From contig JAJDBF010000070.1 in the NCBI GenBank assembly GCA_029261535.1, positions 186,001 through 250,000 of the forward strand: a stretch of 64,000 bases of DNA, in the 5' to 3' direction. The stretch's first letter is position 1, and each line of letters begins with the position of its first letter. Below are positions 1 through 64,000 of the stretch, piece by piece. The notes under the pieces were generated by a model that saw nothing but the letters and a program-made list of their open reading frames with translations, was not told the origin of the DNA and ran no database searches. The position numbers and the translations under genes are program-made. The stretch comes from Nitrospinaceae bacterium. Its GTDB lineage: Bacteria > Nitrospinota > Nitrospinia > Nitrospinales > Nitrospinaceae.

Positions 1-13
1 AGAAGGAGGAACC

Positions 14-133
14 ATGGCGATAAAACTAAAATCAGCTACGGTCATTTTAATTAGGAGAATAATATTGGATAACCTTACAATCAGCGACCACTCAGTAGGC
101 ATGGTAATGAGCAGAGAAAAAAATGACCTGTGA
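14..133 (+). CDS. Hypothetical 39-aa peptide upstream of cas8e
   Basis: An ATG at 14 follows a near-perfect ribosome binding site (AAGGAGG, 3-9, four bases before the start). The 39-codon frame ends at TGA 131-133. The product starts MAIKLKSATVILIRRIIL and is basic and hydrophobic in its first half and polar at its end. I recognise no domain. It overlaps the next small ORF by 11 bases in another frame, which suggests translational coupling. It could be a real peptide, a leader peptide of the cas operon, or the remnant of a gene cut by the window edge. The strong ribosome site is the only positive evidence. Confidence 0.3.
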   Translation: MAIKLKSATVILIRRIILDNLTISDHSVGMVMSREKNDL

Positions 134-248
134 TTGTTTTTGGCCCTGGCTTCTATTCTGGCTGGCGTTTTCTCTTGCCGGTAGTGGATGGGCCGCACTC
201 CTTCTCTCGGCGGGTGCCGTCCGATTCAAAGGAAAAGATGACGACTGA
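123..248 (+). CDS. Hypothetical 41-aa single-pass membrane peptide
   Basis: An ATG at 123 opens a 41-codon frame ending at TGA 246-248. The peptide begins MTCDCFWPWLLFWLAF. Residues 6-34 form one strongly hydrophobic, Trp-rich segment, followed by a short charged tail ending in KGKDDD. This is the composition of a small membrane protein or a small hydrophobic toxin. No known family is recognised. It overlaps the preceding 39-aa ORF and ends 95 bases before cas8e on the same strand. Its own ribosome site is weak, so it would depend on coupling. It may be chance, but the amphipathic layout is more protein-like than random sequence. Confidence 0.33.
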   Translation: MTCDCFWPWLLFWLAFSLAGSGWAALLLSAGAVRFKGKDDD

Positions 249-343
249 AATTTTTAACGTCTCGTTAGGGTCAGCATGTTGGTGACGCAATGGACGAGTT
301 CTAAAACAGAATTACGTTGAATAAACCTTTGCAAGGAGTCGCT

Positions 344-1993
344 ATGGCAAACACGAAAGAGAATTCACAAGAAATTTCAAGTTGGAACGTACTCACCGAC
401 CCGTGGCTACAAGTAATGACCCTGGACGCGGAGGCAAAACACGTTTCTCCAGTCGAGGCTCTGGAAAAGGCCCGTTCCATTCATTCGATTGTTCTCTCCA
501 GTCCACTGGATTTCTTTGCCGTTCATCGTTTTCTCCTTACCTTGCTTTATTGGAAAGCAGACGCAGTTGGAGGAGTACAACAGGTTCGCGATTTGCTGAT
601 GAAAGAAGAGATTCCAACGGATGTCAGCAAAGCAATAAAAAGCGAAGCCTCCTGCTTTAATTTATTTGACGAAAACATTCCTTTTCTTCAAGACCCCTCT
701 ATCCAAAAGGAACCAAAGAAAGAACCAAAATCTCCAGGATATCTTTTTGCCGAGTTTGCCACTGGAACCAATATTGCCCACTTCCACCACGGGGATGACA
801 AACAGATGCGACTCTGTTTGATATGCACAACACTTGGAATGTTGCGAGTCGTTCCATGGAGCCAAGCCGGTGGTCGGGCATCAACGCCTTCCGTATGTGG
901 TGCTCCCTCAATTTTAATACTGGCTTCTGGAAAAACCCTGGCTCACACGCTCGGTTTGAATCTCATCCCCCTACAGGGTGAACTAGATACTGCGGCATGG
1001 ACTGGATACTTTAATCCAAAAAACACAGCGGAAAAAATCCCATATCTTGAAGCATTTACATGGAACCCAAGACGGATTTCCCTCCCATTCTCGGAAGAAA
1101 ATCAAACCTGTTGGGGTTGTGGTCGGGAAAAAATAACAGCGGTGGGGCCTATCTTTTACGCAATAAATGAGAAGACCAAGCTCAGAAAAAAAGAGAAAAA
1201 CAAAAAAGGCACCATTCCCTTTATCTGGCAGGACCCTTCCGCATTTTACCCTGCCAAACTACCTTATACTCCGAAAAAAAGTTCAGGAGAAACCTGGGCA
1301 ATAGATAACCGGGATTTAAATTTTTTACGAGATAAAAAACCTTCCATAGAAAACCGGGTACTCCAGGAAAATAACGGACATAAGGGTTGGCATTTAATTG
1401 TTCCCTGCACGAACAAGGCAAAAACCTATGACCACCGGAAAATAGAGATTTCCGATTTTTCTGACGTACCACAACCTGAGAAAGAAGAAGCACCCAAAAA
1501 AGGGTTGGACGGATGGAAAGAGCTCTCGAGTGCTCAAACTAAAGGTGCCATGACCTTTGTCAAAACAGCGGTTCAAATTTTCACCCCCGCCGACTGGTCT
1601 GCATTGGCGAGCGCAAAGTACCATAAAATGAGCGAGGCTCCGGCAGGGTTTGATGTGTTTACCGGCCTGTACTGGTCGCTCCGCAACAAGAAAAACACAT
1701 CCCATGTGCCTCAAAGAAATGTGTGCTGGCTGGTATTGAAACTCATGGCCACTGTTCCCGCAAGTGCACGCACTCAACATGCAGACGCGTCCTGCAACCC
1801 CTTTCAGTCCCTGCCAAAACGACAATTAAATGCTAAAGGCGGTAAACAGTCGCCCTACCCGCGAGCACTCCCGCAGGGCAACCGGTTAGAAGCCGGTCTT
1901 CGGCAGGTTCTTGATCGCCATCTGCAACCTAAATCGCCAGAGCATATTGACTGGGCGGGTCTCTGTTCCAGCATCCATCAACAACTCAACTAA
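344..1993 (+). CDS. cas8e: Cas8e (Cse1/CasA), large subunit of type I-E Cascade
   Basis: This is the large Cascade subunit, which recognises the PAM and starts R-loop formation. The 549-residue protein has the family's N-terminal motif NVLTDPWLQV (about 14-23), the following SPVEALEKA helix, the PFLQDPS segment, the GGRASTPSVCGAP segment and a CWGCG pair. I chose ATG 344 because AAGGAG stands five bases before it; a TTG nine codons upstream has no such site. The gene opens the visible cas operon, ahead of cas7. No cse2 gene follows, although it normally sits between cas8e and cas7. The last 147 residues look helical, and their end (HIDWAGL) resembles Cse2. They could be made separately from an internal start at 1550. 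In ordinary I-E systems Cas8e recruits Cas3, but no cas3 is visible here. Confidence 0.93.
   Translation: MANTKENSQEISSWNVLTDPWLQVMTLDAEAKHVSPVEALEKARSIHSIVLSSPLDFFAVHRFLLTLLYWKADAVGGVQQVRDLLMKEEIPTDVSKAIKSEASCFNLFDENIPFLQDPSIQKEPKKEPKSPGYLFAEFATGTNIAHFHHGDDKQMRLCLICTTLGMLRVVPWSQAGGRASTPSVCGAPSILILASGKTLAHTLGLNLIPLQGELDTAAWTGYFNPKNTAEKIPYLEAFTWNPRRISLPFSEENQTCWGCGREKITAVGPIFYAINEKTKLRKKEKNKKGTIPFIWQDPSAFYPAKLPYTPKKSSGETWAIDNRDLNFLRDKKPSIENRVLQENNGHKGWHLIVPCTNKAKTYDHRKIEISDFSDVPQPEKEEAPKKGLDGWKELSSAQTKGAMTFVKTAVQIFTPADWSALASAKYHKMSEAPAGFDVFTGLYWSLRNKKNTSHVPQRNVCWLVLKLMATVPASARTQHADASCNPFQSLPKRQLNAKGGKQSPYPRALPQGNRLEAGLRQVLDRHLQPKSPEHIDWAGLCSSIHQQLN
1550..1993 (+). other. Candidate internal translation start for a Cas11-like small subunit within cas8e
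   Basis: Inside cas8e an in-frame ATG at 1550-1552 follows AAAGG (1541-1545) by four bases. It would give a 147-residue helical protein, the usual size of Cas11/Cse2. Its C-terminal part (LEAGLRQVLD...HIDWAGL) recalls the end of Cse2 proteins. Internal translation of Cas11 from the cas8 message is established for subtypes I-B, I-C and I-D. It is not the rule in I-E, which normally has its own cse2 gene, and none is present here. This is an inference from the missing gene and the well-placed start; there is no direct proof. Confidence 0.35.
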
Positions 1994-2113
1994 AGAGCAC
2001 CTCTAAAATTGCTTCTGACCACGAATCCCCCTTTGTTAAAAGAGAGACGAGTTGCCGGAACAAAAATTATTGCATTAACAGAAACTTTTTAAAACCATTT
2101 GAAGGAGTACCTA

Positions 2114-3409
2114 ATGTTTATTCAAGCACACATGATAAAAAGCTCACCTCCCGGAAACCTCAATCGCGATGACACCGGGCAACCCAAGCAATGCGTGTTT
2201 GGTCAGGTGACCCGCGCACGCACCAGCAGTCAATGCCTTAAACGAAACATTCGCCATTCAACCCAGTTCAAGGAAGCCTTCTTTGGAGACGAGCTTGCCG
2301 ACAGAACAACCTATCTGCCCAAGATAGTGGCAGATGAATTAAAAAGTATGGGCGAGAAGTTTTCAGACGACGAATTGACCAAAATAAAAAAAGCCCTCAT
2401 CAAGAAGTTTAAAGGAGAAGAGAAAAAAGAAGCGAAGGAAGAAGGTGACGACAATGACAAGGAGGATGAAAAAAAGAAATCGTCAAAAAAAGTCGATGAC
2501 GACCATACACCTCAATTGGTTTTCTTTCCCCAAGCCTTTGCTCACGAAATTGCCAGTTTGATTTTGGAGTTGAGAAATAGAGAGGAAAAGGCTTACGCCT
2601 CATTTCTTGGCGACAAAATCAATTATTCAAAGGATAAAGATGAAAAAAAGGAAGAAAAAAAGAAACTCGAAAAAGAAGTGAAGAGTTTTGAAGATAGCAT
2701 CACTGCGGCGAGCAACAAGCTAACGGTAGATATCGGCCTCTTTGGTCGAATGACCACCAGTGATCTTGTCATCAACGTAGAAGCATCCTGTCAGGTGGCG
2801 CATGCGATCAGCACACACGAGACCCTGATCGAAAGTGATTACTTCACTGCCATGGATGATCGTAAGGAGAAGGACCCCGACCTCACTCAGACCGAAAAAA
2901 TGGGTGCGGCATTTCTGGGCTCTGGTGAAACCGAAACCTTTTTCAATTCCGCCGTCTATTATCACTACCTCAACTTCGACCTTTCTGCATTCAAGGAACA
3001 TTTGAAGGGTCTGGATCATAAAAATGTGGCAGACGTGGCCGGAGTGCTGATTGAAGCCATGGCGTTGGCCACCCCGACCGGAAAGCAAAACAGCTTTGCC
3101 GCGCACGGGATGCCTGATCTTATCCTGATCGAGCTGTCCGAAGTCAAACGGCCCATTTCTTACGCCAACGCTTTTCTCCAACCAGTGGAAGGTGGAGCGG
3201 GACGCAACCTGATGACCGAATCAGCCAAAGCCCTGAAAGGATATATCGAGTCCGTTGGAAAGGCGTTTGCACCTTCCGACTTATGCCAGATTCTTTTTGC
3301 TGTTGGTCCTGCAGAAATTGATTTAAAGGTTCAGCACAACGCCAATACCCTGGATGAGTTGATCAAGCAGGTTGTTGCCCAGATTATTTCCATGGAAAAA
3401 GGGGAGTAG
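2114..3409 (+). CDS. cas7: Cas7e (Cse4/CasC), backbone subunit of Cascade
   Basis: This is the crRNA-binding backbone subunit that forms the Cascade filament. The 431-residue protein starts at ATG 2114, six bases after GAAGGAG. It has the Cas7e hallmark LNRDDTGQPK (about 16-25) followed by TRARTSSQCLKRNIR, and a C-terminal GGAGRNLMTESAKAL segment. It is longer than the roughly 360 residues usual for the family. Two very Lys/Glu-rich insertions (about 100-131 and 168-190) account for the extra length; they sit in the variable thumb/helical part and should be exposed. The gene is third of the operon in function but directly follows cas8e, 120 bases downstream. Its stop is four bases before the cas5 start. 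Confidence 0.93.
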   Translation: MFIQAHMIKSSPPGNLNRDDTGQPKQCVFGQVTRARTSSQCLKRNIRHSTQFKEAFFGDELADRTTYLPKIVADELKSMGEKFSDDELTKIKKALIKKFKGEEKKEAKEEGDDNDKEDEKKKSSKKVDDDHTPQLVFFPQAFAHEIASLILELRNREEKAYASFLGDKINYSKDKDEKKEEKKKLEKEVKSFEDSITAASNKLTVDIGLFGRMTTSDLVINVEASCQVAHAISTHETLIESDYFTAMDDRKEKDPDLTQTEKMGAAFLGSGETETFFNSAVYYHYLNFDLSAFKEHLKGLDHKNVADVAGVLIEAMALATPTGKQNSFAAHGMPDLILIELSEVKRPISYANAFLQPVEGGAGRNLMTESAKALKGYIESVGKAFAPSDLCQILFAVGPAEIDLKVQHNANTLDELIKQVVAQIISMEKGE

Positions 3410-3413
3410 GCTG

Positions 3414-4547
3414 ATGACAGACAATACTGTTTTTCTAAACCTTTCCGGATGGATGCAATCGTGGGACACGGCCTCGCGTTTCCAGTTGCGCCGAACGGAC
3501 CTGTACCCTAGCAAATCTGGCGTTCTGGGATTGATACTTTGCAGTATGGGGGTTAAACGGGAAGATTCCCGAGAAACCCTCGCAGAGTTCACCTCTCTTC
3601 AAATGGGAGTGCGGGTGGATTGCGCTGGCAGACTGGGGTGGGATTACCATACCGCCGGAGCCAAAATTGGCATTCGTAGTGCTGACGGAAAGATAAAAAA
3701 AACACAGTCCACTGGTGAATTTGAAGTTCAACTTTCACGGCGGCAATATCTTTACGAAGCGTCTTTTCTTGTCGCTCTTAAAGGTACGGCGGATCAAGTC
3801 AACAATATCGCCCATGCTCTTCAAAATCCCGTCTGGCCTGTATTTCTTGGACGGAAGTGTTGCATTCCATCAACGCCGGTTTTTACCGGCACCGGGAATT
3901 TCAATACCCTGGAAGAGGCTCTGGCTTCCAAGCCATACCAACCCTGGAATAAATTTTCTCGCAAGAAAGAAATAGAGCTGGCTGTTTATCTTGAACACCT
4001 CGCGGGCACTCCTCCACCCTCTGATGCCCGCCTGGCGCATGATGTCCCTCAGGGGTTCGGGTTTCACAATCACGGCCCACGGTGGATTGTGAAAGGGAAG
4101 GTCACCGTTTCTGTAGACCCACCGTTATTGCAACCGCCAGCCACTCCTCGGGTGCGACTGGTGGACTATGGTTCCGAGCAATGGAAAGACGCACGCAAAT
4201 CCCGTTTGACACTCGATGGCTGGCTCTGTGTTTTCTGCAAGTCACCCGCCAAGGAAGTCCATCACGTCGACTATTCCAACGTGGGTCATGAATCCGATTC
4301 CGACTTAAGGTCTCTTTGCAAGTTTTGTCACAATGCCTGCACCATGATGGAGTATGGCAATGACATGAAAATGTTCAGGATAGATCCGGCGGACCCCGCT
4401 CAACGCGAGGCCATGCTAGGACAAATCGAAAAGCAAGTGATGGATTCCCGACCAGCCCGACACAGGAAATTGCTTAAGGCCGGGCGAAAGTCCGATTTCG
4501 ATTTTTTTGACAATTCATCAACACGGACATCTGGGGAGGTCGAATAA
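3414..4547 (+). CDS. cas5: Cas5e fused to a C-terminal HNH nuclease domain
   Basis: This is a Cascade subunit that caps the crRNA 5' handle, here carrying its own nuclease. Residues 1 to about 235 are Cas5e (LNLSGWMQSWD, TDLYPSKSGVLGLI, SRRQYLYEASF, FLGRKCCIPSTPVF). Residues about 265-320 form an HNH domain: C272-x2-C275, the histidine pair H283-H284 in EVHHVDY, then DLRSLCKFCH with C302-x2-C305 and H306. That is the standard zinc-ribbon HNH layout. The protein has 377 residues, where plain Cas5e has about 225-250. The start ATG 3414 follows AAGGGGAG by a few bases. The stop overlaps the cas6e start (TAATG). HNH-fused Cascades without Cas3 are, as I recall, reported as rare variants. Here the domain is intact, so the effector is inferred to cut target DNA itself. 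Confidence 0.93.
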   Translation: MTDNTVFLNLSGWMQSWDTASRFQLRRTDLYPSKSGVLGLILCSMGVKREDSRETLAEFTSLQMGVRVDCAGRLGWDYHTAGAKIGIRSADGKIKKTQSTGEFEVQLSRRQYLYEASFLVALKGTADQVNNIAHALQNPVWPVFLGRKCCIPSTPVFTGTGNFNTLEEALASKPYQPWNKFSRKKEIELAVYLEHLAGTPPPSDARLAHDVPQGFGFHNHGPRWIVKGKVTVSVDPPLLQPPATPRVRLVDYGSEQWKDARKSRLTLDGWLCVFCKSPAKEVHHVDYSNVGHESDSDLRSLCKFCHNACTMMEYGNDMKMFRIDPADPAQREAMLGQIEKQVMDSRPARHRKLLKAGRKSDFDFFDNSSTRTSGEVE

Positions 4548-5350
4548 TGTACTTAAGCAATCTTTTGATTGACACAGGGGAAAATGCCGACCGGCCGCGC
4601 CCGGGGCGTTCGTGGTTACGTAATCTTTATCATGTCCACCAGCGACTTTGCATGGCCTTTCCGTCCGCCTCCAGAAAAGAAAATGATCCGGATTTTCTCG
4701 CGCCCTATCAGCCTGAGGATTTTGACGGAAACCATGTTCATGTTAAACGCCAGCATGACACCGGGTTTCTGTTTCGTATTGATCCACTTCCCGGAGGTCG
4801 CGCCATCATACTGGTGCAGTCCGCCATGGAACCCGACTGGGATTATGCGTTTCACAACGCCGGTCATTTCCTGTCTGCATCAACGCAGGTGAAACTTTTT
4901 AATCCCGCTTTCAAAAAAGATCAATGCCTTCGGTTTCGCCTGTTGGCAAACCCGACCCGCCGCTTGAGCAAAAATTCGCGCGACGAAAAAGGAGAGTTGG
5001 TGAAGCCTGAATCTATCGGTAAACGCGTGCCCGTCCCGTTCGACAAGCTCTACCCATGGCTGGCGGAATGGCCCGAGCGGCAGAAGGGAACAGAGTCGGA
5101 CGGATTCACCCTGTTGTCGGATAAAGATTTAACCACCATGCAGACCGGCTATGTTTATTTTCACAAGCCAAGACATGACAAAGAAGGCAACAGAGTCAAA
5201 GACAAGGGTCGGCGGTTGTTTTCGGTTCGTTATGACGGAACACTCAAGGTCACTGACCCAGAAAAGTTCAAAAAAATAATTGCCGGTGGCATCGGCTCAG
5301 GTAAAGCCTTCGGCTTCGGTTTGCTTTCAGTCGCACCGATTCATGACTGA
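4547..5350 (+). CDS. cas6e: Cas6e (Cse3/CasE), crRNA-processing endoribonuclease
   Basis: Cas6e cuts the CRISPR transcript at the base of each repeat hairpin and stays bound to the crRNA 3' end. The 267-residue protein begins MYLSNLLID. It has the N-terminal Y-x-x-H motif (Y28 to H31 in NLYHVHQ), where the catalytic histidine normally lies, the FRLLANPTRR core strand and the glycine-rich C-terminal loop GIGSGKAFGFGLLSVAP. The start overlaps the cas5 stop by one base, so the two are translationally coupled. Its substrate is present downstream: a repeat with a perfect seven-base-pair stem. Confidence 0.93.
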   Translation: MYLSNLLIDTGENADRPRPGRSWLRNLYHVHQRLCMAFPSASRKENDPDFLAPYQPEDFDGNHVHVKRQHDTGFLFRIDPLPGGRAIILVQSAMEPDWDYAFHNAGHFLSASTQVKLFNPAFKKDQCLRFRLLANPTRRLSKNSRDEKGELVKPESIGKRVPVPFDKLYPWLAEWPERQKGTESDGFTLLSDKDLTTMQTGYVYFHKPRHDKEGNRVKDKGRRLFSVRYDGTLKVTDPEKFKKIIAGGIGSGKAFGFGLLSVAPIHD

Positions 5351-5414
5351 TTCAAGCAAACCGTATCACCTGCAATAACAAAATTGTTGAAAATGCTTTT
5401 GGAGGCTAAAAGCC

Positions 5415-6344
5415 ATGGCAAAAAATCTGCAATTTTTACCCCGGTTCTCGGATCGCTGGAGCCACCTGTACCTTGAACACGGACGACTTGAAAAAGAGTC
5501 CGCATCGCTGGTCTTTTTTTCCGTCGAAGGTTCACTGGAAATTCCCGTGCATCAACTCAGTTTTCTTCTGCTCGGTCCAGGCACCTCCGTGACCCACTCC
5601 GCCATGAATGAGTTGGCCGCAAACAATACGCTGGTCGCCTGGGTGGGAGAACATGGCGTCCGGTTGTACGCCCACTCTACCGGCGGCACCCATCATTCCA
5701 CACGGCTCCTGCATCAGGCAAAACTTTTCAGCAATCGCGAAGAACGTTTGCAAGTCGTCCGTCGCATGTATGGCAAACGCTTTCCCGATGAACTGCCTGA
5801 CAACATCAGCCTGGAAGAAATACGAGGAAAAGAAGGCTGGCGTGTGCGCGAAGCCTACAGGAAGTCTGCCGAAATCCATGGCCTTGAATGGACCGGACGG
5901 AAATACGATCCCAACAACTGGGATCGTTCCGACCCGCTGAATCAGGCCCTGTCAACGGCCAACGCTTGTCTTTATGGATTGTGCCACGCCGCGATTCTTT
6001 CGGCGGGCTATTCCCCCGCAATCGGATTTGTTCATACCGGTAAAATGTTGTCCTTTGTGTATGACATCGCCGACCTTTATAAAACAGAAATCGCCGTACC
6101 CGTAGCCTTCGCGGCCGTTAAGGAAAGCAGGCATGAAGTCAGCCACAGAGTTCGTCTGGCCTGCCGCGATTTTTTTCACCGCGCACGTTTAATGAACCGT
6201 ATTCTTCCCGATATAGCGGAGGTGCTCGATGCTAGTGATGATCTTGGAGAAAGTCCCGGTGAGCTTGAGGGGAAACTTATCACGTTGGATGATCGAGCCA
6301 GGGACGGGAGTCTTCCTTGGCAACCCGAGCGCAAGGATACGTGA
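5415..6344 (+). CDS. cas1: Cas1e, spacer integrase
   Basis: This is the catalytic subunit of the Cas1-Cas2 complex that inserts new spacers. The 309-residue protein carries the expected metal ligands: E140 in RGKEGWRVR, H207 in GFVHTGK, and D217 and D220 in FVYDIADLYK. All are intact. The ATG at 5415 follows GGAGGCTAAAAGCC. The 64 bases between cas6e and cas1 hold nothing else I recognise. The end is unusual: the last 38 codons run beyond the cas2 start in another frame, so the C-terminus is longer than that of typical Cas1e. Adaptation genes kept next to a long array argue for a locus that recently gained spacers. Confidence 0.94.
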   Translation: MAKNLQFLPRFSDRWSHLYLEHGRLEKESASLVFFSVEGSLEIPVHQLSFLLLGPGTSVTHSAMNELAANNTLVAWVGEHGVRLYAHSTGGTHHSTRLLHQAKLFSNREERLQVVRRMYGKRFPDELPDNISLEEIRGKEGWRVREAYRKSAEIHGLEWTGRKYDPNNWDRSDPLNQALSTANACLYGLCHAAILSAGYSPAIGFVHTGKMLSFVYDIADLYKTEIAVPVAFAAVKESRHEVSHRVRLACRDFFHRARLMNRILPDIAEVLDASDDLGESPGELEGKLITLDDRARDGSLPWQPERKDT

Positions 6345-6555
6345 CAAGCTTTGGGAATTGGTCCTGGAAAAAGTAAAAGAAGGTTCTGCCCTTCAAATAT
6401 GGAGTGATTCCAGACGGGCGCAGGGCTACCGCTATCGCAGTTGCGGCACCCCCAAGCGAAGGATGATTGACTTCGATGGAATGGCCCTGATCCTGAGACC
6501 CGGAAGAATTCCAAAAAACAAAAAAGCGATTGCAAAAAATTCCAGCAAAGAGTAG
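6229..6555 (+). CDS. cas2: Cas2e, spacer acquisition subunit
   Basis: This is the structural partner of Cas1 in spacer integration. The 108-residue protein matches the I-E form of Cas2: MLVMILEKVPVSLRGNLSRW, then GVFLGNPSARIRDKLWE, then the IDFDGMAL strand. A lysine-rich tail (PKNKKAIAKNSSKE) follows. The ATG at 6229 lies inside cas1 and the overlap is 116 bases, much more than the few bases usual for this pair. A second ATG three codons later (6238) is possible and would still overlap. The array begins 54 bases after the stop, so the 3' end of cas2 probably contributes to the leader. Confidence 0.92.
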   Translation: MLVMILEKVPVSLRGNLSRWMIEPGTGVFLGNPSARIRDKLWELVLEKVKEGSALQIWSDSRRAQGYRYRSCGTPKRRMIDFDGMALILRPGRIPKNKKAIAKNSSKE

Positions 6556-6609
6556 TTGTACTACACCAGAGATTGTGGTGTGGGAAAGCCCCACCCTCAA
6601 CACTTTGGT
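6556..6609 (+). promoter_or_regulatory. Short CRISPR leader with inverted repeat
   Basis: Only 54 bases separate the cas2 stop from repeat 1, whereas I-E leaders are often longer. The stretch holds a perfect inverted repeat, ACACCA (6563-6568) and TGGTGT (6576-6581), followed by GGGAAAGCCCCACCC. The A-rich 3' end of cas2 (about 6516-6553) probably supplies the usual AT-rich part of the leader. The repeat orientation (ending GTGAACCG) and the decayed repeat at the far end both place the leader here. No clear promoter is seen. Confidence 0.5.
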
Positions 6610-8509
6610 GTCTTCCCCACGCACGTGGGGGTGAACCGCTTCAGTCGTTGCCGCTCGCAGGATTTGCTATGTCTTCCCCACGCACGTGGGGGTGAACCGA
6701 CGCTGAGGGCGTGGGGCATAACAACCTCCCCGTCTTCCCCACGCACGTGGGGGTGAACCGATGGCGCAACGGTTGCGGATGCAGATGTTGGAGTCTTCCC
6801 CACGCACGTGGGGGTGAACCGCCACCGATTTCATCCTTGCAGATGCCAACGCCTTATTCCCCACGCACGTGGGGTTGAACCGCGTCTCCGGTGATGTCTC
6901 CGGATTTTCCTGTGGTCTTCCCCACGCACGTGGGGGTGAACCGTAAGAACACTCCAGCGCACGATCAGGTCCCTCGTCTTCCCCACGCACGTGGGGGTGA
7001 ACCGGAACGCCAGCCGCTGGTCCCTTTTTTTTCCAGTGTCTTCCCACCGCACGTGGGGGTGAACCATTTGCGCGGCACAAAGAAACTTTCACAGACAGTC
7101 TTCCCCACGCACGTGGGGGTGAACCGATTACAGTTCCTAAAATTAACCGCAAATTAACGTCTTCCCCACGCACGTGGGGGTGAACCGGTTTTGTTTTCAC
7201 GAGTGGATTGGGGGTACGCGTCTTCCCCACGCACGTGGGGGTGAACCGTTCCCCAACAGCTCCTCCTGTGCCGCTAATAAGTCTTCCCCACGCACGTGGG
7301 GGTGAACCGTCTTTCCTTGGTGCTTCCCAGTGCCTTGTTTGGTCTTCCCCACGCACGTGGGGGTGAACCGTTACGCCGAAAATTCGCAACTCGTTTTGAA
7401 GAGTCTTCCCCACGCACGTGGGGGTGAACCGTCTCTCCTCCTATTACAATCTCCCCGATTCCCGTCTTCCCCACGCACGTGGGGGTGAACCGGGCCGTTC
7501 GGAGTTAGGAGCACAGCATCCAGCGTCTTCCCCACGCACGTGGGGGTGAACCGACGTGAAAGAAGTGTTGGAATTACTGATGGAAGTCTTCCCCACGCAC
7601 GTGGGGGTGAACCGCAACTCCACATGTGAAAACTTTCCGGCACTTCGTCTTCCCCACGCACGTGGGGGTGAACCGACATCGACTATGACTTAAGGTCGGA
7701 CGCTGATGTCTTCCCCACGCACGTGGGGGTGAACCGATCACAGTTATCTCGACTGGCGGTGCCCCGGCGTCTTCCCCACGCACGTGGGGGTGAACCGTAC
7801 CCACGCGAATCATCCAGGGGGGTGGGCTGGTCTTCCCCACGCACGTGGGGGTGAACCGCCCAATCGCGTTCGCGGAATGATCTCGAATCAGTCTTCCCCA
7901 CGCACGTGGGGGTGAACCGTGTGCTAGGCCAGATTTCCTCTGGCACCATTGGTCTTCCCCACGCACGTGGGGGTGAACCGTTTATCCTGCTATTTACGAT
8001 CAGACGCTTGAAGTCTTCCCCACGCACGTGGGGGTGAACCGGCAAAAGGGCGTTGATTATATTTGATGAGGCGTCTTCCCCACGCACGTGGGGGTGAACC
8101 GCATTTGATCCCGTTCTTTGGTGGCTACAAGATGTCTTCCCCACGCACGTGGGGGTGAACCGTTCAAGACTACCGCTGAACGGTTTGGTCTATTGTCTTC
8201 CCCACGCACGTGGGGGTGAACCGAGAAAAAAGAGGAAATCAAAGACGTTAAGCCCGTCTTCCCCACGCACGTGGGGGTGAACCGGCTAGAATCCACTGTT
8301 TCTTGAAGAAAAAAGCGTCTTCCCCACGCACGTGGGGGTGAACCGTTATAGCCATTATTAAACCCAATTCTTTCATAGTCTTCCCCACGCACGTGGGGGT
8401 GAACCGTCGCTATTCAACGACGCAATTGAAGGCGCGAAGTCTTCCCCACGCACGTGGGGGTGAACCTAGTCGAGGTGGTGGCCCCTGTAGGCGCGGCTAG
8501 TCTTCCCCA
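6610..8509 (+). CRISPR. Type I-E CRISPR array, 31 repeats plus a truncated 32nd
   Basis: The 29-base repeat starts GTCTTCCCCACG, contains the perfect stem CCCCACG-CA-CGTGGGG and ends GTGAACCG. Copies begin at 6610, 6671, 6732 and so on every 61 bases up to 8439. Spacers are 32 bases, except 33 before the copy at 7038 and 31 before those at 7098 and 8073. Repeats 5 (6854, starting TTATTCC and GGGGTTG) and 8 (7038, CCCACCGC and final A) are mutated inside the array, and repeat 31 (8439) ends in T. At 8500 a last repeat begins but stops after GTCTTCCCCA at 8509, where unrelated sequence takes over. No spacer is obviously duplicated. Transcription is expected from the cas2 side, with Cas6e cutting at the stem. 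Confidence 0.98.
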
Positions 8510-8696
8510 TTCTCAAGGAGACCTTTGCATAACCCAATAATCAAAAGCAAAGGCGAGATTCTTCGTCGCCTGCGGCTTCTCAGAATGACATTGCGGTGGT
8601 TTAAAGTATCACCCTGAGCTTGTCGAAGGAAAGGGGGACTTCCACTTTTCAATCTTTCAAAAAACACTTATGCAAAGCTCTCATTCTCAAGGGGAC
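8508..8696. repeat. MITE-like element that truncates the array end
   Basis: Perfect 10-base inverted repeats CTTTGCATAA (8523-8532) and TTATGCAAAG (8668-8677) enclose about 135 bases. Two direct copies of CATTCTCAAGG[A/G]GAC (8508-8522 and 8682-8696, one mismatch) lie outside them. The inside holds copies of the dispersed motifs GGCGAGATTCTTC...TCAGAATGACA (8552-8592) and CCCTGAGCTTGTCGAAGG (about 8611-8629), seen again elsewhere in the window. No coding potential is visible. The layout suggests a small non-autonomous insertion, but the 15-base direct repeat is long for a target duplication. Confidence 0.5.
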
Positions 8697-8754
8697 TCCT
8701 GTTGATTTAACACCGGAACCTTGGTGCCAAATTCCTCCAGATAAAAAAATCGAA

Positions 8755-9861
8755 TTACTTTTTTAGTTTCAAATTATATCGCGTGCTTTTAAATTCACCT
8801 GTTTTGGTAAATGCGCCTTTTTGCACTAAAGCCTGTAAATCTCTGGTGGCTGTGGCACGGGAAGTTCCGGTGATGGTGATATAGTTTTCTGCGCTTAATC
8901 CTCCTTTGAAACCTTTGGGTCCTTCCCGGAACATTCTGAGTGTAACTTTTTCCTGCCGCTCATTAAGTTGGCCTCTGAACGTGTCAAAGAACCTGACTTT
9001 TTTAATCAGGAAATCAATCTGCACTTGCGTTTCTTCCTGCGCTTCCAGAATAGTCTTGGAAAAATACAGAAGCCATGCCGTAATCTCGTTGCCTTTATTG
9101 CTCTGCTCCAGCTTTGAGTAATAGGCTTTTTTATTGTCCTGGATGGTTTGAGACAAGGCTATGAGAGCGGGTTGTCCTAACCTTTCGGAAAGAGACTTCT
9201 CCGCAAGAGCGCGACCCATGCGCCCGTTTCCGTCTTCAAAGGGATGGATGCTGACAAACCATAGATGTGTAATCCCGGCACGCGCCAAAGCCTGAAGCGG
9301 TTCTTTACCCTTGGGTACCGTTTTTCTGAACCAGTCGATGAAGGCTTTCATTTCTGTTTTCATCGAGGTCGAAGGCGGTGCTTCGTAATGCACCTTTGGT
9401 TTATGGACATAGCCGGAGACAATCTGCATAGGTTCGGTATGGGTCCGGTAGCGTCCTATGTCCTGCAAATCTCGTCGTCCGCTGGTCAACATTTTGTGCC
9501 AGTTAAAAAGAGTCTGGTTCGAAAGTGACTTGGCATAATTCCGGTAGAGATCAATCATCATTTCGGCAATGCCCCGCTCGGCAGGAGGAATTTTGCGGTT
9601 ATCTGTTTCCAAGCCTAAATTCCGGCGGATAGAAGACTGGATACTGTCGCGATTCAGAAACTCACCTTCAATTTCAGAAGTCTTCAAGGCTTCCGTGCAG
9701 ATAAGGTCTACGGTGAGAATATTTTTCTCTTCGTCACTGATATGCTTATAGGCACCAAGTAAATGGCCCGAGCGGTGGAGAAACTGCTCTTCCAAGGCTT
9801 TGAGAGCTTTGGTGTCAAATCGAAAATTCGGCCAGTCTTTTTGTTGCCAGTTCCATTTCAT
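8755..9861 (-). CDS. Fic-domain protein (probable AMP-transferase)
   Basis: Fic enzymes usually transfer AMP from ATP to a hydroxyl group of a target protein. The 368-residue protein has the complete active-site motif HPFEDGNGRMGR (H206). An N-terminal DUF4172-like part (WNWQQKDWPNFRFD) carries the inhibitory motif T-x3-E-G (T61 to G66), so it should be an autoinhibited class II Fic protein. A C-terminal winged-helix-like segment (LSAENYITITGTSRATATRDLQAL) resembles a DNA-binding fold. I chose ATG at 9861, preceded by AAGGAT. The gene stands alone on the minus strand next to the CRISPR locus. A role in defence is possible but not shown. Confidence 0.9.
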   Translation of the reverse strand: MKWNWQQKDWPNFRFDTKALKALEEQFLHRSGHLLGAYKHISDEEKNILTVDLICTEALKTSEIEGEFLNRDSIQSSIRRNLGLETDNRKIPPAERGIAEMMIDLYRNYAKSLSNQTLFNWHKMLTSGRRDLQDIGRYRTHTEPMQIVSGYVHKPKVHYEAPPSTSMKTEMKAFIDWFRKTVPKGKEPLQALARAGITHLWFVSIHPFEDGNGRMGRALAEKSLSERLGQPALIALSQTIQDNKKAYYSKLEQSNKGNEITAWLLYFSKTILEAQEETQVQIDFLIKKVRFFDTFRGQLNERQEKVTLRMFREGPKGFKGGLSAENYITITGTSRATATRDLQALVQKGAFTKTGEFKSTRYNLKLKK

Positions 9862-10153
9862 GAGCAATATCCTTTTAAAATACTACTCAAATAATAGCTA
9901 TTTATGAGCTATAAGTCCAACGTTTATTGCTCACTCTTTGAAACGTCCATGCGCTGGCACACAAAGATGGATCAAAAGGCCCAATCGGAGTTGAACCAGA
10001 AAAAAAAACCTTAACTTATTATAAAACATGGGACTTATTGAGCAGGCGAGGGTTGAGCTTGAAGGCTGGGGGGAAAATCCAGGTCGCAAATGAAAGACTC
10101 CGAACCGGCAAAATTCTTTTCTATTTCAAGGCGTTAGGAGGGTGAAATAAAAC

Positions 10154-10231
10154 TGGCGTCCCCAGCGGGATTCGAACCCGCGTCGCCGGCGTGAAAGGCC
10201 GGTGTCCTGGGCCAGGCTAGACGATGGGGAC
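10154..10231 (-). tRNA. tRNA-Glu (UUC)
   Basis: Read on the minus strand, the gene starts GTCCCCATCGTCTAG and ends TGGGGAC-G-CCA, with the CCA encoded. The anticodon stem CCGGC/GCCGG holds the loop CTTTCAC with anticodon TTC. The T arm has GGTTCGAATCC. The acceptor stem pairs over seven bases. Confidence 0.97.
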
Positions 10232-10350
10232 GCCCTGATTCTTTGGGTGAGTCTCTCTCCTTTTTATTTCAGATGTCATACTTGCCAAGGATACGCTCAT
10301 CATAAAAAAATGAACGCACGGCACCCGACACCTGCGAGGAGGAACCCACG

Positions 10351-10380
10351 AAAAATCCGGCCGGGAGCCGGATTTTCTTT
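10351..10380 (-). terminator. Rho-independent terminator downstream of tRNA-Lys
   Basis: A perfect stem AATCCGGC (10354-10361) and GCCGGATT (10367-10374) with a five-base loop is flanked by a T run on both strands, five Ts on the minus strand. It lies between the two minus-strand tRNA genes, downstream of tRNA-Lys and upstream of tRNA-Glu. It can act in either direction. Confidence 0.75.
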
Positions 10381-10495
10381 CTACTTGAATTAAATGTACC
10401 GTCCGGAAGAAGTAAAAACTTGTTCCCTTGAATGGATACCCGGTAAAACGGTGCAGGCCAAACCTTGCCTGACCCGTTAGCTCTCTTGCGAGTAG

Positions 10496-10568
10496 TGAGC
10501 CGCGAAGGGCTCGAACCTTCGACCCACGCCTTAAAAGGGCGTTGCTCTACCAACTGAGCTAGCGGCCC
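10496..10568 (-). tRNA. tRNA-Lys (UUU)
   Basis: On the minus strand the gene reads GGGCCGCTAGCTCAGTTGG and so on, with anticodon stem ACGCC/GGCGT and loop CTTTTAA, anticodon TTT. The acceptor stem GGGCCGC pairs with GCGGCTC (one G-T pair). The T arm is GGTTCGAGCC. The CCA end is not encoded, unlike the neighbouring tRNA-Glu. Confidence 0.97.
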
Positions 10569-10585
10569 GCAAATAGAGAACGTAT

Positions 10586-10614
10586 TGAATATCAAACCCA
10601 TTGTAGCATGTCAA
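10586..10614 (-). promoter_or_regulatory. Probable promoter of tRNA-Lys
   Basis: On the minus strand TTGACA (10609-10614) is followed after 17 bases by TATTCA (10586-10591). Transcription would start about ten bases before the tRNA 5' end at 10568. The -35 box is perfect; the -10 box matches consensus at only half its positions. Confidence 0.45.
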
Positions 10615-10950
10615 TGGATATTATGCGGACCCGCGTCAATTCAGTCTTTTTGCCGAAGATGACCGGCAAATCAAGGTCTTCAGGGAGTCACTTCCGCCCT
10701 GCTTCTGTTAAAAAAACTGCTCATTATCACTTGATTTTCCCCCAATGCCCTCACTACAATGATCGGAATCTGGCGTAACCTGAAAAGTGAAAAATGGTCC
10801 CCGTTTGACCTCCTCTGATTAAGGTTCCCACGACATAAAATATGAGGCCCCATCCGCCTCACCTTTTCCAGATTCTAAATGGATGGCGTACGAAGTCAGG
10901 TCATCAAGCTGGACTCCCAAAATAACCCCCAACGCAGGACACTTGGCAGT

Positions 10951-11868
10951 ATGGAAAAATCAGAACAAATCTGGATGGATGGCAAACTCATCCCCTGGCA
11001 TGAGGCCACGGTTCACGTCCTCACTCACACCCTGCATTACGGCTTTGGAGTGTTCGAGGGCATCCGCTGTTATCAGAAGAACAACAAATCGTCCGCTATC
11101 TTTCGTTTAACAGAACACGTCGACCGTTTGTTCGGCTCCGCCCGCATTCTCGGCATGGACGTGCCCTTCGACAAGGAAGCAATTTTCAACGCCATCGTTG
11201 AAACGGTCAAGGTCAACAAGCTGGAGGAATGCTACATCCGCCCGATTATTTTCCTCGGCGATAACAAGATGGGATTAAACCCTGCCGGGGTGGATGTTCG
11301 TGTTGCGATTGCGGCCTGGCCCTGGGGAACTTATCTCGGCGATGAAGCCCTCAACAAGGGGATCAATGTCCGCCTGTCTTCATTCACCCGGCACCATATC
11401 AACGCCACCATGACCAAGGCCAAGGCCTGCGGCTATTACATCAATTCCATTCTGGCAAAAATGGAAGCGGTCCGCGATGGTTATGACGAAGCGATCCTGC
11501 TCGACCCGAACGGTTTTGTCTCCGAAGGCTCCGGCGAAAATTTATTCCTGTATAAAAACGGCAAACTGCAAACGCCGCCGCTGGCCAGCGGATGTCTGGA
11601 CGGTATCACCCGCGACGCGGTGATCAAAATCTGCGAGCATCTCGACATCCCTCTCATTGAACGGCAAATGACGCGCGACGAGCTTTACCTTGCTGAGGAA
11701 ATTTTTCTGACCGGGACCGCCGCCGAAATCACCCCGGTGCGGGAGATCGACAAACGCGTCATCGGTGCTGGTTCCAAAGGGAAAGTCACCGACCGCATTC
11801 AAAAAGCGTTCTTCGATATTATCCGGGGCAACTCTGACCTCTACCCGGATTGGCTGACCCCTGTTTAA
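10951..11868 (+). CDS. ilvE: Branched-chain amino acid aminotransferase
   Basis: This PLP enzyme transfers the amino group in the last step of leucine, isoleucine and valine synthesis. The 305-residue protein has the fold-type IV pattern: IWMDGKLIPWHEA, HTLHYGFGVFEGIRCY, the lysine in MTKAKACGYYINSILAKMEA, EGSGENLF and the TGTAAEITPVREID loop. The start is set at ATG 10951 because the family begins a few residues before IWMDG; a longer reading from 10879 adds 24 residues without similarity. It has no operon partner upstream, and FmdB follows 240 bases later. The 380 bases between tRNA-Lys and this gene hold only the tRNA promoter that I can recognise. Confidence 0.93.
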   Translation: MEKSEQIWMDGKLIPWHEATVHVLTHTLHYGFGVFEGIRCYQKNNKSSAIFRLTEHVDRLFGSARILGMDVPFDKEAIFNAIVETVKVNKLEECYIRPIIFLGDNKMGLNPAGVDVRVAIAAWPWGTYLGDEALNKGINVRLSSFTRHHINATMTKAKACGYYINSILAKMEAVRDGYDEAILLDPNGFVSEGSGENLFLYKNGKLQTPPLASGCLDGITRDAVIKICEHLDIPLIERQMTRDELYLAEEIFLTGTAAEITPVREIDKRVIGAGSKGKVTDRIQKAFFDIIRGNSDLYPDWLTPV

Positions 11869-12108
11869 TCGCCCACCCCTGTTTTCTGCCTAAATTTTCA
11901 GCAAAACTCAGGATTTTGCGATATAATTGCAGGAGTCCTCAAAAGGAAATTTCTTAAGGGAAAAACTGCTGAGGCCTTGTCACGCCGGTTTCTGGATTTT
12001 ATTCAAGTGGAGGCCCAATAGTTGCCGGGTACCCATTTCGCCAAAATAATAAATTCGACTTAAAGCGCACAATGCGTGCTCGTCAAAAAAATATGGAGGA
12101 ACGTTTCA

Positions 12109-12522
12109 ATGCCAATTTATGAATACGAATGTGGCAAAGGTCACGCTTTCGAGCTCATGATTTCGATGAGCAGTCCCGACCCCAAAACCTGCATCGTTGA
12201 CGGATGTCGCAGTAAACCCAAACGCCAGGTATCCGCTTCCGGTTTTATTTTGAAAGGTAGCGGCTGGTACACCAACGACTACCCGTCTGAGGCACGCAAA
12301 CAGGGTTGGGATCAGGAGAGCAAAGCCGCCAAACCCGATGCGGGGGATGCCGGTCACACTTGCGGTTCCGGTTGTAGCCATGGCACCCAAGGCGATGGAG
12401 GTCCCACAGATGAATCGGCTCCGCCTCCCAAAGCTCTTACCGAGCCGATCAAAACTCCCAAAGAAAAAAATCCCTTTTCTGGCGGGAGCAAGAAGAAGAA
12501 AAAGAAAGCGGCCAAGGCTTGA
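12109..12522 (+). CDS. FmdB-family zinc ribbon protein
   Basis: This is a small regulatory-type protein of unknown precise role. It begins MPIYEYECGKGHAFELM, the signature of the FmdB/CxxC_CxxC_SSSS family, but the ribbon is altered: C9 is followed by GKGH instead of a second Cys, and TCIVDGC supplies the other pair. The rest is low complexity, with CGSGCSHG, a Pro-rich part and a lysine-rich tail. TGGAGGA precedes the ATG. The gene is 19 bases upstream of the NtrB-like kinase and probably co-transcribed. Upstream, GATATAAT (11920-11927) could be a -10 box, but no matching -35 is seen. Confidence 0.8.
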   Translation: MPIYEYECGKGHAFELMISMSSPDPKTCIVDGCRSKPKRQVSASGFILKGSGWYTNDYPSEARKQGWDQESKAAKPDAGDAGHTCGSGCSHGTQGDGGPTDESAPPPKALTEPIKTPKEKNPFSGGSKKKKKKAAKA

Positions 12523-12541
12523 CCCATCGGGTCCAACTGTT

Positions 12542-13627
12542 ATGACTGGCAACTCCACGTTTGCCCCACACATTCTGGCATCCCTGATTGATGCCATCCT
12601 GCTGGTCTCGCCGGAAGGGATCATCCTGCAAGGAAACTTTGCCACCGAAGACATGTTCCGCCAATCGCAGGATTCCTTCAACGGCAAATCGATCTACGAT
12701 TTTTTTCCCGACCAACCGGAAATAGAAATCAAAATAAAAGAGACTTGTGCCGAAGGAACTTCCTTCCGCGATATCGAATGTTTTGGTCGCAGGAAAAACG
12801 CAAACCTTTCTTTTCCGGCAAGCATCACCCTGTCGCCTTACCTGTCAGGAGATCAAGGCCTTCAGGGTGTGGTCGTGCACATCCGTGACCGCAGTCTGGT
12901 GCAAGAGTTGGAAGAGACCTCGCGCCAGATCGATCAGATGTCCCGCATGGGCGTACTGTCGCTTGGCATGGCCCATGAAATTAAAAACCCGTTGGTCGCC
13001 ATCAGTGGCTCGGCTCAATTACTGAAATCGCGTTTGCCAGACGAGGAGCATCGGGAATACCTCGATGTGGTCATCAAGGAAGTGGATCGCATCAACCGAA
13101 TGGTAGGGCGCATGCTGAGTCTGGCAGAGCGAAACCCGCCGAACCTGCAACCGCTCAATATTCACCGCATCCTGGAAGAGATTTTGATCCTTGAAAAAGA
13201 CCTGGCCAGCGAAGCGGTTGAGTTCGTTCAGTATTACGATCCCAGTCTGCCTCAAATCTCCGGCGATGAAGATCAGTTGAAGCAGGTGTTTCTCAACCTC
13301 ATCCGCAACGCGCGTGAAGCCCTGCCCAGCGGCGGAAAAATCACCCTGACCACCCGCTTCCGTTCCGACTACACGGTTAAAATCAAAAGCAATCCGAATC
13401 CGCATCAAGACATCGTCGTCGAAATCGCGGATGATGGTGTCGGCATTTCCGACCAACATCTCAAGACGCTGTTCGTGCCGTTTCAGACCACCAAATCAAA
13501 AGGCAGTGGACTGGGCCTCCCCATCTCTTTAAAAATTGTGGAGGACCATCACGGTAACATCAAGATCATTTCCAGTAAGGGCAAAGGCACCCGGGTCCAG
13601 GTGTTCCTTCCCCTTCAACAGGCTTAA
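12542..13627 (+). CDS. NtrB-type sensor histidine kinase
   Basis: This is a soluble two-component kinase of 361 residues. A PAS-like N-terminal domain (about 10-118) is followed by the phosphorylation site H145 in LGMAHEIKNPL. The ATP-binding domain has NLIRNAREAL, the DDGVGI loop and GSGLGLPIS. No membrane segment is seen, so the signal is inside the cell or delivered by a partner. I placed the start at ATG 12542; a longer frame would run through the end of the FmdB gene. It is followed five bases later by its response regulator. The ligand is unknown. The downstream AstE-like genes suggest a link to acyl-amino-acid metabolism, but nothing proves it. Confidence 0.9.
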   Translation: MTGNSTFAPHILASLIDAILLVSPEGIILQGNFATEDMFRQSQDSFNGKSIYDFFPDQPEIEIKIKETCAEGTSFRDIECFGRRKNANLSFPASITLSPYLSGDQGLQGVVVHIRDRSLVQELEETSRQIDQMSRMGVLSLGMAHEIKNPLVAISGSAQLLKSRLPDEEHREYLDVVIKEVDRINRMVGRMLSLAERNPPNLQPLNIHRILEEILILEKDLASEAVEFVQYYDPSLPQISGDEDQLKQVFLNLIRNAREALPSGGKITLTTRFRSDYTVKIKSNPNPHQDIVVEIADDGVGISDQHLKTLFVPFQTTKSKGSGLGLPISLKIVEDHHGNIKIISSKGKGTRVQVFLPLQQA

Positions 13628-13632
13628 TCTCT

Positions 13633-15114
13633 ATGACCATTTCCAATAAAATTCTGATCGTCGACGACGAAGAGAGTATTCTCTGGGTATTCAAAAAAGC
13701 GCTCGAAAAACGCGACCTCACGGTTCACACCGCAGAATCTGCCCAGCAGGCACTCGAAAAAATTGAACGCCACGACTACCTGCTGGTATTCACAGACATT
13801 TTCATGGAAGGCATGAGCGGCCTCGATTTGCTAAAAGAATTGAAAATGCGCACGCCGTCTCCGCCGGTGGTGGTGATGACCGCGCAGGACACGATGAACA
13901 ACACCATCGAAGCCATGCGGCAAGGGGCATTCGACTATGTGAGCAAACCCTTCGACCTTGAAGATATCTATGATCTCGTCGACCGGGTAATGGAAAGCAG
14001 TCGCATCCAACCACCTGTGGAAGAGATACCGCCACCGGAAGAATCCTTTTCCGTTGATGCCATCATCGGTCGCAGTAAACACATGCAGGATATTTTCAAA
14101 ACCATCGGCAAAGCCTCGGTCACTGATCTTGCCGTGTTGATCACTGGCGAAAGCGGCACCGGCAAGGAAATGGTGGCGCGCGCCCTGCATTATTATTCGC
14201 ACCGGGTGGACGAAAAATTTATCGCCATCAATTGTGCCGCCATCGCACGCGAATTGCTGGAGTCGGAACTGTTTGGTCACGAAAAAGGTGCCTTCACCGG
14301 AGCGGTCGAATCCAAAAAAGGCAAGTTTGAACTCGCCAACCGGGGCACTCTGTTCCTCGATGAAATCGGTGATATGGAATTGTCCCTGCAGGCAAAAATC
14401 CTGCGTGTTTTGCAGAACAACGAATTTTACCGTGTCGGTGGTCGCGAACCGGTCACGGTCAATGTGCGCATCGTCGCCGCGACCAATCAGAACCTTCAGG
14501 AATTGATGGAAAAGAAATTGTTTCGTGATGACCTGTTTCACCGACTCAACGTCATCCAGATTCCGCTACCCCCCTTGCGCGAACGCATTGAAGATGTGCC
14601 TCACCTGTCCAGTTTTTTTCTGCGCAGGGTGTCGGAAGAGTTGACTCAGGAACCGGTATTTTTATCGCCGGATGTGGATCGCCTGTTCAAGAATTATCAC
14701 TGGCCGGGCAATATCCGCGAGCTTGAAAATGTCATCAAACGCGGTGCGGTGCTGGCCTCGGGCGGGGCCATATTGCTGGAGCATCTGCCGCTGTCATTGC
14801 GTGAAAGCGTCAGCGGTAAATCCGCTGTCAACGAATTCTGGGAACAACATCTCGATCCTCTGGTGCGCGGTTTCCTGCAGAATCATGCCGAGTCCGACCA
14901 CGGCAAGTTATACAACCGGCTGGTGGATGCTCTTGAAAAAAATCTATTCGAACATTTACTGAGGCGGTTCAACGGCAATCAGGTCGCCACCGCCAAGGCA
15001 CTGGGTATCAACCGCAACACGCTCAAAAGAAAAATTGATGCCCTCAATATCGAGCCGAAAAAAAATCGTGGTGTGCACAAACCGGAAGGATCGCCCGATG
15101 ACGGGGCCGTATGA
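13633..15114 (+). CDS. NtrC-type sigma-54 response regulator
   Basis: This 493-residue activator has a receiver domain with phospho-acceptor D55 (VFTDIFMEG), then a sigma-54 AAA+ domain with Walker A GESGTGKE (172-179), the sigma-54-contacting GAFTGA loop (219-224), a DEIGDME Walker B and an arginine-rich sensor region. The end is a Fis-type helix-turn-helix (NQVATAKALGINRNTLKRKI). All key elements are intact. It should activate sigma-54 promoters when phosphorylated by the kinase encoded just before it. Its stop overlaps the next start (ATGA). Confidence 0.95.
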   Translation: MTISNKILIVDDEESILWVFKKALEKRDLTVHTAESAQQALEKIERHDYLLVFTDIFMEGMSGLDLLKELKMRTPSPPVVVMTAQDTMNNTIEAMRQGAFDYVSKPFDLEDIYDLVDRVMESSRIQPPVEEIPPPEESFSVDAIIGRSKHMQDIFKTIGKASVTDLAVLITGESGTGKEMVARALHYYSHRVDEKFIAINCAAIARELLESELFGHEKGAFTGAVESKKGKFELANRGTLFLDEIGDMELSLQAKILRVLQNNEFYRVGGREPVTVNVRIVAATNQNLQELMEKKLFRDDLFHRLNVIQIPLPPLRERIEDVPHLSSFFLRRVSEELTQEPVFLSPDVDRLFKNYHWPGNIRELENVIKRGAVLASGGAILLEHLPLSLRESVSGKSAVNEFWEQHLDPLVRGFLQNHAESDHGKLYNRLVDALEKNLFEHLLRRFNGNQVATAKALGINRNTLKRKIDALNIEPKKNRGVHKPEGSPDDGAV

Positions 15115-16082
15115 AGACCGAGTCAATCGCTTCCTGCAACACCCCGTTCCTGACCCGGACAGAGCTTTTGCGCCAATCTTTTTTTCCCGCCGAGGGTAAG
15201 GTTTCGCGCCAACGGATGGCCTTCGTTACCGGTTTGCATGGTGACGAACTCGAAGGCCTGTACGTTGGTCATCGGCTCCTCAGTTTCCTGCGCGATATTG
15301 AAGAGAACAATCCGTCAGCTCTTAAGGGTGAGGTGCATATCTATCCTGCCGTCAACCCGCCATCGCTGAACCATTCATCGCGACTGTGGCCTGGCCTGGG
15401 CACCGACATGAACCGCACTTTTGGGCTTGCCCGCCCGATGACGCTACCCGCGCAATTTTCCGCCAAGCTACTGGAAGACATCAAAACCCATGCCGACATT
15501 GCAGTGGATTTTCATGCCAGCAATCTGCATCTTCGGGAATTGCCACAGGTCCGGATGATCGACAAATGGTCTTCCTCCCTTATGCCGCTGGCGATGGCAA
15601 CGAATACCGATCTCGTCTGGACGCATCCCATGGCCGACCTGTTCTCAGCCACTCTGGGCTACAACCTGAACAAAGCCAAAGTCGCCACGCTCGTCATTGA
15701 AGCTGGAATCTGCCATCGCATCACCCCCGAATTCCGCGATCAGGTATTCGCCGGATTGATCCACCTCATGAAGCAAACCGGTATTTTAGACGAATCAGTA
15801 TCCGTGCAGGGACGATTGAAAAATCCTCTGAAAGTCAGAGCCAATCAGGTGGTGTCGATCGGTTCCAAACAACCCGGCCTGTTTATTTCAGATGCCCATT
15901 TGGGCGAATTTGTTGGCGCGAACCAACCCGTTGGAAATATTATAGACCCGGTTCGCGGCGAGGTTATGGAGGAAATCCTCGCGCCTGTCTCTGGCCTGCT
16001 GTTCACCCTGCGAGAGCACCCCCTCACTTATGCCGGGTCACTGCTGGCGCGGATCGCCTTGGAAAAGGAACCGCCACCGTGA
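15111..16082 (+). CDS. AstE/AspA-family zinc deacylase (succinylglutamate desuccinylase-like)
   Basis: This is a zinc-dependent amidohydrolase of the M14-related AstE/AspA family. The ligands are in place: H43 and E46 in GLHGDELEG, and H135 in VDFHAS. E197 in VIEAG is the probable catalytic base, and NRTFG matches substrate-binding segments of relatives. The protein has 323 residues. Its C-terminal third has the biotinyl-like beta fold of the wider family (GQPVGNI...PVSGLLFTLREHP). The substrate is not predictable. It is coupled to the NtrC-like gene by a four-base overlap, an unusual partnership. Confidence 0.85.
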   Translation: MKTESIASCNTPFLTRTELLRQSFFPAEGKVSRQRMAFVTGLHGDELEGLYVGHRLLSFLRDIEENNPSALKGEVHIYPAVNPPSLNHSSRLWPGLGTDMNRTFGLARPMTLPAQFSAKLLEDIKTHADIAVDFHASNLHLRELPQVRMIDKWSSSLMPLAMATNTDLVWTHPMADLFSATLGYNLNKAKVATLVIEAGICHRITPEFRDQVFAGLIHLMKQTGILDESVSVQGRLKNPLKVRANQVVSIGSKQPGLFISDAHLGEFVGANQPVGNIIDPVRGEVMEEILAPVSGLLFTLREHPLTYAGSLLARIALEKEPPP

Positions 16083-17053
16083 TGGAACCCTTGTTCGAGG
16101 CCACCTCCCCGCTGGGAGAAACCATCACCCTGTACAAGCGCGTCTGGACCGGATTGGAAGAATCGCCGGAGTCTGTTGCCATCGTCACCGGTCTGCACGG
16201 GCACAACCTGACCGGACTTTACACCCTCATGCGTCTCGCCGCTTTTCTCGATCAGGTCGCCGCTGGTAATGAGAGCGGCTACCAGTTGGTCGGCAACATC
16301 CAATTGTTTCCTGTTGTTCATTTTAGAGCGATGGAAGCCGGCGCACCGGTCTGGAATTTCGACCACCTCGATACCGATGTCGCGTTTCCCGGAACCCTTG
16401 AAGGCGAACTGACAGAAAAATTGTGCAACACCCTTCTCCAACACACAGTTCGGTCAGACACCGCGATCGTCCTGAAAGGACCGGAACGGTGGCGACAGGA
16501 AATGCCTCATGTCAGTATTTTAAAATCCGATGGAACATTGAAAAAACTGACGAATGCTTTTGGGCTGGAAGTCGCCTTGCTGGAAGAGAACAACCCGTTA
16601 GCAAATTTGCAACTGCTCAAACAATGGCAGGGTTGTGATCTAAAAGCTTTCGCCATTGGCACCGGCGGCACCGCAGTACTGGATAGGATTTGCGGAGACA
16701 GGCTATTCGATGGCCTGCTGAATTTTCTTTTGACTACCGGGCTATTGACCCATCCTGAAAAAAAAAGCGACAAAACCGACACCCCACTCTACGCAGTCGA
16801 TGCAGAAAGGGTGGTGGCTTGTAATCAGGCTGGATTTTTTCTGAGTGAAGTAGCAACCGGCACTGCGGTACAAGGCGGGCAAAAATTAGGGGAAGTGCAG
16901 GGGCTTTACGATGGCAAAACTCTTGAAGAAATCATAGCACCGGAGGCAGGCGTGCTGTTTGCCTTGCGCCATCATCCGCTGGTCTGTTCCGGGGAACCAG
17001 TGGTCTGGCTCCTCACAAAAAAATATTCGCGCTGGGCCCGGTTTTTGGGATGA
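16082..17053 (+). CDS. AstE-like paralogue with lost zinc ligands
   Basis: The protein has the same length and architecture as the preceding gene and is probably its tandem duplicate. The first zinc motif reads GLHGHNLTG, so the glutamate is replaced by N42. The third ligand region DFHAS has become VLKGPE, and the VIEAG base region reads AIGTGG. Three of the key residues are therefore gone, while the overall fold (GLHG, the NFDHLDTDVAF segment, C-terminal PEAGVLFALRHHP) is kept. It is probably a non-catalytic partner or ligand-binding subunit. The ATG overlaps the preceding stop by one base; a GTG one codon upstream is an alternative. Confidence 0.75.
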   Translation: MEPLFEATSPLGETITLYKRVWTGLEESPESVAIVTGLHGHNLTGLYTLMRLAAFLDQVAAGNESGYQLVGNIQLFPVVHFRAMEAGAPVWNFDHLDTDVAFPGTLEGELTEKLCNTLLQHTVRSDTAIVLKGPERWRQEMPHVSILKSDGTLKKLTNAFGLEVALLEENNPLANLQLLKQWQGCDLKAFAIGTGGTAVLDRICGDRLFDGLLNFLLTTGLLTHPEKKSDKTDTPLYAVDAERVVACNQAGFFLSEVATGTAVQGGQKLGEVQGLYDGKTLEEIIAPEAGVLFALRHHPLVCSGEPVVWLLTKKYSRWARFLG

Positions 17054-17074
17054 GAACTGAATACTATCTGCGCC

Positions 17075-17347
17075 CTATTGGACACTTATAAAAAATTTGA
17101 AGGCACCATAGACGGCGCATCCCAACCCGGTGAGGGTCATGAACGTGCCTCGGGTGGATTTCTTTTTCATGTCCTGGATGCGTTTTTTATCTTTGTCAAT
17201 CCTTTCCCACTTGAGCTTGGGGTCCCGCATCACCTGAAAATCCTTCCGTTCCATTTTGGCGCACCAGTTCAAAAGAAACACGCCGAACAGGAAAAAACCC
17301 GCGCCCATCATCTGCCCTTCATTCAACAGATCCTTGATAAAATCCAT
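17075..17347 (-). CDS. Small two-span membrane protein, unknown function
   Basis: This is a 90-residue protein with hydrophobic segments near residues 12-29 and 68-88, separated by a highly charged, lysine-rich middle (ERIDKDKKRIQDMKKK). That suits a hairpin membrane protein with a cytoplasmic loop. I do not recognise the family. AGAGG lies about nine bases before the ATG at 17347. The opposite-strand frame over the same bases has no protein-like pattern. Confidence 0.6.
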   Translation of the reverse strand: MDFIKDLLNEGQMMGAGFFLFGVFLLNWCAKMERKDFQVMRDPKLKWERIDKDKKRIQDMKKKSTRGTFMTLTGLGCAVYGAFKFFISVQ

Positions 17348-17512
17348 ATCGTTGCCTCTTCTGCCCTGATTGAATGGTGTGTCATAACTTACCGGTCACC
17401 CGATTATAAGGACAAACCCTCTTTAAAATCAATCACTTTCATCGACAGCCTCCTTCTCACAAACCTTGTACCTCGGGCGCGATTGGGCTAGACTGTGCGC
17501 GAAAGAGGTCCA

Positions 17513-18283
17513 GTGCCCATAATATTAACAGGTTACCGTTTACCGTGTGATGACGTGAGTTTGGTTCTCGATCAAAATGGGACAGGCTATCGGTTTTCCA
17601 TGGAGCCCTTTCTACTGGCTGATTTTGCCCGACCGCCGGTCGGAAGCCGATGTCTGGAAATTGGCACCGGTTGCGCCATCATTTCGTTACTCCTGCTCAC
17701 CCGGCAGAGGGAATTTTTTATCACGGCCATTGAAATACAAGAATCTCTGGCACAGAAAGCGCAATCTAATTTAATAGAGAACGGAGCGCAGGATCGGGTC
17801 GAACTTATCCGCGCGGATTTTCTGGAATGGTCCAAGGCACAACCGGATGAAATTTTTGATTGGGTCATCAGCAATCCACCCTATCGAAAACTCAACAGCG
17901 GACGCATCAACCCGGATCGCGAAAAAGCCCTGGCCCGGCATGAGATCAGCCTGACCCTTTCAGCGTTGGTCGACCGGAGTGCGCGACATCTGAAACCCGG
18001 CGGCACGCTGGCACTGGTCTACCCGATGGAGCGTCTGCCGGAAGTCAAAAAAACGCTAATGGACAAGGGGCTGGAACCCATCCGCATCCGGCAAGTGTGC
18101 GGAAATAAAAAACTGCCCGCACGATTTTTCCTGATCCTGGCACAACAGGGCAAAAGTGATAACCCGTGTGAGGAAGACACTTTTTTTATTTATGAAGAAG
18201 ACGGTGCTTACACCTCCGCCATGAAATCAATCTATGAATCCTTTAATTATACTGGCCGGTCCCACCGCTACCGGGAAGAGTGA
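17513..18283 (+). CDS. TrmN6-like class I methyltransferase
   Basis: This is probably an N6-adenine methyltransferase of the TrmN6 (YfiC) type, which modifies A37 of tRNA-Val. Evidence is the GYRFSMEPFLLADF lead, the SAM motif CLEIGTGCAIISLLLL, the acidic IEIQE and the catalytic motif NPPY, followed by the HEISLTLSALV segment typical of the family. I favour the GTG at 17513 (AGAGG just upstream); a GTG at 17495 adds six residues. It overlaps the start of the miaA frame by 50 bases, so two tRNA-modification genes are coupled. Confidence 0.8.
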   Translation: MPIILTGYRLPCDDVSLVLDQNGTGYRFSMEPFLLADFARPPVGSRCLEIGTGCAIISLLLLTRQREFFITAIEIQESLAQKAQSNLIENGAQDRVELIRADFLEWSKAQPDEIFDWVISNPPYRKLNSGRINPDREKALARHEISLTLSALVDRSARHLKPGGTLALVYPMERLPEVKKTLMDKGLEPIRIRQVCGNKKLPARFFLILAQQGKSDNPCEEDTFFIYEEDGAYTSAMKSIYESFNYTGRSHRYREE

Positions 18284-21200
18284 AACCGCAGTAGAGCTGG
18301 CGGAATCGCTTGAATCGGAAATCATCAGCGCGGATTCGATGCAGGTCTACAAACATTTTGACATCGGCACCGCCAAGCCTACAGCTGAATTGCGGGCACG
18401 GGTGCCGCATCACCTGATCGATTGCCTGGAACCGCAGGAAGAATTCACAGCGCACGATTTCAAGCAACGAGCCGAAACTGTCATTAGAGACTTGCATCAG
18501 AAAAACCGGATTCCTGTTCTTGCCGGTGGCACCGGCCTCTACCTGCAAGTGTTGATGGGAAATCTCGACTGCGGCGTTCAGGTGGATCCTGAATTGCGTG
18601 ACCGCGTTCGCCAGGAGATCGAAGAGAAAGGCCCGGAAGCACTGCACGCCGAACTCCGCCGGGTCGATCCCGTCATGGCAGAAAAAATCCAGCCGACCGA
18701 TCCGTCACGCATTGAACGGGCGTTGACTGTGTTCCGCCAAACCGGGATTCCCCTGTCGCAATACCATGAAGAAGACGCTCGCTCCACCAGTAATTATGAT
18801 GTCCATTGTTTTGTCATGACCATGGATCGGACACGACTCTACGAAACCGTCAACCGGCGCGTGGATCAAATGATCGAACAGGGATGGCTTGACGAAGTCC
18901 GAGGGCTTCTGGATCGAGGCATTGCCGAGACTTGCAAACCGTTTCAGGGAATCGGCTATTCCCAATTGCTCCAGGTGATCAGGAAGCAAACCGGTCTTGA
19001 AGAAGCGGTGGACCAGATCAAACGCGATACCCGGCGTTACGCCAAACGACAGATCACCTGGTTCAAGAAAAGTCCCGGAGCGCAAGCCATCGACGTGGGC
19101 CCTGAAGAAACAGCGCGAACATTAAAAAATAAAATCCTGTCGAAAATTCCGGGAGCCCTTGCCTCCCTGTCCACCCTGCTACTACTGGTCTCGCTTTCGG
19201 TAACCACCGCTGTTGCCGGGCCGCTTCAGAATGCTTCACGTTACCTGAAATACAACAAACCCAAAGCCGCCTGCGAAACACTGGCCCCCCTGCTCTCGGA
19301 GCCAAGCGACAGCAAACAAAAATCCCGCGCCGGATTTTTAATGGGGCGTTGCCTGTCCGCGCAAAATCAGCACAGAGAAGCGGCGGTTTATTTTCAACAA
19401 TCGCTGACGGCCCTGTCCGAGCTTGAAGATTATACGCGGCTGGAACTGGCAAAAATCAACATGACCACTGGCGATGCCAAAAAAGCGTTTGAGGAAACCT
19501 CCTACCTGCTACAAAAGTTTCCGCACTCTCGCATTTCCCCCCAGGCCGAACAATTACGTGCCAAAGCCTTGCAGGGAATGGGCCAGACCGAACAGGCAAT
19601 AATTTTTCTGGAAGAGGCGATCACACGTTTAACCGGGGACAAGGGCGAGGCAGATTTTGCATTTATTATTCCGGAACTCATTCTGCAGGCGGGCAGGTTC
19701 CAGGAAACGGAAAAATTGCCCAGTCGGGCCTATTTAAATTACCGGAAAATTTTTGTGGAATACCCCAACCACGACTCGGCTAAAATCGCCAATAACGCCA
19801 TCAAACGGATTGTGAAAAATCAGGCCTTGGCACCGCCTTCGTTAACCGAACGTGAATTGACAAAGCGCGTGGGTCGGCTGTTCAAATCGGCGCGATACAA
19901 AGAGGCCTTGCAAAATCTGAACACTTTCAAAAAGGAAGCGCGGGGTAAAAAACTTCCGGTGAAGTGGTATTTCAATATGGCGACGGCTTATAACGGCGTC
20001 CGGAAACGCCAGTTGGTGGTGACCGTTTTAAAAGATTTCATCAAAGCCTATCCTAATCACAACAAGGTTCAGCAGGCCCGGTTTAAAATCGGCCGCACAC
20101 TGTGGAATCTGGGGCGCAACGGCGAGGCTAAAAAGTTTTTTCGCATCGTCCTAAAAAACACCTCGAAAAAATCCTGGAAAATCACCTCACGTTTTTATCT
20201 GGGTCGAGTGCATGAGAACAGCCGGCAGTATGAACCGGCAAAAAAATATTACAACGAATTGATCGCTTTAGGCGGGAGCAGTTCTTACCTTGAGAAAGCC
20301 GCCTTTCGGCTGGGGTGGATCGCTTTCAGGACAAAACATTTTGGCGAGGGGATTGCACAATTCCAGAAGAACATCGCACGCTGGCAGGGGAGCATCTGGA
20401 CGGCAAAAAATTTATTCTGGTTGGCAAAGCTTTATGAATTGTCGGGAAAGAAACTGGACGCGCTCAAGACGTTCGCCTCCCTGCTGGAACAGTTTCCCTA
20501 CACCTATTATGGCGTACGTGCCGAACAAAAACTGGTTCTGCTCCTGCAGGAACTCCCCCCCGACACCCGGCCTCGCATGATAAAAACAGGTTTCACCCCG
20601 CCGGAGGAAAGCCCGACAAGCCTGAGTCGCTCCCTGACTGAACAGGAAAAATTCCATCATGTCCGCGCCATCACCTTGTCGGAGATGGGGCTCTACCAAT
20701 CAGCCCGACTGGAAGCACGCAAAACCGTTTCCACCCTGCGCAAAAACCTGTCCGGCGTTTTATGGGCATCCAGCCTGTACATCAAAAGCCGCGCTTACCC
20801 GGAAGCCATGCGGGTGCTCTATATGTACCGCGACTTCAAGCAACCTTCCGGAGAAAAGGAATTGCCGCTGGCCTTTTGGAAAAACTTTTTCCCGCTGGCC
20901 TACTTCGACATGATCAAAAAACCCGCCGCCACGTATTCAGTCGACCCGTTTTTTGTCGATGGCCTGATTCGACAGGAAAGCCTGTTCGACGATGACATCG
21001 TCTCGCCTGCCGGTGCCCGCGGGTTGATGCAGATCATGCCCGAAACGGGGCGGCGTCTGTATTCAGCCGGAAGTGGTGATGCCGGTTACGATCCGGAAAC
21101 TCTGTTCGATGCCAGAGTCAACGTGCGTCTTGGCATCAAGTTCCTCGGTCAGCTCGCCAAACGATTTGGCAAAAAGGGCATGTACCTGCTCATCTCTTAC

Positions 21201-21392
21201 AACGCCGGGCCGCATGTCATGGAAAAATGGCTCAAGCGATTTGCGCACATCCAGGATGAAGATGTGTTCATCGAGTCTATTCCTTATCCAGAGACTCGAG
21301 GCTACGTCAAAAGGGTCATGCGCAATTATGGAATTTATCGTCGCCTCTACGCAGACTCCATCACCAGCCAGGAAAAAAACAGGGTCTTTTAA
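18234..21392 (+). CDS. miaA: MiaA fused in frame to a Slt-type lytic transglycosylase
   Basis: One open frame of 1052 codons joins two proteins. Residues 1 to about 300 are tRNA dimethylallyltransferase MiaA, which isopentenylates A37: P-loop GPTATGKS (8-15), DSMQVYKHFDIGTAKP, AGGTGLYLQ, and the KRDTRRYAKRQITWFK end. Residues about 303-330 form a hydrophobic stretch (ALASLSTLLLLVSLSVTTAVAG) like a signal peptide or anchor. TPR-like helical repeats follow up to about 880, then a lytic transglycosylase domain with catalytic E915 in IRQESLFDDD, GARGLMQIMP and SYNAGPH. No stop codon separates the parts. An internal GTG at 19095 (residue 288) could start a separate secreted Slt with a good signal peptide. 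Fusion, or two products from one frame, are both possible. Confidence 0.88.
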   Translation: MNPLIILAGPTATGKSETAVELAESLESEIISADSMQVYKHFDIGTAKPTAELRARVPHHLIDCLEPQEEFTAHDFKQRAETVIRDLHQKNRIPVLAGGTGLYLQVLMGNLDCGVQVDPELRDRVRQEIEEKGPEALHAELRRVDPVMAEKIQPTDPSRIERALTVFRQTGIPLSQYHEEDARSTSNYDVHCFVMTMDRTRLYETVNRRVDQMIEQGWLDEVRGLLDRGIAETCKPFQGIGYSQLLQVIRKQTGLEEAVDQIKRDTRRYAKRQITWFKKSPGAQAIDVGPEETARTLKNKILSKIPGALASLSTLLLLVSLSVTTAVAGPLQNASRYLKYNKPKAACETLAPLLSEPSDSKQKSRAGFLMGRCLSAQNQHREAAVYFQQSLTALSELEDYTRLELAKINMTTGDAKKAFEETSYLLQKFPHSRISPQAEQLRAKALQGMGQTEQAIIFLEEAITRLTGDKGEADFAFIIPELILQAGRFQETEKLPSRAYLNYRKIFVEYPNHDSAKIANNAIKRIVKNQALAPPSLTERELTKRVGRLFKSARYKEALQNLNTFKKEARGKKLPVKWYFNMATAYNGVRKRQLVVTVLKDFIKAYPNHNKVQQARFKIGRTLWNLGRNGEAKKFFRIVLKNTSKKSWKITSRFYLGRVHENSRQYEPAKKYYNELIALGGSSSYLEKAAFRLGWIAFRTKHFGEGIAQFQKNIARWQGSIWTAKNLFWLAKLYELSGKKLDALKTFASLLEQFPYTYYGVRAEQKLVLLLQELPPDTRPRMIKTGFTPPEESPTSLSRSLTEQEKFHHVRAITLSEMGLYQSARLEARKTVSTLRKNLSGVLWASSLYIKSRAYPEAMRVLYMYRDFKQPSGEKELPLAFWKNFFPLAYFDMIKKPAATYSVDPFFVDGLIRQESLFDDDIVSPAGARGLMQIMPETGRRLYSAGSGDAGYDPETLFDARVNVRLGIKFLGQLAKRFGKKGMYLLISYNAGPHVMEKWLKRFAHIQDEDVFIESIPYPETRGYVKRVMRNYGIYRRLYADSITSQEKNRVF

Positions 21393-21434
21393 CCTGCTTT
21401 CAGATTTTGACTTTGGAGGTTAGAATAGACCGTT

Positions 21435-21779
21435 CTATTTTGACTCGGTAACCGTTTTGGGAGTCGTCCCTGGATCATCGAACTGAATGGAACAGCAACC
21501 AAAATCCAGTCCCAAAGATTCTTCGGTGAGTAGAGAACGAATTTCTGTTTTGATGAAATTGATGATCCGGGTGCCTTCCCGGCGGGAGCCGGCAAGACCG
21601 CTGGTTCTCAAGATAGATAAATGGTGGGATACCTGAGGCTGAGGCATGGCAAGCAATTGAACCAGTTCCGACACATTCTTTTCCCCTTGCAACAAATGAC
21701 GAACGATTTGAAGCCGGGATTCGTCACCCAATGCTTTCAGGATGCGAGCGCATTCACCTGTGTCGGGTTGCTTTGTCAT
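21435..21779 (-). CDS. arsR: ArsR-family metalloregulatory repressor
   Basis: This is a 114-residue winged-helix repressor: ARILKALGDESRLQIVRHLLQGEKNVSELVQLLAMPQPQVSHHLSILRTSGL is the classic ArsR fold. The usual ELCVCEL metal site in the recognition helix is absent, but a C-terminal Cys pair (GCC near residue 92) could bind As(III), as in other ArsR subtypes. ATG 21779 is taken because the family begins here. It is divergent from the ECF sigma gene, 65 bases away, so one operator could control both directions. The 3' end converges on miaA-slt. Confidence 0.88.
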   Translation of the reverse strand: MTKQPDTGECARILKALGDESRLQIVRHLLQGEKNVSELVQLLAMPQPQVSHHLSILRTSGLAGSRREGTRIINFIKTEIRSLLTEESLGLDFGCCSIQFDDPGTTPKTVTESK

Positions 21780-21844
21780 GGCTATCAGTATATGAACTCG
21801 ACCGTGGCACGTCAACTTGCGCCCCCCGGATATCGGATCTTTCG

Positions 21845-22414
21845 ATGAGCGAATCCCTGAACAGCGAGGAGTGGGTCGACCGCTATGGCGACATGTTGTA
21901 CCGGTTCACTCTGGTCCGGGTGAAGGATCAGGATGTCGCCGAGGAACTGGTGCAGACAGCTTTGCTGGCGGCTCTTCAATCGAGTAAATCTTTCCAGGGC
22001 CGCTCCACCGAGAAAAGCTGGCTGTTTGGGATTCTGAAACACAAAATTCTGGACCATTTCCGCAAGGTCAAGAAACTGCGAACCTATGAGCTGACACCAG
22101 ACGATGACTCGGACCCGTACGAAGACGGCTACGACGAAACCGGGCACTGGATTCATCCGCCTAGAAAGTGGGCCCTGGAGCCAGAAAAAGCGGCGGAAAA
22201 TGCGGAACTCGCGCAGGCACTGGCCACTTGCATGAACGGTCTGAATGAAAAGTTTCGCACCATTTTTGTGATGAAAGAGGTAGAAGGCCTTGATTCAGCC
22301 GATATTTGTAAGGAATTGGATATACAACCGACCAATTTATGGGTCATACTGCACAGAGCCCGCAATCAGCTAAAAAAGTGCCTTGAAAGTCACCACAATC
22401 TGGACGGCAAATGA
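21845..22414 (+). CDS. ECF-family RNA polymerase sigma factor
   Basis: The 189-residue sigma-70-type protein has region 2 (YRFTLVRVKDQDVAEELVQTALLAALQSSKSFQGRSTEKSWLFGILKHKILDHFRK) and region 4 (LNEKFRTIFVMKEVEGLDSADICKELDIQPTNLWVILHRARNQLKKCL). An acidic linker contains HPPRKWALEPE. The ATG at 21845 has a weak ribosome site. It overlaps the next gene by ATGA, and that gene encodes a zinc-type anti-sigma factor. Position between arsR and arsM suggests a role in an arsenic or oxidative response, an inference from context only. Confidence 0.9.
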   Translation: MSESLNSEEWVDRYGDMLYRFTLVRVKDQDVAEELVQTALLAALQSSKSFQGRSTEKSWLFGILKHKILDHFRKVKKLRTYELTPDDDSDPYEDGYDETGHWIHPPRKWALEPEKAAENAELAQALATCMNGLNEKFRTIFVMKEVEGLDSADICKELDIQPTNLWVILHRARNQLKKCLESHHNLDGK

Positions 22415-22707
22415 GCTCTTCACCTCTCGAAAAATTAAATACGCGCGTGGTCAAATGGATGAGACTGTCCTGCGAACAGACCTCGCCGCTCATTTCGGAA
22501 AGTCTGGATCATCCGCTGTCTCTGTGCCAGAAAATGAGACTGAAGTTTCATTTTCTTCTATGCGGTGTCTGCAAATGTTATCTGGACCAGCTCAAAACGC
22601 TTGGAGGCCTTGCCCGTTGTGTTGGACAGGAAGATGCGGTAGTTTTAAAGAACGAGGAACTCCGGCCCGAGTTTAAAGAACAATTGAAAAAGACTTTAAA
22701 ATCCTGA
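22411..22707 (+). CDS. Zinc-binding anti-sigma factor
   Basis: The 98-residue soluble protein carries the zinc-associated anti-sigma motif H-x3-C-x2-C (H47, C51, C54 in KFHFLLCGVC). It has no membrane span, so it would act in the cytoplasm on its partner sigma factor and may sense thiol-reactive agents directly. Coupling to the sigma gene by a four-base overlap supports the pairing. Confidence 0.82.
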   Translation: MSSSPLEKLNTRVVKWMRLSCEQTSPLISESLDHPLSLCQKMRLKFHFLLCGVCKCYLDQLKTLGGLARCVGQEDAVVLKNEELRPEFKEQLKKTLKS

Positions 22708-22735
22708 CAGGGTAAAACATAGAAAGGAAATCAGC

Positions 22736-23713
22736 ATGAATGACAGGTCCTCCGCCAACCAGGCAGGAACTCCACAAGGCGTGTCCCGCAATGAAGTTCG
22801 GGATTTTTATGCAAAAGCGGCTGTCGCCAGCCAGGAAAGCCTGTGTTGCCCGGTGAAATACAGCCCTGGCGATCTGTCTCATATACCTGAAGAAGTGCTG
22901 TCCATTTCCTACGGTTGTGGTAGCCCGGTCAGCCGCGCGTCCATCACCCCAGGCGAAACACTGGTTGATCTTGGTTCCGGCGGCGGGGTCGACTGCTTCA
23001 TCGCCGCCAGAATTGTCGGAGAAGAAGGCCGTGTCATCGGTGTAGACATGACCGAGGAAATGCTGGACAAGGCGCGTCACCATTCAAGAGAAGTTGCCTG
23101 CAACCTGGGCTACGCCAACGTCGATTTCCGGCAGGGATTCCTGGAAGCAATTCCTGTCGACGATGCCACAGCCAATGTGGTGACCTCCAACTGCGTGGTC
23201 AACCTGTCGACCGAAAAGCAGGAAGTCTTCCGCGAAATAAAACGTATCCTGAAACCCGGCGGCAGATTTGTAATCGCTGATATCATCTCTGACCGGGCCG
23301 TGCCTGAAGCCATGCGCACCAATACCGAGCTCTGGGGCGAATGTATCTCCGGTGCGCTGACCCTGGAAGAGTTTCTCGGCTATGCCCGCGAGTCCGGTTT
23401 CCATGGCTTCGGCGTGGTCAAGGATTATCTCTGGAAAGAAGTTGAAGGAATCAAATTTTACTCCTACATTCTTGAAGGTTTCAAACCCGACCCACTGGCA
23501 GACCCTTCTTGTTGCAAGGAATACTTCGCCGTCTACGGCGGTCCCTTCGATAAAATCGAAATCGCCGGACAGGAGTACCGCGTTGGCATCCCAACCGAAG
23601 TGGACGACTCTACCGGTCACCTGCTGAGCCAGCCACCTTATCGCGATCAGTTCAGCATCATCGACCCGGACAACGAAAACTTCGAACCGGAATCCGATTC
23701 CTGCTGTAGCTGA
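22736..23713 (+). CDS. arsM: Arsenite S-adenosylmethionine methyltransferase
   Basis: ArsM methylates As(III) to volatile or less bound forms. The 325-residue protein has the SAM motif LVDLGSGGGVDCF, GVDMTEEML and the three conserved cysteines at C61 (YGCGSP), C153 (SNCVVNLS) and C203 (GECISGA); the last two are 50 apart, as in known ArsM. The N-terminal pair LCCPVKY and the C-terminal pairs DPSCCKEYF and DSCCS fit As(III) loading. AGAAAGGAAATCAGC precedes the ATG. It follows the sigma/anti-sigma pair by 28 bases and is probably in the same transcript. Confidence 0.94.
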   Translation: MNDRSSANQAGTPQGVSRNEVRDFYAKAAVASQESLCCPVKYSPGDLSHIPEEVLSISYGCGSPVSRASITPGETLVDLGSGGGVDCFIAARIVGEEGRVIGVDMTEEMLDKARHHSREVACNLGYANVDFRQGFLEAIPVDDATANVVTSNCVVNLSTEKQEVFREIKRILKPGGRFVIADIISDRAVPEAMRTNTELWGECISGALTLEEFLGYARESGFHGFGVVKDYLWKEVEGIKFYSYILEGFKPDPLADPSCCKEYFAVYGGPFDKIEIAGQEYRVGIPTEVDDSTGHLLSQPPYRDQFSIIDPDNENFEPESDSCCS

Positions 23714-23731
23714 CTTGGCAGTTTTTTCAAC

Positions 23732-24745
23732 ATGACCCGCGCCCGGTTTCTGCAAATGCTTGCAGGCTGGATTCTCCTGTTACTCGCCCTCCCCTTGCGC
23801 GCCCTGGCTTTTTTAAAAATAACGCCGGTGACCGACATGGCACCCCGCTTCACCGTGCCCAAAGGTGCCACCCCGCCGATCACACCAACCCCCCGCTTTT
23901 ACGTCGAAGACATTTCCGGCGTACCGGATTTCATCAAAGCCGGAGCCCCCGGCTGGGTTCTTAAAATCCACGGTGAAGTCGAAACCCCGCTCACCCTCGA
24001 CCTGCAAGCCATCGCAGTAAGGCCGCAGGTCCGCGAAACCATCACACTGTCCTGCATCGGCAACCCGGTCGGCGGCTACGCGCTGGGCAACGCCAAATGG
24101 CAGGGCATCTCCCTTAGGGAAGTTTTGCAACAGGCGGACCCGAAAAATTCTGCCGAGTGGATGATTGTGAGAGCCGCCGATGGCTATCATGAATCGATAC
24201 CGATCAAGCAAGCGCGGCACCGCGCCGGCATGCTGGCCACGCACATGAACGGTCAGCCATTAACCAAAGACCACGGCTACCCCTTACGGTTATTGATCCC
24301 CGGACTGTATGGCATCAAGCAGGTGAAGTGGATACAGGAACTGGAGCTTGCCTCCGAGAGACTGCCGGGGTACTGGAATAAAAAAGGCTGGACGCGCGAC
24401 GCTCGTGTGCAGATTTTTTCCCGCATCGATTGGCCGCGACAGGGGGACACCATGAGACGCGGCTATCATAAAATACGTGGCATCGCTTTCGCTGGAGATC
24501 GCGGGATCATCCGCGTCCAGGTGTCTCTGGACGAAGGGAAGACCTGGGAGCTTGCCAGGTTGCAATCGCCGATGTCTGAATATTCCTGGGTGTTCTGGAG
24601 TTTGCGCGTGCCGCTTGACCGCGGTCACCATAGCGTGATGGTACGCGCGGGTGATCTTTACAGCGGCATTCAGCGCGGTTATAAACGCGACCCCTTCCCG
24701 GCGGGCGTAACCGGCTGGCACCGCATTGAGTTTGAAGTGTATTGA
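23732..24745 (+). CDS. Sulfite-oxidase-family molybdopterin protein
   Basis: This is a predicted exported molybdenum-cofactor enzyme of the sulfite oxidase/SorA/YedY superfamily. A hydrophobic N-terminus (MTRARFLQMLAGWILLLLAL) looks like a Tat signal with R-A-R in place of R-R. The Mo-binding cysteine is C108 in TLSCIGNPVGG; HRAGMLATHMNG and GYPLRLLIPGLYGIKQVKW follow. A C-terminal dimerisation domain (IRVQVSLDEGKTWELA) is typical of sulfite oxidases. It begins 18 bases after arsM. Oxidation of sulfite or another small anion is possible; the substrate cannot be read from sequence. Confidence 0.85.
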   Translation: MTRARFLQMLAGWILLLLALPLRALAFLKITPVTDMAPRFTVPKGATPPITPTPRFYVEDISGVPDFIKAGAPGWVLKIHGEVETPLTLDLQAIAVRPQVRETITLSCIGNPVGGYALGNAKWQGISLREVLQQADPKNSAEWMIVRAADGYHESIPIKQARHRAGMLATHMNGQPLTKDHGYPLRLLIPGLYGIKQVKWIQELELASERLPGYWNKKGWTRDARVQIFSRIDWPRQGDTMRRGYHKIRGIAFAGDRGIIRVQVSLDEGKTWELARLQSPMSEYSWVFWSLRVPLDRGHHSVMVRAGDLYSGIQRGYKRDPFPAGVTGWHRIEFEVY

Positions 24746-24824
24746 TTATGACTAAAGTTTCAAGGAGGAGTATTTTTTTTTGCCGCAGATGAAAGGAATC
24801 CTTCTCACCCAATAGTGTCGTCCT

Positions 24825-25514
24825 TCACGCGGGTGACGACTGGTTTTTACGCTTCATGAATTTTTGATACAGGGTAGGAACGAGGGCAAACAATCCAAGG
24901 AGAACAAAAGCGCCAATCACCTGCGGCGAGGCGATGTCTTTCAAGGAATTGATGGCGGCAAGGTTACTGCCAGCATTGGCGTAAACAAAGGTGCCGGGAA
25001 GCGTGCCGATCATGGTGCCGAAAAAAAATGTCTTCACCGGGATGCGGGTCATACCAGAAGCAAGATTGACGAGGAAGAAGGGAAACAGCGGCACCAGTCT
25101 GAGGAACAGCATATAGTTGAAAGCGTTTTGCTCGAGTCCGGCCTGAAACGTTTTCAGTTTTTCACCGAACCTGGATTGCACCCAGTCTTTCAGCAAAAAT
25201 CGTGCGGCAAAAAATGCCAGCGTCGCGCCACAGGTTGCGCCAATGTTCACAATGAACGTTCCTTTGACTGCACCGAACAACGCGCCACCCAGCAACGTCA
25301 GCAAGGTCGCGCCCGGTAAAGATAACGCAGTGGTCGCGATGTAAACTCCGATATACCCCAGAATCATCAAGACAGGATTGGCTTCGTAATAGGCCAGCAA
25401 ATCGTTACGATGGGTTTTCAGAGCTTCGAGGGAGAGGAAACGCCCCAGGTCAAAAAAGAAAAACGCCGCCACACCCAGCGCAATGATTCCAAGTAAAATG
25501 ATTTTTTTCTTCAT
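24825..25514 (-). CDS. TVP38/TMEM64-family membrane protein
   Basis: This is a DedA-superfamily integral membrane protein of 229 residues. An N-terminal span is followed by the family core: ALSLPGATLLTLLGGALFGAVKGTFIVNIGATCGATLAFFAAR and FLRLVPLFPFFLVNLASGMTRIPVKTFFFGTMIGTLPGTFVYA. Relatives are thought to act in lipid or ion translocation. The start is set at the ATG of MKKKIILL. The 79 bases between it and the sulfite-oxidase-like gene hold a GGAGGAG followed by a T run, without a gene. Confidence 0.85.
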   Translation of the reverse strand: MKKKIILLGIIALGVAAFFFFDLGRFLSLEALKTHRNDLLAYYEANPVLMILGYIGVYIATTALSLPGATLLTLLGGALFGAVKGTFIVNIGATCGATLAFFAARFLLKDWVQSRFGEKLKTFQAGLEQNAFNYMLFLRLVPLFPFFLVNLASGMTRIPVKTFFFGTMIGTLPGTFVYANAGSNLAAINSLKDIASPQVIGAFVLLGLFALVPTLYQKFMKRKNQSSPA

Positions 25515-25569
25515 GGTCGATAGTCCGTAGACAAGCTTGCGCTTGCAGGTTTGGGGGATCCAGTCTCCG

Positions 25570-26505
25570 CTAGTTTTTATTCTTTGTAAACACCAGAGTG
25601 TCCGGATGAAACGCATACCACGCGAACCAGAAACCAGTCACCGAAGGAAGCACCCGTCCCTCGCTGTCACGCACGGTCGCAAACTGGTTTTTTAAATCAT
25701 AAAACACGGTGACATCCTGTTTGCCGATTTTGTCTTTAACAACACCTGTGGTTTTGCCCAGTTCACCGAAGGCATAAGCCTTGGATACCCCATCAACCAC
25801 CACTCCCATCACGGTTTCCTTGGGTGAATGAACATTGCTCTTGCGCTTTACCGGAAAAAACAGCGCGGGTGAATCTTTATAACCTGCATAGGGATTGCGT
25901 GTGTAATCGCGTGGATAACCGGTATCCGGAGACAACACCATCGTACCCGGATGGCGGCCTTTCCAGTCCTGCCAACTGGTGTGGGTGGAAGCCAGTAAAG
26001 TGAGTTTCTGCCCGGTCAATGTTCCCGCCACCGCTTCGGATTTTATTTGCGACCACAAACTATTGGTTGCCTTATCGTAGAGCAACATGTCGCTTTGATA
26101 AAGAAGGCCGGAGACACCAAAGGTTTTTCGATTGGGTCCGCGCCCGACAGAGAACATCATGCCGGTGCCACACAACGGGCAATAGGAAACCAACACCGGC
26201 TTGCCGCTAATTTCATCGTTGACCACTTCATGCCAGTTGAGGATATTGACAGGATAAGCTTTTGCTTTTCCGTTGATGAAGAGCCCAAGAACCCGATCGG
26301 AATTTTTAAGAAAACTTTTGCTGGCGGTCTTTGCGGAAATAAATTTCGGCGCGTTGAGGGCCGGGATGCCGTCTTTCGGTGGTCCACCGGACAAAATTTC
26401 ATTGAGCGGAATACTGTGTTTGGAAAAATCCCATCCTGATAACAGCAACACCAGAACGATGCCGACAATTGAAAATCTCCACATACCCGCCTTTGCATTA
26501 ATCAT
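25570..26505 (-). CDS. DUF3179 domain protein, exported
   Basis: The 311-residue protein has an N-terminal membrane/signal segment (WRFSIVGIVLVLLLSGW) and a full DUF3179 domain: AKAYPVNILNWHEVVNDEISGKPVLVSYCPLCGTGMMF, the LLYQSDMLLYD part and a C-terminal FATVRDSEGRVLPSVTGFWFAWYAFHPDT. The SYCPLCG cysteines are a family hallmark. Function is unknown. Start choice between ATG 26505 and ATG 26484 is uncertain. It is on the same strand as TVP38. Confidence 0.8.
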   Translation of the reverse strand: MINAKAGMWRFSIVGIVLVLLLSGWDFSKHSIPLNEILSGGPPKDGIPALNAPKFISAKTASKSFLKNSDRVLGLFINGKAKAYPVNILNWHEVVNDEISGKPVLVSYCPLCGTGMMFSVGRGPNRKTFGVSGLLYQSDMLLYDKATNSLWSQIKSEAVAGTLTGQKLTLLASTHTSWQDWKGRHPGTMVLSPDTGYPRDYTRNPYAGYKDSPALFFPVKRKSNVHSPKETVMGVVVDGVSKAYAFGELGKTTGVVKDKIGKQDVTVFYDLKNQFATVRDSEGRVLPSVTGFWFAWYAFHPDTLVFTKNKN

Positions 26506-26594
26506 GCTGGGAAGTCGGGATGCGCATCGTTTCCTTACATAAACGCAAATATTTAATGGGAAAAAGTTGTCGGGCAAGTGCCGATTCAGCGATG

Positions 26595-27842
26595 TCAGCA
26601 GTCGCGGTGGCTGTGCATTTCTTTCAGACGCTGGTGAAACACGTTCTGGATTTCTCCGCGAATTTTGGAGGATTCATATTCCACCATGCTACCGCCATTT
26701 TCGATAAAGTCGATCTGCCTGGAAATTTTTGGACACACCGGCGACGGGCCACCTCCCTGTTTTTTATTTGAGGTGATCATCAGGTCGCAAAACCGGATTC
26801 CTTCATTCACCGTTTTTGCCAGTGCCGGGTTGATCTGATAGCCCTTGTTCTTTTCCAAAAAATCCGCAATTGTGAGCACTCTTTCAAACTGCTCCCGCGC
26901 CTTGACGTAATTGCGATCGAGAACAAACTGGATGGCTTTCATCATCGACAGTCCTTTGTTGCCGATAAAATGTTTCGGTGCCGTTTCCTTAAAGTAGCTT
27001 GCCTCGTACTGCTCCAGCAATTCCAAAGCACGCTTGCGGCAAACCACTGGCGACAATGGTTGATTGCTCGCCGTCGATGCATTGTCCGGATTGATCTCTT
27101 CTGAAATATAAAACCAGATGAGGGTTTTGAGCGCGAGCGGACGCGACAGGATACGCCCTTTGAGGGCGTGTTCAATCCGCTTCAACCCCTGGAGCCTGAG
27201 GTCCTGCCCTCCCTGCATCAGGAAATTGGCGATGCCTCCGATGCGCGTGTTTCCGTACTCATAAACGCCAAGCCCAAAATAAGCATCGTTGTAACGCGGA
27301 TCGAGGTCAAGTGCGTCTTCAAAATGATTGTCCGCACTCAACCCGTTCATCAACGCTGACAAAATATGCCCGGCACCGTATTCGACAATACCCACATAGC
27401 CTTCGGAGGCCCCGAGAAAAAAATACGCTTCGGCGCGCTGTTCCTTTGTGATGCCCGGCATCTCCAGTATTTCTTCAGCCAACTCTTTCGAACGCTTGCT
27501 GTTGTTATCAAAATCATTGCGGATCGAATCGACCTTGAACTTGCTGGTGAACGATAAGACATGCGACAACTCTGCCAGCAGACCGGCGAGATAAAAATGA
27601 AACTTCATCGCCTCCAGCCGGTTGGCGATGGTGTGCGGTTGCTTCTCCAGTTCAGCAATGCGATGGCGAAACGGCGGCAACCACTTGTCGAAATCGTAAT
27701 ACAGGGTCCCGACGATGGCCCTTGAAATCATTTCATCGGCTTCAAGATTGGCGAGACTATGGGAGGGACCCACTAGCGGAATTTGTTTTCCTGTCAGCCC
27801 AGTGGCACCGGACAATAGCAGGGTGACTGCCAGAAAAACCAT
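26595..27842 (-). CDS. Exported TPR-like protein, unknown function
   Basis: This is a 415-residue protein with a signal-like N-terminus (MVFLAVTLLLSGATG) and helical, TPR-like repeats, e.g. HFEDALDLDPRYNDAYFGLGVYEYG and QRAEAYFFLGASEGYVG. I recognise no catalytic motif. The start is uncertain: a TTG just upstream would lengthen the signal segment slightly. The frame overlaps the end of the next gene if read from farther upstream, so the two are tightly packed. It is probably co-transcribed with that TPR gene. Confidence 0.65.
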   Translation of the reverse strand: MVFLAVTLLLSGATGLTGKQIPLVGPSHSLANLEADEMISRAIVGTLYYDFDKWLPPFRHRIAELEKQPHTIANRLEAMKFHFYLAGLLAELSHVLSFTSKFKVDSIRNDFDNNSKRSKELAEEILEMPGITKEQRAEAYFFLGASEGYVGIVEYGAGHILSALMNGLSADNHFEDALDLDPRYNDAYFGLGVYEYGNTRIGGIANFLMQGGQDLRLQGLKRIEHALKGRILSRPLALKTLIWFYISEEINPDNASTASNQPLSPVVCRKRALELLEQYEASYFKETAPKHFIGNKGLSMMKAIQFVLDRNYVKAREQFERVLTIADFLEKNKGYQINPALAKTVNEGIRFCDLMITSNKKQGGGPSPVCPKISRQIDFIENGGSMVEYESSKIRGEIQNVFHQRLKEMHSHRDC

Positions 27843-27912
27843 TGCGAGCAAAACGCGCTGCTCGCCAGAGAAAAATTTCCTCTGATAACTAACGAATACT
27901 CCCGCACAAAAT

Positions 27913-29481
27913 TCAGTCGGCAAGCTGGGAAATGAGTTCCCGAATCTTATCGGCTTTTTGAAATTCCTTGAGTTTGACACAGAGTTTTTCGCCTTTTTCT
28001 AGGTAATACCGGCACTCGTCCGGATTGTTTAGTTGGGTTGCGTACAATTGCCCGAGCAAAAGATAGGCATCGGTCAGGTCCGGTTTGATACGCAATGTTT
28101 CTTTCAGCGCAACGGTTGCCTCTTCAAGCCGTTCTGAATCCATCAACACCAATCCGAGAGTGAACCGGGCGTGCACCGAATCCGGAGCCAACCGTGCGGA
28201 ATGTTGCAGGACCCTGACCGCAGAGTCATAACGCTGGGTGGAACGATAGGCCGTACCTAAATAGTAAAACAAATTTGGGTTCTCAGATGCAAACAAAGTC
28301 GCCCGTTCCAGCAAATTCACCGCCTCCTCCGCCTGCCCCTGCCTGAGGTAAGCCGCGCCAAGTGCGATGAAGGCATGAATGAATTCCGGCCCCAGCCGGA
28401 TGGAATGACGAAAGGCCCCAATGGCACTCTCCAGTGTGTCGAGCCCCTGATCCTCCAGAGAGCCGTAAGCGATGCCCATATTGTAGTAGGCATCCAGAAA
28501 ATCCGGGCGAAACCGGATCGCCATTTTGTAAGCATCAACTGCAGACTGATAGCGCCCCTGCTTGTGAAGACGCAGGCCTTCCTGTAACCATTCATCTGCC
28601 GCCGATTCCTGATCCAAAGGTGGCTTGCCCTCTTTCGAAACCTGCTGGGTGAAACGAATATTTTTCTCTTCCCCCTTTTTTCGGAACAACGTTTCTGCTT
28701 TTCCCAGATAATGGGAAGCTCGTTTCGCATTGCGCAGTTTTTTCAAGTGAAGGGCCCCGAGCTGAAAATACGCAGAGGCGAAATCAGGTTCAACACGTAC
28801 CGAATTTTTAAAGGCAAGTCGCGCCGAAACATTTAATCCAAATTCCAGAAAGGCATTGCCCATCAGGTAATAGCCTTGCGCCACACAGCGCGCCTTCTCC
28901 GCCTGCGCCTTGTCCTCGCTTCCGTAGATGTCGAGATAGCGACCCAGCTTGTCCGAGGCGAAGGTCAACCAGTGATCCAGCACGGCAAAATCTGGTTCCA
29001 GACTGACCGCCCGCTTCATCGCCTCATAGGCTTTGGCCTTGTTCCGCATCGCCTCATAAGAGCAAGCCAGATCAAAATGAACCTGACCAATATTCGGACG
29101 CAAACGCAAGGCTTTGCGATAGCATTCCACCTCCTGCTTGTACTTCCCCATACTGCCGCAGACGTAGCCGAGAAAATACTGCGCGGCATAAGCCTGCGGG
29201 TCCTGATCACAAATCTCCGTCAACACGCCAAGGGCCGCGACGTTGTGCCCGCGAATCATTAAAATCATGCCCTCGTAAAATGCATTTCGATCCTGCCATT
29301 CATAAGGGAACAGATCGCACACCTGATCCACCAGGCGACCCACCACATGATCCGATTCCTGCTGTGCCACCTGTTCCACCAGTTCGGGGTATTTCTGGCG
29401 CAACTGATCGCCCAGCGTGGTCCAGTTGTCTTCCTCACTGGTGAAAACGGTTTTAGGTTTTTGAGCAATGGTTGGCTTCAT
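27913..29481 (-). CDS. Cytoplasmic TPR-repeat protein
   Basis: This is a 522-residue protein made almost wholly of tetratricopeptide repeats, for example the units ending in YRKALRLRPN, YKMAIRFRPD, FRHSIRLGPE, LQHSARLAPD and LKETLRIKPD. There is no signal peptide. It should be a scaffold for protein-protein contacts. A TATAAT on the minus strand 22-27 bases before the ATG suggests a promoter or a short leader. No partner is evident apart from the exported TPR protein encoded next. Confidence 0.75.
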   Translation of the reverse strand: MKPTIAQKPKTVFTSEEDNWTTLGDQLRQKYPELVEQVAQQESDHVVGRLVDQVCDLFPYEWQDRNAFYEGMILMIRGHNVAALGVLTEICDQDPQAYAAQYFLGYVCGSMGKYKQEVECYRKALRLRPNIGQVHFDLACSYEAMRNKAKAYEAMKRAVSLEPDFAVLDHWLTFASDKLGRYLDIYGSEDKAQAEKARCVAQGYYLMGNAFLEFGLNVSARLAFKNSVRVEPDFASAYFQLGALHLKKLRNAKRASHYLGKAETLFRKKGEEKNIRFTQQVSKEGKPPLDQESAADEWLQEGLRLHKQGRYQSAVDAYKMAIRFRPDFLDAYYNMGIAYGSLEDQGLDTLESAIGAFRHSIRLGPEFIHAFIALGAAYLRQGQAEEAVNLLERATLFASENPNLFYYLGTAYRSTQRYDSAVRVLQHSARLAPDSVHARFTLGLVLMDSERLEEATVALKETLRIKPDLTDAYLLLGQLYATQLNNPDECRYYLEKGEKLCVKLKEFQKADKIRELISQLAD

Positions 29482-29536
29482 GATCAACGTCGAAAGGTTC
29501 GTCTTTCATTATAGTATTTCAGACGAAGCAATTAAA

Positions 29537-29640
29537 GAGGGACCCACTAGCGTGGGGGCTAACGGGCTACCCCTGCAATAGCTAACAAAATTTTATGGGC
29601 GCATGACAGAATGTTTCCTTGTTAGCCGTCACGCAAGTGA
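29537..29640. repeat. Copy of the dispersed GCGCAT repeat family
   Basis: The space between the TPR gene and pstB contains CACTAGCGTGGGGGCTAACGG, then AATTTTATGGGCGCATGACAGAA and a closing GTTAGCC. The same core (roughly AATATTTTnTGAGCGCATn) recurs near 50429, 50791, 52602, 52700, 57182 and 58433. GCTAAC and GTTAGC flank it as short inverted repeats. Confidence 0.6.
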
Positions 29641-30315
29641 CCCTGCGGACAACATCACCTGATAATCACCGATGCGTTCGGCCTGCGCCGGATCGTGCGT
29701 CACCCACACCAGAGTGCAACAGGATTTTAGCGACAACGCCCACTCTTCAATCACGTTGGCAGATTCCGGATCCAGCGAAGCGGTCGGTTCATCCAGAAGT
29801 AACACGTCGGGCTCCAGTGCCAGTGTGCGTGCCAGTGCCAGGCGTTGTTGCTGACCTTGAGACAACGCCACCGCCGGAGCGTCCAACCGATCCTTGACCT
29901 CCTCCCACAATCCGGCCTGCAGAAGGGCCTGCTCGGCAAGTTCCGGAAACAGGGCGCGTTCTTTTGGCCGATGATAGATCAAGCCGAAGATCACATTCTG
30001 ATAAATACTTTTTGGAAACACGCAGGGTTTTTGAAACAACAGACCGACCCGCCGACGCAGATCACACAGGTCGGTATCATCACCATAAATATCTTGGCCA
30101 AAAACTTTTATCGAACCGGACAGGGAAAACCCCGGCATGCGGTCGTTCATCCGGCACAGGGTGCGTAGCAAGGTGGACTTGCCGGAACCGGATGGACCGG
30201 AAAAAGTGGTGATGCTACCAGTCGCAAGAGTGAGGTTAATACTATCGAGCACCCGCTCCTCGCCATAACTCACGCCAAGCGATACCACCTCGATTGCAGG
30301 AAGAGTGGAGTTCAT
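29629..30315 (-). CDS. pstB: Phosphate ABC transporter ATP-binding protein
   Basis: This is the ATPase of the high-affinity phosphate importer. The 228-residue protein has Walker A GPSGSGKST, a Q-loop (GLLFQKP), a signature LSQGQQQRLALARTLA (LSQGQ for LSGGQ), Walker B VLLLDEPTASLDP and the switch histidine in WVTHD. It is slightly short for PstB (about 250-260). The ATG overlaps the pstA stop by four bases. No phoU follows; a dispersed repeat does. Confidence 0.88.
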   Translation of the reverse strand: MNSTLPAIEVVSLGVSYGEERVLDSINLTLATGSITTFSGPSGSGKSTLLRTLCRMNDRMPGFSLSGSIKVFGQDIYGDDTDLCDLRRRVGLLFQKPCVFPKSIYQNVIFGLIYHRPKERALFPELAEQALLQAGLWEEVKDRLDAPAVALSQGQQQRLALARTLALEPDVLLLDEPTASLDPESANVIEEWALSLKSCCTLVWVTHDPAQAERIGDYQVMLSAGSLA

Positions 30316-31157
30316 GAATCGGCCTCCAGAGACAGGCGGGAACGGATCACCAGCGACAGGCTGATCAGGAAAAATACGATGCCGATGAGCACCAGCCCCG
30401 CACCCCAGGCGTTGGCAACCGTGTTCGGGTCGACCGCTTCCTGGGCCAGCGTGAGAATATGCGTCTGCAATGTGAGCACAGGCTCGGTCCACGTTTCGGG
30501 AAACAAAATGCCGGAAAAGACGGTCGCCGTGAACATGATGGCCGCGGTTTCACCGGCGGCGCGGGCCAGCCCCAACAGGACACCGGTCACCAGACCGTAA
30601 GCACTTTGCGGAAGCACCACCGCCCGCACCCTTTGCCAGGGCGATAAACCGAGCGCACGCGCCGTTTCCTGATAATGCTCCGGTATCGCCTCAATCGATT
30701 GTCGCATCACGGTCTGCACCGTCGGCGAAATCATCACCGCTAAAATAAAAACGCCTGTTGTCCACGACACGCCAATGTCGAGCCAGACACCGAACACCAT
30801 GAATCCGATCAATCCAAACAAAATAGTGGGAACGGCGTTGAGGGAATACATCAGCAATTGAAACAACTCGGCAGTTTTACCCGGCCTCAGGATTTCCGTC
30901 TGAAAAAGTGCGGAGCCTAACGCGATGGGAAAACTCAGGACACCGGCACCGAGCATGAGCAGGAGCGTCCCCAACGCCTGATAAAAAATACCGCCCTCAC
31001 CAAAATTGCCCGGTGCGCCAAACAAAAAATCAATATTGATCGCAGAATGACCGCGCCAAATTACGGCGATAAGAATCAGGGCCAGCAGACTGCAACCGGC
31101 AATGGCTGAGGACGCAAGAACCCACCGCAAAATCCTGTCTTTTAACTGACGATTCAT
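30312..31157 (-). CDS. pstA: Phosphate ABC transporter permease PstA
   Basis: This is one of the two inner-membrane subunits of the phosphate channel. The 281-residue protein has six or so spans and the EAA-type coupling loop ALGLSPWQRVRAVVLPQSAYGLVTGVLLGLARAAGETA, diagnostic of PstA/PstC. It starts directly after the pstC stop and overlaps pstB. All four pst genes form one minus-strand operon. Confidence 0.9.
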   Translation of the reverse strand: MNRQLKDRILRWVLASSAIAGCSLLALILIAVIWRGHSAINIDFLFGAPGNFGEGGIFYQALGTLLLMLGAGVLSFPIALGSALFQTEILRPGKTAELFQLLMYSLNAVPTILFGLIGFMVFGVWLDIGVSWTTGVFILAVMISPTVQTVMRQSIEAIPEHYQETARALGLSPWQRVRAVVLPQSAYGLVTGVLLGLARAAGETAAIMFTATVFSGILFPETWTEPVLTLQTHILTLAQEAVDPNTVANAWGAGLVLIGIVFFLISLSLVIRSRLSLEADS

Positions 31158-32111
31158 TCAGTTTTTCCCAACCAGTATTTTAACTGATGGTTCATTGCCC
31201 CCCCCTACCCCGCAACAATCTTCACGACTCATTTTATTTCCCTTATTCAGTAAGCGGGTGCCGACTAGGCTGATCACCATGACCATCAAAAAAAGTACCA
31301 GGCCGGAGGCGATCAAGGCGTTCCAGTGCAGGCCGGACCCGAGTGCTTCGGCGGCTTCCCGCCCAAGCTTGGAGGGAATGCTCTGTCCCGGCTGAGTGAC
31401 ATCAAACCACGGGTTCGGCAGGCGGTCCAATCCGCCGATGACCAGCATCACCGCTACCGTTTCTCCCATCGCCCGGCCCAATCCCAAAAGCACAGCCCCC
31501 ACCACTCCGGGCAGAGCCTGCGGCAGAACCACGCCGAAGGTTATTTCCGATGAGGTCAACCCAAGGGCTCTGGCAATCTCCCGGTATTCAAAAGGGACGG
31601 CACGCAGTGCATCTTCTGCAAGGGTCATGATCGTTGGCAGGACCATCCCAGCCAGCAGGAAAGATGCTGTCAGTAAGGTATTGCCGTCGATCAGTCCGAA
31701 AACATCCTGAACCCAGACGGCGAGAAACGAAACTCCAAGCAATCCGAACAGGATTCCCGGAACCCCGGCGAGCAATTCCATGGTGGCTTTGACGACACTT
31801 CGCCATCGCGGCGGTAGATATTCCGATGTGTAAAGCGCAGAGCCCAGTGCCAGCGGCAGAACCCAGACCAACGCCAGGCCGGTAACAGTGATCGATCCGT
31901 AGACCAGTGGCCACACGCTGTAACTTTCTCCGGGAATCCAGTCGCTACCGGAAAAAAACTCGAGGCCCATGGCAGAAAATATGGGCAGACTTTGAACGAT
32001 CAGGAAAAGAAACAGCAGGACAACGGAACCCGACGCGATGACAGCCGTCAATCCAGTCAACAGAACAAAGGGATGCTTCCAGTTGACCTCGGGGTCGAAC
32101 AAAAAACGCAT
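31158..32111 (-). CDS. pstC: Phosphate ABC transporter permease PstC
   Basis: This is the second channel subunit. The 317-residue protein has several membrane spans and the loop ALGLTSSEITFGVVLPQALPGVVGAVLLGLGRAMGETVAVMLVIG. The extra C-terminal tail of about 30 residues (SREDCCGVGGGNEP...) is outside the usual fold and has a Cys pair; I have no function for it. The gene follows pstS by six bases. Confidence 0.9.
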   Translation of the reverse strand: MRFLFDPEVNWKHPFVLLTGLTAVIASGSVVLLFLFLIVQSLPIFSAMGLEFFSGSDWIPGESYSVWPLVYGSITVTGLALVWVLPLALGSALYTSEYLPPRWRSVVKATMELLAGVPGILFGLLGVSFLAVWVQDVFGLIDGNTLLTASFLLAGMVLPTIMTLAEDALRAVPFEYREIARALGLTSSEITFGVVLPQALPGVVGAVLLGLGRAMGETVAVMLVIGGLDRLPNPWFDVTQPGQSIPSKLGREAAEALGSGLHWNALIASGLVLFLMVMVISLVGTRLLNKGNKMSREDCCGVGGGNEPSVKILVGKN

Positions 32112-32117
32112 GGGAAT

Positions 32118-33035
32118 TTATTGGATACCGGGCACCTCGCCCGCCAGGTGGGAACCTTCGCTTTGCCGTACAGGAACGTAGTGAAGGTCTTCAACAATCG
32201 ACTGACCATTTTCGCTTAGCATGAAGGCCAGAAAACCTTGTGCCTCGGGTGCGGCTTTTGCGGGCAGGAGTAAATTGAGATTCCGGACAATCGGGTAACT
32301 GCCGTTGTCTACATTTCCCTGCGTCGGTTGGATGATACGTTCGCCTTCGATCAAACCAAGTCCGCGCACTTCCTGATTCATCCACGCGAAAGAGAGCATG
32401 CCGATAGCTGAATGACTCTGCGCGATTTTTGCCTGCTCCTCGTTATTGGAACCTGTGACCAGCCGGACCCCGGCGGCGTGGGCTGAAGGATCACCGAAGA
32501 CATAGTCCATGAACACATGGCGCGTGCCGCGATGCCGTTCCTTGTCGATGACCACAATCTGCCGGTTGGGTCCGCCCACTTCCTGCCAGTTGCGGATGCG
32601 TCCTTCATAAATCGCGCGAATCTGCTGACGCGTCAGTGCCGTCACCCCGGCCTCGTAAATTTCGGACGATACCACACAGGCCACGGCATCGCGCCCGATG
32701 ACATGCACCTGCAATCCGCGCTCGCGAAATTTTTTCTTTTCAGCTTCCGTCATTTCGCGTGAGGCCAGCCCGATATCCAGCAAGCCACTGCCCACTCCCT
32801 GAATGCCAACTCCGGAACCGCCACCGCTCACCGTGACCCGCACGCCAGGATGGCTTCGGTTATAGTGGGCCGCCGCCTTGGAAACCACCGGCAGGACCGT
32901 CGTCGAACCACCGGAACGGATCAGCCCCTCGGCGATAACAAAACTCGGCAGAAAAAAGATGGAACAGGCGATCCCCCCTGCGAGCAAGATGCAGGTGGCA
33001 GACCAAAAGCTAAAACAGGCAGAATGTGTTCTCAA
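32118..33035 (-). CDS. pstS: Phosphate-binding protein PstS
   Basis: This is the periplasmic phosphate receptor. It has a signal peptide-like N-terminus, then RSGGSTTVLPVVSKAAAHY, VSGGGSGVGIQGVGSGLLDIGLASREMT (phosphate loops) and IVVIDKERHRGTRHVFMDYVFG. I prefer the TTG at 33035 because GGGGGA stands about six bases before it; a TTG at 33056 is the alternative. On the minus strand TATAAT at 33064-33069 may be the -10 box of the pst operon. I see no convincing Pho box. Confidence 0.85.
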   Translation of the reverse strand: MRTHSACFSFWSATCILLAGGIACSIFFLPSFVIAEGLIRSGGSTTVLPVVSKAAAHYNRSHPGVRVTVSGGGSGVGIQGVGSGLLDIGLASREMTEAEKKKFRERGLQVHVIGRDAVACVVSSEIYEAGVTALTRQQIRAIYEGRIRNWQEVGGPNRQIVVIDKERHRGTRHVFMDYVFGDPSAHAAGVRLVTGSNNEEQAKIAQSHSAIGMLSFAWMNQEVRGLGLIEGERIIQPTQGNVDNGSYPIVRNLNLLLPAKAAPEAQGFLAFMLSENGQSIVEDLHYVPVRQSEGSHLAGEVPGIQ

Positions 33036-33220
33036 AATGTCCCCCAAAAGATACAAACATCTAATTATATAGATAAATGAATACTAGAAACCAGTATTAA
33101 GTCGAGGGGACAACCAACTCCTTACAATTTCTTAAAAACACTCACGAAATCATCCATCGAGACATTAAAAAATAAAATTAAACCCATATTGCTCAACCAC
33201 TTAAAGCAATATTAAATCTT

Positions 33221-33280
33221 AAGATTAATCGATTGACTTTAAATAAAATCCGTGTAAAATAAGATCAATCAATTGATCTT
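33221..33280 (+). promoter_or_regulatory. Promoter with two palindromic operators, 40 bases apart
   Basis: TTGACT (33233-33238), a 16-base spacer and TAAAAT (33255-33260) form a strong promoter for the AAA ATPase gene. A 20-base palindrome AAGATCAATCAATTGATCTT (33261-33280) lies just after the -10 box. A related copy AAGATTAATCGATTGACTTT (33221-33240), 16 of 20 identical, covers the -35 box. The exact 40-base offset puts both on the same helix face. AATCTTAAGATT (33215-33226) adds a further perfect palindrome. This is the layout of a repressor-controlled promoter. The repressor is not obvious nearby. Confidence 0.7.
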
Positions 33281-33295
33281 AAAAAATAATACGCT

Positions 33296-34747
33296 ATGCG
33301 CCCTGTCACCGAAAACCAAATCCAGAACAAACTCAAAATGTTCAATCCTCACTGGGAAGCCGGGTATGTGGACTCTGACCTGACCAAGGAAAAAAAACGT
33401 CAATACTTTAATCTGTTTTTTCAACTGGTCGAGACCAAGGTGCAACGCGCTGTGATTCTCATGGGACCGAGGCGGGTAGGCAAAACAGTTATTTTGTGGC
33501 AAACAATTCAAGAATTGATCAGCCAGAAAAAGCCACCTCAGGATTTTTTATACGTCTCAATGGACGCGCCTCTACTGCACACTTACAGCCTTCAAGACCT
33601 CATAGAAATTTACAAGGGTATTTGGAAATTAAAAACGCTGGACGACAAAGTAATAATATTTGATGAAATTCAGTACCAAAAAAACTGGGATCAACAATTA
33701 AAAATTCTTGTGGACCTGCATCCTAAAACAAAATTTATTGCCTCGGGGTCTGCCGCAGGTGCCCTTTCACGACAAAGCAAGGAATCGGGTGCCGGACGGT
33801 TCACAGATTTTCTTTTACCGCCGCTCACGTTTTATGAGTATCTCGATTTATTAGACATTCTTCACTCAATGACGGAAGAAAAGAAAGACTTATTAGTTCC
33901 TAACAACATCACTCAATTAAACAAAGAATTTATTTCATACATAAACTACGGCGGGTTTCCAGAGGCAATATTTAACCAGGCTATTCGTGAAGATATGGGG
34001 CGATTTATTCGAAGCGATATTATTGACAAGGTATTGCTAAGAGACCTTCCTTCAATTTATGGAATTCAGGATCCTCAGGAGTTGAACCGACTCTTCGCAA
34101 CCTTGGCCTATCAAACCGGTTGCGAGGTTTCACTTGAAGGATTGAGCAAAACTTCCGGTGTGGCCAAAAACACACTCAAACGATATATTCATTATCTGGA
34201 AGCGGCTCTTCTGATTAAAACCGTCCGGCGGGTCGACCAAACGGGAAAGCGTTTCAAGCGGGAAAACTATTTCAAGGTTTATTTGACCAATCCTTCCATG
34301 TACACCGCAATTTACGGTTCTGTTACCGAGAATGATTTAGAAACACTTGGCCTGCTGGTTGAAACCGCACTTTTCACGCAACATTTACATAGTCAAATTT
34401 TAAAAAATCAAATTCACTATGCACGTTGGAAGGGAGGTAAATATGAAATCGACATGGTAATACTTGACGAGCAGTTTAAATGCAAGGAAGCCATTGAGGT
34501 TAAATGGAGCAACAGAGTAGTGGACCATCCGGAGGAGTTAAAAGGTATCCTGGAATTTGCACAAATAAATAATCTGAAAACCACCTGGGTGACAACCAAA
34601 TCAATTTATTCAAGAAAAACGTTCAACAACACTAAAATAATATTTTGCCCAACCGCTTATTTAAGCCTCCAGTTAGGACTTATCATAATCAAGAAAAAAT
34701 TTATTGATATTCAAGGTTTGCTTCCGGAAAACCTCAAACACCACTAA
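33296..34747 (+). CDS. AAA ATPase with DUF4143-type nuclease-like C-terminus
   Basis: This 483-residue protein belongs to the ATP_bind/DUF4143 family. It has Walker A MGPRRVGKTVI, Walker B KVIIFDEIQ, sensor FIASGSAAGALSR, a winged-helix-like segment (LSKTSGVAKNTLKRYIHYLEAALLI) and a C-terminal PD-(D/E)xK-like core (KYEIDMVI...EAIEVKWS). Family members are common on mobile and accessory DNA and their role is mostly unknown. The base composition is AT-rich compared with its neighbours, which suggests transfer. It is under the double-operator promoter described above. Its 3' end overlaps the convergent Sel1 gene by 14 bases. Confidence 0.82.
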   Translation: MRPVTENQIQNKLKMFNPHWEAGYVDSDLTKEKKRQYFNLFFQLVETKVQRAVILMGPRRVGKTVILWQTIQELISQKKPPQDFLYVSMDAPLLHTYSLQDLIEIYKGIWKLKTLDDKVIIFDEIQYQKNWDQQLKILVDLHPKTKFIASGSAAGALSRQSKESGAGRFTDFLLPPLTFYEYLDLLDILHSMTEEKKDLLVPNNITQLNKEFISYINYGGFPEAIFNQAIREDMGRFIRSDIIDKVLLRDLPSIYGIQDPQELNRLFATLAYQTGCEVSLEGLSKTSGVAKNTLKRYIHYLEAALLIKTVRRVDQTGKRFKRENYFKVYLTNPSMYTAIYGSVTENDLETLGLLVETALFTQHLHSQILKNQIHYARWKGGKYEIDMVILDEQFKCKEAIEVKWSNRVVDHPEELKGILEFAQINNLKTTWVTTKSIYSRKTFNNTKIIFCPTAYLSLQLGLIIIKKKFIDIQGLLPENLKHH

Positions 34748-37142
34748 CAACTTTCAGGCTGGCCCAGGCGGGGAGGTAGCCGCGGTCGGCGGAGCGGTGA
34801 AACCAGCGCTCGGCCAGTTTCGGATTGGGCGCGATGCCGCGACCGGTCAGGTAGAGTCCGCCCAGATGATATTGTGCTTCCGGGTGCCCTTGCTCGGCGG
34901 CTTTCTGATACCAGCTAAACGCCTGTTGCGGGTCGGCTTCTGTGCCTGCGCCATCCAGATACATTTGGCCCAGACAACACTGGGCATCGGCGATGCCTTG
35001 CTCGGCCGCCTGTGAAAATAAATTGAACGCGGTGTCAACATCCTGCGCCGTTCCCAGCCCGAGGTAATACAAACGGCCCAACCGGTAGCGTGCTTCATCA
35101 CATCCCGCTGAGGCCGCTTGCCGGTACCAGTCCATGGCGCGGGAAAAATCAGCCTCGCCTTCGCCATTTAAATTTTCCAGCTGAAGGCCCAATTGAGTCT
35201 GTGCCTGACGCGAGCCATGAGTTGCCACTTTAGCCAGCCAGTCCGCATCCACCGGGTCACCGCCTGACTCCCGTTTATCAGGGTCGCTGTTATTTTGCTC
35301 GGCACCGCGTCGAAACCAGTAAGCGGCTTCATCAAAACTTTTGTCGATTCCGCGACCAGTGAACAGGAGCGTGCCCAACCAATTCTGCGCCAATGGTATT
35401 CCCTGACCGGCGGCTTTTCTGAGCCAGCGCACGGCTTCCCGGGAATTGGGCAGGCAACCTGCGCCCTCCAGATACATTTCGCCGAGTCGGCATTGGGCGT
35501 GCGGGTTGCCTTGCAGAGCGGCTTTTTTCATCCAGAAAAACCCCTCTGCCTGATCCTTCGAAGGTCCCTCTTCAATCCGGTAAAATTCTGCGAGTTGGTA
35601 CTGACCGTAGTCGTGACCTTGCCTTGCCGCCTGCTGAAAAAGTGCCATCGCTTTTCCATTGTCTTCGCCGCCGCCTTGTCCGTTTTTGAGCATGCGCCCG
35701 AGATTGTATAGTCCGAAGGAGTTGCCTTGCTCTGCGGCTTGCTCATACCAGTAACGCGCCGCTCCGTAATCGGCGACCGTGCCAATGCCATGATAAAGTG
35801 TCCGGCCCAAATGATATTGCCCGAACGGCTCGCCTGCCTCGGCGGCATGCTGGTAACGGGCAAAGGCCGAATCCGGCGACACCTCCCCCGCCAACCCGTG
35901 CTCCAAGATCATGCCCAGTAACACCTCTGCATGCGGGTTCCCATGATGCACCGCCCGCTCCAGCCGGTCTTTGGCATCAGAAAAATCCTGCACCCGTCCC
36001 ACGCCGAGAAACGACAACACTCCCAGATGATAGTCCGCACCGGGTGCCCCCTGATCTGCGGCCTGTTGAAACCAATGCACCGCTTCTTCAAGGTCCGGCG
36101 AACTGCCCACACCCTGCTCCAGCAGTTGTGCCAGTTGCAGTTGCGCTGTGGCATGACCGAGCGTTGCCGCGCGTCGCCACCACAGAACGGTCTGGGTAAA
36201 ATCGCGCCGCTCAAACATTTCCTGACCTCGGGCGAACATATCTTCAGCCCTCGGTGAACTGGCAAGGTCGGTCGTTTCCAAAAACTCGCGGGCGCGCGGA
36301 TCTTCCTGGCTCACCGCCTCGCACATCCAGTAAAGTGCTTTTTCCGGATCCTGCTGTACGCCTTCACCCGAATAATAAAGCGTGCCCAGTTTGAACTCAG
36401 CCAGATCGCAACCCGCGTCACGGGAAAGATGATACAAGCGCAGAGCTTCTTTGGGATCGCGGGTCACGCCACTGCCGGTTTCGTATAATTCCCCCAGATT
36501 GTAAAGCCCCATCGGATGTTCCTGCTCGGCAGACAGATGGTACCAGTGCGCCGCCTGTTCCAAATCGCTATCGGTGCCTTGCCCGGCTTCAAACAACATG
36601 CCGACCTGGTTTTGCGCATCGGCAAGCCCTTCTTCCGCAAGTTCGAGAAACAACTGGAACACATGACGCAAACTGGCCTCATTGCCGCCCTTGTGCAAAT
36701 ACATCAGGGCCAGATTGAATCGCGCTTCGGTGTGATTTTTCTGAGCCGCACGTCGATACCAGCTCAACGCTTTTTTCTCATCGCGCGAAACGCCGAGCCC
36801 CTGTTCGTAGAGGACACCAAGATAAGTCTGCGCCGGTGCGTATTCCTGCGCCGCCGATTTTTTAAACCAGCGAAACGCTTCGCGGTAGTCGGTGCCCTCG
36901 CCATAACCAGTAGTGCGCATCACACCCAGATTGTATTGAGCTGTCGGGTTGCCCTTTTCCGCCTGACGGTACCAGGAGCGGACGCGGCGCGGTGTCAATG
37001 CTGACAACAAACGCGAGTCCACCGAACGAACCGGGGCTTCCGTGGGAACCGCACCGGCCCGGACCAGAAAGCGGGTTTGGGACGTTTGGTCTGCCGATGA
37101 CTGCTGTTTGCGCGATTGAGTTTTACGTTTCATAGAGCTCAC
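34734..37142 (-). CDS. Large Sel1-repeat protein
   Basis: This 802-residue protein consists of about 19 Sel1-like repeats (pattern A-x-x-x-LG-x-x-Y-x-x-G-x-G-x-x-x-D-x-x-x-A-x-x-W-x-x-x-AA), with a break near residues 285-335. It begins at a GTG that overlaps the stop of the J-domain gene (GTGA) and has a basic, Gln/Ser-rich N-terminus with no signal peptide, so it acts in the cytoplasm. Sel1 proteins serve as adaptors for protein complexes. With the coupled J-domain gene it may form a chaperone-type assembly, which is an inference. Confidence 0.88.
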   Translation of the reverse strand: MSSMKRKTQSRKQQSSADQTSQTRFLVRAGAVPTEAPVRSVDSRLLSALTPRRVRSWYRQAEKGNPTAQYNLGVMRTTGYGEGTDYREAFRWFKKSAAQEYAPAQTYLGVLYEQGLGVSRDEKKALSWYRRAAQKNHTEARFNLALMYLHKGGNEASLRHVFQLFLELAEEGLADAQNQVGMLFEAGQGTDSDLEQAAHWYHLSAEQEHPMGLYNLGELYETGSGVTRDPKEALRLYHLSRDAGCDLAEFKLGTLYYSGEGVQQDPEKALYWMCEAVSQEDPRAREFLETTDLASSPRAEDMFARGQEMFERRDFTQTVLWWRRAATLGHATAQLQLAQLLEQGVGSSPDLEEAVHWFQQAADQGAPGADYHLGVLSFLGVGRVQDFSDAKDRLERAVHHGNPHAEVLLGMILEHGLAGEVSPDSAFARYQHAAEAGEPFGQYHLGRTLYHGIGTVADYGAARYWYEQAAEQGNSFGLYNLGRMLKNGQGGGEDNGKAMALFQQAARQGHDYGQYQLAEFYRIEEGPSKDQAEGFFWMKKAALQGNPHAQCRLGEMYLEGAGCLPNSREAVRWLRKAAGQGIPLAQNWLGTLLFTGRGIDKSFDEAAYWFRRGAEQNNSDPDKRESGGDPVDADWLAKVATHGSRQAQTQLGLQLENLNGEGEADFSRAMDWYRQAASAGCDEARYRLGRLYYLGLGTAQDVDTAFNLFSQAAEQGIADAQCCLGQMYLDGAGTEADPQQAFSWYQKAAEQGHPEAQYHLGGLYLTGRGIAPNPKLAERWFHRSADRGYLPAWASLKVVSGV

Positions 37143-37939
37143 AATAAGGAACAGTCCGATGCCAGTCGGGTCACTCTTGCTTTCAGGGAATCAATTTTTT
37201 CATCGGCCTCATCGGCCATGTCCTGCAAAACATTACGACCTTCCGACTCGCCCTTTTGACAAAAAGTTTTCAAACGCGCCATGTCGCATTGCCGCAGGTG
37301 GTCGAAATTTTTCTCGATTTGTAACAGCCGATGCCGCACCTGCCCGGTCTGCTTTAAAATTCGGGACAATTGTTGACGCACCGTATGAGATTTTTCCTCC
37401 TCCGGAAAATGCGCCTCGCCTTCGTCGATCAACTCGCGGATTTTGTCAGCATCCATTTCAAGATACGCGGCGTTCAAACGCGCCATCAGGTCATGCCGTT
37501 TTTCACGCTCTTTGGGGTCGGTCGTGAGATCGGGATGAAACCGGCGGGCCGCTTCGCGGAACAGTTTTTTCAGGGATTCATCGGGAGTGAAAGGTTCGTC
37601 ATCGTGCAAAAACGCGGCGGACTCTGCCTCTTCCTTGTCGGAAAAATCATCGAAGGAAAAATTTTCATCAGAAGATATTTTTTCTTCGTCAGAAAACCGG
37701 GAGCCGGACCCTTCAAACCCAGCGGCAAAATCCTGAATACGCGCTTTCATCCGGTCCAGTTCCACTTGCCGATGACCCATGATACGGTTGTAGGCACTCT
37801 CGAAAATCCTGAGTTCGTTGCGCAGAGTTGACAACCCCAACTCCTGCTCGGTGAGCGATTGTTTCAGAGCTGTTAACTCCGCCTTGCGCCGGTTAAGCTC
37901 CGCACCATCAATTGTGGTCGTCTCTGAAATCGTGCTCAT
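37139..37939 (-). CDS. J-domain protein with coiled coils
   Basis: This is a 266-residue cytoplasmic protein. An N-terminal coiled-coil part (NRRKAELTALKQSLTEQELGLSTLRNELRIFESAYNRIM) is followed by an acidic linker and a J domain (LKKLFREAARRFHPDLTTDPKEREKRHDLMARLNAAYLEMD) with the HPD tripeptide, then further helical coils. J domains stimulate DnaK-type chaperones. The start is set at the ATG of MSTISE, with AGGAAAATGGGT before it. It is coupled to the Sel1-repeat gene by a four-base overlap. Confidence 0.82.
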   Translation of the reverse strand: MSTISETTTIDGAELNRRKAELTALKQSLTEQELGLSTLRNELRIFESAYNRIMGHRQVELDRMKARIQDFAAGFEGSGSRFSDEEKISSDENFSFDDFSDKEEAESAAFLHDDEPFTPDESLKKLFREAARRFHPDLTTDPKEREKRHDLMARLNAAYLEMDADKIRELIDEGEAHFPEEEKSHTVRQQLSRILKQTGQVRHRLLQIEKNFDHLRQCDMARLKTFCQKGESEGRNVLQDMADEADEKIDSLKARVTRLASDCSLL

Positions 37940-38129
37940 ACCCATTTTCCTCATGACAATGCCGGGGTCGATTTGACCGCACATTGGCACCGTTTTTTAT
38001 TATCGGGGCCTCCTTGCCCTGTGGCAAGCGTAAAATGATATTTATCAATATTTTGGCCTGTTTTCCATAAGGAATCCTCAAGCCAATGAACCCTGTATTT
38101 TGTGGAAAACTCAGTTAGAATATCGACCC

Positions 38130-38984
38130 ATGACCTCTCCACTGTTTCCTGAATCATCGGAATTTTTCAAACGTGACACGCGCAAGACGCGCTGGGCTAT
38201 TCCATATCACCCGGAATGCCTGAACGCTCGCGCTCAAGTTTTGCTTGCTCAAAATGCGGATGTGCTTGACGGTAAAACGGTGTTCGATTGCGCATCGCAT
38301 ATCGGCACCATGTCCTATTCTGCCTTGCAACTGGGAGCCGATCATGCCACCGGCGTCGATAGCGAAGCTAAGACCATCACCACCGCGCACGAACTGTTTG
38401 CTAATCACAAGGTCGATGCCGCACGCTACAAGTTTGAAGTGGGAGATGTGTTGGAGTTTCTAGAGAGTGCCGGGCCGGACGCGTTCGATACCGTGCTGTG
38501 TTTTGGCATGTTGTATTACACGGCGGAACCTTATCGACTGCTCAAGCTGATGTGCCGGTCAGCGCGAAACTGTGTTCTGCTCGATACGTTCACCGCCAAA
38601 TATGCTGTGCTGGCAGGGAAAGACGCGGCGCTTATCCTGCCCAACGTCGGCGATGACACCTGGCAACTGCCAGCACTCATCACCACGCTCACCCAATCCG
38701 CCAAAAAAGATTACACCCTGCCGGAATCGTTTCCCTATAAAGACAAACCGGTTTCATTGACCGCGTTCCCGACCGAACCCTTATTAGAATTGTGGTTTGA
38801 TTCGCTGGAAACCAACTGGCGCAAACTCGACTGGTCGGCTTACAAAACACGCGACTGTAGCTGGCGCGATTTAATGACCCCCGATCAGAAAAAGGCCTCG
38901 CACTGGGCAGATGTTTATACGGCAGGGGTACGGGTGGCGTATAGGTTGGACCACCTCGCGGGTGCTCCGCGCACGGCGGGCTGA
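38130..38984 (+). CDS. Class I SAM-dependent methyltransferase, C-terminus from a dispersed repeat
   Basis: The 284-residue protein has a SAM motif FDCASHIGTMSYSALQLGADHATGVDSE, then AFDTVLCFGMLYYTAEP (post-motif), similar to the broad CmoB/DUF1698-like group. The substrate is not predictable. The last 13 residues (RLDHLAGAPRTAG) are encoded by a dispersed repeat (CCACCTCGCGGGTGCTCCGCGCACGG), so the native end was probably replaced. ATG 38130 is preferred to a start 10 codons upstream. Confidence 0.75.
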   Translation: MTSPLFPESSEFFKRDTRKTRWAIPYHPECLNARAQVLLAQNADVLDGKTVFDCASHIGTMSYSALQLGADHATGVDSEAKTITTAHELFANHKVDAARYKFEVGDVLEFLESAGPDAFDTVLCFGMLYYTAEPYRLLKLMCRSARNCVLLDTFTAKYAVLAGKDAALILPNVGDDTWQLPALITTLTQSAKKDYTLPESFPYKDKPVSLTAFPTEPLLELWFDSLETNWRKLDWSAYKTRDCSWRDLMTPDQKKASHWADVYTAGVRVAYRLDHLAGAPRTAG

Positions 38985-39105
38985 AAAGAAAACCAGCGCA
39001 TGTCATTCTGACCACCTCGCGGTGGGGCTAACAAAAAAAAAGAAAACCATAGCATGTCATTCTGAACGAAGTGAAGAATCTCGCCTTTGCTTTTGACTTT
39101 ATTTG
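38947..39105. repeat. Cluster of dispersed repeats after the methyltransferase
   Basis: GGACCACCTCGCGGGTGCTCC (38948-38968), then GTCATTCTG fused to ACCACCTCGCGGTGGGGCTAAC, then GTCATTCTGAACGAAGTGAAG and AATCTCGCCTTTGC (39055-39091) follow each other. These are the same families as those near 8540, 41690, 48770, 50340-50880, 52560-52890 and 58300-58520. A CCCTGTCGAA motif follows at about 39136. No gene is seen between 38985 and 39232. Confidence 0.65.
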
Positions 39106-39232
39106 TCACGCCGGGCCGTGAGCCTGTCCTTACCCTGTCGAATTGCACCCCCCTGTTTCTTTCCAAGAAACAAGAAATCAACTATCCCACTGAGTAGGAT
39201 AATTTCACCTACGCACGAAGAAAGGCGCGACC

Positions 39233-39490
39233 ATGGGGACCGTGAAGAAAAGCATTTCTTTGACGGATCAGCAGGCCGACTGGATCAAAGGGCAGATCGC
39301 GACCGGCAATTATAATAATGAAAGTGAACTCATTCGCGCCGCCATCCGGGAAAAACAGGAACGCGAAGCCGGGATCGAAGCGATCCGCGCCGCTCTCGTA
39401 GAAGGCGAACAAAGCGGCATGAGCAAGCGCACGCCTCAGCAGATAGTGAAAGCGACAAAAAAACGTTTAATGTCCAATGGCAAAATATAG
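39233..39490 (+). CDS. parD: ParD-type antitoxin (ribbon-helix-helix)
   Basis: This 85-residue protein begins MGTVKKSISLTDQQADWIKGQIATGNYNNESELIRAAIREKQ, the typical RHH DNA-binding fold of ParD/CC2985 antitoxins. The C-terminal part should wrap the ParE toxin. It overlaps a short frame that begins like ParE but stops early (39477-39602). The antitoxin therefore appears to be orphaned. A TACGCACGAAGAAAGGCG stretch before the ATG may serve as ribosome site. Confidence 0.85.
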   Translation: MGTVKKSISLTDQQADWIKGQIATGNYNNESELIRAAIREKQEREAGIEAIRAALVEGEQSGMSKRTPQQIVKATKKRLMSNGKI

Positions 39491-39602
39491 ACTGACCCTT
39501 TCAGCCGATATCGATATAGAATGCTTGTATATTTTTGGATTAGAAATTTGTACTCAAGTAAAAATTCGCCGCCTTTACTTTACCTTTATTTACCGGGAGT
39601 GA
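39477..39602 (+). pseudogene. parE: Truncated parE toxin remnant
   Basis: An ATG at 39477 inside the parD end opens MAKYRLTLSADIDIECLYIF, which matches the start of ParE toxins (MAxYRLSxxAxxDLxxI...FG). After about 28 residues similarity is lost (CTQVKIRRLYFTFIYRE) and a stop comes at 39600-39602. ParE is normally about 95 residues with a C-terminal active surface, so this 41-residue frame cannot be a functional toxin. The natural overlap with parD is kept. Confidence 0.6.
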
Positions 39603-39618
39603 CTGAGATCGCTCGATA

Positions 39619-40044
39619 TTAAATTTCAAATATATTGGATTGGTGTTTGACCAGGTGAGAAATAATATCTTGACGGGTTAAAGTACCAACCAAAATTTGG
39701 TTTTCAGTTACAGGAATACAATTTATTCCATCCAATATAAAGTGTTTGACTACCGAAATTAGCAAAGCATTGATATCTGCCGAAATAACTTTACGGGTCA
39801 TTATTTTGCCAACCTGAATTATTGCCAAATTTTCCCCTTTAATTATTTCCCGCAAAATGTCAAGTCGTGTCACCATACCGACGACCTGTTTCTCTGAGTT
39901 AACAACAGGAAACCCAGATAAATGCTCATCCATCATTTTCCCCAAAACTTCCTCCACAGTGGCCTCTTCCAAGGAACAAATGGTCTTGACAGACATCACC
40001 TGACCTGCCGTGTGGGTTTTTATAAAATCAAAATTTTCGGTCAC
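39619..40044 (-). CDS. Two-CBS-domain protein
   Basis: This is a 141-residue protein with a tandem pair of CBS motifs (AGQVMSVKTICSLEEATVEEVLGKMMDEHLSGFPVV...VVGMVTRLDIL and VGKIMTRKVISADINALLISVVKHFILDGINCIPVTE...LVGTLTRQDII). Such modules bind adenosine ligands such as AMP or ATP. No catalytic domain is attached. I chose GTG 40044 because AGGAGG stands five to six bases before it; a TTG at 40068 is possible. Confidence 0.85.
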   Translation of the reverse strand: MTENFDFIKTHTAGQVMSVKTICSLEEATVEEVLGKMMDEHLSGFPVVNSEKQVVGMVTRLDILREIIKGENLAIIQVGKIMTRKVISADINALLISVVKHFILDGINCIPVTENQILVGTLTRQDIISHLVKHQSNIFEI

Positions 40045-40253
40045 AGTTTCCTCCTGAAATTTCTCCAACTACTATCAAAAAAATAACTTTTGCCAAGACC
40101 AATAGAAGATTGATTGCCTTGAGTCTATAACGAGGTCTTCTTACACATCCCTAACGCCTTTTCCCTATTGCAATACTATATACTTCAACAGCTTTTATTT
40201 TAAAGGTTTTTTTCTTTATAAGGTATTGGAATCGGCTATTTGCAGGCCCTGTG

Positions 40254-41561
40254 TCAATTATGAGAGCGTGATGGTTCTGGAGGCAAACGATAAACGCGGT
40301 CGGCCTCGCAGGCGATTTTGCCGTGCAGGTAGAGGGCCAGCCAGCGTTTGCCGCCTTCCTTCACCACGGTGAACGCCAAATCTTTGAAAAGTACGGCAGG
40401 ATGCCCCTTCTTAAACGTCTTGTACGCCAGCGTTGAATACTTCACCGCGGACCCGACCTTGTACTTTTTCAATAATTCAAACCACTGACTGTCGAGCACC
40501 GTATCCGCCGCTTTCTTGATTTTCAAAAGATGCGACAGGCGCAAGTCGAGCACCTTTGACACGAATCGCTTTTCTTTAATAGACGACAAACTCTCGCACA
40601 GGCGCGACAAACTGAGCAGGCAATCGTGCAGGGTCGCTTCCTTCAGCGGCTGTTGCGCTTGCGGGTGATACGCGGTCGCGATGTCCGTCACCAATTGCCG
40701 ATCGATCTGTTCGATCTCTTTCCATGAAAGTTTTTTGGTCGCGAGCATCAGCTCTTTTCTTGACCGCTCGACAAGGGCGCGCACTTCCGGCGGAAAATCT
40801 TCGAGTCTTGCCTCCGGCTCTTCCAGATCATCGAGGTCTTCCAGTACATCGTCATCAGTCATTTGCGGACGACTCTCCGGCCCGCCATAAACATCGAGCG
40901 CGACTTCCCCCAGCGCGAGGTACCAGCGCACCAGCATCCGTTTAAACGCCATGTCATAAAGAACAAAGCCGCCGGACTTGAACAGCCAAAAGAGAGCATC
41001 GCCACAACGTGCAATATTCGTTGCCCATTTGATGATAAAGAAAATATTGTAACGTTTGGCGAGGCGGCCGAGTGACGAATCATCCCACGCTTTCTTTTTT
41101 TGCCACGCGACTTGCAACGATTCAATGTGACGCAGGCGAAGCCTAAGGAGGCCGCCCATGCCCGGCATGCGGGTCAGTTCCAGCAGAGCGTCTTTCAGCC
41201 CGACGAAACCTGTCAGCAGAGGACCAATACGAGCGCGGGTCAGCGGGTCCGGCGCGTCCGGATGAAACGCGGTCGCCATTTGCGTGACCATCACGCGCGA
41301 CAACTCCCACGCGTTGAGGTGACCGGCATCGAGAAACCAGCGCGATTGCAAACTGTCCACATGCGCCAGCAGGATTTCAATGGCGCGCCTCTCGGCAGGA
41401 GTCGGTGCCGTTTCCCAGCGGGCGCGCAGGTGGGTGAGCCGCGCTTCATCTTTTTTAGCCAGGCGGGAAAACACCCGGTTTTGCCAACGCGCCCACAGGA
41501 CGGCGCCCAGCACGATAACGGCAGAGACCCACAGCCACCAGGTTTCAAGCATCAGATTCAC
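40254..41561 (-). CDS. Membrane-anchored protein with an internal duplication
   Basis: This 435-residue protein has one N-terminal membrane span (about 7-25), and the rest is cytoplasmic. It contains two similar halves: TQMATAFHPDAPDPLTRARIGPLL...LRLRLRHIESL (about 93-150) and TDIATAYHPQAQQPLKEATLHDCL...LDLRLSHLLKI (about 295-350). Each is followed by a helical KWATN or KYSTL segment and an RWYLALGEVALDVY or RWLALYLHGKIACEADRVY end. An acidic linker joins them. I do not recognise the family. Start GTG 41561 or ATG 41552. Confidence 0.7.
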   Translation of the reverse strand: MNLMLETWWLWVSAVIVLGAVLWARWQNRVFSRLAKKDEARLTHLRARWETAPTPAERRAIEILLAHVDSLQSRWFLDAGHLNAWELSRVMVTQMATAFHPDAPDPLTRARIGPLLTGFVGLKDALLELTRMPGMGGLLRLRLRHIESLQVAWQKKKAWDDSSLGRLAKRYNIFFIIKWATNIARCGDALFWLFKSGGFVLYDMAFKRMLVRWYLALGEVALDVYGGPESRPQMTDDDVLEDLDDLEEPEARLEDFPPEVRALVERSRKELMLATKKLSWKEIEQIDRQLVTDIATAYHPQAQQPLKEATLHDCLLSLSRLCESLSSIKEKRFVSKVLDLRLSHLLKIKKAADTVLDSQWFELLKKYKVGSAVKYSTLAYKTFKKGHPAVLFKDLAFTVVKEGGKRWLALYLHGKIACEADRVYRLPPEPSRSHN

Positions 41562-41674
41562 GTTCTATCACTCTCTCTCATATTCATTTGACCTGCGTGT
41601 ATTATGATATAGTTTCCAGCATCATGTGGATGGTGAACGTCCGCTATCTGATGTACGTTTTGTGTAAATTCAAA

Positions 41675-41735
41675 AACAAAAGCAAAGGCGAGATTCTCCA
41701 CTCCGCTACGCTTTGTTCAGAATGACAGAATGGCA
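41675..41735. repeat. Dispersed repeat, GGCGAGATTCT...TCAGAATGAC type
   Basis: CAAAAGCAAAGGCGAGATTC then TCCACTCCGC and TTGTTCAGAATGACAG repeat the family seen at 8540, 39055, 50570, 52776 and 58345, here in the same orientation as at 8540. The two ends (GGCGAGATTCTTC and TCAGAATGA) are the constant parts. Confidence 0.6.
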
Positions 41736-41844
41736 TCTTTTGCCTTATTAAGTGAAGCTTTGAGACAGGCTCAGAAAAAACACTGCATCTCGCGTTTGGG
41801 ATTTCAGGGTAATGCCAAGATCTTTGCTCAAATTCAGGAACGAT

Positions 41845-42267
41845 ATGAAACTCTCCCCCCTCTGGCGCACTGGCCCTGTTCTTTTGGCCCTGCTTCTGAT
41901 TCTACCGCAATGCAGTTCCAAATCCCGCGATGAATACATCGCCGAGGGGCTGGTCCACCTGGAAGCCAATGACACGCAGGAGGCGCGGCGCGCGTTCCGC
42001 CAGGCGATCCAGGCCGACCCGAAACATGCCGACGGGTACTATCATCTGGGAAGCGTGTTAAATGTGCTGAAGCATTATGAAAAAGCCGTCGAACAATTCC
42101 AGGTGGCGATTCGCCTCGACCCAACCCATTTCGATGCGCACTTCAGCCTCGGCTACGCCTTAGAACAATTGGGCGACAAAGAGGGTGCAGAAAAAGAATA
42201 CGCCGTCTTTCATCGGTTGAATAAAATGTCCAAACAGTTGGAACAAAAACGGCAGAAATCAGGATGA
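41845..42267 (+). CDS. TPR lipoprotein
   Basis: The 140-residue protein has a lipoprotein signal with C23 (LLLILPQCSS). It contains about three TPRs (LEANDTQEARRAFRQAIQADPKHADGYYHLGSVLNVLKHYEKAVEQFQVAIRLDPTHFDAHFSLGYALEQLGDKEGAEKEY). It should sit in the outer membrane and act as an adaptor. The ATG follows AGGAACGAT. The stop overlaps the next start (ATGA). Confidence 0.8.
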   Translation: MKLSPLWRTGPVLLALLLILPQCSSKSRDEYIAEGLVHLEANDTQEARRAFRQAIQADPKHADGYYHLGSVLNVLKHYEKAVEQFQVAIRLDPTHFDAHFSLGYALEQLGDKEGAEKEYAVFHRLNKMSKQLEQKRQKSG

Positions 42268-43307
42268 ATATTCAACAAGGGGCTTGGGAGCCAGTAAGGT
42301 GGCTGGCAATAGTGATGGTGGTCAGCTTGATCGCTGGTTGCGCTGGCGGGTTTTCAAAAAAATCAAAATCATCTGCCGCGCGCGACCGCCAACAGCAGAA
42401 AGAAAGTCGTGAGACGCAGAAAGAACAAGCTGAACAAGGGCGGGCGGAACTGCCGTCAGAACAAAGCGAAACAAAACTTCCCGCGACTTCAGGTCCGGCC
42501 TCATTCAAATCCACCGCACTGCCCACCGGGTCGCCTTACCGTCGGTCTGATCTTTCCAGACTGCCGACGACGATCAACCGGGCGGACCGCTCCGCCATGG
42601 TGCTGGTGCCCAAAGGATCTTATCTCGTCACTGACTCCGGAAAAATCTCCAGCAGTCCCTTTGGCAACAAGGGTGCGCTCTATCCGATCCCGATGGCGGC
42701 ATTTTATATCGACCGTCACGAGATCACCGTCACTCAATTCAAAAAATTATTTTCCGTTTACGATGAAACGATCTACACCGGCGGCAAGCCGTGCCCGCTG
42801 TGCCCGGCGATGGCGGTGACGCTTGCCGAGGCGGAATCTTATTGCGCCCGAACAGGCAAACGATTGCCAACGGAAACGCAATGGGAAGCGGCCGGGCGCG
42901 GACCGCGTAACCAGCCATATCCCTGGGGTAAACGTTTTGAAACCGACCGCGCCAACCTAAGCGGCGATGCGGACGGCTCCGTTGGGCCTGCTAATGTGGG
43001 TTCGTTTCCGACGGGAGCCAGTGCCTTCGGCTCGATGGACATGATAGGCAATGTCTGGGAATGGGTGCAAAGTGATGCAAAGGTCACAACACCCACGCCA
43101 GTGTTGAAGAATGCGTTATCTGAAAAATTCGCGCCAGCGAAACCGGCAGGGGTGCCATTAAAACCAAAACGAATGGGACTGGTCAAGGGGGGCGGTTACC
43201 GGAGCACTCCGAAAACCGCCATTCTATCGGCGCGGCATCAGGTCCTGGCCGACATGCGCAACCCCACCTTCGGCTTCCGCTGTGTCAAACCGCATTTGGG
43301 GAAGTAA
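42264..43307 (+). CDS. Lipoprotein with a formylglycine-generating-enzyme-like (SUMF1) domain
   Basis: The 347-residue protein has lipobox LIAGC (C26), then a Lys/Glu-rich linker and a SUMF1-type domain: FYIDRHEITVTQFKKLF, AVTLAEAESYCARTGKRLPTETQWEAAGRG, ANVGSFPTG, DMIGNVWEWV and FGFRCVK. The catalytic cysteine pair of true FGE is not evident in the GGGYRST part, so it is probably a structural or ligand-binding variant and not an active oxidase. It is coupled to the TPR lipoprotein. Confidence 0.8.
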   Translation: MNIQQGAWEPVRWLAIVMVVSLIAGCAGGFSKKSKSSAARDRQQQKESRETQKEQAEQGRAELPSEQSETKLPATSGPASFKSTALPTGSPYRRSDLSRLPTTINRADRSAMVLVPKGSYLVTDSGKISSSPFGNKGALYPIPMAAFYIDRHEITVTQFKKLFSVYDETIYTGGKPCPLCPAMAVTLAEAESYCARTGKRLPTETQWEAAGRGPRNQPYPWGKRFETDRANLSGDADGSVGPANVGSFPTGASAFGSMDMIGNVWEWVQSDAKVTTPTPVLKNALSEKFAPAKPAGVPLKPKRMGLVKGGGYRSTPKTAILSARHQVLADMRNPTFGFRCVKPHLGK

Positions 43308-43339
43308 CTCCACTCAATCAAACCAAGCTCAGAAAAGAG

Positions 43340-43386
43340 AAGGCCGTAACTTGACTTTGGCAGGGTTAAAGTCAGGTTACGGCCTT
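43340..43386. terminator. Bidirectional hairpin between convergent genes
   Basis: The stem AAGGCCGTAAC (43340-43350) pairs perfectly with GTTACGGCCTT (43376-43386). A second inner stem GACTTT/AAAGTC lies in the loop. It sits between the SUMF1-like gene (plus) and the ribonucleotide reductase (minus), a typical place for a terminator. U runs are weak on both sides. Confidence 0.55.
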
Positions 43387-43424
43387 TGAATCGCGGTGGC
43401 TCAGGTTTTGATGAGGGCGAACGC

Positions 43425-46400
43425 TTAGGAACAACCCGAGGTCGCACCGCAAGAAACGCATTTGAGGCAAGTCCCGTTGCGAACGAGGGTCATCTGCCCG
43501 CATTCACCACAAGGATCGCCTTCGTATCCTTTCAGTTTGGCCAACACCACTGCGGTGTCGGCTTTCATCACAGCCGTCGTGGTGGACTCGCCCTTGGCGT
43601 GTCCGTTGCCATTGCCATGACCATTTCCATGCCCGTTACCATTATCGGGAGCCGATGGAGTTGCTGGTTCCGGGGCGGTGGACTCCAACTTGGGCGCGGA
43701 AGTCGATGGAGTGTCATTATTCTTTGCTGGCGAATTCTCAGCGAGCTCGCCTTCACCTTGCAGGGCATCGGCGCGCAAATCTTCCGGCGTCACCTGCGCC
43801 AGGTCGTTGCGACCGAGATAGGTGATCGCAAGCTCGCGGAAAATATAATCGATGATAGAGGTCGCCATGGTGATCTTACCGTTGCCGGTGACGATGCCGT
43901 TGGGCTCGAAGCGAGTGAAGACAAACGCATCGGCGTATTCATCGAGCGGCACGCCGTGTTGCAATCCAAGTGAGATTGCAATGGCGAAGCAGTTCATCAG
44001 ACTGCGGAAGGCGGCACCCTCCTTGTGCATGTCGATGAATATTTCTCCGAGACGACCGTCGTGGTATTCGCCGGTGCGCAGATAAATCTTGTGTCCGCCC
44101 ACCACAGATTTTTGAGTGTAACCGCGGCGGCGCATCGGCAGTTTCTCGCGTGTGCCTTTTTCGATGTAGCGCACCAGGGTCTCGGCGACTTTGACCGGAT
44201 CCTGCCTCACCTCTTCCTCTTCCAGATTGTCGAACGCGAAGTCTTCGCGTGCCACCGAGTTGAGCGGCTGACTGAGCTTGGACCCGTCGCGATAAACAGC
44301 GGTGCCCTTGAGCATCAGTTTCCAGGACAGCATATGCGCCTTTTCGACTTCTTCAATGGTCGCTTCGTTGGGCATGTTGATGGTCTTCGAGATGGCACCG
44401 GAAATAAATGGTTGCGCCGCCGCCATCTTGAAAATGTGGGCTTCGTGCCGAATGAAACGCTTGCCGTACTTGCCGCATTTGTTGGCGCAATCAAATACCG
44501 GGTAGTGCTCGGTCTTCAGGTGCGGCGCACCTTCTATCGTCATGGCACCGCAAACGTGATCGTTGGCTTGCTGGATGGCTGAGTCCGCAAACCCGATCTC
44601 CTTGAGCAAATTGAAGTCGAACGCGTTGAGACGGTCTTCACTCAAGCCCAATGTGTTTTTGCAGAAGTCTTCACCCAGCACAAATTTGTTAAACGCGAAG
44701 GTGATATCGAAGGCTTTCGGAAGCTCGCATTCGATGGTTTCGATCAGCGCATCGGTGAAGCCCTTTTCTTTGAGAGATTCGCGATTGATACCCGGAGCGT
44801 TTTCAAAACTGCCGGCACCAACGCAGTAGGCAACGATGTCCTGCACCTGGTTTTGGGTGTAACGTAAATTTCTGAGGGCCAGCGGAACCGACTGATTGAT
44901 GATTTTGAAATAGCCGCCACCCGCGAGCTTCTTGTATTTGACCAGCGCGAAATCCGGCTCGATACCGGTAGTGTCGCAATCCATCACAAGGCCGATGGTG
45001 CCGGTCGGCGCGATGCAGGTGGTCTGGGCGTTTCGGTAACCATACTTCTGCCCCAGTTCCAGGGCCTTGTCCCAGGATTTGCAGGCCGCCTGCCTGAGGT
45101 ATTCCGGGCAAAAATCAGGGTCGATGCCTTGTGGCAACGTGGTAACACCTTCGTAATCGTGGGTGCCGGAATTGTAGGTCGCGCGACGGTGATTGCGCAT
45201 CACCCGCAACATATGTTGGCTGTTTTCCTGATAACGCGGAAAGGTACCCAGCTCTTTTGCCATCTCGGCTGACGTGGCATAAGCCACCCCGGTGAGAATA
45301 GAAGAAATCGCGCCAGTGATCGCTTGCGATTCATCCGAATCGTAGGGTGTCCCGGAAACCATGAGCACGGTGCCGAGGTTGGCGTAGCCCAGGCCGAGGG
45401 TGCGGTATTCAAAACTTTTTTGCGCAATGGACTGGCTCGGGAACTGCGCCATCATCACGGATATTTCCAAGGTGATGGTCCACAACCGGCTGGCCGCTTC
45501 AAATGCTGGCAGGTCAAACTGACAGGCTTCTGCATCGAAGAAACGCATGAGGTTGATCGAAGCCAGGTTGCACGCCGTATCGTCGAGAAACATGTACTCA
45601 GAACATGGATTGGAGGCGTTGATGCGACCGCCTTCCGGGCAGGTGTGCCACTCATTGATGGTGGTGTCGAACTGCACACCGGGATCGGCACACATCCACG
45701 ACGCTTCGTTGATACGCCGCCACAAGTCGCGCGCCTTGAGCGTTTTAATCGGTTTACCGGTGGTGCGCCCGATGAGATCCCAATCGGCATCACGCTCTAC
45801 AGACAGCAGGAAATCGTTGGTCAGGCGAACCGAGTTATTGGAGTTCTGCCCAGCCACCGTTTGATAAGCTTCGGAGGTCCAGTTGGTGTCGTACTCTTCA
45901 AATTCGATTTCCTTGACATCTTGCTGGCCCAGTTGAATGATGCGGAACAGATAATTTTCCGGAACATAATCACGGCAGGCATCGCGCAGGGCTTTCTTCA
46001 GCTTTTTATTCTTTTTGATATCGAAGCGTTCGTCAGGCTGATCCCAAGCCCAGCAGGCTGAGAGCACGGCTTTTAAATGGCGACGGCAAATCTTACTACC
46101 GACGGCGAGGGCCGCGACCTTGCGCTCTTCTTTTACCTTCCATTCAACGTATTCCTCGATATCCGGATGATCCACATCCAGCGTGACCATTTTGGCGGCA
46201 CGACGTGTGGTGCCACCGGACTTGATGGCCCCGGCGGCGCGGTCGCCGATTTTGAGGAAACTCATCAGACCGGAGGACTGTCCGCCACCCGACAACGGTT
46301 CGCCGGAACCGCGCAGTTTGGAAAAGTTAGTGCCGGTGCCAGAACCATATTTGAACAGACGCGCCTCGTGGGTCCAAAGGTCCATGATGCCGCCTTCGCC

Positions 46401-47039
46401 AACGAGGTCGTCTTTAATCGCCTGAATGAAGCAGGCGTGCGGCTGTGGTCGCTCGTAGGCGGACTTTGATTTCTGCGTGACACCGGTTTCGGAGTCGGTG
46501 TAGAAATGGCCTTGCGGCGGACCTTCGATACCGTACGCCCAGTTCAGCCCGGTGTTGAACCATTGCGGCGAATTCGGTGCTCCGCTCTGCGTGGCCAACA
46601 GCCAGAACATCTCGTCATAATAGTTTTTCGCATCAACTTCAGAGGAAAAAACACCCTCTTTCCAGCCCCAGTAAGCCCAGCAACCCGCCATACGGTGGAA
46701 CAATTGCCGCGAATCGTTTTCCCCCTTGAACCGTTCAGACTCGGCAAGAGATGCCATGGCCTCGTCATCCGGCTCCGACGGGCACAGCCACTCCGGCACA
46801 CCCTCTTCCAGCCGTCGCCGGGTTTTTACCGGAACGCCGGCCTTGCGGAAATATTTCTGGGCCAGAATATCGACCGCAACCTGCGACCACCCCTCAGGCA
46901 CCACCACTTTGTCCATTTCAGAGACAACCGAGCCATCTGCATTGGTTATTTTAGAGGAACGCTCTTCAAAACGGGGGCCTCCTTGAGGATGTTCCGGTAG
47001 GTTTTCCGGGGTGCCTGTGAAATAGCGGGGGATTTGCAT
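43425..47039 (-). CDS. nrdJ: Adenosylcobalamin-dependent (class II) ribonucleotide reductase
   Basis: This enzyme reduces ribonucleotides to deoxyribonucleotides with a B12 radical. The 1204-residue protein has [18 protein letters not shown], an allosteric/radical core with [24 protein letters not shown] and [30 protein letters not shown]-terminal tail holds a zinc-type Cys cluster ([28 protein letters not shown]) after a His/Gly/Asn-rich linker. It is the only reductase in the window. The ATG follows CCGGAGCATTAT. Transcription is probably controlled by NrdR through the box pair described separately. I see no cobalamin riboswitch upstream. Confidence 0.94.
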
Positions 47040-47131
47040 ATAATGCTCCGGCAGGTAAAGTTTCTAACTATTGTGTTTAAAGGTCTTTTGAAATTGACTC
47101 AAAAGCAAAATCAGGGGAAATATCCCTCGAT

Positions 47132-47184
47132 ACGCCATATTTTGTACCGGTCAAAATTATGGCCACAACATGTTGTATTGTCAA
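47132..47184 (-). promoter_or_regulatory. nrdJ promoter with two NrdR boxes
   Basis: On the minus strand TTGACA (plus 47179-47184), 17 bases and CATAAT (plus 47156-47161) form a near-consensus promoter about 100 bases before nrdJ. The spacer is filled by CCACAACATGTTGTAT (47163-47178), matching the 16-base NrdR box pattern (ACACnAnATnTnGTGT) at most fixed positions. A second, weaker box ACGCCATATTTTGTAC (47132-47147) lies just downstream. Box centres are 31 bases apart, three helical turns, as known for paired NrdR boxes. Confidence 0.75.
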
Positions 47185-47520
47185 TGATAAATTTGGGCGT
47201 GACCAGCATATCAAATTTCAAGAATTCGGAAACCTTTTCAAAATAAGTCTTTAATTATCAAGTGCCTTTTTTTTAGGCTGGGCCCTCTCAAAACGTTTCC
47301 CACAGCGAAAAGCGGGGTACAGATTGGGGTACAGGGGAAAGCTCCTTTGACTACGCCTTGATAACAGGGGAATCCTCCAAAAAGCCTGATATTTCAGGCT
47401 AAATATCATGGTACAGCGGGAAACCTTTAAAGATTCAGCTTGGAACCCTGTGGACTGCGGGAAACCCTTGAATTTAAGCTGGAATATTTGGGAAAGGGGG
47501 TAAAATCACAGGCCACCGGG
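47185..47520. repeat. Intergenic stretch with imperfect GGGAAACC repeats and a hairpin
   Basis: No gene is seen here. GGGGTACAG occurs twice (about 47314 and 47327). GCGGGAAACCTTTAAAG...CAGCTTGGAA (about 47418-47452) is repeated imperfectly as GCGGGAAACCCTTGAAT...AAGCTGGAA (about 47458-47486). AGCCTGA (47383-47389) and TCAGGCT (47394-47400) form a hairpin. Purpose unknown. Confidence 0.4.
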
Positions 47521-48741
47521 TTATCTTTGTCGGAAGGTGCGTTTGAAAACGGATGACAAAACAATCTCATCGGCAACCTGTTGGTGCCCCAGGGCATTCC
47601 AGTGACCATCGGTTGGAAACTCAAAACGAACACCCTCTTTTTGGTAGGCACTGCGAAACCGGGGTTGCATGTCGACCACCTCATATCCAAGAGTCCTGGC
47701 CTCGTGCATGAAATACCGCCGCATGCGATCAAAATAACTGCCTCTGGCATTCGCCAGCCCTTCTTCGCTGTAAAGGTGCGGACGCATGCCATCCACCACC
47801 AATAATATATCGCGTGCAGACAAACCGGCACGCTCCGGCAACTGATCGAGAAACGCTGTGACAGCACGTTTGGAGTCCACCAAACGCTCCGGCTCGGCCT
47901 CGGATGAGGTGTTGCCAACATATTTCAATGTGTCATTTTCAACCGTCATAAAAACCCTGGTAATGGCAGACATCCGAAACCCACAGTTAAAATACACATA
48001 CCGCACCAACGCTGAAGACTTCAGCATTTCCTTAAAAAAATTGTAGCGATGATCTATACGAGTGAGAACAAGCCCATCCGGTCCGTCGGCAAGGGAGTTT
48101 CTAAAAATTGTTTCTGGCCGCGAGCCTCCCTTGGTCTTAAAGGGGGCGCGAGTTGCCGGAACAGGAAATTTCGAATTATTAGAAGTCTCCTTAAAGTAAT
48201 GATGCCCCGGTTGACGTTTATATTTCAGAAGACTCTCATCGAAATCGTTTCCCACCACCACAAATGCCATGGACGAAGGATGAAATTCCTTTTTCGCAAA
48301 CCCGGCATAGGCCAGATACTGCGCCAGAGCAGAACCTGAACTGCCAAAACTGTACACCCTCCCCTCACCTGCCACCGCCCTGGAGAGCAAGCCATGATGA
48401 GCCTGCTCATTTTTTACGTGAGCCGCCTCGACATAACTGTCACCGATCACAGCAAGCAACGGGTGCGCCGATTCCTGCACATAATTCTGATCGTTCAGGA
48501 ACCCGTAGTTATTCGAATGCTTCATCACCTTGGTGGAAAAATTCCAGTCGCGCGACCATAAGAAATCTGTGTTCGGTGCAAACCGGAAGATGGGATGGTC
48601 TGCGTTCACAGGGAGCGAGGTCATCGCCTGCCGCACCGGGAAAAACCGTAACACGGCCTCCAAAACAGTTAGCGTAGCCGTGAAACCAATCCCTACAGCC
48701 AGACAATAAAATAAAATTTTTTTTACCGGGGTGATAGACAC
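47521..48741 (-). CDS. SGNH-hydrolase-like membrane-anchored protein
   Basis: The 406-residue protein has one N-terminal span (about 8-28) and an SGNH/AlgX-like domain: VIGDSYVEAAHV (nucleophile Ser in GDS), a VVGNDFDES block and a C-terminal DGHWNALGHQQVADEI with the Asp-x-x-His pair. Related proteins add or remove acetyl groups from exported polysaccharides. The active site faces the periplasm. Function beyond this is not predictable. Confidence 0.75.
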   Translation of the reverse strand: MSITPVKKILFYCLAVGIGFTATLTVLEAVLRFFPVRQAMTSLPVNADHPIFRFAPNTDFLWSRDWNFSTKVMKHSNNYGFLNDQNYVQESAHPLLAVIGDSYVEAAHVKNEQAHHGLLSRAVAGEGRVYSFGSSGSALAQYLAYAGFAKKEFHPSSMAFVVVGNDFDESLLKYKRQPGHHYFKETSNNSKFPVPATRAPFKTKGGSRPETIFRNSLADGPDGLVLTRIDHRYNFFKEMLKSSALVRYVYFNCGFRMSAITRVFMTVENDTLKYVGNTSSEAEPERLVDSKRAVTAFLDQLPERAGLSARDILLVVDGMRPHLYSEEGLANARGSYFDRMRRYFMHEARTLGYEVVDMQPRFRSAYQKEGVRFEFPTDGHWNALGHQQVADEIVLSSVFKRTFRQR

Positions 48742-48878
48742 TGAAGACCTTGGAGTGCTAGTCGGACCTCGCGGGTGCTAGGCGCACGGCCAATGTAAAA
48801 CCTATCGCGATACGGACCTTGCGGTCAACCAGTTGGCCCTCCGCAAGGAGCGTCCGCCGTCCGCGGAGGACCGTTCCG
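48742..48878. repeat. Dispersed CGCAAGG/GCGGAG repeats
   Basis: TCGGACCTCGCGGGTGCTAGGCGCACGGCC and TTGGCCCTCCGCAAGGAGCG belong to the same family as the copies at 38948, 50697, 50860, 52560 and 58463. The stretch separates two minus-strand genes. No gene is visible. Confidence 0.55.
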
Positions 48879-50327
48879 CTAATTTTCCACAATTTCGACC
48901 TGCACCTTGCCGAGAAATTCCATCAGCTTGATCGCGCCCTGGTAATTGCCCACCGACAACTTAATATGCGTGGCATCGACCGCGTCCTGCCCAAACGTCG
49001 GGTCCAGTGCCCGCCACTCGCCAACGTACACCTCCGGCCAGGCGTGATACAAGAAGCCTTTGTACTGACTGGAATAGACCAGCCCGTTCACCACCCGTGT
49101 GGGAATTCCCTCGGCCCGCGCCAACGCCGTAAACAGGTTGGTGTGAGACTGACATTCGCCGCGCATACTGTTGAGGGCATCGAGGGCGGTGAAGGAATCG
49201 ACCATCACCTTTTCCATATTCGCATACACCCAACGGTTGATGAGGAGGGCCGCCTTCCACGCGTCCGGTTCCTTGCCGATGATCACCCGTGCCTGCCCGC
49301 GGATGAGGCCATTGCGCGACTGAATTTCCGCCGCCTCCTCAAGGTGCACCGGGTCCAGGACACCGCTCACCGGTCGCTTCGGCCCCGGTTGCGTCATCAC
49401 AGCTTCCTGCATGATCTCTACCAGAGCGGTAAAACCACCGTGCCCGTCCGCTTCCACTTTTTTTATTTTCTGACGCTGATCCTCTGGCACCGAATCCGCT
49501 CTCTTGAGTGCAGACATTTTCAACGTCAACGCTTTCAGGCGACCCGGATTTTTTATCGGTCGATTCGGCGTGACCAGACTCAGCGTAATGAAGTTGGATA
49601 CCGAAATAACTTCCTTTCCCATTTCCTGTGCCTTAACTTTGTCCTCCTGCTGGGACTCAAATCCCTGCTGGGTACTTTCGCGCAATACCGATCCTGTCGG
49701 CGATACCCACAAGGTCGTTTTCATCCCGGCGTATTCCTGAGTCACCACAAACGCATCATGACTCTTGCCAGCGATGTCCGTTTTTTCGCGGCGCAGGACT
49801 TCATAGGTCATCGGCACGATCATCTGAAAAGGTTCGATAAAAAGCTTGAGCGTTCCCTTCTTCCCGACTTCCAGTCCGCGATCGAGAATATTCAACCACG
49901 CGGTGGAAGAAGGCACCACATCCGGTGGAAACACCATCGATTTCGTTTTTTGATATCCGCTGGTGGTGACTTCATACTCCAGCTTGCCGTCCACCCAGTG
50001 CCCGAGCACCCGCTGGCGGCTTCCCATGATCTCCTGCAAAAGAGAAAACTTTTTTAACCTGAGCTTTTCATCGAGCGTTGTGACCTGAGTGATGATGGTG
50101 GTCTGATTCTCTCCGCCCGCCTTCAATCGGAAAAACACACGGGTGTGCACCACAACATCTTTCCCCTGCCTCTCGACACGCCCGTGGGTGAACCCCAGTT
50201 TGTGGCCTTTGAAATAAGTCCCGGCCCATTCGTCCCGCTCCATAAGAGCCAACGGAGAATCAGCCTGCACCGGCGAACAAACGACCAAACCCAACACCAT
50301 CATAGTAAACAGCGCAATATTTTTCAT
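48879..50327 (-). CDS. Exported transglutaminase-like protein
   Basis: The 482-residue protein has a signal peptide (MKNIALFTMMVLGLVVCSPVQA) and a C-terminal transglutaminase-like domain with the Cys in GECQSHTNLFTALARAEGIPTRVVNGLVY, the His in YHAWPEVYV and the Asp in ALDPTFG. All three triad residues are present. The 300-residue middle is beta-rich and unknown. Relatives act as proteases or cross-linking enzymes in the periplasm. Confidence 0.82.
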   Translation of the reverse strand: MKNIALFTMMVLGLVVCSPVQADSPLALMERDEWAGTYFKGHKLGFTHGRVERQGKDVVVHTRVFFRLKAGGENQTTIITQVTTLDEKLRLKKFSLLQEIMGSRQRVLGHWVDGKLEYEVTTSGYQKTKSMVFPPDVVPSSTAWLNILDRGLEVGKKGTLKLFIEPFQMIVPMTYEVLRREKTDIAGKSHDAFVVTQEYAGMKTTLWVSPTGSVLRESTQQGFESQQEDKVKAQEMGKEVISVSNFITLSLVTPNRPIKNPGRLKALTLKMSALKRADSVPEDQRQKIKKVEADGHGGFTALVEIMQEAVMTQPGPKRPVSGVLDPVHLEEAAEIQSRNGLIRGQARVIIGKEPDAWKAALLINRWVYANMEKVMVDSFTALDALNSMRGECQSHTNLFTALARAEGIPTRVVNGLVYSSQYKGFLYHAWPEVYVGEWRALDPTFGQDAVDATHIKLSVGNYQGAIKLMEFLGKVQVEIVEN

Positions 50328-50380
50328 GGAACCAGATTAACAGGGAGTCACCAAAAAACACAAGCTCCCCACTAGCGTGG

Positions 50381-50476
50381 GGCTGACCACCTGGCGGTGG
50401 GGCTAACGAGCTAGACATTGCGATGAACAGAAATATTTCCTGAGCGCATCGCCGAAGGTTTTCAGTTGGCTGACCG
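50381..50476. repeat. 96-bp repeat, copy 1
   Basis: This copy runs from GGCTGACCACCTGGCGG through GGGGCTAACGAGCTAGACATT and GAGCGCATCGCC to TTGGCTGACCG. It matches the copy at 50742-50837 in 94 of 96 positions and belongs to the wider GCGCAT family. Before and after it lie further shorter repeat pieces; 50328-50949 contains no gene. Confidence 0.85.
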
Positions 50477-50567
50477 CAAGGTCCAGTGGGGCTGACCACC
50501 TTGCGGTGGGGCGACACATAACCCTTAAAGGGCAGAAACGTCTTAACGGAACCAGAACAGATACCGC

Positions 50568-50690
50568 CATATCATTCTGAACGAAATAAAGTGAAGTGAA
50601 GAATCTCGCCTCGAAGGTTTAAATTCAAAAACAAAAGTCCAAGGCAAGATGCTTCGTTTCACTCAGTATGACATGCGATGGTTTTCTGTT
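50568..50690. repeat. Paired ATTCTGA/GAATCTCGCC dispersed repeat
   Basis: ATCATTCTGAACGAAATAAAG then GTGAAGAATCTCGCCTCGAAGG, TTAAATTCAAAAACAAAAGTCC and AAGGCAAGATGCTTCGTTTC with CAGTATGACATGCGATGG. The same composite, nearly identical, recurs at about 52776-52887. The two halves are roughly inverted copies of each other. Confidence 0.75.
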
Positions 50691-50741
50691 TTCCGTCCGC
50701 CGTGCGCGGAGCACCCGCAAGCTCCTCGCGGAGGGCTGACA

Positions 50742-50837
50742 GGCTGACCACCTGACGGTGGGGCTAACGAGCTAGACATTGCGATGAACAGAAATATTTC
50801 CTGAGTGCATCGCCGAAGGTTTTCAGTTGGCTGACCG
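50742..50837. repeat. 96-bp repeat, copy 2
   Basis: This copy has two mismatches to the one at 50381-50476 (CTGACGG for CTGGCGG, GAGTGC for GAGCGC). It is preceded by a CCGTGCGCGGAGCACCCGCA motif (50700-50719) and followed by a TTGGCCCTCCGCAAGGAGCG copy (50858-50877). Confidence 0.85.
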
Positions 50838-50949
50838 AAAAGGAAAAGGTTTTTCGTTGGCCCTCCGCAAGGAGCGCGTATAATGATATTTTCAGGAACA
50901 CAACCGTTGGGTCTCCGAAATAGTGGACCCAAACTCTGAGGAGGTGGCA

Positions 50950-51264
50950 ATGCTGATCACCAATACCGAGATCATTCCGGGGAAAACCATCACGCAATTC
51001 CACGGTCTGGTTTCCGGCTCCACGGTAAGAGCCAAACACGTCGGGCGCGATTTTATGGCCGGCTTGAAAAATATCTTCGGTGGAGAGCTGAAGGGTTACA
51101 CCGAACTGTTGAGTGAATCGCGTAAGGAAGCCATGGAGCGGATGACCGCGCAAGCCAAGCAAATGGGAGCCAATGCTGTCATCAACGTCCGGTTTTCAAC
51201 TTCTTCGGTCGCCTCCGGGGCCGCCGAGTTATACGTTTACGGCACCGCCGTCACCCTGAGCTAA
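50950..51264 (+). CDS. YbjQ-family protein
   Basis: The 104-residue YbjQ/DUF74 protein starts MLITNTEIIPGKTITQFHGLVSGSTV and has VGRDFMAGLKNIFGGELKGYTELL, then QAKQMGANAVINVRFSTSSV. Relatives form pentamers and are thought to bind metal. GAGGAGGTGGCA precedes the ATG. It is the first of three plus-strand genes that are nearly adjacent. Confidence 0.9.
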   Translation: MLITNTEIIPGKTITQFHGLVSGSTVRAKHVGRDFMAGLKNIFGGELKGYTELLSESRKEAMERMTAQAKQMGANAVINVRFSTSSVASGAAELYVYGTAVTLS

Positions 51265-51274
51265 AGAGGCCACC

Positions 51275-51724
51275 ATGGAAAACCTGATTCTGGTGATCGT
51301 CCTCACAGCGGTCGGTTTCGTCACCGGCAAGATCGCCGAAAACAAACACTACACTTCCATCCGGGAGCGGGAAAAAGCCACACTGAAACTACCCATCACC
51401 AACACCCGCAAGCCTTTAGGGATAGCACCGGGAAATGTTCGACTGGAACTTGTGACCGGCTCGGTGGTGATCTCTGTGGATTATTTCAAAATGATGCTGG
51501 CGGGCTTGCAAAATGTTTTTGGCGGACATGTCACCGCGTATGAATCTCTGATCGACCGGGCACGACGCGAAGCGATTCTTAGAATGAAGGCGCAAAAACC
51601 CAGGGCCACGCAGATTTTCAATGTCCGCATCGAAACCACCTCGATCTCAAAAAATGCCGGTCGCGGTGCGGTCGGCAGTGTCGAAGTTCTCGCCTATGGC
51701 ACCGCGTTGACCAAAGCCAACTGA
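51275..51724 (+). CDS. Membrane-anchored YbjQ-like protein
   Basis: The 149-residue protein has one N-terminal span (residues 2-19), followed by a YbjQ-like domain that aligns with the preceding gene (VSVDYFKMMLAGLQNVFGGHVTAYESLIDRARREAILRMKAQ, FNVRIETTSISK). It lies ten bases after the soluble paralogue, suggesting a mixed or sequential assembly, one form tied to the membrane. Confidence 0.82.
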   Translation: MENLILVIVLTAVGFVTGKIAENKHYTSIREREKATLKLPITNTRKPLGIAPGNVRLELVTGSVVISVDYFKMMLAGLQNVFGGHVTAYESLIDRARREAILRMKAQKPRATQIFNVRIETTSISKNAGRGAVGSVEVLAYGTALTKAN

Positions 51725-51727
51725 TCC

Positions 51728-52576
51728 GTGCAATACATCCCCAAATTACCCGAGGAAAACCACAACGTTTCTTCCTCGTCCCCGTTCAAGGACTTCCTGA
51801 TCCTGCTCTCCGGATTACTGGGGATTATTTTCATGGCCTTCCTACTGCTCGGCTTTGCGGTCGACTGGGCAGTCGAAAAAATGGACCCGAGGTCCGAGGC
51901 CAGGGTGTTCGACAGCTTCACCTTTGACCTGGGAATGGAGCAAGACCATGATGTCCGGAAATCCGCCATCCTGCAACGCATGGTGGACGAACTCAATAAA
52001 GACTGCACCCGCCTGCCGATAAAATTCAAGGTCTACGCCATCCAGGACAAAATGATCAACGCCATGGCCCTGCCCGGCGGCACCATCCTCGTCTTCGGCG
52101 GCCTGCTGGATATCATGGAATCGGAAAACGCGCTGATGATGGTGCTCGGCCATGAACTCGGTCACTTCAACAACCGCGATCACCTCAAAGGCATCGGGCG
52201 CGCCCTCGTATTGATCGTCCTGTCCAATTTATTAATGGGACCCAACAACATGCTCAACGACTGGATGAGTTCTTCCCTGACCCTCTCGCAAATGGCGTAT
52301 TCGCGGGGACAGGAATCCAAGGCCGACAAATTCGGACTGAAAGCTTTGCAATGCAGATACGGACACGTCTCCGGCTCCACCCAGTTCTTTGAAACCATGT
52401 CGGAAAAACATCAGGTTGGCAAACTGCAAAAGTTTTTCGTGTCCCACCCCGAAGACCACGACCGCATCGCCAAACTGAAATCACTGGCAAGCCAAAAAGG
52501 ATACGGCGCAGGCAATCTCACCCCCCTGCGCGAAGAACTCAAAACCACCCACCGTGCGCTCCTTGCGGAGGGCTAA
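51728..52576 (+). CDS. M48-family zinc metalloprotease, C-terminus from a repeat
   Basis: The 282-residue protein starts at a GTG, four bases after the YbjQ-like gene. An N-terminal span (about 24-45) is followed by the M48 domain with HEXXH at H142-E143-H146 (GHELGHFNNRDH), the ligand region RGQESKADKFGLKAL and a C-terminal helical part. It should be an inner-membrane protease with its active site in the periplasm or cytoplasm. The last residues (HRALLAEG) come from a dispersed repeat (GTGCGCTCCTTGCGGAGGGC), which also supplies the stop. Confidence 0.85.
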   Translation: MQYIPKLPEENHNVSSSSPFKDFLILLSGLLGIIFMAFLLLGFAVDWAVEKMDPRSEARVFDSFTFDLGMEQDHDVRKSAILQRMVDELNKDCTRLPIKFKVYAIQDKMINAMALPGGTILVFGGLLDIMESENALMMVLGHELGHFNNRDHLKGIGRALVLIVLSNLLMGPNNMLNDWMSSSLTLSQMAYSRGQESKADKFGLKALQCRYGHVSGSTQFFETMSEKHQVGKLQKFFVSHPEDHDRIAKLKSLASQKGYGAGNLTPLREELKTTHRALLAEG

Positions 52577-52890
52577 CGGGCTTATCGGTATTGTCCAAGC
52601 AATATTTTATGAGCGCATGGCAGAGTTTTTCTCGCTCGCCGTGCGCGGAGCACCCGCAAGGTCCGGTGGGGCAGTTAGCTGACTATTGGAAGAGTAAAAA
52701 TATTTCTGAGCGCATCCCGAAAAGTTCCCCTTTCGCTCCTTCGACAGGCTCAGGGGGAAACATAAAACCATCGCCTGTCATTCTGAACGACGCGTAGCAG
52801 AGTGAAGAATCTCGCCTCGAAGGTTTAAATTCAAAAACAAAAGTCCAAGGCAAGATGCTTCGTTTCACTCAGCATGACACGCGACGGTTT
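52560..52890. repeat. Tract of dispersed repeats after the M48 gene
   Basis: In order: GCTCCTTGCGGAGGGCTAACGG (52558-52579); a GCGCAT copy (AATATTTTATGAGCGCATGGC, 52602-52622); CCGTGCGCGGAGCACCCGCAAGG; a second GCGCAT copy (52697-52720); CTCCTTCGACAGGCTCAGGG (about 52737-52756); and the ATTCTGA...GAATCTCGCC composite (52776-52887), nearly identical to 50568-50690. No gene is seen from 52577 to 52996. Confidence 0.75.
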
Positions 52891-52893
52891 TCT

Positions 52894-52971
52894 TTCAAGA
52901 ACCGAAATTCACGTTCTTGAATATTCCCCATCTGCCTTCCGCATTCAAGAAAGCGAATAGCAATTCTTGAA
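52894..52971. repeat. Two copies of a 28-bp palindrome
   Basis: TTCAAGAA-N12-TTCTTGAA occurs at 52894-52921 and 52944-52971, and again at 58573-58600. The inner 12 bases differ (CCGAAATTCACG, AGCGAATAGCAA, CGCGAATAGCGG), but the arms are perfect in all three. Confidence 0.75.
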
Positions 52972-52996
52972 CAAGCTGTCTGCGGAGAACCCGGGT

Positions 52997-53722
52997 TTAC
53001 TTAAACACCTCTTGCAGGATGTCGGTCACGCGGGCTTGCGGGTTCGTGCGGATTTTCTTCTCCTCTTCGCCCACCATGTGAAACACACCGTCCAGAGCTT
53101 TGTCGGTAACGTAGGGTTCGAGGTCGAAAGAATCCGCTTTCATAAAAGGGATGGTATTGAACTTGTCCAACAGAGTCTGGTAGGTCCGCGTCACCCCGAC
53201 ATCATTCATGGTGCCGGAAATTATCGGGCGAAACGCTTCGGCAATCTTGCCCTCGGTTTTTTCCTTGAGGTATTGCGTGGCGGCGGTGTCACTGCCATCT
53301 AGAATTTTTTTAGCATCTTCAAATGACATCTGCTTGACCGCATCCAGAAAGATCGGCGCGGCCTTGTCTGCCGCCGCTTCTGCCGCCCGATTCATGCTCA
53401 ATTCAAATTCATCCACCGGCCCGTCAAAACCTACCTTCCTCAACATGTCGGTCATGCTCCGGACTTTCTCCGGCAGTAGGATTTTCACCGCTTCATTTTT
53501 CAGGTAGCCGCCCGGATTGGATAAAATCGACACAGCATTTCCCGTTCCCACCGAAAGTGCTTCTTTTAAACCCGAGACGATTTTTTCAAGGGAAAGAACC
53601 GACTCCACCGCCGGTGTTTTTTTGCTCAGACCACCCAGCAGGTCGTCGAAGAAACCGGCCTGAGCCGGTGCGGAACAAATCAACCCAACAAAAATCAGAC
53701 AAGCAATGAACCAACGGATCAT
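52997..53722 (-). CDS. DUF4197 exported protein
   Basis: The 241-residue protein has a signal peptide (MIRWFIACLIFVGLICSAPAQAG) and a mature DUF4197 domain (SGLKEALSVGTGNAVSILSNPGGYLKNEAVKILLPEKV, TQYLKEKTEGKIAEAFRPIISGTMNDVGV, LDGVFHMVGEEEKKIRTNPQARVTDILQEVF). Function unknown; the family is found in many proteobacteria. The gene begins right after the palindromic repeats and faces guaB. The 290-base gap to guaB shows GTGTAAAATACGG (about 53880), a possible -10 box without a clear -35. Confidence 0.85.
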   Translation of the reverse strand: MIRWFIACLIFVGLICSAPAQAGFFDDLLGGLSKKTPAVESVLSLEKIVSGLKEALSVGTGNAVSILSNPGGYLKNEAVKILLPEKVRSMTDMLRKVGFDGPVDEFELSMNRAAEAAADKAAPIFLDAVKQMSFEDAKKILDGSDTAATQYLKEKTEGKIAEAFRPIISGTMNDVGVTRTYQTLLDKFNTIPFMKADSFDLEPYVTDKALDGVFHMVGEEEKKIRTNPQARVTDILQEVFK

Positions 53723-54012
53723 AAGAATCTCCTGAAAAATTTACTCTGTCGGGCACAGAAAACTTTGAGCAATCAAGTGTTACATAGAAATTGTCCCATG
53801 TTCTGGGGAGTAAATCAAAATCAATCCCATGTCATCTTATCAACGACATCCTGAGACGGGGAAAGCGGCACTCACTATCGTGTAAAATACGGAAATAAAA
53901 AGGGCTCAATTTTCCCTTCCCACCCCCCGGTTGGACCGTGCTATGATGCAGTCTCAGGCGTTTTTAAAACGTCACCACCCACACCCCCAACATCCGGTAA
54001 CCACGCGACATT

Positions 54013-55479
54013 ATGGCCAAAATACAAGACCCTGAAATGTACCTGACTTTTGATGACGTTCTCCTGCTACCGGCGTATTCCACCATGTTGCCGTCTGAAG
54101 TGGACATCTCCACCCAGTTGACCAAAACCCTTCAATTGAAATGTCCACTGGTCTCGGCCCCGATGGACACGGTCACCGAGTCCGATTTGGCCATCACCCT
54201 CGCGCAGGAAGGCGGCATCGGCATCATTCACCGCAACCTTCAGCCTGAAGTCCAACGCAAGATGGTCGACAAGGTCAAACGGTCGGTGAGCATCATCATT
54301 CCGGACCCCATCACCCTCGACCCGGACAAAACCCTCGGTGAGGCGCTGGAGATCATGGACAAGTATCACATCACCGGCATCCCGATCACACGCGACCGTA
54401 AACTGGTCGGCATCCTCACCAATCGCGACATCCGCTTTGAAACGAAGATGTTGAAGAAAGTCTCGGAGTTGATGACCAGTGAAAACCTGGTGACCATCGC
54501 CGATGGCACCTCGCTTGAAAAATCCAAACGCATTCTGCATGACAACCGCATCGAAAAATTACCGGTGGTCGATGATCGCGGCACCCTCAAGGGACTGCTC
54601 ACTTTAAAAGATATTCTCAAAGCCACGGAGTATCCCGGTGCCACCAAGGACGACCACGGTCGCTTGCGCGTCGGTGTGGCACTAGGGGTTTCCACCAACA
54701 CGATGCAACATATTCAGGACATGGTCACCGTCGGGCTCGATGTGCTGGTCATCGACAGTGCCCACGGTCACTCGGAAAAAGTGTTGGATACCATACGCGA
54801 AATCAAGAGCAACTTTCCAGAACTGCAACTCATCGGCGGCAACGTCGCCACTGCCGAAGGCACGGAGGCTCTCATCAAAGCGGGGGCCGATGCAGTCAAA
54901 GTAGGAATCGGCCCCGGTTCCATCTGCACCACCCGTGTGGTGTCCGGCGTGGGTGTGCCGCAGATCACGGCTGTCATGAAATGTACCGAGGTCGCCGAGA
55001 AAAAAGGCGTGCCCATCATCTCGGATGGCGGCATCCGCCACTCGGGTGACATCACCAAAGCTATCGCGGCAGGAGCGCGTGCGGTCATGATCGGTTCGCT
55101 GTTCGCCGGTACCGAGGAAAGTCCGGGAGAAAAAATCCTGTATCAGGGACGATCCTATAAGGAATATCGCGGCATGGGTTCCATCGGTGCGATGCAAAAA
55201 GGCAGTTCCGACCGCTACTTTCAGGAGCTTGGCCTCAACGAAAGCAAACTGGTGCCGGAGGGGGTCGAGGCACGCATCCCTTATCGCGGCGGCATGCGCA
55301 CCACCGTCCACCAATTACTGGGCGGATTACGCGCCGGCATGGGCTACTGCGGAAGCACCAACATCGAAGACCTCCGCAAGAAATCAAAATTCATCCGGAC
55401 CACTCCGTCCGGTCTGCGCGAAAGTCACGTCCACGATGTGATCGTCACCAAGGAAGCCCCCAACTATCATATCGAATAG
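54013..55479 (+). CDS. guaB: IMP dehydrogenase
   Basis: This enzyme oxidises IMP to XMP, the first step to GMP. The 488-residue protein has [13 protein letters not shown], a pair of CBS domains (about 93-210), the catalytic-loop cysteine in [32 protein letters not shown] and the flap YRGMGS. It is a full-length standard enzyme. guaA follows 114 bases downstream, so GMP synthesis is clustered. Confidence 0.97.
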
Positions 55480-55593
55480 ACCGGCACAACGGCGGACCAC
55501 CATCTTTCACCACCAGCATCTTTTTTATTACCGGCAACATTCCCAACCACTAATAAAGGCCGTCCTGAAATCAGGGAGCCCTGGAGGAAGTCA

Positions 55594-57141
55594 TTGAGCC
55601 TGCACGATCATAAAATCCTGATCCTCGATTTCGGATCACAGTACACCCAGAACATCGCGCGCAAAGTGCGCGAGTGCCAGGTGTATTGTGAGATCCACCC
55701 CTGCACCTGGGAGCTGGAAAAAATCCGCGAGTTCAATCCCAAAGGAATCATCCTCTCCGGTGGCCCGGCCAGCGTCCTCGAAAAAGAAGCACCGCAGATC
55801 GACCGCAATGTGCTGGAATTAGAAGTTCCGGTGCTTGGCATTTGTTACGGCATGCAGGTGTTGACTCATCTGCTCAACGGCAGAGTCGACCCTTCGCCGG
55901 AACGCGAATTTGGTCGCGCCGAACTGATGGTTAAGGAATTCTCCCATCTGTTCGATGGCGTGAAAAACAAGTCCATCGTCTGGATGAGCCACGGCGACCG
56001 CATCTCGCGCATGCCCGAGGGTTTTCGCACCACCGCGTTCACCGACAATTCACCCATCGCCGCGATGGAGCATCCCCTCAACAAACTATACGGTCTACAA
56101 TTCCACCCGGAAGTCATGCACACGCAAGAGGGTCTGCACATTCTGAAAAATTTTCTCTTCAAAATTTGCGCGGTAGAGGCCGAATGGAAAATGGAATCCC
56201 TCGCAACATTTTCCATCGACAACATCCGCAAACAGGTCGGCAACGGCAACGTGCTCTGCGGATTGAGCGGCGGGGTCGATTCTTCGGTGGTCGCCATCCT
56301 CCTGCACAAGGCCATCGGTGACCGATTGACCTGCATCTTCGTCGACAACGGTGTTTTAAGAACCGGAGAACGGCAGAAGGTTGCCGAAACCTTCCGCGAA
56401 CATTTCAAAATAAATCTTATCGTGGTAGACGCGGTGGATCGCTTTCTCGACAAACTTGAAGGCGTTGAAGACCCGGAAAAGAAACGCAAGATCATCGGCA
56501 ACATCTTCATCGAAGTGTTCGAGGAAGAGGCCAACCGGCTGGGGGATTTCGAATACCTCGCGCAGGGCACGCTATATCCAGATGTGATCGAATCGGTTTC
56601 CATTAAAGGCGGCCCCTCGGTCATGATCAAATCGCACCACAACGTCGGCGGCTTGCCGGAGAAGATGAGTCTGAAACTGGTCGAACCCTTGCGCGAGTTG
56701 TTCAAGGACGAAGCGCGCGCCCTCGGCACAGAACTCGGTCTACCGGATGAAATCATTTCACGCCAGCCTTTTCCAGGACCAGGGCTCGCCATCCGCGTCA
56801 TCGGCAAAGTCACACGCGAGCGACTCGACATCCTCCGTTTAGCCGACAAAATCATCCTCGAAGAAATCAAATCAGCCGGACTCTACAAAGCCATCTGGCA
56901 ATCGTTCGCCGTCCTCCTGCCGGTGAAAACCGTCGGCGTGATGGGCGATGCCCGCACCTACGAAAACGTCATCGCCCTGCGCGCGGTCAACAGCACCGAC
57001 GGCATGACGGCGGACTGGGTCCACCTGCCCTACGAACTGCTCGGCAGAATCTCCAACCGCGTCATCAACGAAGTACAAGGTGTCAACCGCGTCTGCTACG
57101 ACATCAGCTCCAAACCCCCCGGCACCATCGAGTGGGAGTAG
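55594..57141 (+). CDS. guaA: GMP synthase (glutamine-hydrolysing)
   Basis: This enzyme converts XMP to GMP. The 515-residue protein has an N-terminal class I glutamine amidotransferase domain (C84 in GICYGMQ, His and Glu in QFHPEV) and a C-terminal synthetase with PP-loop SGGVDSSV and the dimerisation end IEWE. It starts with TTG after GGAGGAAGTCA, which fixes the start. It is in one operon with guaB. Confidence 0.97.
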
Positions 57142-57404
57142 CTTGCGCTACAGGTAGAATGGCTGACCCTCGCAAAAGCTTTATTATTTTTTGAGCGCAG
57201 TCAGAAACGAGTGGAGCACCGCCGCAGGTTGATAGCGGTCGTTAACCAGTAGCCACCGGTTTTCTATCAATATTTTTCACCTCCTCGTAATTTTTTAACT
57301 CTTCATGCCTTTTTTGATAAAGATTTTCAGAAAACTTCCCGATGCGTGATTAGAGTGATCATGTCAATTGATCCTGAATTATCTATTTAAAATATGGACG
57401 TGGA
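57142..57404. repeat. Intergenic GCGCAG repeat copy after guaA
   Basis: CTGACCCTCGCAAAAGC and TATTATTTTTTGAGCGCAGTC are a degenerate copy of the GCGCAT family. The rest of the 260 bases is AT-rich and unassigned. Confidence 0.45.
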
Positions 57405-58220
57405 ATGCCGACAAGTGCTATCGCAGGAATAGGATGTTTTTTGAATTATCTGGATGAGGTTCGACCTCAATCCATTCTCGATATAGGGGTTGGGTTTGGA
57501 CGGTTGGGTTTTTTGGCCCGTGAATATCTTGAAAACGCGGTGCACGGTGATTATCAAAAGAAAAACTGGAAAGTCAAGATCGATGGGATTGAGGTGTTTC
57601 CCGATTACATCCAACCACACCATCATGAAATTTATAATGACATACATTTTGGCGATGGATTTGAGGTCATCGATACCCTGGGACAATACGATGTGGTGAT
57701 CCTGGGTGATGTGCTGGAACACTTTCCAAAATCGAAGGCCTGGGAAATGCTGGAAAAATGTGTTCGGCATTGCAATCGCGCGGTTTTTCTTTTTCTCCCG
57801 ATTGGTCCCGATTGGGAGCAGGGAGAAGTGTATGGCAATGAACACGAGCGTCACTTGTCTTTCTGGGAGTTGGAGGAAATCAAGCCATTTTCAAAACAAG
57901 AACATTGTGTTTCATTTTCTCCCAGAACAAGTTACGGGCGGTTTTTGATTCAAAAAGAGGATTTCCTTCATTTCCGAATCAGGGAAAAAATGGACGACAT
58001 GACCAAAAACAACCAGGCCGCTGAAGGTATTCGCGTTTTAGAAATGGAGTTAACCCATTTGCCCCCAAACCTGGAAAGCGAATATTTTCTGGTAGATCAT
58101 ATGATCCAGCAACAGCAGATATTACCTGCGGTTGATCGACTTGAATCATTGATCGGCAAGTTCCCTCAAGAGAAGGAAACAATACAAGGCTATATAGAAA
58201 AGCTAAAGGCCGCAATTTAA
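57405..58220 (+). CDS. Class I methyltransferase, substrate unknown
   Basis: The 271-residue protein has a SAM motif SILDIGVGFGRLGFLAREYL, an acidic IDGIEVFPDY and a GDVLEHF post-motif. The C-terminal third is helical, with no known domain. The base composition is AT-richer than guaAB. GGACGTGGA precedes the ATG. It stands alone between two repeat-rich gaps. Confidence 0.75.
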   Translation: MPTSAIAGIGCFLNYLDEVRPQSILDIGVGFGRLGFLAREYLENAVHGDYQKKNWKVKIDGIEVFPDYIQPHHHEIYNDIHFGDGFEVIDTLGQYDVVILGDVLEHFPKSKAWEMLEKCVRHCNRAVFLFLPIGPDWEQGEVYGNEHERHLSFWELEEIKPFSKQEHCVSFSPRTSYGRFLIQKEDFLHFRIREKMDDMTKNNQAAEGIRVLEMELTHLPPNLESEYFLVDHMIQQQQILPAVDRLESLIGKFPQEKETIQGYIEKLKAAI

Positions 58221-58284
58221 TATCAGGGTACCCCGCTAAAAAATATAACTTCTCATCATAAATTCAAGTTTTTCACAATTGATC

Positions 58285-58610
58285 TAATGTGGTTTCATGC
58301 AGGCTGACTCCTCGCCGGAGGGGCGACGAAAACCACCGCAATGTCTTTCTGAGGACCAGTGGAACGAAGAATCTCGCCTTGGATTTTGTTTTTTGAGTTT
58401 TGCAAAGTCTGCTTTGCAAGAGCTAGTAAAATTTCCCAAGCGCATCACAATTTTTCCCAGTCGCCCGCGGCGAGCACCCGCAAGGTCCGCAAGTACCTCC
58501 TCGCGGTCAAAAGCAATGTTTAACAGGTTGCTGAAAAAGTGTTTTTTTTCGAGCATTCCCCTGGATGTCACATTCAAGAACGCGAATAGCGGTTCTTGAA
58601 CAGGAGCACC
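58285..58610. repeat. Tract of dispersed repeats between two genes
   Basis: It holds GGCTGACTCCTCGCCGGAGGGGC (58302-58324), a CTTTCTGAGGACC...GAAGAATCTCGCC copy (58343-58378), an AAGCGCATCACAATTT copy (about 58439), a CGCGGCGAGCACCCGCAAGG copy (58467-58486), and the third 28-bp palindrome (58573-58600). CTTACCCTGTCGAAG follows at about 58617. No gene lies between 58221 and 58763. Confidence 0.7.
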
Positions 58611-58763
58611 TGTTCTTACCCTGTCGAAGTGTGCCCTTGATAATAAAAGCTGTCAGCGGGCCTTGACAGATTCATGTAATCCAGTTTTGCATTCGAAAAT
58701 AGTTTTTCAGCAACCTGTTAGAGGTGCCCAGAATTTACAAACCAAATTACAATCTTTAGGACC

Positions 58764-59327
58764 ATGAAAATAAAACGTTGTGCCTGGGCAGTCAATGAAC
58801 GGAGTATTCCCTACCATGACGAGGAGTGGGGGGTGCCGGTGCATGACGACCGTTTGCTGTTTGAGTTTTTGATTCTCGAAGGGGCGCAGGCGGGCTTGAG
58901 CTGGGACACGGTATTAAAAAAGCGCGACCACTACCGGAAAGTGTTCGCCAATTTTGATCCCGTAAAAGTGGCGCGGTTCAAGCTGGAAAAAATCGAACAA
59001 CTTATTTTGGACCCCGGTATCATTCGCAACCGCTTGAAAGTGGAATCGGCGGTCTCCAACGCCAAAGCCTTTTTAAAAATTCAAAAAGAATTCGACAGTT
59101 TCGATAGTTTTATTTGGGGGTTCGTAGAAGGCAAACCGATTCGAAACAAATGGAAATCGCTCAAAGAAATTCCCGCCACAACGGCCTTGTCGGACACGAT
59201 CAGCAAGGACCTCAAGAAGCGTGGTTTTCGATTTGTCGGCTCAACCATCCTGTACGCATTCATGCAGGCGGTGGGGATGGTCAACGATCACGAAACATCC
59301 TGCTTCCGCTACAAACAAATCAAATAG
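58764..59327 (+). CDS. tag: DNA-3-methyladenine glycosylase I
   Basis: This enzyme removes 3-methyladenine from DNA. The 187-residue protein has the zinc ligands of Tag (the Cys of CAW, the His of YHDEEWG, and the His and Cys of NDHETSCF), the catalytic core and the LILEGAQAGLSWDTVLKKR helix. It is full length. The last 87 bases overlap the end of a minus-strand membrane protein gene. Confidence 0.95.
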   Translation: MKIKRCAWAVNERSIPYHDEEWGVPVHDDRLLFEFLILEGAQAGLSWDTVLKKRDHYRKVFANFDPVKVARFKLEKIEQLILDPGIIRNRLKVESAVSNAKAFLKIQKEFDSFDSFIWGFVEGKPIRNKWKSLKEIPATTALSDTISKDLKKRGFRFVGSTILYAFMQAVGMVNDHETSCFRYKQIK

Positions 59328-59936
59328 AAAAACAAACAACTTTAATCTATTCAGAGAAGTTACCAAAAGATATTTTTTTTCCACACCTCCATTTACTTGA
59401 TAACTTATCTGGAAGGTGTGAAATACTAGAATTTGAAATTGCCTGTTCTCATCCACCAATCTCACCCTCACAGGATAATCTTGCCCTAAAAATGTGGCGG
59501 ATATTTGTATAGACGTCGCAGGAGTGGTCTGCGAACCCACGGTTAAGAATTCATTCGGAATAGAACAACGATTACCCGAATCGCAGGACGCTTGAATCCT
59601 GGTTCCAATCTTCAAAGCTAATTGATCGGCCTGATTCATTGCATAAAAATGAACCGAAACTATGATTGCATAAACTGCCCAGCTCGAAACTAATCCAAGC
59701 CATTGATGCTGATAGGAAAAAGGCTGATTGCGTACCTGCGCCCATGCCCATCGCAAAAACCAAGCCAGCAATTTAACAAACAAATATAAAACCAGTAACC
59801 CACCCACAAGAATATACAACAGCTGGGTTAATCCAGTTAATGGAAGAAAAAGGAGACCGAATAACAAAAAAGATTTGGCAACGATAAGAATCTGTTTACG
59901 TTGTGTTCTTTTATCTTCGATATAAGTTTCCTGCAT
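59241..59936 (-). CDS. Two- to three-span membrane protein, unknown function
   Basis: The 231-residue protein has hydrophobic segments at about 21-38, 40-65 and 85-103, then a polar part with two Cys (ASCDSGNRC). I recognise no family. The last 29 codons run antisense through the end of tag, and that region looks less protein-like (HPHRLHECVQDG), so the gene may originally have ended earlier. The ATG at 59936 lacks a clear ribosome site. Confidence 0.5.
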   Translation of the reverse strand: MQETYIEDKRTQRKQILIVAKSFLLFGLLFLPLTGLTQLLYILVGGLLVLYLFVKLLAWFLRWAWAQVRNQPFSYQHQWLGLVSSWAVYAIIVSVHFYAMNQADQLALKIGTRIQASCDSGNRCSIPNEFLTVGSQTTPATSIQISATFLGQDYPVRVRLVDENRQFQILVFHTFQISYQVNGGVEKKYLLVTSLNRLKLFVFLFDLFVAEAGCFVIVDHPHRLHECVQDG

Positions 59937-59990
59937 CAGGCACCTCCCTAAGAGTTGGCCTATTTAGGATTAAATCATTAGATATCCTTT

Positions 59991-60368
59991 TCAAGCTTTC
60001 AAATATTTATTAATCGCCGACCATTCCTTGTCGGTGGCTTTCTGTGATTTGGTTTCCATTGCGCGATACAGCTTGATGACTTCCAAGCCCAGGTCGGTGA
60101 GACTTGCTCCGCCACCCCCGGCCCCACCTTTTTCGCGGGACACCAGCGGACTGCTGAAACACTGGTTCATGGTGGCGACCATATCCCACGCCCGTTTGTA
60201 GCTAAGGCCTCGATCGCGGGCGGCTGATGAAATTGATCCCGCGTTGTCGATAGCTTCCAGCAGATCAACCTTGCCCGGTCCAAGCGCGATCTCACCGTTC
60301 ACGGTGATGCGAATTCTGGGCCTGCACTTGGCGGCCTCCTGCTTGTTTCTGGATTTCGATTTCGGCAT
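59991..60368 (-). CDS. ModE-type winged-helix protein without molybdate domain
   Basis: The 125-residue protein has the N-terminal DNA-binding domain of ModE (LLEAIDNAGSISSAARDRGLSYKRAWDMVATMNQCFSSPLVSREKGGAGGGGASLTDLG). The C-terminal molybdate-binding domains are absent, as in many short LysR-type ModE-like regulators. The sulfite-oxidase-like Mo enzyme lies about 36 kb away in this window. It ends four bases before the next gene on the same strand. Confidence 0.85.
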   Translation of the reverse strand: MPKSKSRNKQEAAKCRPRIRITVNGEIALGPGKVDLLEAIDNAGSISSAARDRGLSYKRAWDMVATMNQCFSSPLVSREKGGAGGGGASLTDLGLEVIKLYRAMETKSQKATDKEWSAINKYLKA

Positions 60369-60371
60369 TTT

Positions 60372-61313
60372 TTATTTGCCCGACTTCCGCACGACTCCGA
60401 TGACGTTGGGGATGGGCCAGGCGATGGTATTTCCAGCACTATCCGCCCGAGAGTTTTTGAAGGTGCCGACAAACTCCTGCCTTTTCTCCCCAGCGTTCAC
60501 ATACAGTTGCGCTTCCGGTCCGCCTTCCACATACATGGCGCGTTTCAGTTGCACGGATTTCAGTTTGAGCAGGTGCTCTATGAGGTCGTGCACCGAGGTC
60601 GGTACGCGTGAATGGATGAACAGGATGCGTCCTTGCTGGTCTTCGCCGATGGCTGAAACGCTCCATTTTTTGCGCGGTTGTTGTGCCCACACGTTTTCGC
60701 GCTGGCAGGACACCATCCGGATACTCTGCACCAACGATCGGTATTGCTTGCGCAGACGCTGAACGTCCTGACAATCGCGGTCAAGAATCTGCACTGGCGG
60801 CAAGGCGGACGTTTGCGGGTCGAACACCAGCAGGGCTTTGTCCTTGGAAAACCAGGTGTTGTTGACGTGCTTGCCGCTTTTCATATAAGAGACGCTGGTC
60901 ATGTGATCGCGTTGATACATACTGGCGTTGATAGCGGCGACCAGATTGTGGCGGCGCGACCATTGCCGTGCCGACAGGGGTTTGCCGCCCTTGAGGCGAG
61001 AGGCGTTGAGCAGGCGAAATTCAAAACGGGACGGATCGATCCTGAGAACTTTTATGGAAGTTGCTGTGGCGGGTCGAACCACACCCGCTGCAGAAAAGGT
61101 GGCGAGTTCCAGGCCGGGTTCGATATTTTGCCAATTTGGACCTGGATCACCAGCCCAAACCATACGCCCGGGCCACAGCGCAAAAAGTACGATAACCGCT
61201 AGTAAAAAAGCAAGGTACCCTGCTTTTAAAGGAATTTTATGACCGGTATCCCCATGGGAAACCGGGGGACGATGGATCGGGCCAGATAAAAATGTCTGAT
61301 CGGAGATCACCAT
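60372..61313 (-). CDS. Phosphodiester-glycosidase-like (DUF2233) exported protein
   Basis: The 313-residue protein has a membrane segment at about 34-52 and a DUF2233/NAGPA-like domain: LVAAINASMYQRD, SVSAIGEDQQGRILFIHSR, RAMYVEGGPEAQLYV. Relatives cleave phosphodiester-linked sugars. The long hydrophilic N-terminus before the span is unusual. It is upstream of the ModE-like gene and probably co-transcribed. Confidence 0.78.
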   Translation of the reverse strand: MVISDQTFLSGPIHRPPVSHGDTGHKIPLKAGYLAFLLAVIVLFALWPGRMVWAGDPGPNWQNIEPGLELATFSAAGVVRPATATSIKVLRIDPSRFEFRLLNASRLKGGKPLSARQWSRRHNLVAAINASMYQRDHMTSVSYMKSGKHVNNTWFSKDKALLVFDPQTSALPPVQILDRDCQDVQRLRKQYRSLVQSIRMVSCQRENVWAQQPRKKWSVSAIGEDQQGRILFIHSRVPTSVHDLIEHLLKLKSVQLKRAMYVEGGPEAQLYVNAGEKRQEFVGTFKNSRADSAGNTIAWPIPNVIGVVRKSGK

Positions 61314-61494
61314 AGGATATTAATTACCCACTTTGGTTGATTTTAGCTCTATTTCCATTATAATTTATCCCGTTAACCGATTACAAAACAATAAAATTGA
61401 TACAGGGGTGGGGAAACGGGATCCGGTTCAGTCCAATGACAGAATAAAGCCCCCCAGTGCATCCGGGAATTAATTGTTTAGAAAGGAATGTTTA

Positions 61495-61965
61495 ATGAAA
61501 ATCTTCGCGCGAATTTTTATGGTCGGAATGGCAGTATTTTTAATTGGTTGTGAGACCACGCATCACGGGTCCGGTGGCGGGTCCACCAAAGCTTCGTCAA
61601 GCAGTAGTCATAGTAGCGGCACCGGAGTGACCATCGTGAGCCCTGCCACCGCAAGCAGTCATAAAGCGGGTCCTGTAACATTTTGTATGGAAACCAGTGG
61701 TTACACGGTTGAGCCTGCAAAAAATGGCATCAACGCGGGTAAGGGTCATCATCATCTGATCATCGACACCGCACTGCCGAATCTCGGATCATCTATTCCC
61801 AAGGACGCACAGCATGTTCACATGGGTGACGGGTCCAAATGCAAAACCATCCAGCTCGGTGCCGGTGTGCACACGATCCGGGCACTCTTCGCCCAGGGAA
61901 ATCATGTGCCTTACAATCCTGCGGTTACGGACAGCATATTTATTTATGTAACCCATTCAAACTAG
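61495..61965 (+). CDS. DUF4399 lipoprotein
   Basis: The 156-residue protein has a lipobox at C19 (FLIGCETT), a Gly/Ser-rich linker and a DUF4399 domain (GPVTFCMETSGYTVEPA, GKGHHHLIIDT, VHMGDGSKCKTIQLGAGVHTI). The GHHHLIID histidines look like a metal site. GAAAGG precedes the ATG at 61495. The longer start 21 bases upstream is less likely. Confidence 0.8.
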   Translation: MKIFARIFMVGMAVFLIGCETTHHGSGGGSTKASSSSSHSSGTGVTIVSPATASSHKAGPVTFCMETSGYTVEPAKNGINAGKGHHHLIIDTALPNLGSSIPKDAQHVHMGDGSKCKTIQLGAGVHTIRALFAQGNHVPYNPAVTDSIFIYVTHSN

Positions 61966-62051
61966 TTTTGGGGAAACCTGGACGGTTGCCCTGCCCTCAG
62001 GAGGGAATGGTTATTCTTTGTTCTTTTGACTAACATGAAGGAGTGTTAAAC

Positions 62052-62255
62052 ATGAACATGATAATTCGAACAAGCTTGGTGCTTCTTGTCGTTTTGAGCC
62101 TTGGCTGTGCCACTCAAGGTCAGGGAAGTTCCGGCGGAGCCTCCTCTGGGTCTACTGCCAGTAAGGCTCCCTCTTCAAGTGGTGGCAGTGGAAATTTCAT
62201 GCTGACCGATGAAGATTACAAGCGTATCGGTGTCAAGGAAATGGGAAGCAAATAA
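62052..62255 (+). CDS. Small lipoprotein
   Basis: This is a 67-residue protein with signal peptide and lipobox (VVLSLGCATQ, C19), a Ser/Gly-rich linker resembling that of the preceding gene, and a short end NFMLTDEDYKRIGVKEMGSK. AAGGAGTG stands before the ATG at 62052. A strong terminator follows. Confidence 0.75.
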   Translation: MNMIIRTSLVLLVVLSLGCATQGQGSSGGASSGSTASKAPSSSGGSGNFMLTDEDYKRIGVKEMGSK

Positions 62256-62282
62256 CCCATCTCGGTAACATATCGATTAAGA

Positions 62283-62313
62283 AACGGGGGGCTGACGCTC
62301 CCCGTTTTTTTTT
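62283..62313 (+). terminator. Rho-independent terminator
   Basis: The nine-base-pair stem ACGGGGGGC (62284-62292) pairs with GCTCCCCGT (62297-62305, one G-T pair), has a TGAC loop and is followed by a run of nine Ts. It ends the lipoprotein transcript and touches the stop of the convergent HAD gene. Confidence 0.88.
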
Positions 62314-63031
62314 ATGCCTTCTGCTCCAGGTGGGCGACCAGATGTTCCAGGCCGGGAATGACAAGATCGGTCGCCGAAAAATCAATCCCCTCATTGAGCG
62401 CATTGCGCACGATCAGGCAAGGCATGCCAGCCCCCCGGGCGGCGTTCAATCCTTTCAAGGCATCCTCGATCACCAGACACCGTTTCGGCGGGAGAGCCAG
62501 AGCTTTGGCCGCATCAAGAAAAATATCCGGTGCCGGTTTTTCCTGACGCTTGTCCGGTGCCTTGCCGAAAAGGGTCGTCACTAAACCCGTTGCTCCGGCA
62601 TGTTCGAGGATGGCGCGGATATCATGCTCCCAGGAACCGGAAGCGATCACCAACGTAAAACGATTTTTTGCCAATTCCAGAAACCGGCGTGCTGACGGGA
62701 ACAGAGGAATGGCTCCGCTGTTACAGAACTTTGAATACTCGACAAATTTTTCCTGCCGGATGGTATCGACACTTGCTGACAGTTTAAGATCGTGACGCTC
62801 AATCTCGCCTTGAATGCCGGTGCCTTTGGAAGTGAACTCCAGCCAATACTCGTCCGGGTCCAGCGAATGTCCGTAACGTTCAAAAACGGTATTGTAGGCT
62901 TTGTAATGGAAGGGTTCTGAATCGGCAAGCAAGCCATCGAAATCGAGAACGAGGGCCTCGATAGGTGCCAGCAAGGCTTCCAGTCGGTCGGTCACTATCT
63001 GCGAATTTAAAGGTTCGTTATCCGGGGTCAT
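62312..63031 (-). CDS. HAD-superfamily phosphatase (beta-phosphoglucomutase type)
   Basis: The 239-residue protein has the HAD motif DFDGLLADSE, VIASGSWEHDI, the Lys in KPAPDIFLDAAKAL and VIEDALKGLNAARGAGM. The cap domain is of the PGM-like type. It should hydrolyse a small phosphorylated metabolite or transfer a phosphate. It overlaps lepB by four bases, so it is co-transcribed. Confidence 0.9.
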   Translation of the reverse strand: MTPDNEPLNSQIVTDRLEALLAPIEALVLDFDGLLADSEPFHYKAYNTVFERYGHSLDPDEYWLEFTSKGTGIQGEIERHDLKLSASVDTIRQEKFVEYSKFCNSGAIPLFPSARRFLELAKNRFTLVIASGSWEHDIRAILEHAGATGLVTTLFGKAPDKRQEKPAPDIFLDAAKALALPPKRCLVIEDALKGLNAARGAGMPCLIVRNALNEGIDFSATDLVIPGLEHLVAHLEQKA

Positions 63032-63714
63032 TCGATCGCATTGAAGAGTCGGCCCCAGCGCACATCACCACAGAAAAAGCAATCGCCCGTAGTTTCCCAG
63101 GACCAGTATATCCGGCGCGCCTTCCCCCGAATTTTTTTGATATCCAGGAATCCCCAGAAGCGGCTGTCCTGACTGTTTTCACGGTTGTCCCCCATCATGA
63201 AAACATGGCCTTCAGGAATCCGGACCGGCCCGAAATTATCGCGCGGTTCTTCAAAGCCTGCGGACTCGGTGTGGTTGGCAAAGGGGTCCTCGATTTTTTT
63301 CCCATTGATATAGACCTGTTGCATGCGGATTTCCAAAACCTCACCGGGAAGGCCGATGACCCGCTTGATGTAATCCTTGCTTTCATCTCTCGGGAATTTA
63401 AAGACAAGCACATCGTAACGTTCGGGAGTTTCTTCAAAAAACACGATGTCCGAAAACAAACGCATGTTCAGGCCAATTATTTCATTGGGAACATGCACCC
63501 CGTAACTGTACTTGGTCACCAGAATATGGTCACCGATCTGCAGGGTTTCTTTCATGGAACCGGAAGGAATCTTGAAAGCCTGCACGAAAAAAGTGCGGAT
63601 AAACATCGCCAGCAAAAATGCCACCAGCAGGGCTTCGATGAGTTCCCGCACCTGGCCCTTCTCTGGCTTCTCCGTCTCTTCGGCAATGTCCTTGCTGGCA
63701 GTTTTATTTGACAT
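63028..63714 (-). CDS. lepB: Signal peptidase I
   Basis: This enzyme cleaves signal peptides at the outer face of the inner membrane. The 228-residue protein has one N-terminal span (about 27-46), the nucleophile S53 (PSGSMKETL), the general base K117 ([12 protein letters not shown]) and the box [14 protein letters not shown]. It overlaps the preceding lepA gene by 11 bases, a common neighbour. Confidence 0.95.
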
Positions 63715-64000
63715 CGGTCCTCAGCACGGCGAGAAAAGCTTCCTGCGGAATTTCGACTTTACCAATCTGCTTCATCTTTTTCTTACCGGCTTTCTGTTTT
63801 TCCAGAAGTTTACGTTTACGGGTGATGTCACCGCCGTAACATTTAGCCAGCACATTTTTGCGCAGGGCCTTGATACTTTCACGGGCAATGATTTTGCCAC
63901 CGATGGCCGCCTGAATCGCCAGTTCAAACATCTGGCGGGGAACCTGCTCCTTGAGCTTTTTCGTCAGGTCCCGGCCCCGGTTGTAAGCCTTGTCCTTGTG
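63704..64000 (-). CDS. lepA: Elongation factor 4 (LepA), 3' end only
   Basis: Only the last 98 residues are in the window. They are the C-terminal domain of Lep[88 protein letters not shown], which interacts with the ribosome. The frame is open to base 64000, so the gene continues outside. It precedes lepB in transcription order. Confidence 0.95.

Follow-up and report, generated by a model that had tools for sequence, protein, structure and literature searches.

CRISPR-Cas systems in which Cas5 carries an HNH domain were published as a class in 2023 (Altae-Tran 2023, PMC10910872). The system from Candidatus Cloacimonetes cleaves double-stranded DNA and requires its HNH catalytic residues for editing activity, and fusions of cas8 to cas11 were already noted in some cases in the same work (PMC10910872). 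HNH-Cascade structures followed in two 2024 papers, as summarized in a 2025 commentary, and the 2025 classification designates the Cas5-HNH variant type I-E2. A search of the literature for I-E2 together with Cas11 found nothing beyond these papers. An earlier note on the DNA described here, made from its letters alone, had described such complexes as known but rare, in agreement with a class that has been in print since 2023, with structures from 2024 and a name from 2025. Cas3-less HNH-Cascades make a precise cut rather than shredding DNA, and are under development for genome editing.

The cas locus and its Cas5-HNH protein

The window, a 64,000-nucleotide stretch of a Nitrospinaceae genome, is part of the 257-kb contig C70 and encodes a set of cas genes on the forward strand, all of them with open frames. 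The I-E effector genes cas8e (as a fusion, 344..1993), cas7e, and cas6e are all present beside cas5-HNH. Cas7e (CasC/Cse4; 2114..3409; 431 residues) matches PF09344 at 4.2e-89 and has 8yb6_D as its best solved relative. It carries a highly charged insertion, rich in Lys, Glu, and Asp, and charged stretches are similarly placed in loci L019 and L034. Downstream of cas5-HNH lie cas6e (4547..5350; 267 residues; PF08798, 5.3e-40), cas1 (5415..6344; 309 residues; PF01867, 1.6e-20), and a cas2 of the CT1978 type (6229..6555; 108 residues; PF09707, 1.1e-29). The overlap between cas1 and cas2, out of frame, spans 116 nt in the window; among relatives it ranges from 20 nt (L019) up to about 200 nt (L053, L054).

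The CRISPR array (6610..8467) has 31 repeats, each 29 nt long, and 30 spacers, which measure 31-33 nt and in nearly all cases 32 nt. The last repeat, at 8439, is degenerate, which places the leader on the cas2 side; together with repeat orientation, this suggests that the leader is short and occupies the interval from cas2 to the first repeat (6556..6609). An array of 31 repeats shows past adaptation. No protospacer match was found for the whole array among 50,697 phage records, nor for four spacer cores among viral contigs. The operon had been described in the earlier note as full, and cas1, cas2, and the 31-repeat array are indeed present, but there is no separate cas11 at the locus, that component being fused into cas8.

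The cas5e-HNH gene (3414..4547; 377 residues) starts with ATG, with AGGGGAG upstream. Residues 7-213 of its product match the Pfam Cas5 model (E 1.8e-35) and residues 6-176 match TIGR01868, casD_Cas5e, of NCBIfam (5.6e-41). An intact HNH domain had been proposed to follow, and the residues listed for it, C272, C275, H283, H284, C302, C305, and H306, are all found in the C-terminal part, where alignment to 8yb6_A and conservation among nine proteins place the domain at residues about 252-322 (4167..4379). An HMM search of this region, proposed in the same note, did return the HNH model PF01844, but weakly: the C-terminal part alone scores 17.5 bits (E 0.0046), below the curated cut-off of 21.4 bits. 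Comparison of the whole protein leaves no ambiguity: its best solved relative is the Cas5 subunit of PDB entry 8yb6, from the I-E HNH-Cascade of Candidatus Cloacimonetes, aligned over almost its entire length (E 2.2e-72; residues 3-353, HNH region included). In the alignment, the related entry 9jxs has Ala at the position of H306. AlphaFold predictions from two-sequence alignments reached a mean pLDDT of just 31 for Cas8-Cas11 and 39 for Cas5-HNH, too poor for use.

Eight further Cas5-HNH loci were found, seven of them in Planctomycetota genomes. The closest, L019, from the Planctomycetota MAG Dive96_bin2.90, encodes a Cas5-HNH 59-60% identical to that of the window; genome G022, from the same order as the window genome, has one at 41%. 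A sample of 393 Planctomycetota genomes yielded six Cas5-HNH loci beyond that of L019 itself, and 77 genomes were available for searching in the host phylum. In a phylogenetic tree, the window protein pairs with that of L019 (support 90/96); a group of six stands separately (91/99). Both H284 and H306 occur unchanged in all nine Cas5-HNH proteins, and the H284A change suggested in the earlier note is aimed at the right residue. H283 varies, six of the eight relatives having Q instead, and the zinc cysteines are intact in every protein except that of L055. By these alignments, the predicted catalytic and zinc-binding residues of the window HNH are intact and conserved. The Cas5-HNH of L055 (L055:3774-4967, genome G266) is divergent: both catalytic histidines remain, but only one of the four zinc cysteines is left, and its gene adjoins one for a 655-residue Cas8-Cas11 fusion. 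Used alone, the HNH part (query residues 240-316) also matches G250:C133:47529, G314:C690:1267, and G421:C108:23, which may be stand-alone relatives of the HNH donor.

No Cas5-HNH was found in the same-genus or same-family genomes searched. A same-genus genome assembled as a single contig conserves a branched-chain aminotransferase-like gene (named from sequence) and two tRNA genes (10154-10568) that lie downstream of the array in the window, and the cas locus was not seen in the stretch of that genome compared. Conserved flanks without the cas locus, and the lack of Cas5-HNH in the genus and family genomes searched, fit a horizontal gain of the cas locus beside the tRNA genes. Between array and tRNA genes, in a stretch that does not align to the same-genus genome, lies a Fic-like protein gene (8755-9867, reverse strand; also named from sequence). 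Near the locus there is also more than one copy of a dispersed repeat (about 125-140 nt; window 8501-8622; L004 about 10500-10920) that is shared with same-genus genome G002.

The Cas8-Cas11 fusion

The first gene of the operon (344..1993) encodes 549 residues from the ATG at 344, with a TTG at 317 as a further in-frame start. Residues 15-274 match Pfam Cse1 (3.8e-34), and the closest solved relative of this N-terminal part is again in the 8yb6 set. The C-terminal part (1541..1990) resembles Cas11 (Cse2): phmmer against all PDB sequences matched it at E 2.2e-6 to 8yb6_K, the Cas11 chain in the solved HNH-Cascade, and a profile built from six free Cas11 proteins of relatives scored 45.2 bits on the fusion, against 8.5 bits for the best of 2000 shuffles. 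By hhalign, the C-terminal part gave a probability of 97.3 against the six Cas11 proteins and of 0.4 against the Cas8 C-terminal bundles of relatives. The gap between the conserved Cas8 N-terminal part and the Cas11 part is only about 28 residues, too small for a C-terminal bundle, which takes up roughly 130 residues in relatives. By sequence comparison, a Cas11-like domain stands where Cas8e would otherwise have its C-terminal bundle. L019 has the same layout, with a fusion of 559 residues; in the longer fusion of L055, a stretch separating its two parts is retained.

In each HNH-Cascade entry of the PDB, Cas11 is represented by a single chain and Cas7 by six, a stoichiometry with which a one-to-one fusion of Cas8 and Cas11 would be compatible. 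We infer that the fused domain may fill two roles, that of the C-terminal bundle of Cas8 and that of the lone free Cas11. The balance tilts slightly toward an I-E HNH-Cascade reduced to a minimum of four proteins: one Cas11 domain would take the place of the Cas8e C-terminal bundle, and the inner belly would comprise one Cas11-like bundle plus HNH, held at one to one by fusion; this layout is common to two phyla, and we found no structure of it.

Alternatively, cas8 might also yield free Cas11 from an internal start, a mechanism reported for certain other type I systems, and the complex would then keep a separate Cas11. The beginning of the Cas11 part does have an ATG in frame, at 1550, preceded by AAAGG, but this start lacks conservation, since the L019 fusion offers no start codon equipped with a ribosome site at that place, and one Cas11 per complex suffices in the solved HNH-Cascades. 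We hold such an internal start to be unlikely.

Predicted target cleavage and the search for cas3

Profile searches for Cas3 found no cas3 within the window, which bears out the claim that none occurs between or after the cas genes, and none in the 14 kb that precede base 1, where, according to the earlier note, a cas3 would have refuted its reading. The cas3 helicase-nuclease characteristic of a canonical type I-E locus is thus absent here. Used by itself, TIGR01587 was considered to lack sensitivity for I-E Cas3, because E. coli fell off its control list at E 1e-10; PF18019 was therefore searched as well, alongside a positive control genome of plain I-E type (G094), where Cas3_HD scored 6.9e-44 in the region of the cas genes. 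Genome-wide, the only match above the cas3_core cut-off (6.4e-37) lies on the 10-kb contig C36; two weaker Cas3_HD matches fall in frames of about 280-290 residues. Looking elsewhere in the genome, as had been advised, did therefore uncover a cas3, but one inside a separate type I-C locus, complete at 838 residues and accompanied by its own array, cas5c, cas8c, cas7c, cas4, and cas1. Because C36 is only 10 kb long and its Cas8c was not found in the eight relatives searched, its place in the genome is uncertain, and the I-C locus may represent a recent gain or a binning error. Besides this locus (L020), the assembly has two type II loci with cas9 (L021 on C75 and L022 on C41), on contigs of 5-10 kb. 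Among relatives, the Cas5-HNH genes lie in I-E style operons with no adjacent cas3 recognized, some contigs ending nearby. Across the eight other Cas5-HNH genomes, no match to the cas3 helicase core exceeded the cut-off, and their single Cas3_HD match is marginal (23.4 bits against 23.1; E 8e-5).

The window locus is very probably a type I-E2 (Cas5-HNH) CRISPR-Cas system, with HNH cutting in place of Cas3: Cas5-HNH, Cas7, and the N-terminal part of Cas8 are all closest to the 8yb6 set, the HNH histidines are conserved, and the locus has no cas3. The proposal of a Cas3-less type I-E effector is likewise upheld by gene content and by near full-length homology to a system with published target cleavage. 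In such a system, new spacers would be added by Cas1-Cas2, and the RNA of the array would be processed by Cas6e. The Cas8e-Cas11 fusion would join Cas7, Cas5-HNH, and Cas6 in a Cascade that finds PAM-flanked double-stranded DNA, and, once an R-loop had formed, the HNH on Cas5 would cut both strands just past the PAM-distal end, replacing Cas3. Complex assembly, cleavage positions, and dependence on HNH would, by analogy, follow those of the Candidatus Cloacimonetes homolog.

Two other accounts of the locus deserve weight. The I-E complex might only bind, with HNH as an accessory and DNA destroyed by the type I-C Cas3. The complete Cas3 on C36 gives this idea its substance, but it belongs to a separate locus whose place in the genome is uncertain, recruitment of Cas3 depends on its own Cascade, and the eight other Cas5-HNH genomes show no helicase core above cut-off; we give this account hardly any credence. 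It is also improbable, to a high degree, that HNH is inactive or the locus decaying, so that the system merely binds or silences its targets. The missing protospacers, the sub-threshold Pfam score of HNH, and the want of a separate cas11 gene could be read that way, but every cas frame is open, the HNH residues are conserved, the array is long and regular, and the same layout is kept in a relative at 59-60% identity.

Comparison with described systems

Placement of an HNH within Cascade instead of Cas3 is shared, according to the literature, with the type I-F4 Cas8-HNH system of Selenomonas, but there the HNH resides in Cas8f and the genes are type I-F. Canonical type I-E systems (E. coli; G094/L056) have homologs of Cas8e, Cas7e, Cas5e, Cas6e, Cas1, and Cas2, but possess cas3 and a Cas5 without HNH. 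L019 matches the window in gene order, Cas8-Cas11 fusion, cas1, cas2, and array, and differs in phylum and in the less regular spacing of its array.

The window locus is a further member of the published I-E2 class, and its fused layout is the part worth following. With it, the class gains a representative from a phylum other than that of the published example, joined by Planctomycetota relatives that are free of cas3. A separate cas11 is not a defining feature of I-E2. Because Cas8-Cas11 fusions were noted in 2023, its lack here is compatible with that type and the novelty of the layout is modest. A natural four-gene version with fused Cas8-Cas11, if real, would nevertheless offer a smaller tool and a test of which belly subunits place HNH. 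With the Candidatus Cloacimonetes I-E2 system (8yb6, 8yha, and others), the locus shares a Cas5e with a C-terminal HNH, aligned over residues 3-353, the absence of cas3, a cas8/cas7/cas6 effector, and 32-nt spacers; that system, in contrast, has a five-gene effector with separate cas11 and a separate 535-residue Cas8 chain, where the window has a four-gene effector with one 549-residue Cas8-Cas11.

Follow-up and report, generated by a model that had tools for sequence, protein, structure and literature searches.

The stretch of DNA analyzed here (64 kb; the window) contains a single open reading frame in which MiaA, a widespread soluble tRNA modification enzyme, runs without interruption into a lytic transglycosylase, which raises the question of whether this is a genuine gene fusion and, if so, what becomes of its product. 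The frame comprises 1052 codons on the forward strand (18234-21392, ATG to TAA) with no stop inside. The first-pass annotation of this DNA had described a 1052-codon frame leading from MiaA through TPR repeats to an SLT domain with E915, and both ORF reading and profile matches bear this out exactly. It had also noticed a signal-like segment at residues 303-330. The segment is indeed present, but it is better placed at residues 308-328 (19155-19217), because residues 280-307 (19071-19154) still belong to MiaA and form its C-terminal strand and helix. Complete MiaA accounts for residues 1-307 of the 1052-aa protein, with the catalytic part at residues 1-279 (18234-19070). Downstream of the signal-like segment lie a TPR superhelix (residues 329-880; 19218-20873) and the SLT lytic transglycosylase domain (residues 881-1043; 20874-21362), all in the same orientation.

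Profile and sequence searches over 77 genomes of the phylum Nitrospinota, 64 of which belong to the order of the window (Nitrospinales), revealed one frame with MiaA and SLT parts in 48 of the 64. In ten more genomes of the order the gene is truncated at a contig end or, in G062, broken within MiaA, yet a single frame crosses the junction. Outside these 58 informative genomes are G029, cut before the junction; G044, with a MiaA fragment only; and G020, G033, G035, and G051, draft assemblies without a MiaA match. An uninterrupted frame in relatives, which the first-pass annotation had named as the point to check, is thus found in 58/58 informative genomes of the order, with identities of 38 to 79% and loss seen in none. 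Frames read directly from the DNA at 30 loci were unbroken from MiaA into SLT; the apparent internal stops in some matches must therefore sit in alignment tails beyond the real C terminus and were discarded. The probability that an assembly or sequencing artifact deleted a stop between two genes is negligible, since dozens of independently assembled genomes have this open frame, and G002, G017, and G031 among them each consist of a single contig; the relatives' open frames likewise exclude the frameshift or missed stop that had been considered initially. Genome G045 carries two full-length copies of the fusion (C39 and C12), for which paralogy, strain mixture, or contamination is possible. Beyond the phylum, control samples with MiaA matches in about 200 genomes contained no C-terminally extended MiaA of the size of the fusion; their MiaA frames were mostly 300 to 460 aa long, with a few of 490 to 552 aa. 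The three longest control frames were rejected as spurious upstream (5′) extensions in DNA of 69 to 75% GC. No description of a miaA-slt fusion was found in the literature searched.

In the same class outside the order, miaA and slt are separate in all 11 informative genomes and, where complete, encode a MiaA of 310 to 362 aa and, in its own frame, an Slt of ∼740 to 825 aa. The two genes adjoin in the same direction in 8/11 genomes and lie on different contigs in 3/11. Eight of these outgroup loci (L057 to L062, L069, and L070) hold the same two families in the same order and direction as the fusion but, unlike it, stop after MiaA, with Slt in another frame or beyond a gap and bearing its own signal peptide. 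At one of them (L061:1323-1370), the miaA stop overlaps the slt start as TAATG, an arrangement that is a plausible picture of the precursor before fusion. All fused sequences form one clade in both the MiaA tree (SH-aLRT 99) and the Slt tree (SH-aLRT 100), which were built with a quick method and include some long branches on the Slt side. Because both trees agree on this clade, the fusion appears to have arisen once. A single event, which would have joined adjoining miaA and slt genes at the base of the order and was followed by no loss in the genomes seen, is the simplest history.

The MiaA half is recognized by the equivalog model TIGR00174 with 310 bits (cutoff, 148.65) over residues 4-284 and model positions 1 to 281 of 288, and by the Pfam IPPT family (PF01715) at residues 37-279. 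Like the enzymes of E. coli (2zm5/3foz) and B. halodurans (3exa), it is a full-length domain with the P-loop (GPTATGKS; residues 9-16), DSMQVY, GGTGLY (98-103), and AKRQ.TWF (AKRQITWF; 270-277) motifs, as well as D34. In an alignment of 43 proteins, two pairs of which are duplicates of one record, K15, D34, R159, R162, G241-Y242, and K271-R272-Q273 are invariant. Against the Protein Data Bank, the first part of the protein matched MiaA enzymes by sequence and the last part matched Slt70-type enzymes, and Foldseek aligned the AlphaFold model with E. coli MiaA at a TM score of 0.80 on the target (2zm5). With its catalytic motifs intact, the MiaA half is predicted to be a tRNA dimethylallyltransferase. 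As usual for MiaA, the gene occurs in a single copy per genome together with MiaB, which acts after MiaA and is present in the window genome. Unlike stand-alone MiaA, the fused protein runs past the C-terminal helix without a stop, into an internal signal and then another enzyme. It therefore falls outside the description of MiaA as a stand-alone soluble protein of ∼310 aa in all 58 informative genomes of the order, which is a matter of architecture rather than of the catalytic definition of the family. The Nitrospinales genomes searched yielded no unfused MiaA, so the fused protein must supply A37 isopentenylation, if this occurs. Short MiaA pieces in the order lie at contig ends or at the frame break inside MiaA in G062; the apparent short MiaA frames of G029 and G046 are of the former kind.

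The C-terminal half matched PF01464 (SLT) at residues 893-1006 with an E value of 2.7e-22 and 79 bits (cutoff, 21.3), and Pfam TPR families matched between the MiaA and SLT parts. The catalytic-type Glu of RQES is residue 915 (codon at 20976-20978); it is, along with GLMQIMP and YNAGP, invariant or nearly so in the 43 relatives. The AlphaFold model (mean pLDDT of 76.5, with only 16 sequences in its alignment) shows the MiaA fold, a low-confidence hinge at residues 308-340, and a TPR array with helices at residues 330-867 (mostly pLDDT 70 to 94), followed by an SLT part of low confidence. In Foldseek, TPR-SLT matched Slt70 structures (1qte, 1sly, and 5ohu) with a TM score of 0.54 on the Slt70 length. 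As in Slt70 of E. coli (1qte/1sly) and P. aeruginosa (5ohu), a helical superhelix precedes an SLT domain with RQES, GLMQIMP, and YNAG, and the modeled alpha superhelix running into this domain corresponds to an Slt70-like fold. Unlike Slt70, however, the protein is TPR rich and carries its export signal internally, behind MiaA. The curated cutoffs are missed by far (Slt70 equivalog PRK11619, 101.6 of 536 bits; NF047373, 153.8 of 234 bits).

The anatomy of the junction bears on how the two halves could end up on different sides of the membrane. Residues 280-307, which include AQAIDVGPEETARTLKNKILSKIPG, align with the last strand and helix of unfused MiaA from the same class, and the hydrophobic core begins close to the stop position of unfused MiaA, so that the last helix of MiaA also provides the n-region for the signal. 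The core resembles unfused Slt signal peptides in length and hydrophobicity, with uncharged runs mostly of 13 to 18 residues in the fused proteins. A small-x-A site follows it in 42/43 relatives, versus 26 expected from residue shuffles, and is weak in a few (L072, L020, and L021); in the window protein, the predicted signal peptidase I site is AVA(328)|G(329). Judged by motif, the 42 proteins thus combine the n-region, hydrophobic core, and small-x-small site of signal peptidase I substrates. A lipoprotein signal was discarded, as the Cys found in some relatives is neither conserved nor positioned where the core ends. The genome has signal peptidase I genes, one of which lies in the window on the reverse strand (63097-63639; TIGR02227, 185 bits). 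Over 45 close pairs, dN/dS was 0.23 for the linker (residues 280-307) and 0.27 for the hydrophobic segment, whereas synonymous differences (0.46 and 0.47, respectively) stayed within the range of the flanks (0.42 to 0.52). These low ratios with no synonymous dip indicate selection on the protein, with no trace of a hidden nucleotide signal. The stop-free junction and the selection on the linker lend indirect support to translation as a single chain. Since the continuous frame is conserved across the order, each MiaA chain would be made joined to the signal and Slt.

Two alternatives would uncouple synthesis of the halves. The first-pass annotation had proposed a separate secreted Slt starting at an in-frame GTG (V288; 19095-19097). 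This codon has a moderate Shine-Dalgarno-like match in the window (−5.6 kcal/mol), and the column of residue 280 holds ATG or GTG in 32/43 relatives, but the column-280 codons are devoid of a Shine-Dalgarno-like match and the window has Ser there, while the GTG itself is absent in the nearest relatives, including the 79%-identical sister, and reappears in column 288 only in the distant L007, again without such a match. Furthermore, in-frame ATG, GTG, and TTG are all absent from residues 283-312 in 17/43 relatives, a start with a strong Shine-Dalgarno-like match occurs within this interval in only 3/43, and the synonymous constraint that would accompany an internal start is not seen. The proposed GTG start is thus not upheld, and we regard it as highly unlikely that Slt is made separately from this or another internal start with MiaA-Slt read-through as a by-product. 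Even then MiaA would stay fused, because no stop follows it. Programmed −1 frameshifting at A_AAA_AAT (codons 298-299), which would yield free MiaA beside the fusion, can be given hardly any credence: the heptamer (19124-19133), with its immediate −1 frame TAA, occurs in the window and in the distant L072 but is missing at this place from the other relatives, and slippery heptamers of any kind are found in the linker in 14/43, which matches the background rate of 0.35. A shift at the window heptamer would release MiaA near its natural end.

We therefore turn to the fate of the whole chain and favor, as reasonably probable, a fixed fusion of single origin that is translated as one chain, whose internal signal exports TPR-SLT and is probably cut by signal peptidase I. 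From the anatomy of the protein we infer that the MiaA half would fold in the cytoplasm and that the internal signal, right behind its last helix, would lead the nascent chain to the Sec translocon, so that the TPR-SLT half would be exported across the inner membrane. Signal peptidase I would then probably cleave behind AVA(328). The periplasm would thereby gain a soluble Slt70-like transglycosylase, and MiaA would keep a C-terminal membrane tail of ∼20 residues as its tether, unless this is trimmed later. That the protein instead stays whole, with MiaA inside, TPR-SLT in the periplasm, and one transmembrane helix between them, whether or not the two activities are coupled, is a less likely reading that nonetheless carries real weight. 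All members share one frame, the fusion is lost in no informative genome of the order, and the hydrophobic segment keeps its position and is subject to purifying selection, which fits an uncut anchor as well as a signal. Cleavage is called probable from a short motif that alanine-rich sequence favors, and an export signal behind 300 folded residues is unusual for signal peptidase substrates, which counts against cleavage. Conversely, the signal-peptidase-like site directly behind the core in nearly all relatives, the resemblance of the short uncharged runs to cleavable signals, and the cleavable-type signals of the unfused homologues argue against an intact protein. The initial proposal that the fusion places MiaA at the inner face of the membrane is accordingly sustained as far as one conserved frame through the internal signal is concerned, but the same 42/43 sites speak against lasting wholeness. 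It is rather improbable that a whole membrane-spanning enzyme couples tRNA A37 modification to periplasmic peptidoglycan cleavage, with one activity sensing or placing the other. The fusion may link tRNA modification functionally to wall turnover, and a neutral operon fusion, retained since its product is properly processed, suits the data equally.

Processing of the favored kind, i.e., cleavage at the internal signal, has precedents. The bacterial cytochrome b/c1 precursor FbcH is a polyprotein that signal peptidase cleaves at an internal signal. PMC5402940 describes the same for the viral core-E1 polyprotein. In both systems, as in MiaA-Slt, a protein of one side of the membrane is joined to a translocated protein via an internal signal peptide; unlike in them, the parts of MiaA-Slt are unrelated, and its cleavage is a prediction.

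Upstream of the fusion, a TrmN6-like methyltransferase gene (17495-18283, forward strand) overlaps the MiaA start by 50 nt, and most of the order retains an overlap of ∼35 to 74 nt. Its match to the TrmN6 model is under the cutoff (87 of 350 bits); if the gene is truly TrmN6, both its product and MiaA act on N6 of tRNA A37. Further upstream (15111-17053), two adjoining genes show weak similarity to AstE/AspA or DoeB deacylases; hardly any model recognizes the second.

In such a protein, automatic annotation would probably label just one of the two halves. Across the whole order, the sole form of MiaA is one that has to interact with the membrane machinery during synthesis. If MiaA remains tethered, tRNA modification would be membrane localized in Nitrospinales; if the chain is cut, it would be a cellular polyprotein of two enzymes whose processing takes place at an internal export signal. 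In both cases, disruption of one gene would hit both translation fidelity and cell-wall turnover.
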